Source: Pseudanabaena mucicola FACHB-723 (GTDB taxonomy: Bacteria > Cyanobacteriota > Cyanobacteriia > Pseudanabaenales > Pseudanabaenaceae). Taken from it: a stretch of DNA of 64,000 bases. This document shows, one piece after another, positions 1-64,000 of this stretch. Numbering within the stretch: the first letter of the stretch is position 1; every line of letters begins with the position of its first letter. The notes under the pieces are model-generated. The model searched no databases and had not been told where the DNA came from. It was given only the letters and a program-made list of their open reading frames with translations. The position numbers and the translations under genes are program-made. Location: the NCBI RefSeq assembly GCF_014696385.1, contig NZ_JACJQB010000014.1, positions 1-64,000 of the forward strand. Direction: 5' to 3'.

Positions 1-81
1 AGAACTTTAGACAACGCTAATGCGAGAATTCATCTTTGCTTTATTAGGCTTATGCTTAAGCGCCTTGCCAAAGCTTCCTAA
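1..81 (+). pseudogene. C-terminal fragment of an IS transposase (IS5-like), cut by the window edge
   Basis: The first frame reads through to a TAA at 79-81 and gives a peptide containing ARIHLCFIRLMLKRLA. Short hydrophobic-basic tails of this kind end IS5-family transposases in cyanobacteria. The rest of the gene lies outside the window, so intact and truncated copies cannot be told apart. Positions 82-215 hold no convincing gene. The family call rests on this short tail only. Confidence 0.4.
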
Positions 82-215
82 GATACCAAATGGGTTCTAT
101 ATGAAATACCTAAAAAAGGGGAAAGACTCAAAGCAAGACGAGAAAAAGTCTACGTCATTGCTCCAGTCAATGATTTAAGCTGTTCATAGAAAACAAATTA
201 GAAAATACACAGTTT

Positions 216-1070
216 ATGTCGAATATTTGGGAGTTAGATTTTTATTCCCGTCCCTTACTGGATGCTAATAATAAAAAAGTGTGGGAATTGCTGATCTGCG
301 ATCGCGATCGCAATTTTGAATGGGTACGCGAATGTCCGACCAATGAAGTCAACTCCGAATGGCTAGCCAAACAACTCTTAGATTGCGTAAGTAGTGCAGG
401 ACAAACCCCGATCAAAATTCGGTTCTTTCGTCCTAGCATGACCAATATCATTATGCGGGGCTGCAAACTAGCAGGCATCACAGGACAGGCATCACGTCGA
501 GTATTTACACTGTCGGCATGGTTAGCCGAGCGTATGGCAAGTATTTACCCTAACCGTGATGGATTTCAAGCCGTTGATCCTAACCCCTTACCCCTCAAAG
601 TATTAGCAGCTCAAGATCCCAAGCCCGTACCCGATGCCCTCATGGGTGAACGCTGGATCTCAGTATCTCTAAAAGCAAGAGACTTTGCAGATGCTAATGA
701 ATGGTCAATGGACTTTAGTGAGCTATTAGATATTGGTGATCTTGATCCTGACACAATTATTTCGGGAATTATTATTATTTCCGCCAGAGCCACCGCTTTA
801 GCAGCTTGGATGTCAGGCGTTGATCCCGTCTTCATAAAATTTGAGCGGAACTTACTCGGCGATCGCACCCAGATGCAGTTAGAAGCCAGTGCCGATGCTC
901 GATGGGTCTTAGCCAACCTCCAAGCCCCCAAAGATAAAAATGCCATTGATCAAGGCGCAGCCTTTGAAAAGTCCAAACAAAACTCTCAAGGATTCCATTT
1001 CCTTGCTGTTCAAACTAGTCCTGATGTCGAACACTTTGCAGGTTTTTGGATGCTCAAAGAAGTAATGTAG
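216..1070 (+). CDS. Tab2/Atab2-family RNA-binding protein (DUF1092)
   Basis: This 284-residue protein begins with a WELDFYSRPLLD segment and continues with KKVWELLICD, the N-terminal signature of the Tab2/Atab2 family. In algae and plants these proteins bind RNA and promote translation of photosystem mRNAs such as psaB; the cyanobacterial role is less settled. The length matches the family. No signal peptide or membrane segment is visible, so it should be cytoplasmic. The gene stands alone, 45 bp ahead of a diguanylate cyclase on the same strand, and starts at an ATG following an AT-rich leader. Confidence 0.85.
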   Translation: MSNIWELDFYSRPLLDANNKKVWELLICDRDRNFEWVRECPTNEVNSEWLAKQLLDCVSSAGQTPIKIRFFRPSMTNIIMRGCKLAGITGQASRRVFTLSAWLAERMASIYPNRDGFQAVDPNPLPLKVLAAQDPKPVPDALMGERWISVSLKARDFADANEWSMDFSELLDIGDLDPDTIISGIIIISARATALAAWMSGVDPVFIKFERNLLGDRTQMQLEASADARWVLANLQAPKDKNAIDQGAAFEKSKQNSQGFHFLAVQTSPDVEHFAGFWMLKEVM

Positions 1071-1114
1071 ATGCGAAAAAAACATCATAGAACCAAAAAA
1101 CTAAAGGAGATCCG

Positions 1115-2635
1115 ATGAAAGGTAATTTGCTATCAAAAGGAGGAATAATCAGGTTTATTATTCTGAATTTATTAATAGCAATTGCCTATGCTGTCGGTGT
1201 AAGACTTAGCCATATATTTGCAACATTACCGGGGACAGTTGCATCAGTTTGGTTTCCGTCAGGCATGACCCTCGCCCTCGTCTATTTACTAGGCAAGCGT
1301 GTGTCTTTAGGAATTATTGTTGGCTCGACTGTCGCCCTTGCGCTAGGACTATCAAACCTAAATCTACCATTCACAAGTTTAATAGGTATTCTAGTCGCCT
1401 GCGCTTGCGGCAATGTTGCCCAGCCCATAGTTGCAACCTACTTAATTAAAAGGTTTGCTCCCTACCGATATATTTTTAGCCATGTTAAGACCGTCGTAAT
1501 CTATATTGCGGCGGTAGTTTTTGCTCCAATGATATCGGCAACTTTTGGAGTCACCAGCCTAGCTGTTACTCAAGTAATTCAATGGGATGGATATCTGAGC
1601 AGTTGGATCACATGGTGGTTAGCCAGTGCTTTACCACACCTCATATTTACACCAACATTAATATTATGGCCAACCCAGGCACGTAAAGAATCAAAACGCC
1701 AAGCAATAGAAGCAATAATCGTCATATCTCTACTCATGATTGTGATCTGGATTTCTTTTTTAAAAAGTTATCCACTTGCTTATCTATTTATTCCCGTTCT
1801 CATTTGGATAGTTTTTCGTTATGGGAGTTTTTTCGCCAGCCTATTAGTGAGTATAGTTTCATTAATTGCGATTTTGTCCACAGCTAGAGGGTATGGGCTG
1901 TACATAGCAGACTCCCCCAATCAGTCTTTACTCTTATTGCAATCTTTTATGGCAGTTGTATCATTAACTTCACTGATTCTTTCTGCGGTAATTGATGAAC
2001 GGACAGCCGCCGAGATCTCACTCAAAAAAGCACTCGCTAATTTAGAGTCGCTGGTACTTAATAGAACTTCGGAACTACAGCAAAGCCAAGAGCAACTTAA
2101 ACAGGCAAATTTAGAGCTACAAAGGCTAATTCACATCGATAGCTTAACTCAGATTGCCAATCGACGCTGCTTTGATGAAAGGCTCATTTTTGAGTGGCAC
2201 AGGCTATGTAGAGAGCAACAACCGCTATCGTTATTGATGTTTGATATTGACTATTTCAAGCGCTTTAATGACACCTATGGACACCCCATGGGCGATAAAT
2301 GTTTGACAAGTCTTGCTCAAGCAGTGCATCAAATTGCTTGCCGTTCTAGTGATCTGGTGGCTCGTTATGGCGGCGAAGAGTTTGTTGTGATTTTACCGAA
2401 TACCGATTTGAATGGCGCAATTATAATTGCTGAGGAAATACAATCATCGGTTAAGAAATTAAATATTATTCATCACAACTCAGATATCAGCGATATAGTG
2501 ACGATCAGCATTGGAATTAGCAGTTTAGTTCCCACTCTATTGCTAGAGCCAACTGTGCTAATTCATCAAGCCGATGTGGCGCTTTATCGCGCTAAGCAAC
2601 AGGGAAGAGATCGATTTGTTGTGTTTTCTGAATAA
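1115..2635 (+). CDS. membrane diguanylate cyclase (MASE1-GGDEF)
   Basis: This 506-residue protein probably makes cyclic di-GMP from two GTP at the inner membrane. Residues 1 to about 295 form eight or more hydrophobic segments of the MASE1 sensor type, including the VASVWFPSG stretch. A short coiled coil (about 300-340) leads into a GGDEF domain. The active-site motif is ARYGGEEF, and the product-inhibition I-site RSSD lies five residues before it, so both catalysis and feedback look intact. The C-terminal DVALYRAKQQGRDRF is typical of the domain. A GGAG ribosome-binding site lies just before the ATG. No EAL domain is fused. Confidence 0.88.
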   Translation: MKGNLLSKGGIIRFIILNLLIAIAYAVGVRLSHIFATLPGTVASVWFPSGMTLALVYLLGKRVSLGIIVGSTVALALGLSNLNLPFTSLIGILVACACGNVAQPIVATYLIKRFAPYRYIFSHVKTVVIYIAAVVFAPMISATFGVTSLAVTQVIQWDGYLSSWITWWLASALPHLIFTPTLILWPTQARKESKRQAIEAIIVISLLMIVIWISFLKSYPLAYLFIPVLIWIVFRYGSFFASLLVSIVSLIAILSTARGYGLYIADSPNQSLLLLQSFMAVVSLTSLILSAVIDERTAAEISLKKALANLESLVLNRTSELQQSQEQLKQANLELQRLIHIDSLTQIANRRCFDERLIFEWHRLCREQQPLSLLMFDIDYFKRFNDTYGHPMGDKCLTSLAQAVHQIACRSSDLVARYGGEEFVVILPNTDLNGAIIIAEEIQSSVKKLNIIHHNSDISDIVTISIGISSLVPTLLLEPTVLIHQADVALYRAKQQGRDRFVVFSE

Positions 2636-2658
2636 ATCAAATAAATTAGTAAACTTTC

Positions 2659-3678
2659 ATGTCACATCTACGCCAAAACGTGATTACTAAGGACTGGGTG
2701 ATCTTTGCCACAGAACGAGCCAAGCGCCCTCACGAATTTGCCCGATCGCAAGAGGACATACCCCCTGAATTACCAGTTTACAAACATAGCTGTCCTTTTT
2801 GCAAAGGTAATGAGAATGCGGATGAAGCAGAGTATTTACGCATTGAAGATGAACGGGGCTGGCGGGTACGGATTATTCCCAATAAATATCCAGCCCTATC
2901 TCCTATCGGGGATCGCATTCGTCAGAGTGAAGGAATTCATCGCTCGATTACGGGGGTGGGATATCACGAAGTTCTCATTGAACATCCTGACCATAATGCC
3001 ACGATTGCACGAATGGATATTCATGATGTGATTAATATCGTCCGCGCCTATCGGCAAAGATATAACGAGATTCGGCTAGACCGTCGCATTGAAAGTATCA
3101 TTATCTTCAAAAATCATGGTGAAAGCGCTGGAACTTCCCTAGAACATCCCCACTCACAAATTACAGCAACTCCCGTTGTACCTTCACAAATCCGTTATCG
3201 GATGATAGAAGCAACCAGCTTTTTTGATGATATGGGAGACTGTCTATTTTGCTATACCCTCAATGATGAGTTAAAAGCAAAGGAAAGAATTGTTTTAGAA
3301 ACAGAACATTTTGTTACCTTTATGCCCTACGCCGCACTATCACCGTTTCATATGTGGGTGTTTCCCAGACGACATACTGCCTCCTTTGGCGGCATTACTG
3401 ATGCAGAGATAGAGGATCTCGCCTATACACTCAAAACAGTCTTAGCCAAGCTATTCTATGGGTTAAATAATCCTGCTTACAACTTTACGATTCGCTCCAT
3501 GCCCACCGATGATCGAGATTCCAACTATTTTCACTGGTATTTAGCGATCGTGCCAAGGGTGACTAAAGCTGCGGGTTTTGAGCTAGGAAGCGGCATGTAC
3601 ATCAATACAGCAATGCCAGAAGACAGTGCTAAGTTTTTGCGTGAATTTGATGTGAGTTTGATGCCACCAGATTTGTAG
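2659..3678 (+). CDS. galT: galactose-1-phosphate uridylyltransferase
   Basis: The 339-residue protein belongs to the GalT branch of the HIT superfamily, which swaps UDP between UDP-glucose and galactose-1-phosphate in the Leloir pathway. HSCPFCKG near residue 45 supplies the zinc cysteines. LEHPHSQ carries the HxH nucleophile region, and a second CLFCYT begins the C-terminal half. HWYLAIVPR near the end matches the family. The active-site stretch reads HPHSQ where many enzymes have HPHGQ, and some bacterial homologues of this type act as nucleotidyl phosphorylases instead, so the exact substrate is inferred. Its stop codon overlaps the next gene by one base, suggesting translational coupling with ccdA. 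Confidence 0.82.
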   Translation: MSHLRQNVITKDWVIFATERAKRPHEFARSQEDIPPELPVYKHSCPFCKGNENADEAEYLRIEDERGWRVRIIPNKYPALSPIGDRIRQSEGIHRSITGVGYHEVLIEHPDHNATIARMDIHDVINIVRAYRQRYNEIRLDRRIESIIIFKNHGESAGTSLEHPHSQITATPVVPSQIRYRMIEATSFFDDMGDCLFCYTLNDELKAKERIVLETEHFVTFMPYAALSPFHMWVFPRRHTASFGGITDAEIEDLAYTLKTVLAKLFYGLNNPAYNFTIRSMPTDDRDSNYFHWYLAIVPRVTKAAGFELGSGMYINTAMPEDSAKFLREFDVSLMPPDL

Positions 3679-4457
3679 TGGCAGTTTTTCTTGTATCATC
3701 AAAATCTATGCTGCAACCTATAGAAAATATTTTCCGATCGCTGCCTAATTGGTTTTATCAACTAGAACAATGGGCAGATGCCCTAGTCAATAATCAGCTC
3801 AATCATGCGGCATGGACAAGTGTGGGCGTAGTTTTTTTGGCGGGACTAGTGACCAGTTTAACCCCTTGCACCCTCTCGATGTTGCCCCTGACGATTGGCT
3901 ATATCGGTGGCTATGAAGCCAAAAGCACTTGGCAATCGGCGCGGCAATCGGCTTGGTTCTGTTTGGGTTTTGCGATCGCACTAACAGGGTTTGGACTAGC
4001 CGCCGCCTTACTTGGCAAAATCTATGGACAATCGGCTTGGGGATGGTCGGTGGTGATGGGGATCATCGCAATTGCGATGGGTTTACAGCTATTGGAAGTA
4101 ATTTCGTTGCGATTGCCAAGCTTTGGTAATTGGGAAGTATCGCCAAATTTACCCAAAGGATTGCGATCGCTACTAATTGGCTTATCCTTTGGTTTTGTGG
4201 CTTCCCCTTGCAGCACACCTGTACTGGTTACATTACTAGCTTGGGTGTCAGGTTCAGGCAATTTATTAGTTGGGACAGAGTTTCTTTTAGCCTATGCCAT
4301 TGGCTCAGTATTGCCCCTTGCGATCGCAGGGACATTTACTGGTGTGATCAAAAAATTCTTAGAATTACGTCGTTGGTCAAGCTGGCTTAACTGGTTTAGT
4401 GGAGTTATTTTAATTGGATTTGGAACTATTTCAATTTTGAGTAAACTTAAAATCTAG
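3678..4457 (+). CDS. ccdA: CcdA-type cytochrome c biogenesis thiol transporter
   Basis: This polytopic protein (about six membrane segments) resembles CcdA/DsbD-beta. It passes reducing power across the thylakoid or plasma membrane to keep apocytochrome c cysteines reduced for haem attachment. The paired cysteines that shuttle electrons are visible in SLTPCTLSMLP and FVASPCSTPVLV. The GTG used here overlaps the galT stop; an ATG at 3708 (MLQPIENIF) is an equally good start and gives 249 residues. It is followed by a long perfect hairpin and then a convergent gene. Confidence 0.85.
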   Translation: MAVFLVSSKSMLQPIENIFRSLPNWFYQLEQWADALVNNQLNHAAWTSVGVVFLAGLVTSLTPCTLSMLPLTIGYIGGYEAKSTWQSARQSAWFCLGFAIALTGFGLAAALLGKIYGQSAWGWSVVMGIIAIAMGLQLLEVISLRLPSFGNWEVSPNLPKGLRSLLIGLSFGFVASPCSTPVLVTLLAWVSGSGNLLVGTEFLLAYAIGSVLPLAIAGTFTGVIKKFLELRRWSSWLNWFSGVILIGFGTISILSKLKI

Positions 4458-4458
4458 T

Positions 4459-4507
4459 TAAACAAAACCTATGGCGCGCGCGCAGCGTGCGCCATAGGTT
4501 TTGTTTA
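4459..4507. terminator. perfect 19-bp hairpin between convergent genes
   Basis: The arms 4459-4477 and 4489-4507 are exact reverse complements around an 11-base GC-rich tip (GCGCGCAGCGT). The stem is A-rich on its outer left and T-rich on its outer right, so it can end transcription from either side. It follows ccdA. Confidence 0.7.
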
Positions 4508-4549
4508 TGTTTTTTAATTATGAGAAATTTTGTTCTTTACAATTTACTT

Positions 4550-4972
4550 TTACCATTCCTGATCAAATTTTTGCCAAAGACGAGTTAATCGAGGCTCAAC
4601 GGCTGTATCAAATAAAACCGCAGATACGATTGAACGAATTTTTAGTAAATCACCAAAGCTAGCACGGATAAATATCTTGCCAGAGGCAACAGATTTCTCT
4701 AAGGTCGATCTACCAAAAATAATATTTCGTAACGCAATACCAGTACTTTCAAAATCATTTACAGATTCCGTATCAGCTTCAGAAATCGTTATTTTTAGGT
4801 CACTTCCAGCATTTGCTGTTAACAATATCCTTGTGTCATCAATGGCAATAGTTGCCGATTTACCTTCTGCAATTCTCACAATGGCAGCCCATGTTTCACC
4901 ATTGCGATCGCGTAAAATCTCAATTAATTCTGAAAGCATGGAGGATAATATTTCTGAGCGAGATAAAACCAT
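4550..4972 (-). CDS. uncharacterised 140-residue protein
   Basis: I do not recognise this protein. It is soluble in appearance. An N-terminal helix (SEILSSMLSELIEIL) is followed by alternating strands and helices, including SGKIFIRASFGDLLKIRSI. That pattern is vaguely like an SCP2-type sterol-carrier fold, where a glycine-containing strand and helix follow a beta sheet, but the similarity is too weak to assign. It runs convergently toward ccdA and is separated from the caspase-like gene by a 196-bp AT-rich gap on its other side. The ATG start gives the whole open frame. Confidence 0.55.
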   Translation of the reverse strand: MVLSRSEILSSMLSELIEILRDRNGETWAAIVRIAEGKSATIAIDDTRILLTANAGSDLKITISEADTESVNDFESTGIALRNIIFGRSTLEKSVASGKIFIRASFGDLLKIRSIVSAVLFDTAVEPRLTRLWQKFDQEW

Positions 4973-5168
4973 GGTTGCAATAATTAGAGTGAAGGATCTG
5001 CAAAGATTATAGAATTATTAGATGCCATTCACTTGAGATTATTTATATTAATTTAATAGTGTTATGCTGTATATCATTATTATTAAATTAGTAAGATTAC
5101 ATAGGTAAATAAAAAGAATTAAAATGGCAAATACGAATAAATAAGAGTCAAAATATTGCGATCGCAAA

Positions 5169-7454
5169 TTAAACAACTTGATAGTTAAAACTAAAAGTTG
5201 CCCAATGGTTGACATCAAGCATCCATGTATCATTCACATTCACCGCATTCCCTAGCTCAGAAGGCTTACCAAATTGATCGAGATCAGCGAGGAGTGCTTG
5301 AGCAACTTGCAATGGATTGGGAATAGAAATTAATCCATTCACCGATGAAGCTTGACGTTGGATTGCATCTAGGGCTTTTGTCACCTTTAAAAGCGGTGAG
5401 CGACTGATGACGACCTGCACATCAACCATTCCCTTGGGAGCAGAAACAGTCCAATTCATCGGCGCTTTGGGATAGGGAATCGTGAGGGTTTCTAATGGGG
5501 GAATGATACTATCACTGGCATAGGGCGGCGCAATGAAGTTAGGGGTGAGCATTTTACTACGCGGATCGAGACAGAAAATTCGCATGTATAGAGGTTCGTC
5601 GCAGAAGTTCTCAATTTGACATTCAAGACGATCGCCAATGCTGATTGGTTTGGTTCTGATGGTATTACTAATTTTGCTATCGGTGGGAATCATTAAGGCG
5701 CGGGCAGACTCCCGACTGGCAATCACCACCGAGCGCTCATCAACACCAACAATTGCTTTGAGCGTAACCCGCGCATTTAAATGGGAAGTCACCTGATTTT
5801 CAGTAGCACGGATTAATTTGGCGGCAAGGAGTGCTTCCAGAAAAGGCTGCAAACGTTTGATCGCCACTCCCACCGACTCGCCCACCGAGCCGAAAGAACC
5901 TAAAATCGGCGTATGACCAACTGTGAATAGACCATAGCTAGCAGATTGCACCCCAAATAGACAATCAGCACATTGTTCATTGGCATTGACGCTAAACATA
6001 TTGGGCAAAATTGAGAAGGCACTAGTGGCATCAACACGCTCAATTCTGCTGAGTCCTGTATCCAAGGCGATCGCCAGTTGCACATTACGGGAAATTGCGC
6101 GCATTACTTCCTGCAATAACTGCCCTGTTTCTAATTTGGGCAATGCTTTGGAATTACTGCGATCGCCAAGAATTTCAACTTTGCCCGTGAATCCGTTGCG
6201 CGATTTTAACTGTACGGTTGTCTTGACTTTAGCAATGCTTTTAGGAATGGCTTTAGGAATATTTTTCGCCACAGGAGCATTAGCATCATTAGATTCAGGA
6301 ATATTAGATTCAGGAATATTGGGAACGGTGATGACATGATCAATATCGATCGCATTTAGAATCGAGCCTGCGGCATAATTGCCCAAAACTGCGATCGGTA
6401 GTCCCGCCAGATAGACATCGGCGGTGAATTGATCGCTTGCACTGGTAATCACGCCATCACTACTAATGTCAGGCACAGGCAAAGCGGCAAAGGTATTACT
6501 AGCGCTCGATTTCTGTTTGGTATCCTCAGCCCACATACTCGCCACCTGCTTATCGATGGTGAGGCTGTCATTGTGAAGGGCGCGTCGATCGAGGAGAGTC
6601 GCGACATCACTCATGACAACGTGAATCGTGGTAGCTGGGGTGATTTGCCATAGCTGTTGCACGAGAGCATAGCTAAATGCACCACAGCTAAACCCCGACC
6701 ATTGAGCATCGGCACAGAGCATCTCACCCGTAGCCGCCCGCAGGGTTGTGCACCTTGAAGAGTTTTCAGTTGTCTCAATTTCGGTGCTGGGTTGCCAATT
6801 TTTAAGACCAATTCGCGATCGCAAACGGAAGTTGCCGACCATTGACATATTCGGATAATAAAAGCCTGCATCAATCACATTCAACAGGCGATCGGTGGCG
6901 ATCGCTTGCAGCCAGCTTTGCCATTCCTGTTCGGTAATATCCTGCAAGGTATCGAGATTTTGCGGTAAGCCACTATCGACAGGCACAAGCGTATTGTAAT
7001 TGCCGAGGCGCGAGCCATGACCGCTAAAATGCACCACTACCAAGTCATCGGGCAGGGTTTGTGCGACTAAATGTTCGGTAATCGCGTTGGCAATATTCGA
7101 CTTGGTGGCACTGCGATCGGTGAGGGTGACGATATCCTGCGCGGCAAAACCAAAGCGATGGATTAATAATTCTTTTTGCAACTCAACATCATTAACACAG
7201 CCATGCAGAGACATCCATCCCGCCGCTAAATTTTGGGAGTTACGCTCCTCTTTGACATCGTACTGATTAATGCCAATCAATAACGCTCGCTTACGTTGAG
7301 CGGCATTTGCTTGGCGGACATACTGCTCTGCTGCCAATGCCACACGATTGCGGGTGAGAAATTGCCATCCGATCAGACTGGTCAGACCAGCTTGTAAGAA
7401 TTGTCGTCTCGCAATTCCCATGGTTGTGTCTTGCCTTTGCTTGTTGCTACTCAC
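5169..7454 (-). CDS. Tat-exported caspase-fold protein lacking the catalytic cysteine
   Basis: The 761-residue protein starts with a twin-arginine leader (GIARRQFLQAG) followed by a hydrophobic stretch, so it is probably exported folded. Residues about 55-215 form a peptidase C14 (orthocaspase) p20 core: KRALLIGINQYD, CVNDVELQKELL and VVHFSGHGSRLGN with the catalytic His at about 146. The strand that normally ends in Asp-x-Cys-His-Ser-Gly reads LNVIDAGFYY, with Gly197 at the Cys position. The C-terminal half contains a DUF4384-like beta domain. A short internal repeat (NIPESNIPES) comes from a 15-bp tandem duplication near 6290-6320. A second start at 7421 keeps the whole Tat signal. It is probably a non-proteolytic or partner-binding paralogue. 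Confidence 0.8.
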   Translation of the reverse strand: MSSNKQRQDTTMGIARRQFLQAGLTSLIGWQFLTRNRVALAAEQYVRQANAAQRKRALLIGINQYDVKEERNSQNLAAGWMSLHGCVNDVELQKELLIHRFGFAAQDIVTLTDRSATKSNIANAITEHLVAQTLPDDLVVVHFSGHGSRLGNYNTLVPVDSGLPQNLDTLQDITEQEWQSWLQAIATDRLLNVIDAGFYYPNMSMVGNFRLRSRIGLKNWQPSTEIETTENSSRCTTLRAATGEMLCADAQWSGFSCGAFSYALVQQLWQITPATTIHVVMSDVATLLDRRALHNDSLTIDKQVASMWAEDTKQKSSASNTFAALPVPDISSDGVITSASDQFTADVYLAGLPIAVLGNYAAGSILNAIDIDHVITVPNIPESNIPESNDANAPVAKNIPKAIPKSIAKVKTTVQLKSRNGFTGKVEILGDRSNSKALPKLETGQLLQEVMRAISRNVQLAIALDTGLSRIERVDATSAFSILPNMFSVNANEQCADCLFGVQSASYGLFTVGHTPILGSFGSVGESVGVAIKRLQPFLEALLAAKLIRATENQVTSHLNARVTLKAIVGVDERSVVIASRESARALMIPTDSKISNTIRTKPISIGDRLECQIENFCDEPLYMRIFCLDPRSKMLTPNFIAPPYASDSIIPPLETLTIPYPKAPMNWTVSAPKGMVDVQVVISRSPLLKVTKALDAIQRQASSVNGLISIPNPLQVAQALLADLDQFGKPSELGNAVNVNDTWMLDVNHWATFSFNYQVV

Positions 7455-7580
7455 ATCTCTAATTAAAACCGATTAAATGCCCCTGTTTTCAGTTATTTTG
7501 ACAAATTCATCAGTAGATTTCGCTATAAGTAAAATTACTTAGAAAATGTGATAATAGCTGCATACAGCCGATTTTAACCC

Positions 7581-8774
7581 ATGCTTGCTCCGCCCCGCCT
7601 CCTCCCCCAATCCCTATATCTACATATTCCATTCTGCAAGCGGCGCTGTTTTTATTGTGACTTCGCAATTACGACAGGTGGAGAAAACTTAAAACAGCAG
7701 TATGTTGATATTCTCTGTCAAGAAATTGCCCTCACGGTTCAGGAAATTCCACCTAGAGAGAAATTGCGAACTATTTTTTTTGGTGGTGGTACGCCATCGC
7801 TGCTCACTGTGGCGCAGGTGTCCCAAATTTTGGATGCGATCGCAAAATATTTCCAGATTGCCATTGATGCGGAAATATCCCTAGAAGCGAATCCAGGGAC
7901 GGTCAGCACCGAGAGCTTGCGCGGATATCGTCGTTTAGGGATCAATCGGATTAGTCTCGGCGCACAGGCTTTTCAACAGGAATTGTTGGATGTTTGTGGG
8001 CGTGGTCATAGTGTTGCCGAAATCTATGAAGCGGTGGATGCGATTCAGAAATCAGGATTTGAGAACTTCAGTTTGGATTTAATTTCAGGACTGCCCCATC
8101 AATCAATGCAGGATTGGCGCGATTCGATTGCGGCGGCAATTGCCTTACAGCCCACCCATCTCTCTGTTTATGATCTCACCATTGAGGAAGGAACGGCTTT
8201 TGGGAAGCGCTATCAATCGGGGGATACACCACTACCGACGGAATCCCACACTGTCGAGATGTATCTCACAGCCCATGAATTACTGCCCGCCGCAGGTTAT
8301 CGGCATTATGAAATCTCGAATTATGCTCAAACAGGCTATGAGGCTGAGCATAATTTGACCTATTGGCATAATCAACCCTTTTACGGTGTGGGCATGGGTG
8401 CAACCAGCTATCTCCAGCGTCAAAGAATTGATCGACCTCGCAAAATGCGCGAATATCTTGATGCGATTTGCCAATGGCAAACCACAGGGCTTGGCTTTAC
8501 CGCGCCGATTGTGACCGATGCTGAAGAATTAATGGATACATTAATGCAGGGTTTACGATTAGCCGAGGGATTAAGTTTGCATAGTTTGCAAGCAACCTAT
8601 GGAAGAGAACTTTGCGATCGCGTTTTACAGGTGTTAACCAAATATGAAGATCAGCAATGGGTGAAGTTTGTCCAGCAAGATCAAGACATACGGATCATGC
8701 TCGTTCCCCCCGACAGTTGGCTTTTCTCCAATATTGTGATTGCCGATTTATACGAAAACTTGGTCACAGACTAG
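7581..8774 (+). CDS. hemW: HemW-type radical SAM protein
   Basis: At 397 residues this is a HemN/HemW-like radical SAM protein. The cluster-binding cysteines appear as CKRRCFYC near residue 19, followed by FFGGGTPSLL and DLISGLPHQ, all typical of the family. HemW proteins act as haem chaperones; true HemN (coproporphyrinogen oxidase) is longer and has extra N-terminal residues that are absent here, so HemW is preferred. A C-terminal HemN_C-like winged region follows. Its last four bases overlap the end of the convergent DUF58 gene. Confidence 0.85.
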   Translation: MLAPPRLLPQSLYLHIPFCKRRCFYCDFAITTGGENLKQQYVDILCQEIALTVQEIPPREKLRTIFFGGGTPSLLTVAQVSQILDAIAKYFQIAIDAEISLEANPGTVSTESLRGYRRLGINRISLGAQAFQQELLDVCGRGHSVAEIYEAVDAIQKSGFENFSLDLISGLPHQSMQDWRDSIAAAIALQPTHLSVYDLTIEEGTAFGKRYQSGDTPLPTESHTVEMYLTAHELLPAAGYRHYEISNYAQTGYEAEHNLTYWHNQPFYGVGMGATSYLQRQRIDRPRKMREYLDAICQWQTTGLGFTAPIVTDAEELMDTLMQGLRLAEGLSLHSLQATYGRELCDRVLQVLTKYEDQQWVKFVQQDQDIRIMLVPPDSWLFSNIVIADLYENLVTD

Positions 8775-10066
8775 GTTGTTAAATAACCCTGAAGTTGCGA
8801 TCGCAAAGACTGGTAACTCGGATCATCGGCATCCTCCATCGGCTCAATGGTTAACCCCAGCGATCGCTGATTGGGGATAGCCCCCTTGGCAGACTGCCCC
8901 AAAGCTTGCCAGATCAGCCAACGGCTGCCAAAGGGTAAATAGCCAATGCTATCGAGACGATGTGAGATCCAGACAACGGGCAAATCTGGTAAATCCTTGA
9001 GAATATCCACCTGTTTCGCCGACGCATCGGCAACATTCACTGCCGCTAGGGTTTCTAAAACAGCGCGATCGGTCTGAACGACACCTGTTTCCGATGTCCA
9101 AAGTCGCACACTCAGTTTCGATTTTTGAGCATAGAAGTAGAGGGAAGCCGCCGCAACTACTGCCTCCTCAAAGGCTTGGGGTTGCCAACCTGCGGAAGTA
9201 TCAAGGGCAATCGCCACCTCTTGACCACCAATTGTCACTTCCAATTCCCGCACCCGCAGCTCACCAAACTTGGCACTGGTGCGCCAATGTACCAACCGAA
9301 TCGGATCGCCCCAACGATAGGGTCTGAGAGTTTTCGTTAAACCTTCCGTCGCATTGTTATAGTTATGTTCATCGCTGTATTGGCGAGGACTCGTATCACT
9401 GCCTAGTTGGTCAACGAGAGGACAGCGGTCGAGAGGTAATACGGTGGGATAGACAATTGCTTTCTGCCCTGATGGACAATTCCGCCGACTGCGAAATAGT
9501 CCGAGGGGACTGGAAGTTGCAATTTCCGTTGAGCGAAATAGAAACACGCCACGTTTCGTGGTCTTGACTTCATAGTTCCAATGATGCTCTTGCAAGGGAG
9601 AGATGAATTCAATCACCACATCCTGTTGCAAAACATTTGATAATCCCTCTGGCAATACATCCCGTACTTCCATTAATCTTTTTTCAGTGCGCCCCGCATT
9701 CTGAATTCGCAAATCGACCCATAGATCATCACCGACACTAACTGGATCAATTTGCGATCGCACAACGACCATTTCCGCCAGCAGTCGCTTGGGCATCACT
9801 GCCCCCACAATCAACAACGCCGCACTCACGCCACTAATGACATACAACCACCCCGACAAGGTATTCGTCGCTGCCATAAAGAAGAACAGCGTTAACGATG
9901 CGTACATTCCCCCAATAAATTCTGGTGTCGCAAATCGCCATTCTAGCCATTTAAAGAAGCGTTTAATCGTCGATGGGCGCTTGGGCTTAGAGATACGTTT
10001 TTTGCGATCGCTGAGACTATTTGCCATATTGTTTTTGAAATATTCTAACGCAAGCACAACCCTCAT
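8771..10066 (-). CDS. DUF58 domain membrane protein
   Basis: This 431-residue protein has two hydrophobic segments near residues 50-90, followed by a beta-rich region and the DUF58 signature RWGDPIRLVHWRTSAK, then a VWA-like fold with ALDTSAGWQ. DUF58 proteins often accompany MoxR AAA ATPases and transglutaminase-like proteins in chaperone or envelope modules; neither partner is adjacent here. A GAGG just before the ATG at 10066 supports this start; an ATG at 10027 (MANSLSDRKK) is an alternative. It overlaps hemW tail to tail by four bases. Confidence 0.8.
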   Translation of the reverse strand: MRVVLALEYFKNNMANSLSDRKKRISKPKRPSTIKRFFKWLEWRFATPEFIGGMYASLTLFFFMAATNTLSGWLYVISGVSAALLIVGAVMPKRLLAEMVVVRSQIDPVSVGDDLWVDLRIQNAGRTEKRLMEVRDVLPEGLSNVLQQDVVIEFISPLQEHHWNYEVKTTKRGVFLFRSTEIATSSPLGLFRSRRNCPSGQKAIVYPTVLPLDRCPLVDQLGSDTSPRQYSDEHNYNNATEGLTKTLRPYRWGDPIRLVHWRTSAKFGELRVRELEVTIGGQEVAIALDTSAGWQPQAFEEAVVAAASLYFYAQKSKLSVRLWTSETGVVQTDRAVLETLAAVNVADASAKQVDILKDLPDLPVVWISHRLDSIGYLPFGSRWLIWQALGQSAKGAIPNQRSLGLTIEPMEDADDPSYQSLRSQLQGYLTT

Positions 10067-10312
10067 AACCTCACTGCTTTTAGAGCAAACCTATATGTAG
10101 AAAACGCTAGTCTGATTATCAAATCGGAATCTTGTAGATTTTCGTGACTGGCTTACTTTTAATCCTTTTGAGAAAAAACGTAAACCTGATAGTCCCCTGA
10201 TAATATGAAGCCATATTTACGGACATTATTATTTTTAGAATGATTGACAATATGTCCGCTTAAATTTATATTTAATATTAGTTGTCTTGCAAAATCAAAT
10301 TTAGGTCAGGAT

Positions 10313-10597
10313 TTGGGTAAGGTTCAATGCTCTCAAACAGACGGTCTGTATCTTTTCTTTAATTCTCACGATCATAGACCGCCGCACTTTCACGCACGAA
10401 AGGCAGGCGCATGGGAGATCCGTGTTGATATTTTGCTTTGTAGTAAAGAGAATGGTTTAGTTTTTACAGCTAAATACCCACCCAATCCTCAAATATCAAG
10501 TAAAGATGAAAAACAAATTTTGAAACTCGTTTTAGAAAATCGATCGCAGCTTCTGATCGAATGGGAGCAAAAAGTATGTATCAAGGAGGATCAGTAA
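10313..10597 (+). CDS. DUF4160 protein, probable partner of the next HTH gene
   Basis: The core of this small protein, LYLFFNSHDHRPPHFHARKAG, is the DUF4160 signature: an aromatic strand followed by D-H-x-PPH-x-H. Such proteins are usually about 90 residues and begin MGK or MPT just before the first strand. I therefore place the start at the TTG at 10313 (reading GKVQCSQTDG), preceded by TAGG, rather than at a TTG 69 bases upstream. Its TAA shares one base with the ATG of the following HTH gene (TAATG), so the two are translationally coupled. DUF4160 genes are commonly paired with DUF2442 or HTH genes in toxin-antitoxin-like modules; activity here is unproven. Confidence 0.7.
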   Translation: MGKVQCSQTDGLYLFFNSHDHRPPHFHARKAGAWEIRVDILLCSKENGLVFTAKYPPNPQISSKDEKQILKLVLENRSQLLIEWEQKVCIKEDQ

Positions 10598-11439
10598 TGC
10601 CCAGCCAACAGACAATCACTGTTCTAGTGCAAGATAGCGCAAACAAAGATCTTGTATCCCACTCTAAGTCTGTGCAAGTTCTACATCCATCAGACTCTCA
10701 AGACTTAGAATCAGCTCTAAATTTATTTGTCCTAGCTTCTGCAACTGGCTTACCAGAGATTGCAGATATTGTGCGATCGGCAAATCAGAAACATCACTTA
10801 CGAGTTCTGTTTATTAGAGAAGATATCAATCCCACTTGGATGCCTCAAATGTTTGATCGAGCCAACCTCCGAGTAATGCGAAATACGCTTGTTCATGCTA
10901 GCTCTGTTGTACCTCAACGGGTAATGAATGCTTGGACTATGGGAGCGCAGGAACAACTAATTGCGGATGCAACAGTAATCGGAGAGCAATTATTAATTCT
11001 TAGTTGTGCAATGGAAAAGTTAGAAGTTCCCTTTGAATCTTTGCCAGCCTTAAAATGCATTTCTGCTAATGATCGTAGTAGTTTTACTATTGATGATGAT
11101 GGCAGTTGCTTGTATTGGGAAGATGCAGACATCCATCTCGATCTTGAGGCTTTGCGTTGTGCTAACGATCCTGAATGGAAACGGAAGTTTGAATCTCTGA
11201 AAACGGAGCATAATCAAGTTTTTGGCAGGGCAATTGCCAATTTACGCAAGCAACATAAACTCCGTCAGTCAGATATTATTGGTTTAAGTGATCGTCAGGT
11301 ACGTCGAATTGAGCAGGGTGAGACTAGCACAAAGGTTGATACGCTGAGGTTATTTGCTAAGGCGCATGGTATGGATTTGGATGCTTATCTTGATGCTGTT
11401 GCTGGTGCGATCGCAAATCTACAAACAGAACTTGCCTGA
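10597..11439 (+). CDS. HTH (XRE) regulator with DUF2442-like middle region
   Basis: The true start is the ATG at 10597, preceded by AAGGAGGA and overlapping the DUF4160 stop; this gives 280 residues. The first 150 residues are helical and unrecognised. Next comes SFTIDDDGSCLYWEDADIHL, which resembles DUF2442, a short beta domain found beside DUF4160. The C-terminal 70 residues form an XRE-type helix-turn-helix (FGRAIANLRKQHKLRQSDI, then LSDRQVRRIEQGE). It is probably the DNA-binding, autoregulating partner of the DUF4160 protein. Confidence 0.72.
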   Translation: MPSQQTITVLVQDSANKDLVSHSKSVQVLHPSDSQDLESALNLFVLASATGLPEIADIVRSANQKHHLRVLFIREDINPTWMPQMFDRANLRVMRNTLVHASSVVPQRVMNAWTMGAQEQLIADATVIGEQLLILSCAMEKLEVPFESLPALKCISANDRSSFTIDDDGSCLYWEDADIHLDLEALRCANDPEWKRKFESLKTEHNQVFGRAIANLRKQHKLRQSDIIGLSDRQVRRIEQGETSTKVDTLRLFAKAHGMDLDAYLDAVAGAIANLQTELA

Positions 11440-11495
11440 TTTCTCTCTGTAAAAGTTGATATAATTTTAATCATAATTTTTCAGAAAGGTTGCTG

Positions 11496-13103
11496 ATGTT
11501 TATTTGGAGCGTATTGGCAGCAAAAGTCTTTGAAGTGGGCATGACAGTAATTGATGATATTACTGGAACTATCGGGCAGTTTTTTAGAACCGAACTCTTT
11601 GGGGAAGAGGCAACTTATCAGGCAGAAGATGAGAATGCGATCGCAATTGTATTGAGAAATAACAGTGAGGCGATGCAATATTTCGCGGAAGCGCAAATGC
11701 AACTTGCCGAGGTACAGCAACAACAAAATGAACTCAAGAAAGCCGAATTGATGATCAATGTTGCCCTTGCTGAGAAAGAGCGAGAACTCAAGGCACAGCT
11801 AAGTGAATTGTGGCGTGATTTAAAACGAGAATTGCAGCAACATGAATTAAAAAGCCGTCAGGATTTACAAGTTCGCCAAATTCAAGCAGATTGGGACAAA
11901 ATTAAGTTACCCACAATCTTTAGCCGTCAGGAATTAGAAAATTTAGCCCAAGATTGTGATCGCCCTTTGTTTGTTTGCTCCAAGATGCAAATTACGGAGG
12001 GATGTCCCGATTATTTTCGGACGGAGTTAGTTGCGGACGCAGAGAGCCAAATCAAGAAGTTTGCTAATCTCGTTTTTCAGGGCAATGTGCGCTTTTATAG
12101 TCGATTTTTTGATGATGAAAATATTTTTGATGCGAATGCGGCTCAACTAAAGAGCATTTTGCCTAATGTGCCTTGTGTAATGAGTTTCAGTAAAATTACG
12201 CGCCGCAAAGCCTATTTTCATTATCAACTTTGGGGTAGTCGTAGTGCGGAGATTCTCAAGGGAAATTTTGATGTGGAGTTGCCTTGGCGAGAAGTTGCGC
12301 AGCAAATACGCGATGAGGCTTCAGAGGCAATTAATGATGACGATCTCTATGAAATTATTGGCGATTGGCTAACGACTTTACAAAAGATTTATGCACTATT
12401 TTTGGTGGATCTCTATGCGATCGTTGATGGTGACGATCCTTTCTATTCTATAAAGTTAGATAGTGTAAGTTTTGGAGTACCTGAACAAACCATAAGTCAA
12501 TACATTCAACCTCTAGCCAAAATTTTGCAACGAGTTCAGAATGAACGTATTGAGGCTTTTAGTGAGCAGTTGCGTCGTCAAAAGAAAGAAGAGAAACAGA
12601 AAAAGCGACAAGAAAAAATACGTCTTCAGCAAGAAGAATCTATAAGACAAGAAGCAGATCGTCTTGCTAATTTTAAATCGGAGTGTAAAAAACTAGATAA
12701 TTTGCTCGCATCGCAACAATGGGAAGAAGCAGATTGTCTAACCAAAGAAATTATACTCCAATTAGCAAATCGAACTTCTCAAGGTTTCTTAAATGAAGAG
12801 AGCATTGCAAATTTACGGGAAGAAAATTTACGATCTATTGATTTCTTATGGTTGTATCACAGCAGAAGTAAGTTTGGGTTCAGCGTACAGAAAAAGCTAT
12901 TCTTTGAGTGGGGGGGTAAATTTAATACCTATGAACACGAAGTGTTTCAGCGTTTTATAACCCATATTGGTTGGGATTACGAATTTTTGAATAATGAAAA
13001 TATTCAAAAGTTGCCAACAGCATATTTTCCACGTTTTGTATATGATTCTAGTACTGTTTGGAGATTAGTTTTATTGTCTTTGCTTTCCAATAAAAAATTT
13101 TAG
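11496..13103 (+). CDS. coiled-coil protein with C-terminal GUN4 domain
   Basis: This 535-residue protein starts at an ATG six bases after AGAAAGG; a TTG two codons upstream is less likely. Residues about 60-135 form a long Gln/Glu/Lys coiled coil (AQMQLAEVQQQQNEL). A middle domain of about 250 residues is unrecognised, and a second charged helix (RRQKKEEKQKKRQEK) follows. Residues from about 395 match GUN4: LDNLLASQQWEEAD, SIDFLWLYHSRSKFGFSVQK and the closing GW. Stand-alone GUN4 binds porphyrins and stimulates Mg-chelatase, but cyanobacteria also fuse this domain to signalling proteins. Its neighbours are toxin-antitoxin-type genes, not chlorophyll genes, so a sensing role in an accessory module is more likely than pigment synthesis. 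Confidence 0.72.
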   Translation: MFIWSVLAAKVFEVGMTVIDDITGTIGQFFRTELFGEEATYQAEDENAIAIVLRNNSEAMQYFAEAQMQLAEVQQQQNELKKAELMINVALAEKERELKAQLSELWRDLKRELQQHELKSRQDLQVRQIQADWDKIKLPTIFSRQELENLAQDCDRPLFVCSKMQITEGCPDYFRTELVADAESQIKKFANLVFQGNVRFYSRFFDDENIFDANAAQLKSILPNVPCVMSFSKITRRKAYFHYQLWGSRSAEILKGNFDVELPWREVAQQIRDEASEAINDDDLYEIIGDWLTTLQKIYALFLVDLYAIVDGDDPFYSIKLDSVSFGVPEQTISQYIQPLAKILQRVQNERIEAFSEQLRRQKKEEKQKKRQEKIRLQQEESIRQEADRLANFKSECKKLDNLLASQQWEEADCLTKEIILQLANRTSQGFLNEESIANLREENLRSIDFLWLYHSRSKFGFSVQKKLFFEWGGKFNTYEHEVFQRFITHIGWDYEFLNNENIQKLPTAYFPRFVYDSSTVWRLVLLSLLSNKKF

Positions 13104-13117
13104 GACGGAATCAACCC

Positions 13118-13318
13118 ATGAAAATCAAAGCAATTATTTGGCAAGAAGATGGAGTTTGGTGTGGTTCTGTTCCTGCATTGAAAAGATGCCACACTTGGGG
13201 CGATAGTTACGAACATTTATTGGAAATGCTCAAAGACGTAGTACAAACTTGGCTCGAAGTTGCTAGTGAAAGCCAAAATCTAGAAACAGAAAAGCAATTG
13301 GTTGAGCTATCTCTATGA
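13118..13318 (+). CDS. HicB-like small protein
   Basis: The 66-residue protein has the compact HicB/UPF0150 antitoxin fold pattern: KIKAIIWQEDGVWCGSVPAL followed by a helix (SYEHLLEMLKDVVQTWLEV). It starts 14 bp after the GUN4-domain gene, with AGGA ahead of the ATG, so the two are probably co-transcribed. No HicA-type double-stranded RNA-binding toxin lies beside it, which makes it an orphan antitoxin-like protein. Confidence 0.65.
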   Translation: MKIKAIIWQEDGVWCGSVPALKRCHTWGDSYEHLLEMLKDVVQTWLEVASESQNLETEKQLVELSL

Positions 13319-13376
13319 AATCAGTCTCAGGCAAAACACTCTGTAAAATTATCGATCGCAAATGAGATAACACCAA

Positions 13377-13592
13377 ATGAATACCACAATTACAGTCGAA
13401 CAAAGATTATTAGACAAGATCCGTAAACTTTCATCAGAGAAAGTTATAGAAGTAGAAGACTTTATCGACTTTCTCTATCAACGTCAGACCGACTCTGACC
13501 AAAACCTAACCATTGCTGCTGCCAAAGTTTCAGAAGCTAGTTTCGCAAAAATATGGGACAACCCCGAAGATGCAGAATATGACAACCTATAA
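13377..13592 (+). CDS. DUF2281-like antitoxin
   Basis: This 71-residue protein opens with TVEQRLLDKIRKL and continues with KVIEVEDFIDFLYQR, a pattern seen in DUF2281 antitoxins. The C-terminus is acidic (WDNPEDAEYDNL), as expected for a segment that wraps a toxin. It overlaps the downstream MazF-like gene by 14 bases, the usual arrangement for a coupled antitoxin-toxin pair. Confidence 0.7.
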   Translation: MNTTITVEQRLLDKIRKLSSEKVIEVEDFIDFLYQRQTDSDQNLTIAAAKVSEASFAKIWDNPEDAEYDNL

Positions 13593-13923
13593 ATTTGGAG
13601 ATGTGCTTTTAGTTTCATTTCCCTTTACTGATCAAACCACAACCAAAAAACGCCCAACAATTGTTATTAGCTCAGAAATCTACAACCAGTCAAAGCTAGA
13701 CATACTGCTAATTGCTGTTACTAGCCAAGTAAAAATGCCCTTGCAGTTTGGTGAAATCTTAATAACTGATTGGTCAAATGCAGGTTTGCTAAAACCTTCA
13801 CTGATTAAGCCGATTATTACCACCCTTGAGAAACAACTTGTCATTAAAAAACTTGGTAAGCTAGAAACAACAGATAGTCAGGCATTACAAGGATTATTAC
13901 AACAAATTATTGCAATCACATAG
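13579..13923 (+). CDS. MazF/PemK-type toxin
   Basis: The protein (114 residues from the ATG inside the antitoxin gene) carries the MazF/PemK signatures FGDVLLVSFPFTDQ near the N-terminus, KKRPTIVIS, and a C-terminal segment with SLIKPIITTLEK. MazF enzymes cut mRNA at short specific sites. A longer upstream start at 13513 would add 22 residues translated from antitoxin sequence in another frame and is unlikely. The pair looks intact. Confidence 0.8.
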   Translation: MTTYKFGDVLLVSFPFTDQTTTKKRPTIVISSEIYNQSKLDILLIAVTSQVKMPLQFGEILITDWSNAGLLKPSLIKPIITTLEKQLVIKKLGKLETTDSQALQGLLQQIIAIT

Positions 13924-13953
13924 GTTTCAACAATACGACCGCAAAGCCTTAGC

Positions 13954-14985
13954 TTGCAGAGCTTTGATTCAAATAACGATCCAGAAATAGAATGTCAGAT
14001 TATTTGTGACACCGAACATAATCACGATCAGCTTGTAGACATTGGATGGCAGAAATTGCAACAATTGAAACGTTTACTTGGTACTTGCCTAGGAATTGGT
14101 GGACTGATTGCGATCGCAAGTTGTGGCAATTTGCTGTTGAGCGCCAACGTCCCCGGCCAGATTCGTGTCGGTACATTCAATCTCGAAAATTTTGATGGTA
14201 CGAACAGCGAAAAAATTGCACGGGTTAGCGAAATTATTGATCGCAATTTTGATGTCATTGGCGTACAGGAAATTAGTCCCATCGCCGCCAAGAAACTACA
14301 GGAAACCTTACAAAAATCGCATCAGTGGGATTTTATTTTGGGTGAAACAGGGGGTAAGCAGCGATTAGCGTTGTTTTACCGCCAAGATTTAATCAAAGCG
14401 CAAAAGGTCACAGAATGGAGACAAGTAAACATCACAGGCACTTTGCGATCGCCTTTAGTCACCTATTTACAAACAGCACCCAAGGACAGCAAAACCTTTG
14501 ACTTTACTTTGGTGATATTGCATCAAAAGGGGGGCGGCGGCAAAGAAGCCGATCGATTACGCAAAAACCAAAGCGATCGCCTCCGCCAAGAAGTCAAGAA
14601 ATATCAACAGAATTCTCAATCCGATCCTGACTTAATTATTTTGGGCGATTTTAATAGTCCAACTTGGTCAGATCAAAATCGAGGCTTGCGGGATGCTCCG
14701 ATCACTTTCCTAACCAAACAGATAGAAACTACCGCAAAAGAGAACTGTTTAAAAAAGCGTAGTCTGCCCACAACTGCCGATGGTCGTCCGCGTTTTTCTA
14801 ATCGCGGCACAGGTTGCGTGATCGATCATATTGCTGTTTCCCAGTTGCCCAAGGGTGCAGAAGAGGAATATCTTCCCCAGTCCATTCAGATTCTCTCACC
14901 CGAAAAGGATTTAGGATTTGATGGGGATTATTTCGATCAAGTTTCTGACCACCTGCCTGTGCGGGCAGTATTTCGAGTCAAGTAA
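13954..14985 (+). CDS. endonuclease/exonuclease/phosphatase-fold lipoprotein
   Basis: The protein has an EEP (DNase I-like) fold: RVGTFNLENFDG near residue 72, VIGVQEIS with the catalytic Glu, LIILGDFNSPTW, and SDHLPVRAVF at the end with the catalytic Asp-His. Before the domain lies a hydrophobic stretch ending IASCG, which fits a lipobox with Cys57, so it may be a membrane-anchored lipoprotein. No ATG is available upstream of the domain. The TTG at 13954 gives the longest frame; later TTG codons just before the hydrophobic segment would give a more normal signal-peptide length. The substrate (DNA, phosphoester or sphingolipid) cannot be told. Confidence 0.78.
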   Translation: MQSFDSNNDPEIECQIICDTEHNHDQLVDIGWQKLQQLKRLLGTCLGIGGLIAIASCGNLLLSANVPGQIRVGTFNLENFDGTNSEKIARVSEIIDRNFDVIGVQEISPIAAKKLQETLQKSHQWDFILGETGGKQRLALFYRQDLIKAQKVTEWRQVNITGTLRSPLVTYLQTAPKDSKTFDFTLVILHQKGGGGKEADRLRKNQSDRLRQEVKKYQQNSQSDPDLIILGDFNSPTWSDQNRGLRDAPITFLTKQIETTAKENCLKKRSLPTTADGRPRFSNRGTGCVIDHIAVSQLPKGAEEEYLPQSIQILSPEKDLGFDGDYFDQVSDHLPVRAVFRVK

Positions 14986-14989
14986 TCTC

Positions 14990-15022
14990 AAACCCGAAAA
15001 TAGCTACGCTATTTTCGGGTTT
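14990..15022. terminator. 15-bp hairpin between convergent genes
   Basis: The arms 14990-15004 and 15008-15022 pair exactly around TAC. A-rich and T-rich flanks make it usable from both strands. It separates the EEP gene from glcD. Confidence 0.75.
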
Positions 15023-15023
15023 A

Positions 15024-16538
15024 TTAAAACCGATCCATCAGCTTATATTTAGCATCATAGCTAGATTTCGCTCCTTCACCACAGGTGCGCGGAGTGGGCA
15101 AAATTTTAGTAGGGTTCGCAATTCCCTGCGGGTCAAAAACATCACGTACCCACTGCATTGTTTCCAAATCAGTATCACTAAACATCTCAGACATATAGCA
15201 CTTCTTGTCTGCACCAATACCATGCTCACCCGAAATACTGCCACCCACGCGCACACAGAGTTTGAGAATCTCACCGCCCAGTTCTTCTACAGTTTCCAAA
15301 GCGCCAGCTTCCGCATTGTTATACAAAATCAAGGGGTGTAAATTCCCATCCCCCGCATGGAAGACATTGGCAACATGGTAGCCATATTTTTCGCTAAGCT
15401 TCTCAATCTCTTGCAAAACATAGGTCAGCTTCGTCCGTGGAATCACCCCATCCTGCACATAGTAGTCAGGGCTAAGGCGACCCATCGCCGCAAAGGCAGC
15501 CTTGCGACCTTTCCAGAGCCTTAGGCGTTGGTCAGCATCAGTAGCTGAAGTGACATTTCTAGCACCATTTTTATAACAGATTGCTTCAATCCGTTTAGCA
15601 CTTTCGGCAACTTCTATTTCTAATCCATCAATTTCAATCAAGAGAATCGAAGCCGCGTCACGGGGATAGCAATTCGTCGCCACCGTATCTTCAACAGCAT
15701 TGATGCTCATGTTATCCATGATTTCCATCCCCCCCGGAATAATTCCTGCACTGATCACATCCGATACAGTCGAGCCTGCGGCTTCTACCGTAGTGAAATC
15801 GGCTAAGAGAACTTGAATCGATTCTGCCGATTTGAGAATCTTGAGCGTCACCTCCGTCGCAATTCCTAATGTTCCCTCCGAACCCACAAATACGCCCGTG
15901 AGGTCATACCCTGGCATTTCAGGGATTTTGCCGCCAATGTTTTTCACCTCGCCATCGGGCAGCACGATCTTTGCGCCAAGGACATGATTGGTCGTGACAC
16001 CATATTTGAGGCAATGCACACCACCAGAGTTTTCGGCGACGTTGCCACCTATGGAGCAGATAATTTGGCTAGAGGGGTCTGGGGCATAATAAAACCCCGC
16101 ACCACTGACGGCTTGGGTCACCCAATTATTAATTACCCCCGGCTGCACCACAACTCGCTGATTATCAAAATCGACATCCAAAATCTTTTTCATTAACGAT
16201 GTCACGATCAGCACTGAGTCAGGCAACGGTAATGCACCACCCGATAAACCTGTGCCAGAGCCACGCGCCACAAACGCCACTCGATTGCGATCGCAAATTT
16301 TAATCACCGCCGTCATTTCTGCCGTGGTACGGGGCAGCACGACTAAAGCTGGTTGTTGACGATAGCTAATAAGTCCATCACATTCGTAAGCTAATAGCTC
16401 CTCACGAGTCCGTACAACATAGCGCTCACCCACCACAGCCATGAAATCATGGGCAATCGCCAGCCAATCAATAGTTTTGGGAGTATCTGGTGAGGAGGCG
16501 ACTGCGGAAGTATTAGGGATGGGTGCGATTGCCGTCAT
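15024..16538 (-). CDS. glcD: glycolate dehydrogenase subunit GlcD (FAD-linked)
   Basis: The 504-residue protein is an FAD-dependent 2-hydroxyacid dehydrogenase that would oxidise glycolate (or D-lactate) to the keto acid in photorespiration. The FAD-binding PCMH domain shows FVARGSGTGLSGGALPLPDS near residue 90 and EGTLGIATEVTLK. The C-terminal FAD-oxidase domain has VFHAGDGNLHPLI and GSISGEHGIGADK. The length is normal for GlcD. GlcE and GlcF partners are not nearby, as is usual in cyanobacteria. D-lactate dehydrogenase remains an alternative substrate assignment. Confidence 0.87.
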   Translation of the reverse strand: MTAIAPIPNTSAVASSPDTPKTIDWLAIAHDFMAVVGERYVVRTREELLAYECDGLISYRQQPALVVLPRTTAEMTAVIKICDRNRVAFVARGSGTGLSGGALPLPDSVLIVTSLMKKILDVDFDNQRVVVQPGVINNWVTQAVSGAGFYYAPDPSSQIICSIGGNVAENSGGVHCLKYGVTTNHVLGAKIVLPDGEVKNIGGKIPEMPGYDLTGVFVGSEGTLGIATEVTLKILKSAESIQVLLADFTTVEAAGSTVSDVISAGIIPGGMEIMDNMSINAVEDTVATNCYPRDAASILLIEIDGLEIEVAESAKRIEAICYKNGARNVTSATDADQRLRLWKGRKAAFAAMGRLSPDYYVQDGVIPRTKLTYVLQEIEKLSEKYGYHVANVFHAGDGNLHPLILYNNAEAGALETVEELGGEILKLCVRVGGSISGEHGIGADKKCYMSEMFSDTDLETMQWVRDVFDPQGIANPTKILPTPRTCGEGAKSSYDAKYKLMDRF

Positions 16539-16605
16539 GCTCGATTACTAAGGTAACAACTAGCCCCGATCTTATACCAATTCTCCAAAGTATGCGCGCG
16601 CTTTA

Positions 16606-16679
16606 AAAAGCAAAAGAGAAGTAACGCTTGGCGATACTTCTCTTTTGCTTTTGCGAGAAAGGGTTGCAGCGCAACCTTT
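16606..16679. terminator. two tandem hairpins downstream of sodB
   Basis: The first hairpin pairs 16606-16623 with 16635-16652 exactly (18 bp). The second pairs 16658-16667 with 16671-16679. Both lie just past the end of sodB on its transcribed side and probably act as its terminator; the first is also positioned in the leader region of glcD. Confidence 0.65.
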
Positions 16680-16692
16680 TCTTGTTTATAGA

Positions 16693-17295
16693 CTAGGCAG
16701 CCGCAAAGTTGGCGGCAACGAAATCCCAGTTAATCAGATTGTCAACAAAGTTAGCCATGAAGTTAGGACGGCTATTTTGGAAATCTAAATAGTAAGCATG
16801 TTCCCAAACATCCATGGTCAATAAAGGCACTTGACCTTCATGAATCAAAGGGTTTTCAGCATTAGGGGTTTTGGTGATTTTCAGCTTGCCGCCTTCAGCA
16901 ACCAACCATGCCCAGCCACTACCAAATTGGGTTGCGCCAGCATTCTTAAATTCGGTCTTAAAGTTGTCTAGGCTGCCAAAGCTAGCATTGATCGCATCCA
17001 ACAAAGCACCAGTAGGAGCGCCACCACCAGCAGGTTTGATCCCATTCCAGTAGAAGGTGTGGTTCCACACTTGAGCGGCATTGTTAAAGATTCCTGCCTT
17101 ACCTTCTTTGTAGCTAATCTTGATGATTTCTTCTAAGGACTTATCAGCAAGGTCAGTATCTTTGATTAGGTTGTTGAGGTTGTCAACATAAGCCTTGTGG
17201 TGCTTACCATAGTGAAATGATAGGGTCTCAGCAGACATACCCGATGCTGCAAGCGCGTCTTGGGCGTAGGGTAAAGATGGAAGTTCAAATGCCAT
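16693..17295 (-). CDS. sodB: iron superoxide dismutase
   Basis: This 200-residue cytoplasmic enzyme converts superoxide to oxygen and hydrogen peroxide. Metal ligands are visible in LSFHYGKHHKAYV (first His), VWNHTFYW (second His) and DVWEHAYYLDFQNSRPNF (Asp and His). The stretch ATQFGSGWAWL, with Gln in the outer sphere at this position, indicates the iron rather than the manganese type. The length is standard. It is followed by a double hairpin, and its upstream region (17296-17460) is shared with divergent msrB. Confidence 0.92.
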   Translation of the reverse strand: MAFELPSLPYAQDALAASGMSAETLSFHYGKHHKAYVDNLNNLIKDTDLADKSLEEIIKISYKEGKAGIFNNAAQVWNHTFYWNGIKPAGGGAPTGALLDAINASFGSLDNFKTEFKNAGATQFGSGWAWLVAEGGKLKITKTPNAENPLIHEGQVPLLTMDVWEHAYYLDFQNSRPNFMANFVDNLINWDFVAANFAAA

Positions 17296-17460
17296 TGTTG
17301 TTTAACCTGTTAAAGTTTGAAGTGATTTCTCAGCTTTAAGTATTGTTAAGATTATAAACTAGATTGTAAATCGTAGTGGCTGTTACAACGTTAAATTCAG
17401 CAGTTGTTAATCCAATTCTATGTTTTCCGACGTAGTTCCCACAAACCACTAGATGAAGCA

Positions 17461-17985
17461 ATGAAAAAAAGAAACCTTCTGATAACTGGGGCAGCCTTAC
17501 TCGGTGGCTCTTGGTTATGGCAAACTTTGCGATCGCAATCTCTAGCCGATGACGTAATCGCGCTAGACTCCGATCAATCCAATTCAGCAACTAAGCAATA
17601 CAAAATCATGAAAACAGAAGAAGAATGGAAACAAATCCTCACCCCAGAGCAATTTCGGGTTTTGCGAAAGCATGGCACTGAGCGTTCTTTTTCTAGCCCT
17701 CTAGATAAGGAATATGGCAATGGGACTTATCACTGCGCGGGCTGTGACCAACCGCTATTCAAATCGGACACCAAGTTCAATAGTCGTACAGGTTGGCCAA
17801 GCTTCTTTGATCCCATTGAAGGCGCGATCGCCACTACTGTTGATAATTCCCTATTCATGAAGCGAACTGAGGTGCATTGCAGCAATTGTGGTGGACATTT
17901 GGGGCATGTTTTTAACGATGGGCCCAAACCCACAGGACAACGCTATTGCATGAATGGCGTATCGCTCAAGTTTGTTCCTGCCTAG
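17461..17985 (+). CDS. msrB: exported peptide-methionine (R)-S-oxide reductase
   Basis: The enzyme reduces the R isomer of methionine sulfoxide in proteins. From the ATG at 17461 it has an N-terminal basic-hydrophobic leader (MKKRNLLITGAALLGG), so it is probably exported or membrane-anchored. The MsrB domain follows with the zinc cysteines CAGC and CSNC, GWPSFFDP, GHVFNDGP, and the catalytic RYCMNGVSLKF at the end. An upstream in-frame ATG at 17404 would only add non-signal sequence. It is divergent from sodB, so the two antioxidant genes share an intergenic region. Confidence 0.88.
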   Translation: MKKRNLLITGAALLGGSWLWQTLRSQSLADDVIALDSDQSNSATKQYKIMKTEEEWKQILTPEQFRVLRKHGTERSFSSPLDKEYGNGTYHCAGCDQPLFKSDTKFNSRTGWPSFFDPIEGAIATTVDNSLFMKRTEVHCSNCGGHLGHVFNDGPKPTGQRYCMNGVSLKFVPA

Positions 17986-17989
17986 ATTC

Positions 17990-18032
17990 AAAAATCACAA
18001 AAGCCCCGCATTGCGGGGCTTTTGTGATTTTT
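17990..18032. terminator. 20-bp bidirectional terminator hairpin
   Basis: The arms 17990-18009 and 18013-18032 pair exactly with a three-base loop. The GC core is flanked by A and T tracts. It sits between msrB and the convergent DUF3769 gene and can serve both. Confidence 0.85.
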
Positions 18033-18034
18033 GA

Positions 18035-20119
18035 CTAATTACGCTGTTCGACACCATTTTGAACATTAGTAACATTGGCAGGGGGACGAGTCCAATTAAA
18101 ATCACTAATTCGCAGTAAAAACTCTCCCAAACCTTGAGTCGGGTTATAGCGAATCACCACCGCATAGGTGCGGCGGATATATTCCAAAGAATAGACAGAA
18201 TCAAACAAATTCCCAGTATCCAAATTCCAACTTTGTTGAATTCCCACCCGCACTGGCCCATAGATTTGCTGGACAATACCTGCGGTCAGAGATCTCGTAT
18301 CGGCAACTCGATCAAAGAGAAAAGGAGATTTACCAAGGGCAAAAGCTTGGGTATAGATGAGATTTAAGCCTGTGTAGTCCAAGAAGTCCTTGGCAAAATT
18401 ACCGAGTTCTGCTGTCAAACCAACAGTTCCATACAATACCGCTTGGTTTGCACCATTGGAATATAAAGAATTAACCCCTTGTGCCGAAACAAAAGCATCG
18501 ATTTTTGGCACGATCGGTTTCGGCGAATATCTTAAACCTGTCTCCCTTTCCGCAGGGGCAGGTTCACCACGAAATAGTGGAAAAGCACGGCTCAATGTTG
18601 CTGCACTTTGCAAACGGAGTAATGACCCCACAGAGCTAGGTTCTCGATCAGTCCGAATTGATTCTACTAACTGAGCGGCAATTTGATAGTTCAGAGATAT
18701 TTGCGAGTCGCCCAAAGTAAAGGTTGGCGAGATTAAGGTTGATCCCAGTAAATTATTGACATCTTGAAAGCCTAGTGAACCATTAAAAACGCGATCGCGA
18801 AAAGCGTACTGTGACAATAGCGTGTAATTACCAAATACGGGGGTTTGATAAGTAATATTAGCTCTCAACAATGAGTCCAAGCGCGAAAAATTCAAGCCAG
18901 ATACACTCACCCTTGCCGATAAACTTTGTCCATTATCAAAGGCACTATTGAGGGTAGCAACTAACCCAAAAATATCGAAACCAGAAAATCCATTTTGAGA
19001 AGTAAAGGCTCGCTGAATTAGTAACTGCGGTGATAACTGAAAGCTTAAATTGGGTTGGCTAATGACATCAAAACTCTGCTGATAAAACACACCATCGCGA
19101 TCGGGACGATCAAAACCCAACAGGGCTGGGGCAAAGCGCTGAAAGCGATCAAGGGTAATGCTATTTACTGGTACTGGCAGCGAAAAGCCTTGATCAAAGA
19201 CAAGGGTTGGGGATTCTAGGTCTAGACGGTTTTGCGTTGGCGAAATTGGCGTTAGTGTCGCTTTACGAGTGATCAGTTCTAGCTCTGGTGGGCTAAATGG
19301 ATCATTGGTAACTCTCAGGTTTTCCGCAGTCCAAGTATCCCCATCAATAATCAGTCGCTCCGCTACAAAACCAAAGCGACGTACTTGCCCATCGTTAGCA
19401 TTTGCTGAACCAAACAAAGACACAGTCGTTGAGTTAGAGGCGACTTCCGATGGCGAGCGAGACACTTCAGAGCTATTTAAAGTACCAAGATCAATCGCCC
19501 CTGAAGCATTGAGAAATTCACCTTGGATCTTGCCATAGTTATAAACAAGCTTTGAACCAACGATTTTTTGATCACCACGGGTAAAAAATACATTCCCTTC
19601 GGCAATTATCTCTTGGGTAGTTGTATCGAGTCGTACCCGATCCGCTTTTAGTTCTGATTTCAGGTATTTGATGACAACATTGCCCTCAGCCACAAATACC
19701 TGTGTATTGATGTCATATTCTTGGCGATCGCTTACTACATTGAGTGACTCACCCACCCGTGGCGGCAGACTAGGACGGGGCGGATCATTGGGTTTGGGCT
19801 TGGGTAAACTATGGGGCTTAACTGGCCCAACTTGAGCGATGGTTGGCGCAATGGTTGGCGCGATTAACTGCTTAGCGATCGCATTGGGGTCGGGCAGAGA
19901 CTCTAAAAAAAGCTGTAACTGCGATCGCAAATTTGGCGGCAGTTCTGATGAAGTTGCTGCTCTTAACTGGGTAGATGCAACCTTAGGGGAGAAATTAGGA
20001 TCATAAACAAGCGCTGGCGGCAGTGCCAACGTTTGGCTAGGTTGCATCTGTTGTACCTCAGCATAGTTGCGGGGTGGCAGATGTGTTGAAGACGGTGGTA
20101 AGAGGAATTCCATACGCAA
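18035..20119 (-). CDS. DUF3769 outer-membrane protein (OstA/LptD-like)
   Basis: This 694-residue protein fits the cyanobacterial DUF3769 family, which resembles LptD/OstA. A proline-rich N-terminal region is followed by an OstA-like beta domain (VVSDRQEYDINTQVFVAEGN, then LKADRVRLDTTTQEIIAEG). The long remainder has alternating strands ending in aromatic residues, as in a membrane beta barrel, and the last strand region includes FLLRISDFNW. It probably helps place lipopolysaccharide or other lipids in the outer membrane. No classic signal peptide is obvious at the chosen start. It lies downstream of dnaN on the same strand, separated by a terminator hairpin. Confidence 0.8.
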   Translation of the reverse strand: MRMEFLLPPSSTHLPPRNYAEVQQMQPSQTLALPPALVYDPNFSPKVASTQLRAATSSELPPNLRSQLQLFLESLPDPNAIAKQLIAPTIAPTIAQVGPVKPHSLPKPKPNDPPRPSLPPRVGESLNVVSDRQEYDINTQVFVAEGNVVIKYLKSELKADRVRLDTTTQEIIAEGNVFFTRGDQKIVGSKLVYNYGKIQGEFLNASGAIDLGTLNSSEVSRSPSEVASNSTTVSLFGSANANDGQVRRFGFVAERLIIDGDTWTAENLRVTNDPFSPPELELITRKATLTPISPTQNRLDLESPTLVFDQGFSLPVPVNSITLDRFQRFAPALLGFDRPDRDGVFYQQSFDVISQPNLSFQLSPQLLIQRAFTSQNGFSGFDIFGLVATLNSAFDNGQSLSARVSVSGLNFSRLDSLLRANITYQTPVFGNYTLLSQYAFRDRVFNGSLGFQDVNNLLGSTLISPTFTLGDSQISLNYQIAAQLVESIRTDREPSSVGSLLRLQSAATLSRAFPLFRGEPAPAERETGLRYSPKPIVPKIDAFVSAQGVNSLYSNGANQAVLYGTVGLTAELGNFAKDFLDYTGLNLIYTQAFALGKSPFLFDRVADTRSLTAGIVQQIYGPVRVGIQQSWNLDTGNLFDSVYSLEYIRRTYAVVIRYNPTQGLGEFLLRISDFNWTRPPANVTNVQNGVEQRN

Positions 20120-20210
20120 CTAAGTCTACAGGATTTTTCTCTGCGATATGGCAATATAAGTCAAAAAAGTTAGGGCGGCAAATAATTAATGTCTCTAACG
20201 CTCCTCAAAA

Positions 20211-20249
20211 AGTAATGAAGTACCGCGCTGAGCGCGGTACTTCATTACT
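20211..20249. terminator. 19-bp hairpin after dnaN
   Basis: The arms 20211-20229 and 20231-20249 are exact reverse complements with one base at the tip. It lies immediately past the dnaN stop and before the DUF3769 start, so it should end dnaN transcripts. Confidence 0.75.
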
Positions 20250-20265
20250 AGCGGCACTATTCCAT

Positions 20266-21420
20266 CTAGTTACGGATTTGCACAGGCATAAGCAAATAAG
20301 TCATTTTGGTGGCTCCAATCGGTACAAGCACCGCAGGACTGGTCGGATTATTCATCTGAATTTGAATTTCATTGCTAGGTAATGCCTTCAGACCATCCAA
20401 CAAATATTTGACATTAAACGCAATTTCCACGTCTTCGCCTGAAATTTGAGCAGGTAAAGATTCACGTCCTGCTGCCACATCAGGAGCTTCTACGGACAGG
20501 GAAATTTCTTGACCTGTAGAGTCAATCGAGATTTTGACAATATTATTTTTTTGATCAGCCAAAACCGCAATTCTCTCCAGCGCTGACAAAAATAACTTAC
20601 GCTCTAGGGTAACTTGACGCTCAAAACGATTGGGAATCAATTGGCGATAGTTGGGATAGGAGCCATCAAGTAAACGGGAAATCAAAATTTGATTAGCGCT
20701 CTGGAAAATCATATTGGCGCGGTCAAATTTAACGGCGATCGCACCTTCAGTTTGCTGATTGAGCATCCTTTCTAGCTCCCGCAAAGCCCGTGCGGGAATA
20801 GTTACTTCCAGATTTGTAGTCACGGTATCCCCAGTTACAGGCGGTTCATCAGCATCTAAAAAGCCTGTCTGCACCACTGACAGACGATGCCCATCAGTAG
20901 CCGCAAACTCTAAACAATCATTGTTTGCCGTCAAATGCACCCCCGTCAGAATTCTCTTAGTTTCGTCAGCAGAGGTGGCAAACAAAGTCGATGACAAGCC
21001 ACTGAGCATCGATTCAACAGGCAAGTAGGTGGTTTCACCATCTTCGCCAATTTGAGGCAATTCGGGAAACTCCTCCACAGGTAGACCATGCATTTGGTAA
21101 CGACCTGAACCACAGACAATCGATACCATCGTGTTATCGCGCTCTACACTGATGGTGATGTCTTCATCGGGCAACTTGGAAACGATATCATTGAGCAGTT
21201 TAGCAGGCAGCGTAATTGATCCCGCTTCCACAACTTGAGCAGGAAAGGAAACCTGAATCCCCAAATTCAGATCGAAGGCAGTCATACCAAGGCTTTGGCT
21301 GGAGCTATCAGCATCAAGGCGAATATTTGCCAAAATCGGGTGGGTGGGACGAGATGCGACCGCACGACCGACAAGGGCAAGGTTAGCAGCAAGTTGGTTT
21401 TGAGGGCAGACTAGTCGCAT
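20266..21420 (-). CDS. dnaN: DNA polymerase III beta sliding clamp
   Basis: The 384-residue protein is the ring-shaped processivity clamp that tethers polymerase III to DNA. Three clamp domains are recognisable from MRLVCPQNQLAANLALVGRA at the start, TDGHRLSVVQ in the second domain, and the closing YLLMPVQIRN at the extreme C-terminus. The length is standard. It is transcribed away from the putative origin just upstream, an arrangement known in other cyanobacteria. Confidence 0.95.
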   Translation of the reverse strand: MRLVCPQNQLAANLALVGRAVASRPTHPILANIRLDADSSSQSLGMTAFDLNLGIQVSFPAQVVEAGSITLPAKLLNDIVSKLPDEDITISVERDNTMVSIVCGSGRYQMHGLPVEEFPELPQIGEDGETTYLPVESMLSGLSSTLFATSADETKRILTGVHLTANNDCLEFAATDGHRLSVVQTGFLDADEPPVTGDTVTTNLEVTIPARALRELERMLNQQTEGAIAVKFDRANMIFQSANQILISRLLDGSYPNYRQLIPNRFERQVTLERKLFLSALERIAVLADQKNNIVKISIDSTGQEISLSVEAPDVAAGRESLPAQISGEDVEIAFNVKYLLDGLKALPSNEIQIQMNNPTSPAVLVPIGATKMTYLLMPVQIRN

Positions 21421-21539
21421 AGTTAAAAGTTAATTAATTGGAACTAATTGTAGACTGAGTTAGAAGCTAGTGAACGGAACATTGAAAGATTAGTTGTCTG
21501 TTGCAAAGCAATCCAACAGAAGAAAAAAGCAAACAAGAA

Positions 21540-22260
21540 ATGAATTGACTAAGTTGACAATATCGCAATCAAAAATTCTTTCTGGAAGGTTGGGCTAGAT
21601 AAAAAAGATTTGAGAAGAGATTTATTGAGCAGGTTTTTCGGAATAGAAATTTCAGGAGTTAATTTTAAAATTGATTTTATTGAAATTTGATGTATTCCAA
21701 TTTGTCTAAAATTTTTCAGGTTTCCCCAAAATTGATTTTTCAAGTATTGCCCAAAAATGAATTTTTTTAATGAAGTCTTTTAGCCAGAATTTTTTATGAA
21801 TGACTTTGCTTTGCTTTTCAGTTTGTTTTTTACGATTTGTTTTTCAACTTTGTGGCAACCAATCATAACATCGTTGGAAATTTTTGAACCAAAAAAATCA
21901 AAAAATACGAATTTCTATTTTCATTTTTTTTTCGTTCGATCTAATAATTACTATTTAAAGAATAAAAGATCTTGAATAGTAGTAGTAGGGGCTGTGGAAA
22001 ATGTGGAAAACTCTAAAAAATGTATATTGAATAATGCTTACAGAGATTTTTGCCTGTGGAAAACCCTGTGGAAAAAGTGGCCACTTTTCCACAGGGTATA
22101 AATACCTATTAAAAGTTTTCCACATTTTCCACAAAGTTATCCCCAAAAAGTAGCTAGTTATCCACAGGAAGTTAATAGTTATCCACAGGTTTTCCACAGG
22201 CAAAAACTCTATATCTGGAGTTATCCACAGGCAAGGTAAATAAAGTTGTCCAAAAAAATC
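21540..22260. other. oriC: probable chromosome replication origin (oriC) with DnaA-box array
   Basis: The 1170-bp gap between dnaN and the Psb32 gene holds 11 perfect DnaA boxes in 240 bp. Four TGTGGAAAA copies (21993, 22002, 22055, 22067) point left. Four TTTTCCACA copies (22085, 22116, 22125, 22190) and three TTATCCACA copies (22158, 22179, 22221) point right. A one-mismatch box lies at 22137. TTTTCCACA is the box form usual in cyanobacteria. A very AT-rich stretch (about 21550-21990) on the dnaN side could be the unwinding element. Flanking genes point away from the array. Positions 22261-22590 are AT-rich with nothing else recognisable. Confidence 0.88.
22064..22096. repeat. palindrome at the centre of the DnaA-box array
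   Basis: The arm ending in GTGG at 22080 is mirrored by the arm starting CCAC at 22081. They match over 16 positions, with one extra A in the left arm. Each arm contains one DnaA box, so the two boxes face each other across a GGCC centre. All boxes to the left share one orientation and all to the right share the other. Confidence 0.85.
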
Positions 22261-22590
22261 GCCTAAAATTCAGTTGTTGAGCCTTAACAATACTTAGCAA
22301 TAGTCAAACTAAATGATTTTTATAGGAGTGAAGAAGCTAGAGATTGAGGGCGTTTTTTGATGTTTTAGCTTTGGAGGATTGATGACATTGCGATCGCAAA
22401 GCCAAAAAATATAACAAAAATATAAAATTATACCTAAAAAATCTTGCTTATTTGTCGAGATATTTGCCGATAATTGGGATCAATTAGTAAAAAATTTCTG
22501 CGTTTCCTTGCTGATTGATATAGTAGTGGGGCAGCCTGAGAATGTTTGGCTTGCTGTAAATACAGATTTAGAATATAGGTTTAATAAGTT

Positions 22591-23373
22591 GTGATTACAA
22601 GTTCTTTACGTCGGTTATGGTGCTATATCCAAGCACTAATGAATAAGTCTATTAGAGAAGTGATTCGTTCCAGTTTAGTCAGTTTGCAATACATTAGTCT
22701 GACTGCGATCGCCTTCTTGCTGAGTCTGAATATTGGTACTAGTGCCGTGTGGGCTTTACAGGTATCAGATATTCCTGATTTATCGGAAATCAAGACTCTC
22801 AATGCTCAAACTTGGGTGATTGATGATTCGGATGTATTGAGCGCGACTACTAAAAATGCGATCGCAAGTAAAGCCGAAAAGCTTGCAGAATCGACTGGAA
22901 CAGAAGTTCATGTCGTTGCCATTCGTCGCATTGATCTTGGGCAACCTGCGACAGAGTTTGCATCGGAATTGTTTGATAAATGGTTTCCCTCTGAAGCCGA
23001 AAAAGAGAATCAAGTCTTACTATTTATGGCAACAGAAGACCACCGTACTGCAATCCAGACTGGTGCAAAGGTAAAGGAAATCTTGCCTGATAGTATCGCT
23101 AGCAGTATTGCCGATGAAACGATGCTATATCCTGCTCGTAAGGCAAATTACAACCAAGCAGTCAATGAGGGAATGGCTCGTTTGGAAACAATTTTAAATG
23201 GTAATCCTGACCCTGGAGCGCCACTGTTGGCAGTAGAAGAAACCGAGACTAGCAACTACGCCACCAGAGAGGAAACGGAGGCTAGTTCATCGAATATTGT
23301 GGTGATTATTTTATTGATCCTCGCAACTTTGTTGCCCATGGCTACCTATTACTGGTTACAGAGCCAGCCATAG
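22591..23373 (+). CDS. psb32: Psb32-like TPM-domain protein
   Basis: This 260-residue protein has an N-terminal signal region (LTAIAFLLSLNIGTSAVWA), a lumenal TPM domain (about residues 60-190, with VIDDSDVLSATTKNAI and TGTEVHVVAIRRIDL) and one C-terminal membrane helix (VVIILLILATLLPMATYYW). This layout matches Psb32, a thylakoid protein that protects photosystem II and aids its repair. The GTG start gives the longest frame; an ATG at 22639 (MNKSIREV) is a plausible shorter start and neither has a strong ribosome-binding site. It is divergent from dnaN across the origin. Confidence 0.78.
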   Translation: MITSSLRRLWCYIQALMNKSIREVIRSSLVSLQYISLTAIAFLLSLNIGTSAVWALQVSDIPDLSEIKTLNAQTWVIDDSDVLSATTKNAIASKAEKLAESTGTEVHVVAIRRIDLGQPATEFASELFDKWFPSEAEKENQVLLFMATEDHRTAIQTGAKVKEILPDSIASSIADETMLYPARKANYNQAVNEGMARLETILNGNPDPGAPLLAVEETETSNYATREETEASSSNIVVIILLILATLLPMATYYWLQSQP

Positions 23374-23382
23374 AGATTTTAA

Positions 23383-23421
23383 ATAGAGATTTTCAAAAGT
23401 GACACTTTTGAAAATCTCTAT
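23383..23421. terminator. 19-bp hairpin between convergent genes
   Basis: The arms 23383-23401 and 23403-23421 pair exactly around one base. The right arm overlaps the last codon of the convergent 806-residue gene. It resembles the second hairpin at 38976-39020 in sequence (both contain the run AAAAGTG and its complement). Confidence 0.7.
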
Positions 23422-25838
23422 GGTTCATCAAAATCGATGTCCTGTGCTAGATTTGGCGGCGTAACTGCGCGAGTGACTCTGACTTTATGGCTCTCTCTTT
23501 GAGTATGCGATTCAATCGCAATTGCTTCAAAGGCAACATCAATACTGCTGAGGGGAATAGAGATATTGGTACGAGTTTCAATGAATTCGGCATTAGGTAT
23601 GGTACTAAAGTCCAGTAGCCATCGAGGGCCATCTACAATCATTCTCGTTTGTAAATCTTTAATCCAGAACTTCACAAAGAATTTGGACTGGAGTGCAGGT
23701 AGACGCACGGTTACTGACATGGGCGTACCTGAGATGATTTCACCTGTAGGAACAATGATTTCAGGCACAGGAATTGGTTCTTGATCGGGCAGTACGGGGG
23801 AGGATGACTCTTGGACATTGCGAATAGTTTTAGCAGTTTCTGACAAGTTAGAAACTGTCAAGTTTTGACTGGATAAGCCACTAATTGGGAAGGTGTTAGG
23901 ATCAACAGTCTCTTCCCAGACGTATTCATTGAGCATCAGATCGCTAAGATCTGGCTCAGAACTGAGCAATCGATCAAGTTCTTGATCTAGTTCCACATCT
24001 AATTTGGCAAGACTTGTTAATTCCTCTGTATTAATCAGAGCATTGTTATCTGAGTCAATCAGAGGCATATTTAAATTGCTAGCTTGTGCCTCTGCATCCA
24101 ACAAAGGATCAACAGGAAAAGTATCTAATAATAGTTCTTCCGTGCGCTGGCTAGCTTTTTGGGCGGCGATTGCATCGGCAGATAGGGTTTGCAATTTAGT
24201 GAGAAATCGATTGTTACGGGGCGGCTCATTTCCAGTCTGTTTGAAGTTTGGTAAGAGATTATTGCTAGGCTGAGTAATTTCTAAACTGGGTTGCGCTAAA
24301 ATTTCTTCATAGTTTTGTGGAAGCTCTTCTTCAAAGCTGTACATTAATTCTGGTTCTTCAGAATCTATATCTAAGGACAGTTGAATATTCTGGTCGCTCA
24401 GCGTCGAGTCAATTTCTTCCTGTGGAAAACTATCAATTTCTTCCTCGAAATAATTGGAATTTATGGGCGTTGTTTCTGCTGTGACAGCTTTCTTTTGGAT
24501 CGTCTTTTTTAGTGGTGGTAAGGGAGGTAATGATAAAAATGTTCTAGGTGTTTGAAGCTGTAAATCATCTCCTGACGATGATTTTGGCTTATTTGAGGGT
24601 AAGGGAGGCAGGCTAAGTGCAGGTGTTGTTTTTGGTTTGCCCGATCGATTTTCCGTTGGCTCGATGGTGATATTTGTAGCCTGTGGAAAACCCTGTGGAA
24701 ATTGTGGGAAACTCTCAGAATTGCTAGCTGCATCAATTAATTTTTGCTCTTCTTGAATTTGTTTTTCTTGGGTTTGAACTTCTTTAATTAGTTCTGGTAA
24801 AACCCGCGATGCAGGATAGGAAACTGCAATTGCCTGTTGGGTAATGAATAGATCTTGATATTGTTGAAAGTCTTTCTGTGGATGGATTTGCACCTCACCA
24901 ATCAAAACTTGCACTTCTGATGGTGGTGGGACGATAATTTGATAGTTAAAGGAAATTGTACCTGTGCTGGGATTCCGTTCACCCAAATCTGCGATCGCAA
25001 ATCGTTTGTTAATAATCACATCAAGGGTTTGTGGATTTTTAAGTGTTACTTCCACTTCTCCCTTAGTATAAATCTCTCCCGTGAGATTGAAGCTGTTATC
25101 GGGATTGACGATATATTGAGGTTGATGCAGACGCAATAAAATGCGCGGCTGACGAGATATTTCTTCAGTTTCTAGATTTTGGTAATTATCATCTAATTCA
25201 TCATTTCCCGAAGAACTTCCATCAGTTAAATTCTCATCTTCGTCTTCTTCCTCAAAGATGGCAAATTCCTCAAACATTGACTGCACAAGTTCTGTCGATC
25301 TTTGTTCAGCAATATCCAAAATTGGAGAGCTGTAGGTGACAGTCTTTTGCTCAGGTTGCTCTATTCCTAACGTATTTGTGGCTAGAGTCGGTTCGCTTTC
25401 CGCAGAAGTCTCTACGTCTTCTTCAGATTCAGTCTCAATATATTGCCAATCTGAACCAAAATCTGAAGATACGGGAATGACATCAAACTTAACTGTGGCT
25501 TTCCATGCAGGGGCGATACTTGCGGATTCACTTCCCGATTCTGTCTCAGATTCGGCAGCCAGACAGTCAATTTGCCATAGCCCTGCGACAAAGTTGGTGT
25601 AGGGCATCACGATCACTAGTCCGTCATGGCTGATGCGTTTGACCAGTTTTTGTTGCAAAGGTTGATGCCGCACATCGGCGAGAGGACGATATGCGATCGC
25701 AATTCCCACCAGTGCATTTGCCAAAGCAGAGCGTGCCGCAAGTCTATATTGTCCTTCCAAAATCTCGACGGTTGGAGATTCTAGCGGCAACCAAGACTTG
25801 TCACCTTTGCGTTGTAGCAAAAACTCCCAGTTTTCCAT
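23418..25838 (-). CDS. large acidic protein of unknown function
   Basis: I do not recognise this 806-residue protein. Residues 1 to about 125 and the last 110 look folded and beta-rich. The C-terminal part (VTVRLPALQSKFFVKFWIKD, then WLLDFSTIP) could be an immunoglobulin-like or sugar-binding sheet. Another beta block lies at about 225-330 (RILLRLHQPQYIVNPDNSF). The regions between are long, acidic and Ser/Pro/Gln-rich, so probably disordered. There is no signal peptide or membrane segment. Two DnaA-box-like sites fall inside the gene near 24680. It is co-oriented toward the origin region and ends in a shared hairpin. Confidence 0.7.
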   Translation of the reverse strand: MENWEFLLQRKGDKSWLPLESPTVEILEGQYRLAARSALANALVGIAIAYRPLADVRHQPLQQKLVKRISHDGLVIVMPYTNFVAGLWQIDCLAAESETESGSESASIAPAWKATVKFDVIPVSSDFGSDWQYIETESEEDVETSAESEPTLATNTLGIEQPEQKTVTYSSPILDIAEQRSTELVQSMFEEFAIFEEEDEDENLTDGSSSGNDELDDNYQNLETEEISRQPRILLRLHQPQYIVNPDNSFNLTGEIYTKGEVEVTLKNPQTLDVIINKRFAIADLGERNPSTGTISFNYQIIVPPPSEVQVLIGEVQIHPQKDFQQYQDLFITQQAIAVSYPASRVLPELIKEVQTQEKQIQEEQKLIDAASNSESFPQFPQGFPQATNITIEPTENRSGKPKTTPALSLPPLPSNKPKSSSGDDLQLQTPRTFLSLPPLPPLKKTIQKKAVTAETTPINSNYFEEEIDSFPQEEIDSTLSDQNIQLSLDIDSEEPELMYSFEEELPQNYEEILAQPSLEITQPSNNLLPNFKQTGNEPPRNNRFLTKLQTLSADAIAAQKASQRTEELLLDTFPVDPLLDAEAQASNLNMPLIDSDNNALINTEELTSLAKLDVELDQELDRLLSSEPDLSDLMLNEYVWEETVDPNTFPISGLSSQNLTVSNLSETAKTIRNVQESSSPVLPDQEPIPVPEIIVPTGEIISGTPMSVTVRLPALQSKFFVKFWIKDLQTRMIVDGPRWLLDFSTIPNAEFIETRTNISIPLSSIDVAFEAIAIESHTQRESHKVRVTRAVTPPNLAQDIDFDEP

Positions 25839-25938
25839 AGCGGCGATCGCGGGTTGAGGCGGTAAGGTGTGCTTAGTTATGGCAAATACTAACCCATCTA
25901 GGCTTGTATAGCAATTATCGCCATGTAGTTAAGAGGCA

Positions 25939-25973
25939 TTTTTGAAAGCGCCACGATGCGGCGCTTTCAAAAA
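25939..25973. terminator. 14-bp hairpin
   Basis: The arms 25939-25952 and 25960-25973 pair exactly with a T-rich left edge and A-rich right edge, fitting a terminator for the leftward DUF4079 gene. Confidence 0.7.
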
Positions 25974-25989
25974 GATTTCTAAAAGAATT

Positions 25990-26481
25990 TTAGATAGAAA
26001 GACCGAGCTTTAGTCCTAGCAAGGCATGGGCAACCAACAGCACCACAATTGCGCTACCCAAATAAGCATGGGCGTTACGCAGGAAGGGCTGATTGCCACC
26101 AAAACCAGTGAGGGAAATTGTGCCGTTGATGGCTAACAAGGTCAATACTACGGAGCCTGTAATAAAATGAGGACTTTCGAGCAGTGGTTTGCCTTGCATC
26201 ACCAAAGAGAGTAAACCGCCTGTATAGCCAGTCGCCAAAAATACTGTCATCAGTGGTGCAACTTTACGATGATCGGCTTTGTTTTTACTAGCAATTTCAG
26301 GTTCAGTGGTAGTGCGGCTGCGCCATCCTGAGATTGCCACAAATGATCCCATTGCAAAAATGACAATTGCCATGAAAAATGGGTGCCCCCAATGGGTAAC
26401 TGGTTCGGGCACACTGAGAGCCTTAAATTGTTCGGCAATAGGCTGGAGCGTTTCAGATAGCTTGGTTGCGAATTCAGTCAT
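25990..26481 (-). CDS. DUF4079 membrane protein
   Basis: This 163-residue protein has about four membrane helices (for example FFMAIVIFAMGSFVAISG and AYLGSAIVVLLVAHALLGL). Histidines sit near several helix ends (THWGHPFF, ESPHF, RNAHAYLG, VAHALLG), the layout of the DUF4079 family common in cyanobacteria. The histidine placement resembles b-type haem-binding membrane proteins, but no activity is established. It is monocistronic, with a hairpin after it. Confidence 0.8.
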   Translation of the reverse strand: MTEFATKLSETLQPIAEQFKALSVPEPVTHWGHPFFMAIVIFAMGSFVAISGWRSRTTTEPEIASKNKADHRKVAPLMTVFLATGYTGGLLSLVMQGKPLLESPHFITGSVVLTLLAINGTISLTGFGGNQPFLRNAHAYLGSAIVVLLVAHALLGLKLGLSI

Positions 26482-26651
26482 AGCTAGAGAATCCCTTGGA
26501 TAGAATTGAAGGAGAAATTTACTGAGAAATTTAATGTAAAGGGTAACGAAATCTTTACAAATTGTAATGATTGTAGCCTTTTTGATAGCGTGACGTTTAG
26601 TCAGTTAGGACAAACCTAAAATCCAAAAGAGTGTTGCTAGCTTTGCGGGCG

Positions 26652-26695
26652 ACTCACGCTTCTGGGCTTTAAGGTTATTTATGCTGAACTACTTA
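26652..26695 (+). repeat. dispersed 44-bp repeat, copy A
   Basis: This segment matches the reverse complement of 28274-28317 at 41 of 44 positions, including a perfect 21-base block at 26675-26695. It lies just upstream of the prohibitin gene. The two copies face each other across about 1.6 kb. Confidence 0.85.
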
Positions 26696-26744
26696 GCTTG
26701 GTGATTTTGCTATGATTGAGAATCACAGATTATAGAAAATAGCA

Positions 26745-27554
26745 ATGCAAGACCAAGAAACAAGCTGGCAATCCTTAGTCCTCGTTGCGATCGTCGGCAT
26801 TCTCGCGGTTATTAGTTTTAATGCTTTCGTCATTATTAATCCCGGTGAAGCTGGCGTATTGAGCGTACTAGGAAAAGCTAAAGATGGCGTATTGCTGGAG
26901 GGTGTTCACTTTAAACCGCCTGTGATTTCGCAGGTGGATGTCTATGACTTAACTGTCCAAAAGTTTGAAGTGCCAGCCCAAAGTTCCACCAAGGATCTAC
27001 AACAACTGACGGCAAGTTTTGCGATTAACTTTCGCCTCGATCCGATTGAAGTCGTAACGATTCGTCGAACTCAAGGCACTTTGCAAAATATTGTTGCCAA
27101 AATTATTGCACCGCAAACGCAAGAGTCCTTTAAGGTTGCGGCGGCAAGGCGTACTGTTGAGGAAGCGATTACGAAGCGTGATGAACTCAAATTGGACTTT
27201 GACGAAGCCTTGAGCCAACGCCTGAGTAAGTATGGAATTATTGTGCTGGATACAAGTGTTGTCGATTTAAATTTCTCGACGGAGTTCTCTAAGGCAGTAG
27301 AAGAGAAACAAATTGCAGAACAACGCGCTCAGAGAGCTGTATATATTGCTAGAGAAGCGGAACAAGAAGCTGAGGCTACGATTAACCGTGCTAAAGGGCA
27401 GGCTGAAGCTCAGCGTCTTCTCCGTGAAACCTTGACCTCGGAACTGTTGCAGAAACAAGCGATCGAAAAATGGGATGGTAAGTTTCCACAAGTATTGGGT
27501 GGTAATGGTGCAGTTCCATTTCTCAATCTTGATATTGCCAAGCCTCAGAAATGA
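26745..27554 (+). CDS. prohibitin/SPFH-domain membrane protein
   Basis: The 269-residue protein has one N-terminal membrane helix (LVLVAIVGILAVISFNAFVII) followed directly by an SPFH/Band 7 domain (NPGEAGVLSVLGKAKDGVL, LTASFAINFRLDP) and a helical tail rich in Glu, Ala and Arg (AREAEQEAEATINRAKGQAE). Prohibitin-like proteins assemble into large rings on membranes and often modulate FtsH proteases. A second SPFH protein is encoded at about 38 kb. It is followed by a perfect hairpin and then a cobalamin riboswitch. Confidence 0.87.
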   Translation: MQDQETSWQSLVLVAIVGILAVISFNAFVIINPGEAGVLSVLGKAKDGVLLEGVHFKPPVISQVDVYDLTVQKFEVPAQSSTKDLQQLTASFAINFRLDPIEVVTIRRTQGTLQNIVAKIIAPQTQESFKVAAARRTVEEAITKRDELKLDFDEALSQRLSKYGIIVLDTSVVDLNFSTEFSKAVEEKQIAEQRAQRAVYIAREAEQEAEATINRAKGQAEAQRLLRETLTSELLQKQAIEKWDGKFPQVLGGNGAVPFLNLDIAKPQK

Positions 27555-27561
27555 TTAGAGC

Positions 27562-27610
27562 TAAAAATTAATTAAGCCGCTCGCTACGCAGGCGGCTTAA
27601 TTAATTTTTA
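27562..27610. terminator. 19-bp hairpin after the prohibitin gene
   Basis: The arms 27562-27580 and 27592-27610 are exact reverse complements. The right arm is rich in T. It isolates the prohibitin transcript from the riboswitch leader that follows. Confidence 0.78.
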
Positions 27611-27644
27611 GAAGATAAGAAATGCTATGCTGAAGCACTAGATT

Positions 27645-27762
27645 TCGGTTTTAGTGGGGAACAGCCACTAAAAGTAATGGGGAAAGTTTGGTGCAAATCC
27701 AACACTGTCTCGCAACTGTAGTTTTTTGCTAATTAGCAAAAAAAAGTCAGGATGCCCGCCGA
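27645..27762 (+). promoter_or_regulatory. cobalamin riboswitch
   Basis: The leader contains the conserved core of the B12 aptamer in order: a stem TTAGTGG...CCACTAA, then GGTGCAAATCC with ACACTG, then CGCAACTGT, a variable AT hairpin, and the B12 box AGTCAGGATGCCCGCC at 27745-27760. The downstream ORF starts 42 bases past the box. No terminator-like hairpin lies between, so control is probably at ribosome access. High adenosyl- or hydroxocobalamin would be expected to lower expression of the next gene. Confidence 0.9.
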
Positions 27763-27804
27763 AACACTTCTCAAATCCATAAATCTACATCTACGAGGTA
27801 ATAG

Positions 27805-28254
27805 ATGACGAAGAAGCTAAAAGATAGCGATTGGCAAGGTAACTTTGGCTATTGGCAAAAGGGTTTTATTCGAGACAATCTGATGCTGATTGGCTATTTT
27901 GCATGGCAAGGTTTTTGGCAACAGGGACGTGGGGTATTGCTTTGCGATGTTGATCCTTTAGCAATCGCACCAAGCCGTTTAGCTGTAACTCCATTTCACT
28001 CTCGGTTTATTGCATTACAGGATTTGAGTATATTCATGTCTACTTTGTCGAGCGATCAAGAATTGCTCACAGTGTTGTTACAAGCAGTGACCAACTATGT
28101 CCCTGAAACCGAAATTGTATTGCTGCTGAAAATGGAACAACATTTGGAAATTAATCTGTTTCAGAATCTGAAGATATTTCCCCCTGACTGTTATGCACAG
28201 GTGAGCCGTCGTTGGGAAGAGTTTCAGCCTTGTCTAGAATCCCAAATCAAATAG
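27805..28254 (+). CDS. unrecognised protein under a cobalamin riboswitch
   Basis: I do not recognise this 149-residue protein. It begins MTKKLKDSDWQGNFGYWQKG and is rich in Trp, Phe and Gln near the N-terminus (IGYFAWQGFWQQGRGVLLCD). A predicted alternating strand and helix pattern follows (EIVLLLKMEQHLEINLFQNL). No signal peptide or classical membrane helix is clear, and no cobalamin-binding motif (DxHxxG) is present. Its only visible regulator is the riboswitch just upstream, so it should belong to cobalamin supply, uptake or a B12-independent bypass. It ends before an inverted repeat and hairpin, so it appears to be a single-gene unit. Confidence 0.75.
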   Translation: MTKKLKDSDWQGNFGYWQKGFIRDNLMLIGYFAWQGFWQQGRGVLLCDVDPLAIAPSRLAVTPFHSRFIALQDLSIFMSTLSSDQELLTVLLQAVTNYVPETEIVLLLKMEQHLEINLFQNLKIFPPDCYAQVSRRWEEFQPCLESQIK

Positions 28255-28273
28255 ATTTGCTCTCTTTTAGAAA

Positions 28274-28317
28274 TAAGTAGTTCAGCATAAATAAACTTAA
28301 AACCCAGAAACGTGAGT
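28274..28317 (-). repeat. dispersed 44-bp repeat, copy B (inverted)
   Basis: Reverse complement of 26652-26695 with three mismatches. It runs into an imperfect hairpin at 28299-28358 whose inner stem (GTGAGTTACCC against GGGCAACTCAC) could end the riboswitch-controlled transcript. Confidence 0.82.
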
Positions 28318-28407
28318 TACCCGCGAAGTGGGCAACTCACGCTCTGATTTTTGGTTTTCATTATGTTTATCTACTTATAACTGTCCCCAGCCTTTCAAAA
28401 CCAGAAG

Positions 28408-28440
28408 TAATATTTGTGGTGCAAAGCGCCACAAATATTA
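28408..28440. terminator. 15-bp hairpin upstream of the methyltransferase
   Basis: The arms 28408-28422 and 28426-28440 pair with one G-T wobble around AAA. The tip GTGCAAAGCGC has the form shared by many hairpins in this window. It lies ahead of, not after, the next gene. Confidence 0.55.
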
Positions 28441-28479
28441 CCAGATGCCTGTGAACAAAACCTGTACTATAAACTATCT

Positions 28480-29328
28480 ATGAACAATGTAACTCGCTAT
28501 CAAAATGCTGCTCTCCAATACTATTTGGATCTCACAGGTTCTTCCTATCTTCACTATGGCTATTGGAATCCAATCCCCGCTCCTACCGATGATTTAACGG
28601 TCACTAAACTAAGGGCAGCTCAAGAAGCTTACGCTACCCATTTATTGTCTTTTCTTCCCACCGATATTCACACGGTTTTAGATGTGGGATGTGGTAATGG
28701 GGGGAATGCAATTACGATGTTAGAACGAGGTTTACAGGTGGAAGGTGTTGCGCCAGATCCATTGCAAAAAGCTAACTTTCTAGAAAAAACTAATCATCGG
28801 GCGGTCTTTCACGTCAATACTTTTGAGGAGTTTGTGCAGAACTATCAGAAACTAGCTGCTCCTCCGACCTATGACCTGCTTTTATTTAGCGAAAGTAGTC
28901 AATATATGTCGCCAGAGTCGATCGCCGAGGGAGCTTCGCAGATTGTGAAATCTGGTGGCTATCTGTTGCTGTCGGACATGTTACGCAAAGATCCTGAATA
29001 TCGTGAAGGTATGTTTTCTAACTGTCTGGTGAATGCGGATTTGCACCGCGAAATGGAAAAGAATGGCTTTAAACTCGTTACAACTGATGATATTTCCGCG
29101 CACATTGTACCGACTTTAGATATCTGTGTGCAGAGTTTTCAAACCTTTGGCGTATCGACGATGAAATATATTGCCAATCTAATTGCGATCGCAGTTCCGC
29201 CTATTTATGCTGTGCTGCGTTATTTCCTTGGAAACTTATTTAAGAAATTGATTACCGAAGGTCTACAGGCTTCAAACTTGTTTCATAAGCATCTTTGCTA
29301 TGAAATTCAGCTTTGGCAAAAGGTCTAG
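28480..29328 (+). CDS. class I SAM-dependent methyltransferase
   Basis: From the ATG at 28480 (MNNVTRYQNAALQYY) the protein is 282 residues. The SAM-binding motif I is VLDVGCGNGGNAITML, followed by an acidic loop and SESSQYM and GGYLLLSDML, which fit motifs II and III of small-molecule methyltransferases. A C-terminal hydrophobic segment (YIANLIAIAVPPIYAVLRYF) could associate with membranes, as in some quinone or lipid methyltransferases. The N-terminal LTGSSYLHYGYWNP is seen in sterol or tocopherol-type enzymes. The substrate is not known. A longer frame from 28414 would run through the upstream hairpin. Confidence 0.8.
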   Translation: MNNVTRYQNAALQYYLDLTGSSYLHYGYWNPIPAPTDDLTVTKLRAAQEAYATHLLSFLPTDIHTVLDVGCGNGGNAITMLERGLQVEGVAPDPLQKANFLEKTNHRAVFHVNTFEEFVQNYQKLAAPPTYDLLLFSESSQYMSPESIAEGASQIVKSGGYLLLSDMLRKDPEYREGMFSNCLVNADLHREMEKNGFKLVTTDDISAHIVPTLDICVQSFQTFGVSTMKYIANLIAIAVPPIYAVLRYFLGNLFKKLITEGLQASNLFHKHLCYEIQLWQKV

Positions 29329-29336
29329 ATAAATTT

Positions 29337-29434
29337 AACAAATGGCAGCGCATTGCGCCGCCATTTGTGGCTATCTCGCTCGCAGTTAGGATATTGGCAA
29401 ATTGCCAAAAAAAGCCCTACCTTTTGGTAGGGCT
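29337..29434. terminator. two hairpins between the methyltransferase and the Hlip gene
   Basis: One hairpin spans 29337-29368 with a GCGCATTGCGC-type tip; a second pairs 29413-29421 with 29426-29434 (AGCCCTACC against GGTAGGGCT). Both genes converge here, so each may have its own terminator. Confidence 0.6.
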
Positions 29435-29486
29435 AAATTATCGTTTTTACTTTGTCTTAAAAATTTTGATTGGAAACAGTCATGGG

Positions 29487-29696
29487 TTAGAAATTACCAA
29501 GCCACCAAATCAATCCATGACCTGTCGACACTTCTAGAATTAACAAAGAGACAAAGCCAATCATGGCGAGTCTGCCGTTGAGAAGTTCGGCGTAGGGAGT
29601 AAAACCAGCTTTATCGGTATCATCAACATACATCTTTGGTTCGATCGCGTAGTTGTTGAGAATGCCGCGCTCATTGACTGTATAACCGTTTGCCAT
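29487..29696 (-). CDS. high-light-inducible protein (Hlip)
   Basis: This 69-residue protein has a single chlorophyll-binding membrane helix of the Hlip/ELIP type: ELLNGRLAMIGFVSLLILEV, with the Glu-Asn-Arg ligand pattern. Hlips bind chlorophyll and carotenoid during photosystem II assembly and high-light stress. The N-terminal 35 residues are hydrophilic. AGAGGA precedes the ATG. Its promoter region carries an HLR1-like site. Confidence 0.92.
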   Translation of the reverse strand: MANGYTVNERGILNNYAIEPKMYVDDTDKAGFTPYAELLNGRLAMIGFVSLLILEVSTGHGLIWWLGNF

Positions 29697-29721
29697 TGCT
29701 TTGTCCTCTTTGTTGTTTCCT

Positions 29722-29739
29722 TATGTAAAGAAATATAAC
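29722..29739 (-). promoter_or_regulatory. HLR1-like RpaB site upstream of the Hlip gene
   Basis: Read on the minus strand the site is GTTATATTTCTTTACATA. It fits the HLR1 pattern of two (G/T)TTACA(A/T)(A/T) repeats two bases apart, with one mismatch (TTATA for TTACA). It lies 26-43 bases ahead of the start codon. RpaB uses such sites to regulate hli genes with light intensity. Confidence 0.5.
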
Positions 29740-29842
29740 AAAGTATTTCGAGATGTGAATCTAGCTAAGGGTATGGATGAATGATCGGCTGTGCCTACAT
29801 AAAGAGGTAGTCAATTAGCTATCGAGTTTGTGAACCGCATCT

Positions 29843-30286
29843 TTAGTCTTGATTGGGGTCATAAATAATCACATTTTCCTGTTCGTTGGGGTCATTGCGA
29901 GAGACGATCGCACGGGCTGGGTGGGTGTCACTGAGGTTATGGGGTTGATGCGGCACACCTGCGGGAATAAATAGAAAATCACCAGCTTCATTAATTACTG
30001 ATTGTTTTAGCCCTTTGCCATAGCGAGTTTCAACTTTTCCCTCCAACAGATAAATTGCTGTTTCATAGCCATTGTGGCAGTGTGGTTCTGCGGCACTGCC
30101 TGCAGGGATGATCACTAGATTCATTGAAATTCCCTTTGCGCCTGCTGTTGTTCCAGAAATGCCGACGAAATATGGTAATCGTTGTACGGTATCGGTTGCT
30201 TGAGCTGGTCGGACGGTGATGATTTGGTCGGGACTGGAAACATCACACAATTGCTCGACGTTGGGGTTATTCATAGGAATCAGCAT
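29843..30286 (-). CDS. cupin-domain protein
   Basis: A single cupin barrel of about 147 residues. The metal-site motifs are visible: PHCHNGYETAIYLLEGKVE (His, His, Glu) and LFIPAGVPHQPHNLS (His). The fold resembles small regulatory or sugar-binding cupins; substrate and activity are unknown. The start is uncertain: ATG at 30286 (MLIPMNN) or at 30274 (MNNPNVEQL); a TTG further up gives 153 residues. Confidence 0.8.
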   Translation of the reverse strand: MLIPMNNPNVEQLCDVSSPDQIITVRPAQATDTVQRLPYFVGISGTTAGAKGISMNLVIIPAGSAAEPHCHNGYETAIYLLEGKVETRYGKGLKQSVINEAGDFLFIPAGVPHQPHNLSDTHPARAIVSRNDPNEQENVIIYDPNQD

Positions 30287-30425
30287 AAATGAGGGATTAC
30301 GCAAAAATGTCTTGAGGAGATTGTTCTAAAGTAGAGCAATGTATGGTCATTTTAGTGAATATGTTAGACTGCATAACTACTTTAGATCATTCAATCAATA
30401 TCAAGCGTTATAGCAATTGAAACCT

Positions 30426-31520
30426 ATGAGAATGCGATCGCAACATCTTCTACCGTCTCTTGTGCGTGTTGCCATTGCCACTAACATCATTGCTGTGACT
30501 GCATTTTATACGCTTATCCATAGTGATAATTCATGGGCAAGCAATCAAAATGTCCCATTGAGAGCATCCCGAAGCATACCTAAATTTTTATTTATCGATC
30601 TCCAAAAACACTGGTCGCGTCAATTTGTTGAAGGATTACTAGCAAATCCAAAGTTGAGTGATGCTTGGGTAAATCCTAATGCAACGGGACAGTTTCAGCC
30701 CGATCGCATAGTTACTCGCGCCGAACTGGCAAAGTTATTAGATACCGCTTTTGCGAATAGTAATGTCCCTAAGATTACAACCCGACTAAATGAGCCAGCT
30801 ACCAAAGCCGAGGCTATGGTGGCGATCTCCCGTGAACTAAATCTCAACATCAAATCTGTCAAAACCCCACAGGCATACCTGTTGTCGATGTATCGCGATG
30901 CTAATCAGATCCCTGAATATGCCATGCCTGCGATCGCCACAATTACGCAACAGGGCTTAGCGATTAACTATCCTGATCCTCGTGTTTTGTCACCCACTGC
31001 GGCGATCACCAAAAGCGAATTAGCGGTACTGCTATACCAAGCCCTTAGCTCGCAAAACAAAGTCCCAGCATTGCCATCTCCCTATGCTGTCAACCCCAAT
31101 CGTCAATTGTGGGATCGTGCTGCGATGAAGGTGACTCGACTAGAAGTCAGCATCAGCAAACGTAAAGTGACTGCTTTTCATGGTGAGATCGCCCTCAAAA
31201 GCTATCCTGTGGCTGTGGGTAAATCAGGCTGGGGGACACCTGTGGGCAGTCATAAAGTCTTACAAACCATCGAATATCCTGCTTGGGAAAATCCATTTAC
31301 AGGAGATGTTATTCCTAGCAAAGATCCTGAGAATCCCCTCGGCGATCGCTGGATTGGCTTCTGGACTGACGGCAAAAACTGGTCAGGATTTCACGGTACA
31401 CCCAATCGAGCTTCGGTCGGTCAAGCAGCTTCCCATGGTTGTATCCGCATGTATAACGAGGATATTCGCGAACTATTTGCCAATGTTTCTGTTGGTGCAG
31501 TTGTGAAGGTAATACCTTAG
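30426..31520 (+). CDS. L,D-transpeptidase with SLH-like region
   Basis: The protein starts with a signal peptide (about residues 1-40). Residues about 50-210 contain S-layer-homology-like repeats (FLFIDLQKHWSRQFVEGLL, then FQPDRIVTRAELAKLL). The C-terminal YkuD domain has the catalytic HGTPNRASVG and ASHGCIRMYNEDI with nucleophile Cys. It would cross-link or edit peptidoglycan while the SLH part anchors it to the cell wall. ATG at 30426 or 30432 is preferred over a TTG at 30417. A perfect bidirectional hairpin follows. Confidence 0.88.
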   Translation: MRMRSQHLLPSLVRVAIATNIIAVTAFYTLIHSDNSWASNQNVPLRASRSIPKFLFIDLQKHWSRQFVEGLLANPKLSDAWVNPNATGQFQPDRIVTRAELAKLLDTAFANSNVPKITTRLNEPATKAEAMVAISRELNLNIKSVKTPQAYLLSMYRDANQIPEYAMPAIATITQQGLAINYPDPRVLSPTAAITKSELAVLLYQALSSQNKVPALPSPYAVNPNRQLWDRAAMKVTRLEVSISKRKVTAFHGEIALKSYPVAVGKSGWGTPVGSHKVLQTIEYPAWENPFTGDVIPSKDPENPLGDRWIGFWTDGKNWSGFHGTPNRASVGQAASHGCIRMYNEDIRELFANVSVGAVVKVIP

Positions 31521-31556
31521 AAAAAAAAGAGTGCAAAGCACTCTTTTTTTTCTAAG
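31516..31556. terminator. perfect 19-bp bidirectional terminator
   Basis: The arms 31516-31534 and 31538-31556 pair exactly, with A8 and T8 tracts and a GTGCAAAGCAC tip. It includes the last codon of the transpeptidase and the last codon of the convergent gene. Confidence 0.88.
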
Positions 31557-32334
31557 ACTTTAAGACTCTGACTACTGTAGTTTGTGGCAAATTATTAGCG
31601 TTAAGTTCTAAGGTCGATCCGTTGAGCTTGCGGATACTTTCTTCGGGCATGAGCGCGAGAAATTCATCTACAGATGCCAATTGACAAGATTCACTAGACT
31701 TATCAGTGCGGTAATAGATGGGAATGACAATACGTGGATTTAACTCTTGGACGATTGCTCTAGCTTCGGCTGGAGAATAGGCTTTTAACTGTAAAGGATC
31801 ATTACCCTGAGGATTGCCACCGATTGGCACAATTAGTACATCAGGACGACCCATGAGAATACGTTGTGAAGGGGTGATGGGTGCAGCCGCGCCGCCGAGG
31901 TGCAATACAAAAATTCCTGACTGTTTCCAGCGCCATGCCACGTTACGCCCAAATCTGCGCCCACCAAGGCGATCATGATCCATGGTGATGCCTTGGAGAT
32001 TAATCCCCTTGAGGTTATAGGAACCCGGCTCAGACAAAACTCGCGTATTTTTAGGTTGGTCTTCTAAATATCCCTCATCAAATAGACGTGAGCTAATCAA
32101 AATATAGTCAGCAGCAGGTCTAGGAATCGGTAACTTAGCAGTGCAGCCCGCAGGACGGAAAGGATGTGTTAAAAAATTTACGCCATCCCCAGAGATTAAA
32201 AATGACATATGCCCTAGCCACTGAAGCCTGAGGGTTGAATTGGTTTGGGAATTTGCTGCATCGGCAATAATGCCTGCGGTAAAGGCTGAAATGATTCCAC
32301 CTTGTGCGAGTCGAAGAATTTGTCTGCGGCGCAT
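31552..32334 (-). CDS. metallo-beta-lactamase-fold protein with degenerate metal site
   Basis: From the ATG at 32334 (MRRRQILRLAQGG) the protein is 260 residues with a basic-hydrophobic leader, so it is probably exported. The overall order of strands (LRLQWLGHMSFLI, VLHLGGAAAPIT, DVLIVPIGGN, RIVIPIYY) matches the UPF0173/RomA-like branch. The usual HxHxDH stretch is replaced by ILISSRLFDEGYLE, which lacks all three histidines. Hydrolase activity is therefore doubtful. A longer frame up to 32409 has no support. Confidence 0.75.
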   Translation of the reverse strand: MRRRQILRLAQGGIISAFTAGIIADAANSQTNSTLRLQWLGHMSFLISGDGVNFLTHPFRPAGCTAKLPIPRPAADYILISSRLFDEGYLEDQPKNTRVLSEPGSYNLKGINLQGITMDHDRLGGRRFGRNVAWRWKQSGIFVLHLGGAAAPITPSQRILMGRPDVLIVPIGGNPQGNDPLQLKAYSPAEARAIVQELNPRIVIPIYYRTDKSSESCQLASVDEFLALMPEESIRKLNGSTLELNANNLPQTTVVRVLKS

Positions 32335-32387
32335 GTTGTTTAGTTCGCTGAGTATTTGGGCATGTGAGAATTGCTCACGGCAAGTTG

Positions 32388-32487
32388 TTATAGCTAAGTA
32401 AGAACCCAAAATAGAGTTGTGGCGCGAAGCGCCACAACTCTATTTTGGGTTTTGTTTTGGACTTAACATGACTGGCTGTAGCTATAA
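32388..32487. repeat. MITE-like element with nested 23-bp hairpin
   Basis: TTATAGCTA at 32388-32396 is mirrored exactly by TAGCTATAA at 32479-32487. Inside, arms 32403-32425 and 32429-32451 form a perfect 23-bp hairpin around GAA. The size, terminal inverted repeats and intergenic position suggest a small non-coding mobile repeat. The similar element at 44161-44277 supports this. Confidence 0.6.
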
Positions 32488-32520
32488 ATTTGAAGATGTG
32501 CTAACAAGAAAAATATCAGA

Positions 32521-33117
32521 CTATGAGACGCTTAATCCCTTGAGGAAGTTTCTCAGGAGATTTTTACCTGCATCGGTCAAAATGCTTTCTGGATGGAACT
32601 GCACGCCTTGTACATGGGGATATTGCTTGTGTCTGACTCCCATGATGATGTCATCTTCAGTCCATGCTGTCACCTCAAGGACATCGGGACAATTGTGGCG
32701 ATCGATGACGAGGCTGTGATAACGAGTTGCGGTAAAGGGATTAGATAAACCCTCTAAAATACCGACTCCTGTATGATAAATTTGTGATGTCTTGCCATGC
32801 ATTAGGTAAGGCGCAGAGACAACTTTGCCACCATACATTAAGCCCATACTCTGATGTCCGAGACATACACCCAAAATCGGAGTATTGGCATCTAGTTCTC
32901 GAATGACATCGAGGGATACACCTGCCTCTTCGGGACGACCAGGCCCTGGTGAAATTACGATGCCTGCGGGGCGAAGCTGTTTGATTTCTTCAATGCTTAT
33001 TTCGTCGTTCCGCTTAACTAATATTTCACCTAATGCGGGGAATTCGGGTAATAATTCGCCGAGGTACTGTACGAGGTTATAGGTAAAGCTGTCGTAATTA
33101 TCGATGACGAGAATCAT
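32521..33117 (-). CDS. trpG: anthranilate synthase component II / glutamine amidotransferase
   Basis: The 198-residue class I glutamine amidotransferase releases ammonia from glutamine for anthranilate (and possibly aminodeoxychorismate) synthesis. It starts [20 protein letters not shown], has the oxyanion motif [11 protein letters not shown], the nucleophile in [10 protein letters not shown], and the His-Glu of VQFHPESIL. The length is standard for TrpG/PabA. The synthase subunit is not adjacent, which is normal in cyanobacteria. Confidence 0.92.
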
Positions 33118-33219
33118 GTTTGCGGGGCTTATGTTTGTGAAGCTTGTTGGTAAAGCTTTGGGCTAAGTCGTGAACGCTAAGTTCTTAGTCAATTTAGCTC
33201 TCTCAATTTAACATTTTCT

Positions 33220-34158
33220 ATGAAGAACAGACCAAAAAAGATGATGAAGCCAGTTTTGGGAATTTTTGTGTCGATCTTCGTGGCTAGTGCATGTTCCGCA
33301 GGTAATGCGATCGCACAATTGCGACAAAAGCCACCACAAAAAGTTCAGGTGCAGCAACAGATTGTCGTGCCGCCCAATGAGACGGCTGATCAGCTTTTAG
33401 AACGTGGTAATGCCTATGTGCGCCTAGAAAATTTAGAAGGTGCGATCGTCATGTTTCGCGCCGCCATTAAGAAAAATCCTGAGCTAACTGCTGCCTATTA
33501 CAATCTGGGGCTTGCCTATGCACAGGCAAATAACCTTAAAGATGCCATTCATGCTTTTCAGAGAGCATCTCGACTTGATCCTAAATTTGCGATCGCATTT
33601 AGCAATTTAGGAGCGGCTCAATTGCAATCTGGTGATCCAACCAAAGCGATTCCCAACTTACAGAGAGCAATTCGTCTTGATCCGAAGCTATCGGTTGCCT
33701 ATTACAATCTTGGTCTTGCCTATAAAGAGAAAAAAGATGTTAATAATGCGATCGCAAGTCTGACTCAAGCCCTCAAATTAATGCCGCAATCACCAGAGAC
33801 GATTTATAACTTGGGGCTACTATTTCAAACTCAAGGTGATTTGCCAAAGGCAATGTCTCACTATGCACAGGCTTTGAAGCTAAATCCTCAGTATGCAGAG
33901 GCTCATTACAACTTGGGGGCGGCTCTATTAATTCAAGGCAAAACCGAAGATGCGATCACTAGATTGCAGAATGCGTCACAGTTGCGTAAAGACTATGCCG
34001 AGGCTTTTTATACCCTTGGGGTGGCGCAAGTAAGGGCAGGCAAAAAGCAAGAGGCAATTCAGTCATTCATTCAGGCGCAGGCTTATTTCAATCAGCAAAA
34101 AAATACGCAATGGGCGCAGCAAAGCGATCGTCAAATTCAAAAACTTCGCAATGGATAA
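33220..34158 (+). CDS. exported TPR protein
   Basis: A signal-like N-terminus (VLGIFVSIFVASACSAGNA, possible lipobox before Cys) leads into about seven tetratricopeptide repeats, for example AAYYNLGLAYAQANNLKDA and AYYNLGLAYKEKKDVNNA. TPR arrays bind partner proteins; the partner is unknown. It is on its own after a divergent trpG. Confidence 0.82.
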   Translation: MKNRPKKMMKPVLGIFVSIFVASACSAGNAIAQLRQKPPQKVQVQQQIVVPPNETADQLLERGNAYVRLENLEGAIVMFRAAIKKNPELTAAYYNLGLAYAQANNLKDAIHAFQRASRLDPKFAIAFSNLGAAQLQSGDPTKAIPNLQRAIRLDPKLSVAYYNLGLAYKEKKDVNNAIASLTQALKLMPQSPETIYNLGLLFQTQGDLPKAMSHYAQALKLNPQYAEAHYNLGAALLIQGKTEDAITRLQNASQLRKDYAEAFYTLGVAQVRAGKKQEAIQSFIQAQAYFNQQKNTQWAQQSDRQIQKLRNG

Positions 34159-34383
34159 GCGTTATAAACCCTAAAAAAACTTGTTTTTTGCCGATTTTCT
34201 AGTGATTATAACTATCTTATAACTACATTTAGGCTCGGATAGTAACTTTCTCATAACTTTAACTAGCTGACAAACCGTTCTAAAAACCTGATTATGGATA
34301 TCAGAAGACTCACTAAATTTAAATGTGAGTAGCAGTTTTAGATTTAGTTTTTAGATAGTGCTAGTTAGGCGAAGGTGGGCGAT

Positions 34384-35310
34384 ATGGGTCAGTCAGTTTT
34401 TAAAAAGGTAATTTCGGCATCGATTGTTGCTTTGGGTGCGATCGCAGTTAGTCTGCCTGCACAGGCGGGGACATTGATAAATGGTTGGAACTATGCCAAT
34501 GACGATCAACTCTATGACGGTTCAGGTGGTCTATCGGGAAACGCCAATTTTGGACCCGCTAGCCGCTATGACTTCTACGGGATGGGGTTTAAGCAGGTTG
34601 GCAATGAGATTTTTGTAGGTATTAACACTAGTTACAAAGCTGGCACTAATGGGGTTATCAACAATGTTGGCTATGGAGATTTGTTTTTAGACTTTGGCTA
34701 TGACAGTGGCAGCAATTTCCAATTCCAAAACGCTCAGGGAGCATTACTTGGTATTCGTTTTGCCCCTAATGACATGAATCCTTCAAGTAACCTAAATGGT
34801 GTATATACAGGCGTTAAAGGTAAGAGTGTTGCTGGTAGTAACCAAGGCTATACCAATCTGAAGACTTACAACGATAAAGTTAAGGCTGACAACGATAATG
34901 GCAACGCCAATTCCCGATTTGGTGATTTGCTCTGGACTGATCCATATTTTGCGGCCTATACCCCCGGATCTACCTCTATTCCCAATGTAATTAATACTGG
35001 TACTTTCGCAAACAATAGTGTCCGTAGCCTCACTCCTGCGCAACTAGCTGCTCAACTTTTCCCGACCACTGTGAACTTGGCTAGTAACAACAAGTATGTT
35101 TATGGATTTGCTTTTACTTTGCCTGATCAATATCGCGGCATGTCATTCCTTGCCACATTAGGATTTGAGTGCAGCAATGACACAATATCTGCTTATGTAC
35201 CTCGACCTGTACCTGTGCCTCCTGCGGTTGCAGGAGTTTTGGTAGCTGGTGCTTTAGGTGGCTGGCGTGCAGCTAAGCGCAAGAAAACATTAAATGCTGT
35301 TGAAGCTTAG
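34384..35310 (+). CDS. XDD3-like exosortase-dependent surface protein
   Basis: The protein starts MGQSVFKKVISASIVALGAI with a signal peptide ending PAQAG. The body begins TLINGWNYANDDQ and contains YDFYGMGFKQ and YGDLFLDF, the pattern of cyanobacterial XDD3-type surface proteins. The C-terminus is a sorting signal: PVPVPPAVAGVLVAGALGG followed by WRAAKRKK, i.e. proline motif, membrane helix and basic tail, as processed by exosortase. A GTG at 34375 is an alternative start. No exosortase gene is in the window. Confidence 0.75.
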   Translation: MGQSVFKKVISASIVALGAIAVSLPAQAGTLINGWNYANDDQLYDGSGGLSGNANFGPASRYDFYGMGFKQVGNEIFVGINTSYKAGTNGVINNVGYGDLFLDFGYDSGSNFQFQNAQGALLGIRFAPNDMNPSSNLNGVYTGVKGKSVAGSNQGYTNLKTYNDKVKADNDNGNANSRFGDLLWTDPYFAAYTPGSTSIPNVINTGTFANNSVRSLTPAQLAAQLFPTTVNLASNNKYVYGFAFTLPDQYRGMSFLATLGFECSNDTISAYVPRPVPVPPAVAGVLVAGALGGWRAAKRKKTLNAVEA

Positions 35311-35345
35311 ATAAAAAAGGTCGTGCTTTGCACGACCTTTTTTAT
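35311..35345. terminator. 16-bp bidirectional terminator
   Basis: The arms 35311-35326 and 35330-35345 pair exactly, with A and T tracts and a GTGCTTTGCAC tip, between two convergent genes. Confidence 0.88.
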
Positions 35346-36538
35346 GGAATACTCCAGATGTGAATGTTGCAGTCTTCGCCACCACTAACTAAAGTCTGTT
35401 CATCGTGACTAAGTGCGATCGCATTAATTAAGTTGACATGCCCATTGAGTACCTGAATTGGTGCGCCTGTTTCCAAGTTCCAAACTCGAATTTCTTTATA
35501 ACTGGCACTGATTAAGGTTTTACCATCACGACTAATGATCAAAGACTTGACCCAGCCCCAATGACCTTCTAGGGTACGAATTGCCTTACCTGTTTGCAAA
35601 TCCCAAACCTTGATGCGGGTGTCGAGACTGCCACTGACGAGGGTGCGTCCATCGGGACTAATCGCAAAACATAGCACCCTTGCCGAATGTCCGATAAATT
35701 CCCAGCGCAATTTCCCAGACATTAAATCCCAGACCCGAATTGTCGTATCCCAACTACAACTTGCGATCGCATTACCATCGGGACTTAGTGCAACGGCATC
35801 CACCAAACTCGTATGCCCACGCAAAGTCCGAATCTCTGTACCTGTTTTGAGATCCCATAGTTTAATCGTGGTGTCTTGGCTGCCTGTAATCAAGGTTTTG
35901 CCATTGGGGGTAATTGCTACCGAATTGATATAGCCAAGGTGCCCCGTTAATGACAGTAACTCTTTGCCAGATAGAGCATCCCAAATTTTAATCGTTTTGT
36001 CGCGACTACCACTGGCTAGTAGGCGACCATTGGTACTGAGGGCAATGGAGGTAACGATGTGGCTGTGACCGCGAATTGTGCCAACCTGCTTATTGTGATT
36101 TCTACCTAAGTCCCAAACCTTGATTGTGCCATCAAGACCAGCGCTATATAAAATCCTGCCATTTTTTGACAAAGCTAAAGTTGCGATCGCAGAGCCATGA
36201 CCTTGCAAAGTATCCACAATATCGAAGAGATGATATTGGCTATAGTCGGCTATGGCTTGGCGGACATGCACTTCTGGTCTACGCCATAGTAAAGACAGGG
36301 CAGTACGCTGCACTGGGATTGAGTAATCTTGTAAACCCTGCAAAACTAGATCTAAGCCTGTTTCGCCATAGTTGAGAGCCTCTTTTAAGGCAACAACTCT
36401 AACCGCGATCGCAGGACTATGCAATCTTCTTTTTACCCCCTCTATGCCACCTAGTACCAAGCCCCCGATGGGTGGCGGCAACTGACCTCCAAGCACTGCA
36501 TCCTTGGAAGATGTACATCTGATTGGTGGTCTACCCAT
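35342..36538 (-). CDS. WD40-repeat protein
   Basis: The 398-residue protein begins with a short region followed by LGGIEGVKRRLHSPAIAVRV and a HEAT-like helical segment (residues about 30-110) found at the front of cyanobacterial WD40 proteins. Seven WD40 repeats follow, with recurring GH...VWDL motifs (for example LSLTGHLGYINSVAI and TTIRVWDLMSGK). These make a beta propeller for protein binding. No enzymatic domain is attached. Confidence 0.88.
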   Translation of the reverse strand: MGRPPIRCTSSKDAVLGGQLPPPIGGLVLGGIEGVKRRLHSPAIAVRVVALKEALNYGETGLDLVLQGLQDYSIPVQRTALSLLWRRPEVHVRQAIADYSQYHLFDIVDTLQGHGSAIATLALSKNGRILYSAGLDGTIKVWDLGRNHNKQVGTIRGHSHIVTSIALSTNGRLLASGSRDKTIKIWDALSGKELLSLTGHLGYINSVAITPNGKTLITGSQDTTIKLWDLKTGTEIRTLRGHTSLVDAVALSPDGNAIASCSWDTTIRVWDLMSGKLRWEFIGHSARVLCFAISPDGRTLVSGSLDTRIKVWDLQTGKAIRTLEGHWGWVKSLIISRDGKTLISASYKEIRVWNLETGAPIQVLNGHVNLINAIALSHDEQTLVSGGEDCNIHIWSIP

Positions 36539-36717
36539 ACTGTTAATAAGCCCCCCTTGGATTCATGACGGTGATAGTCTGATGTTTGCCAAAAATTTAG
36601 AAGGATTACCACCAAGGCGGCAAAGCTGTCCAGAATTATATGCCCAAAACTAAATTTGGTTTTGAGGTAAGCTTGCAACTGGACTATAGATAGATCGAGC
36701 TAGACATCAGTAAAACT

Positions 36718-37980
36718 ATGAGCTTAATGCCCAAGCATTTACGTGAACATAATATTTCCCTCAAGAGCCATCCCAAAAACACTGTAAAAAAAATACCTTT
36801 CAAGCAATGGTGCGTTTTGGGAAGCTTAGCGATCGCCTTATTGTCAAGCTGCCAACAGCCGCAACCCACCCCATCACCAACTGCAACACCTACGGTGAGC
36901 GCCACACCCGCCGCCCAAGAAACTGAAGGTATCTTAGAAAAGGTCAAGGCGCGGGGCAAGCTAATTTGCGGTGTCAATGGCAAGTTACCGGGATTTAGCT
37001 ATGTAGATGAAAAGGGCGTTTGGAGCGGATTGGATGTTGACTATTGCCGCGCCATTGCCGCCGCTGTTTTGGGAGATGCCAAGGCGGTCGATTACAAACC
37101 ATTGCTAGCTAAAGATCGCTTCACCGCTATTCAAACAGGTGAAGTCGATATCTTGATGCGAAATACTACCCGTACCCTTAGTCGCGAAATTGCTCCTAAC
37201 ATATCTTTTGCGCCGACCACTTTTTTTGATGGACAGGGGATTATGCTCAGAATTGGCAAAGCGCCAACGAGTAAGTCTACGCCTAGCCCTAGCCCAACAA
37301 CTTCGCCATCCCCTAGCGCCAATCCCTCCCCCGAAGCCTCTGCGAAATCAGATGAACTGCCAACTATCAATAAAGATGTTGCGCTATCTCTGAAGGATTT
37401 AGACAATAAAAAAATCTGTGTCGAAATTGGGGTGAATGCGAACAATCTGGAATCTGTGATCGCAGAAGCTGAACTTAAAGTTGAATCGCTCGTACTACCC
37501 GATCTAGATGCCGTTCTCAATGCTTACTCCCAAGGTGATTGCGAAGCCGTCTCGTCAGAAAAGTCACAACTCGCTGCATGGCGCAGCAAATTACCCCGAC
37601 CTGCTGATCACAAAATTCTCGATCTGAGTTTGTCCAAAGAACCGCTTAGCCCTGCGATTGTTGCCAATGACGATCGTTGGCGTGACGTGGTGACATGGGT
37701 AGTTTATGCCACCTTCTATGCTGAAGAATTGGACATCACTATGGAAAACTACACAATTTTTAAAGATACGAAAAACCTCGAAGTAGCTAGGTTTCTCGGT
37801 ACAACTGACTCCCTTGGTATTGAATTAGGGCTTGCGCCAGACTGGACAACGCAAATCCTCAAACAAGTTGGCAATTATAGTGATATCTATAAACGCAATC
37901 TTGCCCCCTTAGATATTCCCCGTGGGTTAAATCGCACTTGGAAGCAGGGTGGTCTGCTCTATTCGATGCCATTTCGCTAA
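36718..37980 (+). CDS. amino-acid-type ABC transporter solute-binding lipoprotein with linker insertion
   Basis: This 420-residue protein has an N-terminal signal with lipobox (LAIALLSSCQQ) and a Pro/Thr linker. The periplasmic amino-acid-binding fold shows RGKLICGVNGKLPGFSY, GLDVDYCRAIAAAVLGD and RFTAIQTGEVDILMRN, as in AapJ/BztA-like proteins. A low-complexity Ser/Pro stretch (about residues 180-215) is inserted where family members run straight from FDGQG to the second lobe. No permease or ATPase genes are beside it. Confidence 0.82.
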   Translation: MSLMPKHLREHNISLKSHPKNTVKKIPFKQWCVLGSLAIALLSSCQQPQPTPSPTATPTVSATPAAQETEGILEKVKARGKLICGVNGKLPGFSYVDEKGVWSGLDVDYCRAIAAAVLGDAKAVDYKPLLAKDRFTAIQTGEVDILMRNTTRTLSREIAPNISFAPTTFFDGQGIMLRIGKAPTSKSTPSPSPTTSPSPSANPSPEASAKSDELPTINKDVALSLKDLDNKKICVEIGVNANNLESVIAEAELKVESLVLPDLDAVLNAYSQGDCEAVSSEKSQLAAWRSKLPRPADHKILDLSLSKEPLSPAIVANDDRWRDVVTWVVYATFYAEELDITMENYTIFKDTKNLEVARFLGTTDSLGIELGLAPDWTTQILKQVGNYSDIYKRNLAPLDIPRGLNRTWKQGGLLYSMPFR

Positions 37981-37997
37981 ACATTAGGTATACACAA

Positions 37998-38909
37998 ATG
38001 TCGTTTATCGTTTCTGCGATCGCTTCACTCGTCTCGATATTGGTATTTTTTAATAACAAACGTCTGGTCGATAACCGCATTGCCCAACTGGTGATACAGG
38101 TGATCGCAGGGTTAATCGCTTTAGTCACTACGATTAATGCCTTGAGTCGATTGATTATTGTGATTCCTGCGGGAAATGTTGGCGTGGAAGATTTTCAGGG
38201 GAAGGTCAGCGATCGCAGCTTAACCGCAGGGCTGCATGTGATTAATCCCTTCGCAGATGTGGTGCAGTTCTCCGTGCGATTACGTGATCTCAAAGAAGAA
38301 ATTGGCGCAACTTCTAAGGAAGGCTTGGCTTTAGCGATTGATATCAGCATCCAATATCGGATTGATCCTGCTAAAGCAGCAAGTATTTACCTGAATATCG
38401 GCACTGAAGAAAGTGAAATTGTAATTTCACGATTTCGGGCGATTTCGCGAGAAATTATCTCTGGATATTCTGCTGAAGATGTTTATGCTACTAAGCGCGA
38501 AGAAATCAGTCTCAAACTTGCCGAAAAATTGCGATCGCAGCTTGCGCCGATTGGTTTTATTGTCGATGAAGCTCTGCTACGAAACGTCAAAGTGCCTGAA
38601 ACTTTGCAAGCTGCCATTCAGCAACGCCTCAAAGCTGAGCAGGAAAATTTACAAATGAAATTTGTCTTAGAAAAAGAGAAGCAAGAAGCCGATCGCAAAC
38701 GAATTGAGGCAAGGGGCAGCGCTGATGCTCAAAAAATCTTGGCGGAAGGGCTTACTCCCGCAGTGTTGCAACTAAGGCAAATCGAAGCTACTGAAAAACT
38801 AGCGCAATCTCAAAATTCTAAACTAGTAATTCTTGGTAATAGCCAAAACACACCATTAATTTTGCCACTTGATCGTGAAGCTAGTAGAGCCATTGCGCCA
38901 ACTCCATAA
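37998..38909 (+). CDS. prohibitin-family SPFH protein (second paralogue)
   Basis: From the ATG at 37998 the protein has two hydrophobic segments near the start (MSFIVSAIASLVSILVFF and VIQVIAGLIALVTTINAL), then an SPFH domain (VIPAGNVGVEDFQGKVSDR, ALAIDISIQYRIDP) and a helical tail (EKEKQEADRKRIEARG). It starts 17 bp after the binding-protein gene and could be co-transcribed with it. Prohibitins form ring assemblies in membranes. Confidence 0.87.
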   Translation: MSFIVSAIASLVSILVFFNNKRLVDNRIAQLVIQVIAGLIALVTTINALSRLIIVIPAGNVGVEDFQGKVSDRSLTAGLHVINPFADVVQFSVRLRDLKEEIGATSKEGLALAIDISIQYRIDPAKAASIYLNIGTEESEIVISRFRAISREIISGYSAEDVYATKREEISLKLAEKLRSQLAPIGFIVDEALLRNVKVPETLQAAIQQRLKAEQENLQMKFVLEKEKQEADRKRIEARGSADAQKILAEGLTPAVLQLRQIEATEKLAQSQNSKLVILGNSQNTPLILPLDREASRAIAPTP

Positions 38910-38919
38910 TGCTCAAAAT

Positions 38920-39020
38920 CAAAACCGCAAAAATGAGTGACGGTAATTCGCACCGCCACTCATTTTTGCGGTTTTGAGATTTTGCAAAAGTGTTGCTTCG
39001 TAACACTTTTGCAAAATCTC
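38920..39020. terminator. two consecutive perfect hairpins
   Basis: Hairpin one pairs 38920-38939 with 38957-38976 (20 bp, exact). Hairpin two pairs 38976-38994 with 39002-39020 (19 bp, exact). They share base 38976 and lie between the SPFH gene and plsX. Confidence 0.75.
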
Positions 39021-39136
39021 TTGCGGCTTGTTTGAGATTGCTGATGGCTGAGGTGACTCGAACTGTTAAAATTTCTGGAAGGTTTAATAAAATTCTTTAC
39101 AGTTTTAGTCATAAAACGTAGACAGGATCGCCAAAC

Positions 39137-40183
39137 GTGAGAATTGCAGTAGATGCGATGGGTGGGGACTTTGCCCCACGCGAAATAATTGAAGGAGCAA
39201 TATTAGCTCAAACCCAATTGGGTGTAGATATAGCGCTAGTAGGCGATCGCGACGTTCTTGCTAATTACCTCAAGCAACATAACTATCGCGAAAGTGAGCA
39301 TTTAGAAATCGTGCCGTCGGAGGGCATCATCGAAATGGATGATGAACCCCTCGAAGGGTTGCGTCGTAAGCCCAACTCCTCGATCGCCGTTGCCATGAAT
39401 TTAGTCAAACGCAAACAGGCGGATGCCGTAGTTTCGGCTGGACATTCTGGCGCAGCGATGGCAGCAGCTTTATTACGCTTAGGACGCTTGCCAGGGGTTG
39501 ACCGACCTGCGATTGGGGCATTATTTCCCACACAGGTTGCTCATAAGCCTGTCTTGCTGCTAGATGTGGGTGCAAATGTGGACTGCCGCCCTAAATTTTT
39601 AGAACAGTTTGCAATCATGGGGTCGCTCTATAGCCAATATGCGATCGGCATTAAAGAACCAAAAGTGGGTCTGCTTAATATTGGCGAAGAAGAATGTAAG
39701 GGTAATGAACTAGCGATTCGAGTTCACCAAGCCCTCCGCGAAAATCCCCAAATCACCTTTGCGGGCAATGCCGAAGGTCGAGATATCCTCAAAGGTCAGT
39801 TTGATGTAATTGTCTGTGATGGCTTTGCGGGAAATATTGTACTCAAATTTGCCGAAGGTGTCGGCAATGCAGTCATGCAAATCCTCAAGGAAGAAATTCC
39901 CAGAGGATGGCGAGGTAAACTTGGCGCTTTGATCTTGAAACCCAATCTGAAAAAGGTAAAAGAGCGCATTGATGCCGATGAATACGGTGGTGCGTTACTG
40001 CTCGGCGTGGCAGGGGTTTGCGTAATTAGTCACGGTAGCTCTAATGCCGTGAGCATTCGCAATGCCATCCGTGTTGCCAAGGATGCCGCCGAAAATGGTG
40101 TACTCGACCGCATTCGTGGTCAAATCAAGCCCAAGGTATCTATCCCCGCGATTGATGACACCCCCGACGATCCGCCAACTTAA
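39137..40183 (+). CDS. plsX: phosphate acyltransferase
   Basis: The enzyme makes acyl-phosphate from acyl-ACP at the start of phospholipid synthesis. Its 348 residues begin with the family signature RIAVDAMGGDFAPREIIEGA and include VSAGHSGAAMAAAL and CDGFAGNIVLKFAEG. It uses a GTG start. The C-terminal extension (VSIPAIDDTPDDPPT) is low-complexity. It is 70 bp ahead of fabH, the usual plsX-fabH fatty-acid/lipid pair. Confidence 0.93.
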   Translation: MRIAVDAMGGDFAPREIIEGAILAQTQLGVDIALVGDRDVLANYLKQHNYRESEHLEIVPSEGIIEMDDEPLEGLRRKPNSSIAVAMNLVKRKQADAVVSAGHSGAAMAAALLRLGRLPGVDRPAIGALFPTQVAHKPVLLLDVGANVDCRPKFLEQFAIMGSLYSQYAIGIKEPKVGLLNIGEEECKGNELAIRVHQALRENPQITFAGNAEGRDILKGQFDVIVCDGFAGNIVLKFAEGVGNAVMQILKEEIPRGWRGKLGALILKPNLKKVKERIDADEYGGALLLGVAGVCVISHGSSNAVSIRNAIRVAKDAAENGVLDRIRGQIKPKVSIPAIDDTPDDPPT

Positions 40184-40253
40184 TGCTTCTGGTATTGTCG
40201 CGCAACGGCAATACTGGTTTTTTATATGTAGCCATTCAGATCAAATATAGCCA

Positions 40254-41237
40254 ATGTCTAATCCTGAATCTTCTCTTCTTGGAGTACGTTTTATTGGAAG
40301 CGGTTCTGCGCTTCCAGATCGCGTATTGACCAATCATGATCTTGCTCAAATGGTCGATACCACCGATGAGTGGATCGCTTCACGCACAGGGATTAAAGAG
40401 CGCCATATTGCCGATGGTGAAGAAGATTCAGTGGCGAATTTGGCAGCCAAGGCAGGAGGGCGAGCGATCGCCGCCGCAGGTTTAAATCCTGAAGATATTG
40501 ACCTCATTATTTTGGCAACCTCCACCAGCGATGATTTGTTTGGCACAGCAGGACGGGTACAAAAAATATTAGGTGCAGAACGAGCCGTTGCCTTTGATAT
40601 GGTGGCCGCTTGCTCTGGATTTGTCTTTGGCGTAGTCACTGCCTCACAATATATCCGTACAGGCGTTTACAAAAACGTCCTGTTGATTGGTGCTGATGTC
40701 CTATCCCGATGGGTGGACTGGCAAGATCGCCGCACCTGCATTTTATTTGGGGATGGAGCTGGCGCTGTGGTTTTACAGGCAAGCAGTGACAACAAATCTG
40801 CCAATAATTTGCTCGGTTTCGAGATGCGGAGTGATGGCAAGGGCAATGAATTTTTAAATATCAATTATTCAGGGCGCAGCACCTTTGAGCCAATCAGCAT
40901 GAATGGTCAAGAGGTTTATCGCTTTGCAGTGCGCCGTGTCCCTGAAGTCATTGAAAAAGCCCTGCACCATGCCAAGTACGAAGTCCATGATCTTGATTGG
41001 TTAGTATTGCATCAAGCCAATCAACGCATTATTGATGCGGTGGTCAATCGCTTTGGCATCGATCCTGCAAAAGCGGTCAGTAACATGGGTAAGTATGGCA
41101 ACACTTCGGCTGCATCAATTCCGATCGCAATTGATGAATGGGTTAGGGCTGGCAAAATTCAAAATGATCATCTAATTGCGATCGCAGGTTTTGGCGCAGG
41201 ACTAAGCTGGGGTTCAGCAGTATTTCGTTGGGGCTAA
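40254..41237 (+). CDS. fabH: 3-oxoacyl-ACP synthase III
   Basis: KASIII condenses acetyl-CoA with malonyl-ACP to start fatty-acid synthesis. Catalytic residues are visible: Cys in VAACSGFVFG, His in LVLHQANQRI and Asn in KYGNTSAAS. The 327-residue length is standard. It ends four bases inside the convergent dioxygenase-like gene. Confidence 0.94.
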   Translation: MSNPESSLLGVRFIGSGSALPDRVLTNHDLAQMVDTTDEWIASRTGIKERHIADGEEDSVANLAAKAGGRAIAAAGLNPEDIDLIILATSTSDDLFGTAGRVQKILGAERAVAFDMVAACSGFVFGVVTASQYIRTGVYKNVLLIGADVLSRWVDWQDRRTCILFGDGAGAVVLQASSDNKSANNLLGFEMRSDGKGNEFLNINYSGRSTFEPISMNGQEVYRFAVRRVPEVIEKALHHAKYEVHDLDWLVLHQANQRIIDAVVNRFGIDPAKAVSNMGKYGNTSAASIPIAIDEWVRAGKIQNDHLIAIAGFGAGLSWGSAVFRWG

Positions 41238-42253
41238 ACCTTGAGGCGATTTTTGGGAATCCATTTGCCCAAGCCCTTTAAGCGATCGCGCCAAGTCACG
41301 CAGTCACGAGTATCTGCTGGCAAAAGACTCGCCATATATTGCAGTTGGCTCGCTAATAGAGGCGATCTGCCACAGAAAAAGGGATGTCGGGGTTTCTGAC
41401 TGCAATAGCCAAAAAATATCGCTGCGCGTTCAAACTTGCTGGGGGGCTTGCCACGATGGTAATAGCGAGCTGTATCCACAAAAATGACAGTGCCAGCCTT
41501 GCCTGTGCAGCTTTTATACCAGTTTTTTTGTAACTCTTCAGGCAACATCGCCTCAATATCTTCATGCAGGGCAGTTTTATAGCGTCGCCAAGATTTAGAC
41601 AATAATTCCTGACATAAAAAATCATTTACCTCAGGCGTGACACATTCAAAGGGGCCACCGTCATCATTCACGTCATTTATATAAACGCCCACTTTGACAA
41701 TTTGCCAATCTTCTTTATCCCGATGCCACTTGCGAGGCCCTGCTTGTTTACCATCGGGCAGACTGTAGTAATAGGACAAACCATCATAGGCAACAGGTAA
41801 CTTGAGATAGTTCTCAATAATCCGTAACAGCTTGATATCTGCACCCCAAATAAATAGTTCAGGGTAACGCATAACTTGCTCGGCACTGATATTGAGGGTA
41901 TGTTTGCCCAAGTTTACAGGTAGCTTTGTCGCTGATTGGAGTTCCTTGGCAACGCTCTGCGCCGATTGCAAAAAGCGATCGCTATGGGGAATTGCTAAAT
42001 CATCCAAATGAGTAATCGCAACACCATATGCTTTCAATTCTTTAACAATTTTCCATTCGTTATCCAGTGGGCTATTGATGAGGGGTTGATATTCTTGGAG
42101 AAATTTTTGATAGCGCGGATACAGAATCCTTCGCTCGACCATATCAAGATTACTAATAAACAAAGCAATATCTGACGGGATACTGATTATTCTTTGCCAT
42201 AGCTTCTCAATCGCTTGGTAGGTCTGAGATATTATGTTTGGATTCATCCACAT
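41234..42253 (-). CDS. phytanoyl-CoA dioxygenase-like protein
   Basis: The 339-residue protein has the metal-binding pattern of the 2-oxoglutarate/Fe(II) PhyH family: KWHRDKEDWQ (His-x-Asp) and RYYHRGKPP (distal His), with ERAAIFFGYC supplying the Arg that would bind 2-oxoglutarate. The N-terminal third is helical and unassigned. Hydroxylation of a lipid or small molecule is likely but the substrate is unknown. The gene overlaps fabH tail to tail. Confidence 0.75.
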   Translation of the reverse strand: MWMNPNIISQTYQAIEKLWQRIISIPSDIALFISNLDMVERRILYPRYQKFLQEYQPLINSPLDNEWKIVKELKAYGVAITHLDDLAIPHSDRFLQSAQSVAKELQSATKLPVNLGKHTLNISAEQVMRYPELFIWGADIKLLRIIENYLKLPVAYDGLSYYYSLPDGKQAGPRKWHRDKEDWQIVKVGVYINDVNDDGGPFECVTPEVNDFLCQELLSKSWRRYKTALHEDIEAMLPEELQKNWYKSCTGKAGTVIFVDTARYYHRGKPPSKFERAAIFFGYCSQKPRHPFFCGRSPLLASQLQYMASLLPADTRDCVTWRDRLKGLGKWIPKNRLKV

Positions 42254-42367
42254 AAACCTTTTTGATCGTTATTTAGTCATGTCTCGGAATTTAGCCATGC
42301 CTAACAGCGCAGATATAAGACGACAAAAGTTAGTTAATGTTCTCGATATTATAACTTTTTGATGAAA

Positions 42368-43249
42368 TCATGAGGTTAGCCAGCCTACAATCTCATGATT
42401 GACCCTTTGAGGATTGTCATCATGGGCGCAGTGACCAAGATTCTCGAGATAGATTAGCGTCGCGTTAGGAGCATGTTTTACCAACCGCTTACCCTCTGCT
42501 GGGGGAATCAGCCGATCGTTGCTGCCCCACAAAATTAATAGTGGAGCCTGTAACTTCTCAAGGGCTTGGGGCAAGTTGGGGGAATAATTTGGTTGATTAA
42601 TACTGCGATTGAGTCGTAAAAATGCTTCGGCAGCTTGGCGATCGCGGGCAGGGGCGGCAATAATTTCTACCAACTGATCATCGACACGACTGCGATCGCA
42701 ATAGACGATTCTGTTTAGCACTAGTCGAATTGTGAAAGGTTGGCGCACTAAATGAAATAGGGGCTTGACGAGTAAACCTGACACAATTGCTTTGACCGTG
42801 CGTTCGATTGGTTGCAGTGCCTTGGGAACCATATCGTTAAAAGCAGCAATGTCTGGCAAACTGATCACGACTACGCCTGATGCAATCTGTGGATGCTGAC
42901 TGGCGGCAATTACCGATACGAGTGCGCCGATGGAGTTGCCAATGATGACCATCGGCACATTAATAAATTTGTGCCAAAATTGCCAAACCTGTTCTACCCA
43001 TAAATGGATGGAATATTTGGTGGGTGGCTTTTCAGAATTACCAAAACCGATTAGATCGATTGCATAAACCGTATGATTTTCGGCTAAAGCGGGGATATTG
43101 TCGCGCCAGTGATCGATTGCTGCGCCAAATCCATGGATGAGCAGGATCGGCGGCTTCTGACTATGGACATTTTGCGATCGCAGAAAGCCATATCGCGATC
43201 GCCATCCTCGAAAGTACCAATCACGATATTGCATAGTAGTTTTACGCAT
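42368..43249 (-). CDS. alpha/beta hydrolase
   Basis: The fold is clear: oxyanion HGFGAAIDHW, nucleophile elbow GNSIGALVS (Ser), an Asp in WGSNDRLIPP and a catalytic His in LGHCAHDD. About 293 residues with no signal peptide. Homologues in cyanobacteria include chlorophyll-processing and lipid esterases, but the substrate cannot be read from sequence. The ATG at 43249 (MRKTTMQYRD) is preferred; ATG at 43234 is possible. Confidence 0.85.
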   Translation of the reverse strand: MRKTTMQYRDWYFRGWRSRYGFLRSQNVHSQKPPILLIHGFGAAIDHWRDNIPALAENHTVYAIDLIGFGNSEKPPTKYSIHLWVEQVWQFWHKFINVPMVIIGNSIGALVSVIAASQHPQIASGVVVISLPDIAAFNDMVPKALQPIERTVKAIVSGLLVKPLFHLVRQPFTIRLVLNRIVYCDRSRVDDQLVEIIAAPARDRQAAEAFLRLNRSINQPNYSPNLPQALEKLQAPLLILWGSNDRLIPPAEGKRLVKHAPNATLIYLENLGHCAHDDNPQRVNHEIVGWLTS

Positions 43250-43289
43250 AGGTTGTCTCTGTCTGCCCAAATCTTATCACCTATCAAAA

Positions 43290-43324
43290 AGCCGATTGGC
43301 GGCGCTTTGTACCACCAATCGGCT
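43290..43324. terminator. hairpin after cysH
   Basis: The arms 43290-43299 and 43315-43324 (AGCCGATTGG against CCAATCGGCT) pair exactly between the end of cysH and the start of the next minus-strand gene. Confidence 0.6.
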
Positions 43325-43337
43325 GATCAACAAAAGT

Positions 43338-44078
43338 CTAGGCTTGTCCCTTAGCGCGGACTAAAGTGCCATCGCTACTGACATGTAATCCACATTCCTG
43401 ATTACTCATCTCCCACCACCAGCGACCAGCACGCAGATCTTCACCTGCTTCTACGGCTCTGGTACAAGGCGCACAACCGATGCTAGGGAAGTTTTGGTCG
43501 TGGAGGGCATTGTAGGGGACATCATTGGCGCGGATATAGTCCCAAACCTGATCAAAAGACCAGTCGATTAGGGGGTTAATTTTGGCAATATTGCGATCGG
43601 CATCTAGCTCAACGGTTTCCATACTCGAACGGTTAGCGGTTTGATCACGACGTAAGCCTGTGATCCAAGCATCTAATTCCTGAGTGGCTCGACCCAGTGG
43701 TTCAACCTTGCGGATATAACAGCATTGCTTGCGATTTTCCACACTGTCATAAAAGAGGTTAATACCCTTTTGACTCACCATCTGTTCCACTGCCTCTGCT
43801 TGGGGAAACATGATTCGCAAATTGAGTTGCGGATATTTTTGCTGCACCTTGGCGATTACATCATAGGTTTCGCTATTCAAGCGCCCTGTGTCGAGGGTAA
43901 ATACATGGGCATCGGGCTTGATCTTGGCGAGCATATCGATCAGCACCACATCTTCTGCACCAAAACTTGAGGCGAGGGAAATTTTTTCGTATTTACCAAG
44001 CGCCCATGTCAAGACTTCTTGTGGAGTCTTGCCCTTGAGTTGAGCGGCGGCGGTATCGATATCTGTTTGCAGAGTCAT
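43338..44078 (-). CDS. cysH: assimilatory (P)APS reductase of the 4Fe-4S type
   Basis: The 246-residue enzyme reduces activated sulfate to sulfite. SFGAEDVVLIDML and TLDTGRLNSETY bind the nucleotide, and NQECGLH carries the catalytic Cys229. Two cysteine pairs, KQCCYIRKVEPL (119-120) and IGCAPCTRAVE (202, 205), are the ligands of a 4Fe-4S cluster and are diagnostic for enzymes that reduce APS; E. coli-type PAPS reductases lack them. The name CysH is kept while APS is the inferred substrate. Confidence 0.88.
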   Translation of the reverse strand: MTLQTDIDTAAAQLKGKTPQEVLTWALGKYEKISLASSFGAEDVVLIDMLAKIKPDAHVFTLDTGRLNSETYDVIAKVQQKYPQLNLRIMFPQAEAVEQMVSQKGINLFYDSVENRKQCCYIRKVEPLGRATQELDAWITGLRRDQTANRSSMETVELDADRNIAKINPLIDWSFDQVWDYIRANDVPYNALHDQNFPSIGCAPCTRAVEAGEDLRAGRWWWEMSNQECGLHVSSDGTLVRAKGQA

Positions 44079-44160
44079 TAGCTGTTTAATTAAATCTTGA
44101 GAATATTTGCAAATGCGTTGTTAGATCGTAACTGAGTTTGGAGTGGCAAGCAACAGATTG

Positions 44161-44277
44161 TATAGCTGTTGCCAGTCTGGCAACCAAGAATCGAGAAGTG
44201 ATGCATTGCGCCACCTCTCGATTCTTGGTTTTAGAAGGGATAATGCTAACCTAGTACCAAACCATAGCAGAGCTATA
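44161..44277. repeat. MITE-like element with nested hairpin
   Basis: TATAGCT at 44161 is mirrored by AGCTATA ending at 44277. Inside, 44182-44196 pairs exactly with 44216-44230 and the tip contains GCATTGCGCC. The layout matches the element at 32388-32487. It forms the whole leader of the DciA-like gene. Confidence 0.5.
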
Positions 44278-44293
44278 TTTGGCTATCAAAGAC

Positions 44294-44896
44294 ATGTCCT
44301 TCACAGGATTACCAAATATTTTGCGAAACATCCAATCCCGCACTAGTTGGCAACAGCGGGGGCAATATTTGCTGATTGTGGAACGATGGTCAGAAATTGT
44401 GGGGGATTCGGTTGCGAAACAAACTTGCCCGATTGGGGTTTATCAAAAGGCTTTGCAAGTGGCGGTGTCGAACGCTGTATGGTCACAGGCTCTGAGTTTT
44501 GAGCGGTTGCGGATTTTGGCAAAGATTAATAGTTTGCTGGGAAATGCGGGGGCGATTGAGGATATTCATTTTTCAACAGCAAAATGGGCGACGCAGCAGC
44601 AAACCCTAAAGGAGCGCAAAGTTGTGGCAGAAGATCATCCTAGTTATTTGCCACCTGCGATCGCAATTCAGCCACCAAATAATAAAACTGCGCCATCAGC
44701 ACCCGCAAAGGTAATCCAAATACCCAAACCACCTGAAACTGCCAGTGAAGCCTTTCAGCGTTGGCAAGAAGTGATGAAACAACGCACGCACCAAATGCCC
44801 AAATGTCCTCGCTGTGGTCGTCCTGCCCTAACTGGTGAAATTAACCGTTGGCAGATGTGCCGCGTTTGTGCGATCGAGACTTTGTTCAATGGATAG
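44294..44896 (+). CDS. DciA-like (DUF721) protein with C-terminal zinc ribbon
   Basis: From the ATG at 44294 (MSFTGLPNILRNIQ) the first 100 residues match DUF721/DciA: VERWSEIVGDSVAKQTCP followed by LQVAVSNAVWSQALSFER. DciA loads or assists the replicative helicase in bacteria without DnaC, which includes cyanobacteria. A proline-rich linker follows. The end carries CPRCGRP and CRVC, a probable zinc ribbon not part of the usual DciA core. A TTG at 44279 gives five extra residues. Confidence 0.75.
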   Translation: MSFTGLPNILRNIQSRTSWQQRGQYLLIVERWSEIVGDSVAKQTCPIGVYQKALQVAVSNAVWSQALSFERLRILAKINSLLGNAGAIEDIHFSTAKWATQQQTLKERKVVAEDHPSYLPPAIAIQPPNNKTAPSAPAKVIQIPKPPETASEAFQRWQEVMKQRTHQMPKCPRCGRPALTGEINRWQMCRVCAIETLFNG

Positions 44897-44944
44897 AGCT
44901 CAAGGACTACAGCTATACTTCATACCAAGCCTAAGAATTTAATC

Positions 44945-47320
44945 ATGGATAAAAAGCAATTTTCTGAGCGTGATATTTGTACCAAATACATCACTCCTGC
45001 TCTGGAGCGATCGGGATGGGATATTGCTACACAGATCCGCGAAGAATTTCCACTGACTAATGGGCGTGTTTTGGTGCGGGGGAATTTACATACCCGTGCT
45101 AAAAACAAGCGTGCTGATTATGTCCTGTTTTACAAACCGAATATCCCGATCGCCATTATTGAAGCCAAGGATAATAACCATGCCATTGGGGATGGAATGC
45201 AGCAAGGGCTAGGCTATGGCGAAATGCTGGAAGTTCCTTTTATTTTTAGCTCCAATGGCGATGGCTTTTTATTTCATAACAAAATTGCCCATGATGGAAT
45301 TATCGAGCGAGAACTAAGCCTTGATGAATTTCCTTCACCCGATCTGCTGTGGCTATGGTGGTCAGCGCATCGAGGTATGACAGAGGCGCAAAATAGTATT
45401 ATCACGCAGGACTATTACAGCGATGGGTCTAATAAGACTCCGCGTTACTATCAACTATTGGCGATAAACAAAACGATTGAGGCGATCGCTAAGGGACAAA
45501 ATCGCCTATTACTAGTGATGGCAACGGGGACAGGTAAAACTTTTACCGCTTTTCAGATTATTTGGCGGCTTTGGAAATCGAAGACGAGGAAGCGGATTTT
45601 GTTCTTAGCCGATCGCAATATTCTGGTTGACCAAACGATGGTTAATGACTTCAAACCCTTCGGCTCGACAATGACTAAAATCCAGAAGCGACAGGTGGAT
45701 AAGTCCTATGAGATTTATTTGTCGTTATATCAGGCTGTAACTGGTACTGAGGATATCCAGAATATTTATAAGCAATTTAGTCGTGATTTCTTTGACTTAA
45801 TTGTGATCGATGAATGTCATCGGGGTAGTGCGGCTGAGGATTCGGCATGGCGACAAATCCTCGAATATTTTTCGTCAGCGACCCAAATCGGACTAACGGC
45901 TACGCCCAAGGAAACCAAAGAAGTTTCTAACATTGATTATTTTGGTGAGCCGCTTTATACCTATTCACTACGACAAGGGATTAATGATGGCTTTCTTGCG
46001 CCCTATAAGGTAGTGCGGATTGATATTGATAAAGACTTGACAGGCTGGCGACCTGATAAGGGGATGGTCGATAAATATGGCTATGAGATTGAGGATCGGG
46101 TTTATAACCAGAAGGACTTTGATAAAAATTTGGTGTTGGAACAGCGCACCAAGTTAGTGGCAAAGAAGGTGAGCGAGTTCCTAAAAGCTACTAATCGCTT
46201 TGATAAGACGATTGTGTTTTGTGAAAATATTGACCATGCGGAACGGATGCGTCAAGCGTTAGTTAATGAGAATCCAGATTTGGCAGCAGATTCGCGCTAT
46301 GTGATGCGAATTACGGGGGATAACGAAGAGGGAAAAAATGAGCTTGAGTACTTTATCTTCCCTGAGTCCAAATATCCTGTGATTGCCACGACTTCAAAAC
46401 TGATGACGACAGGTATTGATGCTCAGACCTGTAAGTTGATTGTCTTAGATCAAAGGATTCAGTCGATGACCGAGTTTAAGCAAATCATTGGTCGTGGGAC
46501 GCGGATTAATGAGGACTATGGCAAGTTCTATTTCACGATTATGGATTTTAGAAAAGATACCGAACTATTTGCTGACCCTAATTTTGATGGCGATCCAGTG
46601 CAAATTTATGAGCCAAAGGCTGATGAATCACCAGTGCCGCCAGATTTGCCAGAGGATGAAATGAATGTTTATCAAGATGTAATTGAGGAAGGTGAGACAA
46701 GATTTCGAGAAGCGGGTAATTCTTCCTATAACTTTACAGAACCGATCGCCGATCCATCGTTTAGGCGCTATGTGGTGGCGAATGTCGAGGTCAAGGTGGC
46801 GGCGGAACGGGTGCAGTATTTTGATGCGAAGGGAAAGTTAATTACAGAGTCGCTGAAAGACTATACCCGCAAGGCTATCGCAAAGGATTTTGCATCCCTA
46901 GATGACTTTTTGAAATGTTGGAGCAGTGCCGATAAAAAACAGGCGATCGTTGATGAGTTGGCACAGGAAGGTATATTCTTTGAGGCTCTGGCTGATGAAA
47001 TTGGTCGCGACTGTGATCCTTTTGATTTGCTCTGTCATATTGTTTGGGATATGCCGCCTCTAACCCGCAAGGAGAGGGCAGAACGGGTTAAAAAACGCAA
47101 CTATTTTACGGAGTATGGCGAGCAAGCTAAGCGGGTGCTAGATGCGCTCTTGGATAAATATGCAGATGAAGGAGTTGCCCAGATCGAGGAGAACCAAGTT
47201 TTGACGATCGCCCCTTTTAGCCAAATCGGAACACCGATGGAAATTGTCCGCGCCTTTGGGGGCTTAGATGGTTATCAAAGGGCTGTGCGTGAGTTAAAGC
47301 GATCGCTTTATAGTGCTTAG
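44945..47320 (+). CDS. hsdR: type I restriction enzyme R subunit
   Basis: The 791-residue subunit combines a nuclease and a DNA-translocating helicase. The N-terminal PD-(D/E)xK region shows [20 protein letters not shown]. Helicase motifs follow: [14 protein letters not shown] (Walker A), [10 protein letters not shown] (DEAH-like), [11 protein letters not shown], and [20 protein letters not shown] (motif VI). A helical C-terminal domain would contact HsdM. The start has no strong ribosome-binding site. It is followed by a perfect 23-bp hairpin and an antisense vapBC pair before hsdM. Confidence 0.93.
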
Positions 47321-47326
47321 ATTGAG

Positions 47327-47375
47327 CCAATAGCTAGGATAAACGGCGCTTTGCGCCGTTTATCCTAGCTATTGG
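47327..47375. terminator. perfect 23-bp hairpin
   Basis: The arms 47327-47349 and 47353-47375 are exact reverse complements around TTT, with a GGCGCTTTGCGCC tip. The right arm includes the last codons of the convergent vapC gene. It separates hsdR from the toxin-antitoxin pair. Confidence 0.8.
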
Positions 47376-47784
47376 GAATAATGAGATCGATGATTTCATG
47401 GCGATTTTTGCGATAAATTTGAAAATCGCTATCTAGGGTAAATACTGAACTACTGCTTTGCACTTCCGACATTCTCACAAGGCAAGCATCTGCAAGGGAT
47501 ACTGGGACTGATTTATAGCTCGCTAATAATCTTTGGATTTCTATCAACTCGTTTTCCAAATCAAAATCTATAGTGATAACTTCACGCTCAAGCAATTTGA
47601 GAATTGTTTCTTGACCGCCGTGAGTATTACGAAGCAGAAAAAAACTCTCTGTAATTACAGCTTCACAAGTCAATAGAGGCGGCTTAATCATCGCCCACTG
47701 TTGCTTTGACCATTCATGATAATTATCTCTTTTGTTGATCAGAGCTACTAACGGACTCGTATCCAAAATAACTTTGGTTTTCAT
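47365..47784 (-). CDS. PIN-domain toxin (VapC-like)
   Basis: The 139-residue protein has the acidic residues of a PIN ribonuclease: ILDTSPLVALINKRD (first Asp), CEAVITESFFLL (Glu), LADACLVRM (Asp) and TLDSDFQIY (Asp). All four are present, so it looks active. It overlaps the antitoxin by one base (TAATG) and lies antisense within the hsd locus. Confidence 0.85.
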   Translation of the reverse strand: MKTKVILDTSPLVALINKRDNYHEWSKQQWAMIKPPLLTCEAVITESFFLLRNTHGGQETILKLLEREVITIDFDLENELIEIQRLLASYKSVPVSLADACLVRMSEVQSSSSVFTLDSDFQIYRKNRHEIIDLIIPNS

Positions 47785-48041
47785 TACTCCCCAAAGCCCT
47801 GAAAATATTCTTTGTTCGTTGATAGATCTGAAGCGGCTTCTAAACAGCCAACTAAATCCCCTGCTAGTTCTAAGGCACTGAGTTCAGCATCATTCTCAAT
47901 TTTATCTATCTGATTAGCAGTATTTCTAATGGCTTCTTGTGTGACTAAATAAATAAGAAAATCATTAACAAATTTCAGGCTTTCGGGAGAAAGTGCGTCA
48001 ATGTATTGTTTGGCTTGATTTCTAATTTGGATACTGTTCAT
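47784..48041 (-). CDS. antitoxin of the PIN-domain pair
   Basis: The ATG at 48041 (MNSIQIRNQAKQYI) follows GGGAG and gives 85 residues; an ATG at 48071 adds ten. Helical, acidic C-terminus (STNKEYFQGFGE) typical of an antitoxin. The pattern SLKFVNDFLIYL resembles DUF2281-like antitoxins. Its end overlaps the toxin start. Confidence 0.72.
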   Translation of the reverse strand: MNSIQIRNQAKQYIDALSPESLKFVNDFLIYLVTQEAIRNTANQIDKIENDAELSALELAGDLVGCLEAASDLSTNKEYFQGFGE

Positions 48042-48108
48042 CTTTGTATTCTCCCTTATGCGCTTCTGCATAGCTTTATAATCTCATAGGCATTCTAGTT
48101 AGACAATT

Positions 48109-49578
48109 ATGGCGATCGCAACGTTAATCAAGAGTATTCAGGACATCATGCGTAAGGATGTGGGTGTCGATGGTGACGCTCAGCGCATTAGCCAGATTGT
48201 GTGGTTGCTGTTTCTGAAGATTTTTGATGATAAGGAACAGGAGTGGGAATTTACAATTTCTGGCTACAAGTCGCCATTGCCTGAGCGGTTGCGGTGGTCT
48301 AGCTGGGCAAAGAATCCTGAAGGGATAACGGGGGAAGAGTTACTGGATTTTGTAAACATCCAGCTTTTTCCTGAGTTGAAAAAGCTGGCGACGGCTGCTG
48401 GTGTGTCGCCGCACGGCAGGGTTGTGGGCGCGGTGTTTGAGGATGCCTATAACTATATGAAGTCGGGGACTTTGTTGCGACAGGTGATTAACTGCATTCA
48501 GAGTGATGTGGACTTTAACTCATCGGGCGATCGCCATCTATTCAATGACATCTACGAAAAGATTTTGGCGGATTTGCAATCGGCGGGAAATGCGGGGGAA
48601 TATTACACACCTCGCGCCGTTACGCAGTTTATGGTGGATACTCTCGATCCGAAGTTGGGCGAAAAGTTGCTTGACCCTGCCTGTGGTACGGCGGGATTTT
48701 TGGTGAATGCGATCGATCATCTCAAGGCGCAGGCAAAGACGGCTGAGGATTTACAAAACTTGCAAAAAAATATCAATGGGGTAGAGAAGAAGCCTTTGCC
48801 GCATATGTTGGCGATGACGAATGTGATGTTGCATGGCATTGATGTGCCGACAAATATTCGCCACGACAATACCTTGAAGCGTCCATTACGGGACTACACA
48901 CCCAAGGATCGGGTAGATATTGTGATTACAAATCCACCGTTTGGAGGCATGGAGGAGGATGGCATTGAGAGCAATTTTCCTAAGAAGTACCAGACTCGCG
49001 AGACTGCCGATCTATTCATGGCTCTGATTATGCACTTGCTCAAGCCTGAAACGGGACGGGCTGCGGTAGTTTTGCCTGATGGTTTCTTGTTTGGTGAAGG
49101 AACAAAAACTAATCTCAAGCGGGAATTGCTAGAGGAGTTTAATTTGCATACGATTGTGCGCTTACCAAAGGGGGTGTTTAGTCCCTATACGGGCATTAAT
49201 ACGAATATTCTCTTTTTTGAGAAGGGTGACCCGACTAAGGATGTGTGGTTTTTTGAGCATCCCTATCCAGAGGGTTACAAGTCCTATTCACGGTCTAAGC
49301 CGCTCACGATCGCGGAGTTCGATCGCGAAAAGATTTGGTGGGGCGGCAAGTCTCGCAAGGGGCGCAAGGTGAATGAGTATGCGTGGAAGGTTTCGGCGGC
49401 GGAGATTGCGGCGCGTAACTATAATCTCGATTGCAAAAATCCCCATGAGGTGATGGTTAATCATGGGGAGCCTGATGAGTTGATGGCGGAATATTTAGAA
49501 ATCGCTAATCAAATGCAGGCGGCGCAGGATGCACTCAAGCGAGAACTGGTAAATGCTTTGCATCGTGGGGGCAGTTAA
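48109..49578 (+). CDS. hsdM: type I DNA methyltransferase M subunit
   Basis: The 489-residue N6-adenine methyltransferase has an N-terminal helical domain (LIKSIQDIMRKDVGVDGDAQ), the SAM motif LLDPACGTAGFLVNAI, and the catalytic IVITNPPFGG. With HsdS it methylates the recognition site; with HsdR it forms the restriction complex. It starts divergently from vapBC, 67 bases from the antitoxin start. The order R-[vapBC antisense]-M-Uma2-4HB-S is unusual because hsdS is separated from hsdM by two genes. Confidence 0.93.
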   Translation: MAIATLIKSIQDIMRKDVGVDGDAQRISQIVWLLFLKIFDDKEQEWEFTISGYKSPLPERLRWSSWAKNPEGITGEELLDFVNIQLFPELKKLATAAGVSPHGRVVGAVFEDAYNYMKSGTLLRQVINCIQSDVDFNSSGDRHLFNDIYEKILADLQSAGNAGEYYTPRAVTQFMVDTLDPKLGEKLLDPACGTAGFLVNAIDHLKAQAKTAEDLQNLQKNINGVEKKPLPHMLAMTNVMLHGIDVPTNIRHDNTLKRPLRDYTPKDRVDIVITNPPFGGMEEDGIESNFPKKYQTRETADLFMALIMHLLKPETGRAAVVLPDGFLFGEGTKTNLKRELLEEFNLHTIVRLPKGVFSPYTGINTNILFFEKGDPTKDVWFFEHPYPEGYKSYSRSKPLTIAEFDREKIWWGGKSRKGRKVNEYAWKVSAAEIAARNYNLDCKNPHEVMVNHGEPDELMAEYLEIANQMQAAQDALKRELVNALHRGGS

Positions 49579-49639
49579 TGGAATCAAATCTAATTATTTC
49601 AAGGCATAATCAAGCTATAGCGCATAGGAGATCAAGTTA

Positions 49640-50251
49640 ATGACTATGACGATCGCTGAAGTAAAACCAACATCTCAGTCTACAAATCAAGCACCCGTAA
49701 AGAAATTGACCTTTGCGGAGTTTCTTGAGTTCAGTAGTGATACCGAGTTTTTGTATGAATTGGAGAATGGAGAATTAATTGAGATGGCTTCGGAGAGTGA
49801 GATCAATCAACGCATTGCCATGTTCTTGGTTGCCTGTTTTTTACAGTTGGGTATTTCCTATGGGCGGTTAAGGATGAAGACGGAAATTGCAGTGCATAGC
49901 CGACGGGTGGGGGTGCGTGTGCCTGATTTGGTGATTTTTTCGGAGGAGTTGGAAGCGGCGATGCAAGGGGCAACGCGATCGCTGGTTTTGATGGAGATGC
50001 CGCCACCGTTGTTAGTAGTGGAAATTGTTAGCCCCAATCAGGAGAGTCGAGACTATCGCTATAAGCGATCGGAGTATGCGGCGAGGGGAATTATGGAATA
50101 TTGGATTGTTGACCCGATCGCGCAAAAGTTGACGATTTTGCAATGGGTTGAGGGGTTTTATGATGAGTTGGTATTTACAGGAGAGATGGCGATCGCTTCG
50201 CCATTATTGGGAGAACTAGATTTAACTGCGGCTAAACTTTGGCAAAGCTAG
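49640..50251 (+). CDS. Uma2/DUF820 nuclease-fold protein
   Basis: The 203-residue protein belongs to the Uma2 family, abundant in cyanobacteria and related to PD-(D/E)xK nucleases. Visible active-site elements are VPDLVIFSEEL (Asp) and LLVVEIVSPNQESRDYRYK (Glu...Lys). The last part (YWIVDPIAQKLTIL) is standard. It sits between hsdM and the repeat array. Many Uma2 genes accompany mobile DNA, but the cellular role is unsettled. Confidence 0.85.
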   Translation: MTMTIAEVKPTSQSTNQAPVKKLTFAEFLEFSSDTEFLYELENGELIEMASESEINQRIAMFLVACFLQLGISYGRLRMKTEIAVHSRRVGVRVPDLVIFSEELEAAMQGATRSLVLMEMPPPLLVVEIVSPNQESRDYRYKRSEYAARGIMEYWIVDPIAQKLTILQWVEGFYDELVFTGEMAIASPLLGELDLTAAKLWQS

Positions 50252-50253
50252 AA

Positions 50254-50392
50254 ATGAGTAATGAGTAGGAAGTAATGAGTAATGAGTTTTGAGTAATGAT
50301 CAATGGTATTAGATAATGTTTATCTACTCCTTAATCATCACTCATCACTTAAAACTCAAAACTCATTACTCAAAACTCATTACTCACCCCCC
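50254..50392. repeat. heptanucleotide-type repeat array, inverted halves
   Basis: The left half (50254-50301) is made of GAGTAAT-type units and the right half (50337-50392) of the complementary ATTACTC type. Together they could fold into a long imperfect stem. The array ends at the start codon of the four-helix-bundle gene. It resembles the short tandem repeats (STRR) described in cyanobacteria, but the unit is different. Confidence 0.85.
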
Positions 50393-50764
50393 ATGGACTC
50401 CCTTAGTATTCAAGAACGCACAGAAAATTTTGCGGTTCGTGTGATTAAGGCTTATTGTGAGCTTAATAAGAGGTCTTTTGATGATGCGGGGAAAGTTTTG
50501 TCGAAACAGTTTCTAAGAAGTGGTACTTCGATTGGGGCTAACTGTTCGGAGGCAAAGTATGCACAATCAACCAAGGATTTTATTAACAAATACTCTATTG
50601 CCTTGAAGGAGGCTAATGAAACTCTCTACTGGATCACTATTATGATCAAGTCTGATATTGTCTCACCAGCCAAGTTTGTCAGCATGATCGAAGAAAATGA
50701 AAGAATCATTAAAATACTGACTACGACTATTAATAGGCTAAAACAGAAAATGAGTAATGAGTAA
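50393..50764 (+). CDS. four-helix-bundle protein (23S rRNA intervening-sequence family)
   Basis: The ATG at 50393 (MDSLSIQERTENFAVRVIKA) gives 123 residues. The family signature is LRSGTSIGANCSEAKYAQS followed by a long helix. These small proteins are encoded in rRNA intervening sequences and in many defence or mobile islands; no biochemical role is firm. Here it sits between hsdM and hsdS. The last codons (MSNE, stop) are read out of the repeat array that follows, and there is no ribosome-binding site before the start. Confidence 0.8.
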   Translation: MDSLSIQERTENFAVRVIKAYCELNKRSFDDAGKVLSKQFLRSGTSIGANCSEAKYAQSTKDFINKYSIALKEANETLYWITIMIKSDIVSPAKFVSMIEENERIIKILTTTINRLKQKMSNE

Positions 50765-50981
50765 TAAATAGTGAGTAAGGAGTAACGAGTAGTGAGTAAT
50801 AAATAGTGAGTAAGGAGTAACGAGTAATGAGTAGTGAGTAATTCTTGTCTACTTCTTACTCATTACTCAAAACTCATTACTCAAAAAAACTCTCCCCATT
50901 ACTCATTACTCAAAACTCATTACTCAAAAAAACTCTCCCCATTACTCATTACTCAAAACTCATTACTCATTACTCAAAAAA
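50751..50981. repeat. tandem repeat array upstream of hsdS
   Basis: GAGTAAT-type units (50751-50842) are followed by ATTACTC-type units. A 43-bp unit occurs at 50855-50897 and 50898-50940 (one mismatch at the first base), then a partial third copy at 50941-50968. A second tandem pair of about 35 bp lies near 50764-50835. The array runs directly into the ATG of hsdS. Confidence 0.88.
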
Positions 50982-52694
50982 ATGTCTCTCTCCAATCTCC
51001 TAGACCAATACTTCGATGTTGCTTTTGCTGCACCTGATGGAATTAAGAAGCTGCGCGAGTTGATTTTGTCTTTGGCGATGCAGGGGAAGTTAGTGCCACA
51101 AGATGAGGCTGATCAGCCTGCGAGTGAGTTGTTAAAGGAGATTGCGGCGGAGAAAAGTCGGTTGGTGAAGGATGGCAAGATTAAGGCTTCTAAGCCTTTG
51201 CCTGAGATTAAGCCTGATGAGGTTCTATGCGATTCACCGCATGGTTGGGAATGGGTGAGACTAGGACAGATTACTAATATAGTTCGAGGTGGCTCCCCAA
51301 GACCCGCAGGAGATCCAAGATTTTATGATGGTCATATTCCATTTCTAAAAGTTGGTGATTTAACGGCAAAAAATGAAATGTATTTATCCAAGTACACATA
51401 CTCAATTAAGGAAGCTGGTTTACACAAAACTCGAATGGTTCCGCCAGATACATTAATGTTAACGAATAGTGGTGCTACACTTGGAATCCCTAAAATATGC
51501 ACTTTTCAAACAACATTTAATGATGGAATTGCAGCATTTATTTTTTTGAATACAGCGTTATACAAGCCTTTTTTCTATTATTTTCTTTCTTCAAAAACGT
51601 ATTATTTTTTACATGAAGCATCAAGAGGTCAAGGACAGCCAAATCTAAATACAGAAATTATTGGTGAAACTATTATTGGTCTTCCTCCCCTCGCAGAACA
51701 ACGCCGAATTGTTGCCAAAATTGATGAATTGATGGCGCGATGTGATGAACTGGAAAAGTTAAAAACAGAACGCGATCGCAAAAAAATCACCGTCCATAAA
51801 GCTGCCCTAAATCGCTTATTAACTGCCAAAGATCACAGCGATTTCCAAACCTCATGGCATTTCATCACCCAACATTTCGACGAGCTTTATTCGGTCAAAG
51901 AAAATGTAGCGGAACTACGGAAAGCTATACTCCAACTTGCTGTGATGGGTAAGCTGGTCCCCCAAGATCCTAGCGATCGCCCTGCTAGTGAGTTGTTAAA
52001 GGAAATTGAAAAAGAGAAACAAAAACTAATCAAAGAAGGAAAAATCAAAGCTTCTAAACTTTTGCCAGAAATTAAACCTGATGAGGTTCCCTATGATTTG
52101 CCGAATGGTTGGGAATGGGTTAGATTAGACGAAATAGTATCAAAAATAGGATCTGGAAGTACTCCTCGTGGAGGTAAAGAATCTTATTTGACAGAAGGAA
52201 TTCCCTTTATACGTTCTCAAAATATTTGGAATGATAGAATACAGCTTGATGATGTTGCTTTTATATCAGAAGAAACACACAGTAAAATGTCAGCAACAAC
52301 TGTAATGTCTATGGACATTCTTCTAAATATTACTGGCGCTTCTATAGGTAGATGTGCAATAGTGCCAGATGATTTTAAAGAAGCAAATGTCAGTCAACAC
52401 GTTACGATAATTCGTTGTGTTAATCCTGAAATAAGAAAATTTATCCACTGCTTACTGATATCACCTTATGGACAGTCTATGATTTGGTCAAGACAGGTTG
52501 GAATGTCCCGTGAAGGATTAAGCAAAAAAGTTTTAGAACAATTTCAAATCTCCCTCCCTCCCCTCGCCGAACAACATCGCATTGTTGCCAAAATCGATCA
52601 GCTCATGACCCTTTGCGACGAGCTAGAAAAACAAATTGACGCAGCAGAAAGCAAACAGACCAACCTGCTTAACTCCCTCATGGTAAAGGTTTAA
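50982..52694 (+). CDS. hsdS: type I specificity subunit S
   Basis: The 570-residue subunit carries two target-recognition domains (about 85-240 and 385-540). Each is preceded by a near-identical conserved block with GKLVPQD, PASELLKEI and LPEIKPDEV, then GWEWVRL, and each is followed by LPPLAEQ(R/H)RIVAKID. This internal duplication is normal for HsdS and sets a bipartite recognition sequence. Start and promoter region are repeat DNA with no visible ribosome-binding site. Confidence 0.93.
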   Translation: MSLSNLLDQYFDVAFAAPDGIKKLRELILSLAMQGKLVPQDEADQPASELLKEIAAEKSRLVKDGKIKASKPLPEIKPDEVLCDSPHGWEWVRLGQITNIVRGGSPRPAGDPRFYDGHIPFLKVGDLTAKNEMYLSKYTYSIKEAGLHKTRMVPPDTLMLTNSGATLGIPKICTFQTTFNDGIAAFIFLNTALYKPFFYYFLSSKTYYFLHEASRGQGQPNLNTEIIGETIIGLPPLAEQRRIVAKIDELMARCDELEKLKTERDRKKITVHKAALNRLLTAKDHSDFQTSWHFITQHFDELYSVKENVAELRKAILQLAVMGKLVPQDPSDRPASELLKEIEKEKQKLIKEGKIKASKLLPEIKPDEVPYDLPNGWEWVRLDEIVSKIGSGSTPRGGKESYLTEGIPFIRSQNIWNDRIQLDDVAFISEETHSKMSATTVMSMDILLNITGASIGRCAIVPDDFKEANVSQHVTIIRCVNPEIRKFIHCLLISPYGQSMIWSRQVGMSREGLSKKVLEQFQISLPPLAEQHRIVAKIDQLMTLCDELEKQIDAAESKQTNLLNSLMVKV

Positions 52695-52761
52695 CGCTAT
52701 CACCTCTCTAGTTTTATGAAACTGGTAAAATCTAATTAAGTCTCTATAGGCGAATTTTTTT

Positions 52762-52995
52762 ATGAATGCCAAAAGTCTGCAAGCCCAAGCGCTTAAACTA
52801 CCATTGCCAGAACGTTGGCAACTCGTACAATCCTTACTAACTTCTATTCAACAAGAAACCCAAAACTTCGCAGACAATCAAACATCAACAGATGTCACAA
52901 ATTTTTGGATATCTAAACTAGTTGGTGTTATTCAACCACCTGAGACAGATAGTAAAGAGCAATATATTAATTACTTAGAAGAAAAATATCAGTGA
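52762..52995 (+). CDS. small antitoxin-like protein
   Basis: This 77-residue protein begins MNAKSLQAQALKLPLPERWQ, continues LVQSLLTSIQQET, and has an acidic C-terminus (TDSKEQYINYLEEKYQ). The pattern is that of addiction-module antitoxin components in cyanobacteria. The GTG of a toxin remnant overlaps its stop codon, so it was probably the first gene of a toxin-antitoxin operon whose toxin is now truncated. Confidence 0.65.
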   Translation: MNAKSLQAQALKLPLPERWQLVQSLLTSIQQETQNFADNQTSTDVTNFWISKLVGVIQPPETDSKEQYINYLEEKYQ

Positions 52996-53069
52996 AGAAA
53001 ATATTTTTTGATAGTGATGTCATTAATGGCAAAAGTTTAAAGCTAAAAAGAAAGGATAAAATACTGTGA
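52992..53069 (+). pseudogene. truncated PIN-toxin N-terminus
   Basis: A GTG overlapping the antitoxin stop opens a 25-codon frame reading VKKIFFDSDVINGKSLK, the first strand and first Asp of a PIN domain, then stops at 53067-53069. The other active-site residues are missing. The most likely history is deletion of the rest of the toxin. Confidence 0.6.
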
Positions 53070-53245
53070 CCATCTCACGCGATCGCCTTGAAGAACTTCA
53101 AAATATCACCGATGCATAAATTGATACTTCAGATATCCCAGAGTTAGATGATCACTTTTGGAAAAACGCAAAAATGATCATGCCAATAACAAAGCAAGCC
53201 GTATCTATTCGCTTAGATAGTGACATCCTTGACGGGTTTAAATAA
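53066..53245 (+). pseudogene. BrnA-like antitoxin pseudogene
   Basis: From a GTG the frame reads TISRDRLEELQNITDA, then TAA at 53117-53119. Past this stop the same frame continues IDTSDIPELDDHFW, then AKMIMPITKQAVSIRLDSDI, which is the conserved core of BrnA-type antitoxins, and ends early at 53243-53245. One internal stop and a missing C-terminus make it non-functional. No BrnT toxin is beside it. Confidence 0.65.
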
Positions 53246-53254
53246 AAAATAAAA

Positions 53255-54253
53255 ATGACAATCGAATCTTTGCGATCGCAACAGTGGTTTAAGCTCATTT
53301 GTGGCGCTAGCTATCAACACTTACCCGCAATTCGACATCTTGCCCTAATCTACACCTTGGCAGGAGCCGACTGCATCGACATGGCTCCCGATCCAGCCAC
53401 CATCGCTGCCGCAAGGGAGGGCATCGCCGCCGCTATCGATTTAGGCGCAACGCGATCGCCATTGGTAATGGTGAGCTTTAATGATGGCGAAGATCCGCAT
53501 TTTCGGAAAGCTTTTTTTGATCCACAACTTTGCCCCCCAGACTGCCCCAGACCATGCGAGAAAGTATGCCCCACCACAGCAATTAAATTTGGTAATGATT
53601 ACAATGGGGTTATATCTAACCTTTGTTATGGATGCGGTCGTTGCTTGCCAATCTGTCCAGAGCAAATAATTCATACCCGCGAACAGGTTTATGTCCCTGA
53701 AGATATTTTTGATCTCATCATGAATAAACAAATTGATGCGATCGAAATTCATACACAACCTAACCGCACTAAAGAATTTTCCGCATTTTGGCAGCGTCTC
53801 AGTCCAGTGATTCCCAAACTTCAGTTGATGGCGGTTAGTTTCCCAGATTGCGAAAACTTGCGAGATTACTTGATGTCTTTGCTTTCAGGAATGCAGCCGC
53901 AGCCGCGATCGCTAATTTGGCAGACCGATGGTAGACCGATGAGTGGTGACATTGGCGATGGGGCAACCCGTGCCGCTTTGCAACTAGGGCAGAAGGTTCT
54001 AGATTTTCAGCTACCCCTTGGTTTTGTGCAACTCGCAGGCGGCACAAATGCTAGCACTGTCACCAAACTACGCCAAGCCAACATTCCTGTTGCTGGGGTT
54101 GCCTATGGCAGTTATGCTCGTAAAATCGTCATCGATTTTCTGGAAGAATCAGGGGAAGATGTCCCTGATCATCTAGAAGAGAAATCTTGTTTACTCTGGC
54201 GAGCCGTTGCGATCGCAAAACAATTAGTCTCGCAAATTAAAACCAGAAGATGA
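53255..54253 (+). CDS. ldpA: LdpA iron-sulfur protein (circadian input)
   Basis: The 332-residue protein matches LdpA, which senses redox or light state and adjusts the period of the cyanobacterial clock. Cysteine sets for two 4Fe-4S clusters are visible: CPPDCPRPCEKVCP and CYGCGRCLPICP. The C-terminal LdpA_C region includes LIWQTDGRPMSGDIGDGATR and FVQLAGGTNASTV. The length fits the family. A hairpin follows at 54245-54285. Partial decayed copies of this gene lie 440-560 bp downstream. Confidence 0.87.
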   Translation: MTIESLRSQQWFKLICGASYQHLPAIRHLALIYTLAGADCIDMAPDPATIAAAREGIAAAIDLGATRSPLVMVSFNDGEDPHFRKAFFDPQLCPPDCPRPCEKVCPTTAIKFGNDYNGVISNLCYGCGRCLPICPEQIIHTREQVYVPEDIFDLIMNKQIDAIEIHTQPNRTKEFSAFWQRLSPVIPKLQLMAVSFPDCENLRDYLMSLLSGMQPQPRSLIWQTDGRPMSGDIGDGATRAALQLGQKVLDFQLPLGFVQLAGGTNASTVTKLRQANIPVAGVAYGSYARKIVIDFLEESGEDVPDHLEEKSCLLWRAVAIAKQLVSQIKTRR

Positions 54254-54285
54254 GTTGCAGTGCTTTGCGCCGCAACTCATCTTCT
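54245..54285. terminator. 14-bp hairpin overlapping the ldpA stop
   Basis: The arms 54245-54258 and 54272-54285 pair exactly, with a GTGCTTTGCGCC-type tip. It includes the ldpA stop codon. Confidence 0.65.
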
Positions 54286-54345
54286 TCCTCAGCAAAACTT
54301 GCTTTGCTATAGTTTCAAAGCAAAGATTAAAAACAGGGTGAAAAT

Positions 54346-54555
54346 ATGATTAACACTCAATTAGTTGAAAGTCTTGCACAGGTGATTCGATCTCTATCTT
54401 GGGAAGAGCGATTTTTGCTAGAGGAAAAATTATTTTGGGAAGCAGCAGAGATATCGAGTCAGGAAATTGCCAAGATTGCGATGTTGGGAGATGCTTTTAA
54501 GTTCTTAGAGACAGAGCCAGATATTTACACCCTTGAAGATGGTGAGCCTATATGA
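54346..54555 (+). CDS. small antitoxin-like protein
   Basis: This 69-residue protein starts MINTQLVESLAQVIRSLSWE and continues with ERFLLEEKLFWEAAE, a helical antitoxin-like pattern. The C-terminus is acidic (TEPDIYTLEDGEPI). It overlaps the start of a truncated MazF-type remnant. It is probably a left-over antitoxin. Confidence 0.6.
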   Translation: MINTQLVESLAQVIRSLSWEERFLLEEKLFWEAAEISSQEIAKIAMLGDAFKFLETEPDIYTLEDGEPI

Positions 54556-54620
54556 TGTCTTTACAAAAAGGAGATGTCGTTCTGGCTTTATTTCTATTTA
54601 GTGATGATACTCAAAAGTAA
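54552..54620 (+). pseudogene. truncated MazF/PemK toxin remnant
   Basis: The ATG overlaps the antitoxin stop (ATGA). The frame reads MMSLQKGDVVLALFLFSDDT and stops at 54618-54620. KGDVVLALFxFSDDT is the first strand of a MazF/PemK toxin; the rest of the domain is absent. Confidence 0.6.
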
Positions 54621-54690
54621 TCACGATCCTGATTTTTGATACTGGTCAGTCTAGCAGGGATGGATGATGCCTGTAGCTATATTACTCGCC

Positions 54691-54808
54691 AGCCCTTGCC
54701 AGAAAGTGTGCCTGACCACTGAAAGTAAACTGGGTAATGATTACAATGTAGTTATCTAAAGGTCTAAATTAATTGCAATCGCAAAACAATTAGTCTCGCA
54801 AATTAAAA
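54691..54808 (+). pseudogene. decayed partial copy of ldpA
   Basis: Positions 54691-54760 resemble the ldpA cluster region at about 53540-53620: both contain GGTAATGATTACAATG at matching places. Positions 54778-54808 are identical over 31 bases to the ldpA 3' end at 54212-54242. The middle of the gene is missing and no frame is open. A past duplication with deletion is the simplest explanation. Confidence 0.7.
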
Positions 54809-54810
54809 TG

Positions 54811-54851
54811 CCTTCACCCTAAATCCCTCTCCCGATGGGAGAAGGGACTTT
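54811..54851. repeat. dispersed palindromic intergenic repeat
   Basis: The segment holds CCCTCTCCC and GGGAGAAGGG around GAT, flanked by CCTTCACCCTAAAT. Repeats of this CCCTAAATCCCTCTCCC type are found between genes in many cyanobacteria. It lies in the 330-bp gap before the ycf45-like gene together with the toxin and ldpA remnants. Confidence 0.6.
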
Positions 54852-54885
54852 AAAAACTTAATTATCAAAAATTTAAAAAAGCCTA

Positions 54886-56637
54886 ATGGAATCCATCCGC
54901 AAGCAAGTTACCGACAACCTTGATCAGCTCCTCGATATTTTGCCGCCGCGTATCAAAAATAGCCTCGAACTCTGTGGTGGACTAGAACAACTTGTTGAAA
55001 TTGTGATGGATCTGGGCAGATTGCCAGAGGCGCGTTATTTTGATAGCACCAAGTATTTAACCGATGACCCGATTACCAAAGAAGATTTAGCCATTTGTGT
55101 CCAACAAGTGGGGGAATTTGGTGGCGATAATCGTGCTGGTATCGAGCGCACCCTCCACCGCATCAGTGCCATCCGCAACCGCAAAGGCGAAATCATTGGG
55201 CTAACCTGTCGGGTGGGTCGAGCCGTCTATGGCACAATCGCCATGATTCGGGATTTGGTGGAAACAGGCAAATCGATTTTATTACTTGGTAAACCTGGCA
55301 TGGGTAAAACGACAGCCCTGCGGGAAATTGCCCGTGTGCTTGCCGATGACTTGAATAAACGGGTCGTGATTATTGACTCCTCCAACGAAATTGCTGGCGA
55401 TGGCGACATTCCCCACCCTGCGATCGGACGGGCGCGACGGATGCAAGTCTCACAGCCCGAATTGCAGCACCAAGTGATGATCGAGGCAGTGGAAAACCAT
55501 ATGCCTGAAGTAATTGTCATCGATGAAATTGGTACAGAACTGGAAGCCCTTGCCGCAAGGACGATTGCCGAAAGAGGTGTGCAACTGGTTGGTACAGCCC
55601 ACGGCAATCAACTTGCTAATTTAATCAAAAACCCAACTCTTTCCGATTTAATTGGCGGTATTCAATCCGTCACCCTCGGTGATGAGGAAATGCGTCGTCG
55701 TGGTTTACCGCAAAAGAGTATTCTCGAACGCAAAGCCCAGCCCACCTTTGATATTGCTGTGGAAATGTGGGAGCGTTACCGTTGGGCAGTCCATGATGAT
55801 GTGGCGGGAACGATTGATATGTTGCTACGCGATCGCGACCCCGGTCGCCAGATTCGGGCAGTCAGTGATGGCGGCGAAGTCACCACCACTGAAGAAAAGC
55901 CCAAAAATCCTGAAGTTGTCAAAAATCCTGCGGTGAAGGGTTGGCGCTCCTCTGGCAGAATGAAACCAATTCCCCTTGATCCGACGGTGCAAGCGCGATC
56001 GGGATTAGTGGATCTAAATAATCTCAATAATAAAGTTACTAGTGAGGATAATCTCAGTAGCCCTAGTGCCATAGAGGAGGAAGAAGAGTTTAATGATCCT
56101 GCGAATATGTATGGAGCAATGCAGGAGCGGTTCGGCACGCTCTATGTATATCTCTATGGTGTTAGCCGCCATCAAACCGAGCAGGTGATTCAATCAATTA
56201 ATTTGCCAATCGAAGTAACTAAGGATCTCGATGAGGCAGATATTGTGTTGGCTTTGCGATCGCAAATTCGGACTAGTTCCAAAGTGCGCCAAGTTGCCGA
56301 AGCCCGTCAAATTCCGATCCACGCGATTAAAACTAGCACCCTTCCCCAAATCAATCGCGCTTTGCGCCGCATTCTGCATATCGATGAAAGCCCTGCCGAC
56401 ACGATTACCGATCTGAATATGTTTGCCTATGGTGACTCTGAAGACGAAATCGAAGCCCTCGAAGAAACCCGTCTCGCGGTAGAACAAATCGTCATCCCCA
56501 AAAGTCAGCCCGTGGAACTACTGCCCCGTTCTTCGGTAATTCGTCGAATGCAGCATGAACTAGTTGAGCATTATCAATTGCGATCGGAAAGTTATGGCGC
56601 AGAACCCAATCGTCGGTTACGCATTTTTCCTAAATAA
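54886..56637 (+). CDS. ycf45: R3H-domain AAA ATPase (Ycf45-like)
   Basis: The 583-residue protein has a P-loop ATPase core resembling SpoIIIAA/Ycf45: LLGKPGMGKTTALREIARVL (Walker A), VIVIDEIGTELEALAARTIA (Walker B) and VGTAHGNQLANLI. A linker rich in acidic residues follows, then a region near 420-510 and a C-terminal R3H motif (RMQHELVEHYQL with RRLRIFPK) for single-stranded nucleic acid. Function is unproven. It is conserved in cyanobacteria and some plastids. The start lacks a strong ribosome-binding site. Confidence 0.88.
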   Translation: MESIRKQVTDNLDQLLDILPPRIKNSLELCGGLEQLVEIVMDLGRLPEARYFDSTKYLTDDPITKEDLAICVQQVGEFGGDNRAGIERTLHRISAIRNRKGEIIGLTCRVGRAVYGTIAMIRDLVETGKSILLLGKPGMGKTTALREIARVLADDLNKRVVIIDSSNEIAGDGDIPHPAIGRARRMQVSQPELQHQVMIEAVENHMPEVIVIDEIGTELEALAARTIAERGVQLVGTAHGNQLANLIKNPTLSDLIGGIQSVTLGDEEMRRRGLPQKSILERKAQPTFDIAVEMWERYRWAVHDDVAGTIDMLLRDRDPGRQIRAVSDGGEVTTTEEKPKNPEVVKNPAVKGWRSSGRMKPIPLDPTVQARSGLVDLNNLNNKVTSEDNLSSPSAIEEEEEFNDPANMYGAMQERFGTLYVYLYGVSRHQTEQVIQSINLPIEVTKDLDEADIVLALRSQIRTSSKVRQVAEARQIPIHAIKTSTLPQINRALRRILHIDESPADTITDLNMFAYGDSEDEIEALEETRLAVEQIVIPKSQPVELLPRSSVIRRMQHELVEHYQLRSESYGAEPNRRLRIFPK

Positions 56638-56667
56638 CTAAAAAGCACCGCTTGCGGTGCTTTTTAG
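56638..56667. terminator. bidirectional terminator
   Basis: The arms 56638-56651 and 56654-56667 pair exactly, with A5 and T5 tracts, between the convergent Ycf45 and EGY-like genes. Confidence 0.88.
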
Positions 56668-56668
56668 T

Positions 56669-58219
56669 TTAAGGCAGTAGACCGCCGCTCACTCCACCAA
56701 TTCCCAGACGCGCCGCCACGCCAGAGGTAAGTGGTAGCAGGGTAATCAACATCCAAAAGAGGGCAACGATACCCAAGGCTTCGCGATCTTCGTCTAGTTC
56801 CGATAGTTCATTGAGCATCGGACGCTCTAAATCTCGTAACAAGATCAAGATAATGCCACCCCAGTAAAGGGCAAGGGGATTGATCACCGTCGCAATCACC
56901 AAGAAAATCAAGGTTAATACCGTCGTCCAACTCGCCGTGCGCCGACCATAGATTGACTGCACAATGCGACCACCATCAAGCTGACCCGCAGGCATGAGGT
57001 TTAATGCGGTAATCACCGAACCCAACCAACCCAAAACTACTAGGGGATGGATCGCAATAAAGCTACTTCTGAGGGCATCACCCAGAAATAGTTTTGCCAA
57101 AGTGCCAGCTAAAACCGATGCTTGGAAGATCTGTGTGGGAATATCAATACTACCCATGCCGATTGCCGAAAGTCGTAAACCCACTAGCAACATCAGTAAA
57201 GACAGTAAGCCACTTGCCATGGCAGGTGCGATCGCAATATCGAACAGGGCAATCCGATTTGGTAATGGCGAAGAAATGCGACTAAATGCCCCGAAAGAAC
57301 CTAGCTGCGAGGATGGCAATAGGAAGGGCAAGCTCATCGTTACTTGATATTTCTTTGCCATCATCCGCATCGCTAATTCGCGAATACCCAAAATTGCTAC
57401 TACGCCAAGGGCAAAGGGTAGCCCCGCTAAATATTCCTGTGGTTGCTGGACAACGGGAATACCTGATACTAATGCCCCTAAATTTACCGCCGTGTAAGCA
57501 TTGGCAATAATTAGCACCGCAATCAAGATTTTTTGAGGGACGGTGTTGTTGTCGATATTACTCACACGGCTAGGCAACACAATCACCACAGGCTTGCGGT
57601 CTTGTCCCTCCACCAAAAACAAATTGTATTTATCACCCAGACGCTCATGTAAGGTTTTAGTCAAGCGCTCATGGACGACATCAGGCTCTCCGCGCAAATT
57701 GCCTTTAAAAATAGCGCCTTCCTGATAGGGAATTGTCTCGGTAACATAATAGGTCTCAATGCCAAACATGCCCTGCATCAGCTTCATATCTTCCGCAGGT
57801 ACGGCTTTAAATAGTTTGAGCTGAGTCTTGCCCTGTGACATCGCTACTGCGATCGGTGAGTTAACAGGGGAAGAACCATCGGCAGATTTAGACTGATCAT
57901 TAATCATCTTTTCGAGATCTTGTTTGAGTTTCTGCTCAATCGTCGATCTTTCCTCCGTGGCGACCTTGCGTAATTTATTGCTGATGGCAACGTAGGCGAT
58001 GGTTGAACCAAGTAATAGGAATAATAGCGTTGTGAAATTTATAAAAATACCTGATACAAACAAACCAAAGTAAACTAACCAAGGTGACATTAGGGCAACA
58101 AATTGTAGCCAAGACAGTAACCCTAGCTTGCCAAACTTGCGGGAGCGAAAGTATCCCCAACCGAGCAAAGCAAGGGTGAACACAAATACAGTAATCGGAA
58201 GAAGTGGAGTTGACATCAT
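56669..58219 (-). CDS. EGY-like site-2 protease homologue without HExxH
   Basis: The 516-residue membrane protein has two N-terminal helices, a soluble domain (about 80-225, with MFGIETYYVTETIPYQEGAI and GNLRGEPD) and about six C-terminal helices, the layout of EGY/M50 proteases. The second metal motif is present in ALNLMPAGQLDGGRIV. The first is degenerate: ILGIRELAMRMMAKKYQV has Arg280 and Met284 where HExxH needs histidines. It probably lacks protease activity, as does plant EGY3, and could act as a scaffold or chaperone. Confidence 0.82.
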   Translation of the reverse strand: MMSTPLLPITVFVFTLALLGWGYFRSRKFGKLGLLSWLQFVALMSPWLVYFGLFVSGIFINFTTLLFLLLGSTIAYVAISNKLRKVATEERSTIEQKLKQDLEKMINDQSKSADGSSPVNSPIAVAMSQGKTQLKLFKAVPAEDMKLMQGMFGIETYYVTETIPYQEGAIFKGNLRGEPDVVHERLTKTLHERLGDKYNLFLVEGQDRKPVVIVLPSRVSNIDNNTVPQKILIAVLIIANAYTAVNLGALVSGIPVVQQPQEYLAGLPFALGVVAILGIRELAMRMMAKKYQVTMSLPFLLPSSQLGSFGAFSRISSPLPNRIALFDIAIAPAMASGLLSLLMLLVGLRLSAIGMGSIDIPTQIFQASVLAGTLAKLFLGDALRSSFIAIHPLVVLGWLGSVITALNLMPAGQLDGGRIVQSIYGRRTASWTTVLTLIFLVIATVINPLALYWGGIILILLRDLERPMLNELSELDEDREALGIVALFWMLITLLPLTSGVAARLGIGGVSGGLLP

Positions 58220-58521
58220 AAAAATAAATTACAGGAAATCTCAGGAATTCTCGACAACAAGCCACAATTCCCTACAATTTCTTAGTAGTTTGGCGGTGTT
58301 CTATATATCCACTGTAGCGATAAATCGTGAGCCACTAGCCGATCAAGCCGTTTATTTTCCAAATTCACTGCTTTGGATTGTACCTAGACATTGTAATATG
58401 TGGGTATAGCTAATCAACGGTAAACACATAGGCTAACTGTGGATTAATCCAATTGGTTCAATTTGGTTCAATCAAGGGCGATCGCAGTCATGTTCAGACA
58501 ATTTGATGAGGTAATGGCAAC
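58220..58521. other. intergenic region upstream of cysA
   Basis: This 302-bp gap separates two divergently transcribed genes and should hold both promoters. It contains GGATTAATCC and a direct repeat AATTGGTTCAATTTGGTTCAA at 58448-58468. I can identify no named operator with confidence. Confidence 0.4.
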
Positions 58522-59541
58522 GTGGGCATTGTTGTAGAAAATGTAAATAAACAGTTTGGTGATTTTTTAGCCTTAGACAACATCAATCTGGAAGTCAAAA
58601 CTGGCTCATTGGTGGCTTTACTGGGGCCATCAGGTTCTGGCAAATCAACCCTATTAAGACTAATTGCGGGCTTAGAAACCCCCGATCGCGGCAAGATTTT
58701 TCTGACGGGTAAGGATGCCACCGATCAAGATGTTCGCGATCGCAATATTGGTTTTGTTTTCCAGCACTATGCTCTGTTCAAACACATGACTGTCCGCCGC
58801 AACATTGGTTTTGGGCTAGAAATCCGCAAAGAACCGAAAGCCAAAATTGCCGATCGGGTCGAAGAACTACTCGAATTAATTCAACTCAAAGGTTTAGGCA
58901 ATCGCTACCCCTCCCAGCTATCTGGTGGGCAGCGCCAACGGGTTGCCCTCGCCCGCGCCCTTGCCGTCGAACCTAGTGTGTTACTGCTCGATGAACCCTT
59001 TGGGGCGCTCGATGCCAAAGTGCGTAAGGAACTACGGGCATGGCTGCGCCGTCTTCATGATGAGGTGCATGTCACCAGTGTATTTGTGACCCACGACCAA
59101 GAAGAGGCGATGGAAGTTTCTGACGAAATCGTGGTGATGAATAAGGGACGCATTGAGCAAGTTGGTACACCTGCTGAAGTTTATGACAATCCTGCCACCC
59201 CTTTTGTGATGAGTTTCATTGGCCCCGTCAATGTGCTTCCCGCCAGTCGCGATCGCAAAAGTGAGTTTCATGAAATTCATAAGCACGATAATGATGTTTA
59301 TATCCGTCCTCGCGATATTCATGTTGAAACGGAAGCAACCGATAACTCCATATCCGCCAGAATTACCCGATTAATTCATCTGGGATGGGAAGTGCAAGCG
59401 GAACTAGTGTTAGGCGATGGGCAGGTTTTGACCGCGCACCTTACCCGTGAGCGATTTGATGAACTCAAACTGCAACCCCAGCAGTATGTTTACATTGAGC
59501 CAAGGGATGCGAAGTCTTTTCCACTAGACTACTCAATCTAA
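58522..59541 (+). CDS. cysA: sulfate/thiosulfate ABC transporter ATPase
   Basis: The 339-residue ATPase powers sulfate import with CysT and Cys[17 protein letters not shown] (Walker A), [16 protein letters not shown] (signature), [17 protein letters not shown] (Walker B) and [14 protein letters not shown] (switch His) are all intact, followed by a TOBE-like C-terminal domain. The start is GTG, with GAGG 11 bases upstream. Permease and binding-protein genes are not adjacent, unusual for a cys operon. Other CUT1-like substrates cannot be fully excluded, but the [18 protein letters not shown] pattern fits CysA. Confidence 0.87.
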
Positions 59542-59618
59542 GTAACCAATCAACAATTAGCACCTCTCAAAATTTTTGCGATAAACTAAGGGATAGATGT
59601 CATTAAGGAGGCAAAGTT

Positions 59619-59954
59619 ATGATTTTAAAAACTATTTCCATCACTGCGACCAGCTTGGTATCGGTGGCGATCTTGGCATCAGGGGCAATGGCGCAAGTGA
59701 ATAATGCGACAACCTTATCTGAACAAACTCTAAAGGAAGTAAGGCAACAAGAGCAAAGCCCCCTTAGTGTTGGTGGTAGCAATCTAAATTTATTGCAACT
59801 AATTAATAACATCAACCTTGCTGGTGGTAAGTCCCCTGAACAATTTCGGGCAAGCCAAGCAGAATCCTTCGATGAGGCAGTATCTAACTTTAGAAATCAA
59901 CAAAGACGTGATGTAAAGCTAGAAATCCCCGCCCCTAATACGCCCCAAAATTAA
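59619..59954 (+). CDS. small exported protein of unknown function
   Basis: A 111-residue protein with a signal peptide (LKTISITATSLVSVAILASG, cleavage after AMA) and a short, polar mature part (QVNNATTLSEQTLKEVRQQE ...). AAGGAGG precedes the ATG. I recognise no domain. It is monocistronic, with a perfect terminator after it. Confidence 0.7.
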   Translation: MILKTISITATSLVSVAILASGAMAQVNNATTLSEQTLKEVRQQEQSPLSVGGSNLNLLQLINNINLAGGKSPEQFRASQAESFDEAVSNFRNQQRRDVKLEIPAPNTPQN

Positions 59955-59962
59955 ACCAAAAT

Positions 59963-59997
59963 AAAAAAAGAGAGTCGCACTGCGACTCTCTTTTTTT
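59963..59997. terminator. 16-bp bidirectional terminator
   Basis: The arms 59963-59978 and 59982-59997 pair exactly, with A7 and T7 tracts, between convergent genes. Confidence 0.9.
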
Positions 59998-59998
59998 G

Positions 59999-60805
59999 TT
60001 ATTTAAGGGTCAAAAATTTCTCTAGCGCTGTCACTAAAGATGGGGGCCAACGGCGAATATTTTTGACCCAATTGATATCGCGATAACGCGGATCGAGATT
60101 TTCCACAGACACCCAATTACTTTCGGCTTCACCGAGCTTTTTGTCTGCCCAGAGCGCTGCGGTTAGGGCTGCCCTGACATCAGTAAAGTTAGGATACTTG
60201 CGAAGAATATTTTTCATTGCCTTGATCGCCGCACTGGTGTCACCCGTTTGTGAGCCTAGCTCATACAATGCGATCGCATTATTACCAAAGGCAGTGCTGA
60301 AGCGCGAATTTACCTGCATCGCTTTTTGATAATCGGCAATTGCTTCCTCCCATTTGCCCAAACCTGCCTTAGCATTGCCACGATTGTTATAGGCAGCAGC
60401 ATCATTAGGATCAATTTCAAGGACGCGATTGTAATCTGCGATCGCAGCTTCCCATTTGCCCAAACTTTCCAATGCTGCCCCACGATTGAGGTAAGGATCA
60501 GGGAAATTTGGAGCTAGCTCTACCGATTTGTTATAGTCCGCTAGCGCCTGTTGGGGGAGATTTTGGCTCATTTTAGAGTTACCCCGATTGCTCCAGCCTG
60601 CGGCATTGTCTGGATACAATTTGATTAGCTCTGTCCAATAGGATTCTGCTTGCGGAAATTCTCCTGCATCGGTTGCCTCAAAAGCTTTTTTGACCAGCGC
60701 ATCAAGTTGATTTGACTCCGCTTCAGTAATATTTAGTTGAGCCTGAGCTGGGGCAGTGTAAAACATCAAACATAGGGTAAGCAAAGCGGCAATGATCGAA
60801 CGCAT
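59999..60805 (-). CDS. exported TPR protein
   Basis: A 268-residue protein with a signal peptide (SIIAALLTLCLMFYTAPAQA) and about four TPR motifs (AGWSNRGNSKMSQNLPQQAL, DPYLNRGAALESLGKWEAA, AAYNNRGNAKAGLGKWEEA). Plant and cyanobacterial homologues of this pattern occur in thylakoid assembly factors, but the role here is unknown. Confidence 0.82.
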   Translation of the reverse strand: MRSIIAALLTLCLMFYTAPAQAQLNITEAESNQLDALVKKAFEATDAGEFPQAESYWTELIKLYPDNAAGWSNRGNSKMSQNLPQQALADYNKSVELAPNFPDPYLNRGAALESLGKWEAAIADYNRVLEIDPNDAAAYNNRGNAKAGLGKWEEAIADYQKAMQVNSRFSTAFGNNAIALYELGSQTGDTSAAIKAMKNILRKYPNFTDVRAALTAALWADKKLGEAESNWVSVENLDPRYRDINWVKNIRRWPPSLVTALEKFLTLK

Positions 60806-60850
60806 GGAGATCTAGTCCTTCAGTAAACAAATGCGAGTTCCTTTCATATT

Positions 60851-61321
60851 CTACGCACTTGGCTCGATGGTGATGCTGCCGCGCATCCCTGCGGTGGCAT
60901 GTCCTGCGATCGTGCAGCGCAAATCATAGGTTCCAGACTTAATTGGAATAAATGTCCATGCTGCCGTTGTGTTGGGGCGCAACTCTAGCTCATGGATATT
61001 GCCTTTAATTTCGACATTACCCGCCACGACATTCTGTGTCCAAATCGCATCGGCAAAGTCTTTGCTGGTGAAGTAATGCTTCATGCCGCTAGGGTTGCTC
61101 AGCAGTAGTTTGTAACGTTTGCCCGACTCAAAGGTAAAGCGATCGGGAATAAATTTGAGTTCGTTGGCAGTGTTGCTAAGGCTCACCTTGACCTCGATCG
61201 CAGTTTGCTTAGTGAAATCCACTGGGGCTGCGATCGCAAAATTGGGACTAGTCACTAAACAAGCAATTACTAAGATAAAAATGCTAAGAAATTTACTCAA
61301 AATTGTGAAGTTACGACGCAT
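60851..61321 (-). CDS. exported cupredoxin-domain protein
   Basis: The 156-residue protein has a signal peptide (FLSIFILVIACLVTS ... AIAA) and a single cupredoxin domain. The copper ligands are visible: His in PSGMKHYFTSKD, and Cys, His and Met in RCTIAGHATAGMRG. It should bind one type 1 copper and carry electrons or deliver copper in the periplasm or lumen. It differs from plastocyanin in spacing of the C-terminal ligands. Confidence 0.83.
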   Translation of the reverse strand: MRRNFTILSKFLSIFILVIACLVTSPNFAIAAPVDFTKQTAIEVKVSLSNTANELKFIPDRFTFESGKRYKLLLSNPSGMKHYFTSKDFADAIWTQNVVAGNVEIKGNIHELELRPNTTAAWTFIPIKSGTYDLRCTIAGHATAGMRGSITIEPSA

Positions 61322-61367
61322 AGTATTTATCTCCCAAAAGTTTGCCCAAAATTAGCCCAAAAAGTAA

Positions 61368-61387
61368 AAAGGGGCAACTGCCCCTTT
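61368..61387. terminator. short hairpin after fabG
   Basis: AAAGGGGCA at 61368-61376 pairs with TGCCCCTTT at 61379-61387, just past the fabG stop on its transcribed strand. Confidence 0.7.
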
Positions 61388-61392
61388 CTAAT

Positions 61393-62166
<774 letters not shown>

Positions 62167-62177
62167 TTAATTTATTG

Positions 62178-62360
62178 CCATAGCAAAAAAGTTTTGCTTA
62201 GGACATAAAACCAGAAGAAGTGCGGCGGCGCGGAGCGCCGCCGCACGATGCTTGGGTTTTGATTTGTACTAACTAACTCTCACTTTGCTATAAAAAGCAA
62301 AAAGCGAGTGGCGGTGTACCGCACTGCTACTCTTCTTCTTGTTTTGGGCTATAGATTCAC
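62178..62360. repeat. intergenic hairpin pair in the fabG upstream region
   Basis: In the 282-bp gap, GTGCGGCGGCGC at 62220-62231 pairs exactly with 62235-62246 around GGA. A second, weaker hairpin with a GGCGGTGTACCGC-type tip lies near 62310-62325. Short TATAGC-like stretches flank both. They resemble the MITE-like elements at 32.4 kb and 44.2 kb but lack clear terminal repeats. Confidence 0.5.
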
Positions 62361-62390
62361 AGTTTAGCGATTTCAGTACCACTTAATAAA

Positions 62391-62421
62391 AAAAGAAGTT
62401 GGGCATTGCCCAACTTCTTTT
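62391..62421. terminator. terminator hairpin
   Basis: AAAAGAAGTTGGGCA at 62391-62405 pairs with TGCCCAACTTCTTTT at 62407-62421. It ends the minus-strand TPR gene. Confidence 0.85.
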
Positions 62422-63984
62422 CTAAGTAATGCCCTGCAAGGCTTGGATTGCTTGTTGAGTCCGCCTAATCCATTCCACATCGCCACTTTCTCGATAGAGC
62501 TTTAAGGCTTCTTGATAGGAAAAGATAGCATTGCTAACTTCACCTTTGAGGGTGTACAAAGCTCCTAAGCTAAAATGGGCTTTCGCAAAATTAGGATTGA
62601 GAGATAACGCTCGAAAATAGGCGTTCTGAGCATCGCCAAGTCTGCCCCGATCAGCATAGGCAAGACCTAAGCTGGTGTAATCCACCCAAATCTCATCTTT
62701 ACCGATCTCAATTGTTTTTTGAAAAGCCGCAATCGCATCATCGCTATTGCCCTGAGCGCGTAATAAATTACCTAGATTGCTATAGGCGATCGCATTTTTG
62801 GGGTCAATTTCGATGGCGCGGCGAAAAGCCTGAATCGCATCTTCCGTCAGATTTTTGTCAGATAAGACGCGCCCCAAATTGTTATAGGCGACCGTGTAAT
62901 TGGGGTTGATCGTAATTGCTTTGCCATAGGCGGCAATTGCACCATCCAGATCGCCTTGCCGACGTAGAGCTAAACCCAATCCATTAAAGTTACTGGCAAC
63001 ACGCGGGTTAATTTCCGTACTGCGTTGAAAGGCTGCCGTCGCCTCAGCAATATTTTCTTCACGCAAAAATACACTGCCTAAAATTGCATAGATATCCGCA
63101 TTGCGAGGATCTTGTCGGAGTGCTTTTTGGAAAGTTGCGATCGCATTTGGGCGATCACCCAGTTGGTTATAAGCCAAGCCGAGGTTGTAATAAACATTAG
63201 GAAAATTTGGATCAATCTGCACAACCTGATTGTAGGCAGCAATTGAACCCGCATAGTCGCGTTCCTCATACAGCGAAATTCCCAACGCAAAATGGGCTAC
63301 GGCATACTGGGGAGTAATCTCAATGGCTCTGCGATAGGAGGCGATAGCCTGTTGCCGATTACCCTGCCGACGCAGCACCGAGCCTAAACCATTGTGGGCA
63401 AGGGCATACTGCGGATCAACTTGAATCGCTTTCCGAAAGGAGCTAATTGCACTCTGAATATTATTTTGGCGCTCATAGGCTAATCCCAAGTTGTAATAGA
63501 CAGGCGCAAGATTAGTATCTTCTTTGCTGAGGTTGACAAACTGCATATAGGCATCAACTGCACCCTTAGCATCGCCTTGCTGATATAGGGCAATGCCCAG
63601 CCCATAATAGGCAGGAGTATAATTTTTATCGATCGCAATGGCTTGGCGATGGGCTTCGATTGCACCTTGTAAATCCCCTTTTTGGCGCAATGTCACCCCT
63701 AATCCATAATAAGCAGGCACTAGTCTAGGACTAACTTTAATTGCCTGACGATACAGCGTCAAAGCAGGATCAAGCTGATTTTTCTCTCTAAGAGCATTAG
63801 CACGTTCTACTAGCTTGAGCGGAGTATTGGCAAGTGGATCACTTTGGGCAATTTTTGCCGAGTTGCTATTTATTGCCGTAGGTGATGTTTGAGCTAAGGC
63901 GATCGGGTCAAGAGCAGGAGCGAGACTGCACATCAGAGGTAAAGCCCCTACTGCGGCGATCTTCGTAATTGCGGTTTTGATCAT
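62422..63984 (-). CDS. long exported TPR protein
   Basis: The 520-residue protein has a signal-like start (IAAVGALPLMCSLAPALDPI) and about twelve TPR units (for example VYYNLGLAYNQLGDRPNAIA and AYSNLGNLLRAQGNSDDAI), making an extended protein-binding superhelix. The repeats use a consistent NLG...GD pattern. The function is unknown; similar proteins in cyanobacteria are often involved in envelope or photosystem assembly. It is probably complete. Confidence 0.83.
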   Translation of the reverse strand: MIKTAITKIAAVGALPLMCSLAPALDPIALAQTSPTAINSNSAKIAQSDPLANTPLKLVERANALREKNQLDPALTLYRQAIKVSPRLVPAYYGLGVTLRQKGDLQGAIEAHRQAIAIDKNYTPAYYGLGIALYQQGDAKGAVDAYMQFVNLSKEDTNLAPVYYNLGLAYERQNNIQSAISSFRKAIQVDPQYALAHNGLGSVLRRQGNRQQAIASYRRAIEITPQYAVAHFALGISLYEERDYAGSIAAYNQVVQIDPNFPNVYYNLGLAYNQLGDRPNAIATFQKALRQDPRNADIYAILGSVFLREENIAEATAAFQRSTEINPRVASNFNGLGLALRRQGDLDGAIAAYGKAITINPNYTVAYNNLGRVLSDKNLTEDAIQAFRRAIEIDPKNAIAYSNLGNLLRAQGNSDDAIAAFQKTIEIGKDEIWVDYTSLGLAYADRGRLGDAQNAYFRALSLNPNFAKAHFSLGALYTLKGEVSNAIFSYQEALKLYRESGDVEWIRRTQQAIQALQGIT

Positions 63985-64000
63985 ATTTAATATTGCTTTT

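Follow-up and report, generated by a model that had tools for sequence, protein, structure and literature searches.

Gene context and organization of the DnaA box array

The 64-kb stretch of DNA analysed here, referred to as the window, carries the sliding clamp gene dnaN and, to the right of it, an array of DnaA boxes whose first member lies 573 bp from the dnaN start (Table 1). The encoded DnaN is 91-97% identical to the DnaN of 18 mostly Pseudanabaena genomes, and the genome also holds an intact dnaA on contig C78, a 506-aa open frame with a PF00308 match (E = 3.4e-68). Cyanobacterial oriCs usually adjoin dnaN. The array comprises 11 perfect boxes (TTWTCCACA) spanning 237 bp, four of them on the minus strand in a left block (21993, 22002, 22055 and 22067) and seven on the plus strand in a right block (22085, 22116, 22125, 22158, 22179, 22190 and 22221), with a twelfth box containing one mismatch, TTATCCCCA, at 22137 on the plus strand. 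Since only 98 perfect boxes occur in the 3.96-Mb genome, the clustering is beyond chance, 0.006 boxes being expected in 237 bp against 11 observed (Poisson P ~7e-33), and the array, with 11 of the 98, constitutes the densest cluster of the genome. A clean 4/7 split of orientations has a chance probability of 2/330 = 0.006, a figure computed on the window sequence alone; this type of split has also been seen in relatives.

The original prediction had described four and seven perfect boxes in opposed orientation, and all 11 were recovered where it had placed them. The 21993/22002 and 22116/22125 boxes do abut with no gap, and the array does adjoin both dnaN (21420 to 20266, minus strand) and an AT-rich stretch (78% AT over 21875-21990). 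The two blocks meet at a pair of inverted arms, 22063-22075 and 22085-22097, each 13 bp long and matching perfectly, on either side of a 9-bp spacer, AGTGGCCAC; the innermost boxes of the two blocks form an inverted pair, or dyad.

Table 1. Features of the dnaN-proximal array in the window.
Feature	Coordinates	Strand	Remarks
dnaN, sliding clamp	20266-21420	-	384-aa ORF with all three DNA_pol3_beta domains
AT-rich stretch beside the trio, probable DNA unwinding element (DUE)	21878-21987		
DnaA-trio, four-fold TAG	21977-21988	-	TAGTAGTAGTAG on the plus strand, CTACTACTACTA on the box strand; position kept in most related loci
GC cluster, GCCC on the box strand	21989-21992	-	Between boxes and trio; conserved
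Two abutting perfect DnaA boxes, putative tandem boxes of the basal unwinding system	21993-22010	-	
DnaA box paired in tandem with dyad box 22067	22055-22063	-	12 bp start to start
Near-palindrome, 13-bp perfect arms and 9-bp spacer	22063-22097		Box arms shared with relatives, spacer not shared
Left-hand DnaA box of the central dyad	22067-22075	-	
Right-hand DnaA box of the central dyad	22085-22093	+	
GTA-N4-TAC palindrome, GTATAAATAC	22096-22105		Conserved; exactly 2 bp from the dyad box in 46/58 loci
Two abutting right-block DnaA boxes	22116-22133	+	Box 22125 alone out of helical phase
One-mismatch DnaA box, TTATCCCCA	22137-22145	+	In helical phase
Four DnaA boxes (22158, 22179, 22190, 22221)	22158-22229	+	In helical phase with 22085; same offsets in relatives

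A predicted basal unwinding system in the left block

On the box strand, the sequence at the outer end of the left block is TTTTCCACA-TTTTCCACA-GCCC-CTACTACTACTA-TTCAAGATCTTTTATTC, and the block holds the complete order of a basal unwinding system (BUS), with tandem boxes followed by a GC cluster, a DnaA-trio and AT-rich DNA. A BUS has been defined as having three or more 3'-NAN-5' triplets no farther than 16 bp from a DnaA box (PMC8287927); the window has four, CTACTACTACTA, beginning 4 bp past the abutting boxes. Of all 100-bp stretches in the window, only one is less stable than 21878-21977 in the adjoining AT-rich DNA. The original account mentioned neither this trio (21977-21988) nor the way in which the right-block boxes are phased on the helix.

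Helical phasing of the right block

Relative to the dyad box, the boxes of the right block occur at offsets of 31, 40, 52, 73, 94, 105 and 136 bp, and only the one at 40 bp is off a shared helical face. At a period of 10.5 bp the boxes reach a coherence of 0.93-0.94 (P = 0.002 with perfect boxes only, P = 0.0003 once the single-mismatch box is added); because several periods were examined, these values are mildly overstated. The same offsets occur in Pseudanabaena relatives. When the window was inspected for a right-hand trio, no three consecutive triplets (3'-NAN-5') were found after box 22085, nor was a GC cluster plus trio found at the right end of the array, and in relatives the trio occurs on the dnaN side only. 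The unwinding module (trio and AT-rich DNA) thus appears, from this arrangement, to be confined to the left block. A second very unstable AT-rich stretch lies on the other side of the array at 22398-22497, ahead of a gene encoding a TPM-domain protein.

Conservation of the layout in related cyanobacteria

Starting from 80 dnaN loci and from genomes found by pattern, 73 loci with the core were collected, 70 of which remained after three duplicates had been dropped. Among these 70, the dyad spacing is 18 or 19 bp start to start, with 17 bp in one locus, and the other distances of the core are nearly fixed as well, the tandem partner being placed at 11 or 12 bp, the BUS boxes at 64-67 bp and 9 bp beyond, and the trio at about 88 bp. 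The conservation of the tandem and BUS boxes is partly built in, because both were used to find loci, and that of the dyad is built in for loci from L084 on, because these were mostly fetched by a dyad pattern. A dyad partner was no requirement for the 52 loci, the window among them, that came in solely through dnaN; 40 of these have one, with no more than a single mismatch. No locus was selected for its far-block orientation, for a GTA-N4-TAC site or for a trio. Across the 70 loci, 257 perfect boxes beyond the centre have the opposed orientation and 7 do not, and the near side has none that is opposed; comparison of box orientation upstream of dnaN in related genomes, a check that the original prediction had itself proposed, therefore finds the switch to be conserved.

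A pattern joining dyad and tandem partner gave exactly one match in each of 49 genomes (32 genera, 15 families) out of 386, and its reversed control gave none in the same 386; the central inverted pair, with a gap of 9-10 bp, is accordingly found in 15 cyanobacterial families. A GTA-N4-TAC site exactly 2 bp from the dyad recurs outside the Pseudanabaena-like group in 23 of 34 loci, and its inner bases vary by lineage (GTATTTATAC, GTATAAATAC and GTATAATTAC in dnaN orientation). The site recognized by NtcA is GTA-N8-TAC, and NtcA was dropped as a candidate factor on account of this difference in spacing.

The near-palindrome noted in the original prediction stands only in part. Its 13-bp perfect arms are real and the inverted box pair is conserved, but the palindromic spacer is peculiar to the window: relatives read ctagccact, ctagccagt, ccccccct and the like, and none has the GTGGCCAC of the window, so that the spacer was rejected as a conserved feature. 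Some relatives' spacers keep short arms, for example AACT/AGTT. A numerical measure of palindromicity was not usable, since the window itself scores only 0.25, its palindrome being one base off centre. The long palindrome as such is incidental, the inverted box pair being the conserved part.

A genome from another class of the phylum (G018) carries opposed left boxes, the tandem pair, a BUS and a trio without the dyad partner, and the small genomes of family f20 show a reduced version of the layout. Matches to a TTCCACA-trio pattern in G129, G131, G058, G095, G133 and G040 lie outside box clusters and were discarded as chance. In some Nostoc loci (L078:36-73 and L080), the dyad core occurs more than 2 kb upstream of dnaN, core and gene being separated.

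Trio loss in Nostocaceae-like genomes

The trio is found in 0 of 23 dyad-bearing loci of family f7 versus 13 of 17 in other families, a count which does not sample independent events, because one ancestral loss may explain all the f7 cases. In another two of the 17, L167 and L169, the trio is either interrupted or placed next to a degenerate box. Family f7 is Nostocaceae-like, as its locus L092 matches the Cylindrospermum locus L059, and dnaA has been kept in all 14 f7 genomes checked. Replication in Nostoc PCC 7120 has been reported to be independent of DnaA-oriC (PMC7198777), and the loss of the trio in f7 fits that report. In the window and in all Pseudanabaena-like relatives seen, trio and tandem boxes are intact.

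Other box arrays

Two isolated perfect boxes on the minus strand (24421-24429 and 24682-24690) lie within an ORF at 23418-25838, about 2.3 kb from the putative origin. Outside the window, a second array at G000:C4:68688-68750 (L082:2689-2751) contains four boxes in one direction at offsets of 0, 21, 42 and 54, with neither trio nor opposed boxes, between protoporphyrinogen-oxidase-like and NfeD-like genes. A three-box array with 21-bp spacing is present in most of 23 Pseudanabaena genomes searched, mostly apart from the oriC locus. The G000 array is a candidate titration or DnaA-control site of the datA/DARS kind. In two other families, one-way arrays of three boxes at 20-21 bp occur just downstream of guaA (L155:1728-1777 and L217:1501-1550) and are possibly its counterpart.

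GC skew

The genome consists of 94 contigs, and skew was sampled in congeners, in 44 stretches of one scaffold and 40 of a complete genome (G346). In the latter, with about 17% of the genome sampled, the arms defined by dnaN have a mean skew of +0.019 versus -0.001 (p = 0.03), and the best two-arm centre falls about 0.5 Mb from dnaN, with the cumulative minimum of the sampled stretches about 0.5-0.6 Mb away. The congener scaffold shows a shallow skew, and a gene-strand test on the 40 stretches of the complete congener gave no signal. Disturbed skew has been described in many cyanobacteria (PMC7198777). GC skew in these close relatives is too weak to serve as proof of an origin.

Origin assignment and alternative explanations

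The array is very probably a DnaA-dependent oriC, from which a Pseudanabaena-type cyanobacterium would replicate its chromosome. The sequence criteria other than GC skew, namely the box cluster, the AT-rich element, the dnaN neighbour, dnaA and the BUS, agree with the oriC put forward in the original prediction, and sequence by itself is no proof of use, because some cyanobacteria with dnaA do not use DnaA-oriC (PMC7198777). At such an origin, DnaA would bind the perfect boxes of the central dyad and assemble both ways. To the left, a head-to-tail filament would span box 22055 and the 22002/21993 pair, followed by the GC cluster, and capture the single-stranded TAG trios, a capture predicted to open the AT-rich DNA toward dnaN. 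To the right, a second, opposed assembly would form on the boxes sharing one helical face and may help timing, looping or loading of a second helicase, like the right half of E. coli oriC. Loading of two DnaA filaments in opposite directions is established elsewhere and, by analogy, possible in the window.

It is unlikely that the array is a relic or a regulatory element, bound by DnaA but serving to control dnaN or to titrate the protein, with replication initiated at another site or at multiple sites, a situation that may apply to Nostoc. Weak GC skew would suit this explanation, as would the Nostocaceae-like genomes that keep dyad and dnaA without the trio, given the DnaA-oriC-independent replication of Nostoc PCC 7120 (PMC7198777); against it, the very parts lost in those genomes, trio and tandem boxes, are intact in the window and in its Pseudanabaena-like relatives, and 11 perfect boxes have been maintained. 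The persistence of the dyad after loss of the trio would also be compatible with the pair acting inside the origin like the inverted boxes of DARS, which in E. coli give head-to-head contacts (PMC10316083) and would here reset the nucleotide state of DnaA. We consider this quite improbable, since the fixed distance between dyad and unwinding boxes in trio-bearing lineages suggests that the two have a joint role.

The strong form of the idea in the original prediction, with a complete opening module on either side of the dyad and hence bidirectional DNA opening and helicase loading from the centre, is very improbable. The opposed blocks, the further unstable stretch on the right and the GTA-N4-TAC site, AT-rich and conserved, that follows the right dyad box would all be compatible with it, but in the window no run of three triplets follows that box and the right end is without GC cluster plus trio, and the trio of relatives is on the dnaN side only. 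A single DnaA-dependent origin, with its unwinding module on the dnaN side, remains the preferred reading.

Comparison with known systems and implications

No description of the fixed dyad, the phasing, the GTA-N4-TAC site or the trio-less dyad of Nostocaceae-like genomes was found in a text search of an open-access collection of papers. It may be proposed, tentatively and with more doubt than confidence, that cyanobacterial origins share an ancient orisome plan which has not been formulated before, consisting of a dyad with a fixed 9-10 bp gap, a flanking GTA-N4-TAC factor site, a trio arm and an opposed, helically phased arm; the role of the dyad would be separable from unwinding, because the dyad persists in Nostocaceae-like genomes that have lost the trio, and loss of the trio would mark DnaA-independent replication. 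If true, this would provide a lineage-wide blueprint with nearly fixed distances, turning the annotation "box cluster near dnaN" into a testable machine. The presence or absence of the trio would then be a sequence mark predicting which cyanobacteria still depend on DnaA-oriC, and the GTA-N4-TAC site would hint at a further, putative origin-binding factor.

Cyanobacterial oriCs have been described as TTTTCCACA boxes in the intergenic region at the dnaN start, and the window resembles in this respect S. elongatus PCC 7942, Cyanothece 51142 and the DoriC entries (PMC4674748), although Cyanothece differs in being credited with only three boxes. The likeness to S. elongatus extends further, its oriC being located near dnaN, bound by DnaA and dependent on it (PMC7198777), with a functional BUS that its own DnaA opens in vitro (PMC8287927). 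The BUS of B. subtilis has tandem boxes, GC cluster, TAG-type trios and AT-rich DNA in the same order (PMC8287927, PMC6669920), whereas the boxes of the window abut without a gap, with the dyad and the opposed block following inside 75 bp. A box at a distance is active in B. subtilis in either orientation and in a helically phased manner. The T. maritima oriC likewise has TAG repeats that are bound single-stranded and an inverted box inside the array (PMC10316083), but its inverted boxes work best at a 4-bp gap, with head-to-tail contacts, in contrast to the gap of 9-10 bp of the window type.

The opposed orientation switch to which the original prediction had drawn attention is real and conserved, but as a concept it is not new, since opposed blocks are found in E. 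coli oriC. There, as in the window, left boxes face the DUE and right boxes point away (PMC10380432, PMC10316083), an orientation which was verified on the K-12 sequence, and two opposed ATP-DnaA pentamers are formed, the right one enhancing helicase loading (PMC10380432, PMC10316083). In E. coli, by contrast, a strong inverted pair is missing from the centre, weak boxes are numerous, the left half contains an IHF site, and TAG trios form no clear run there.
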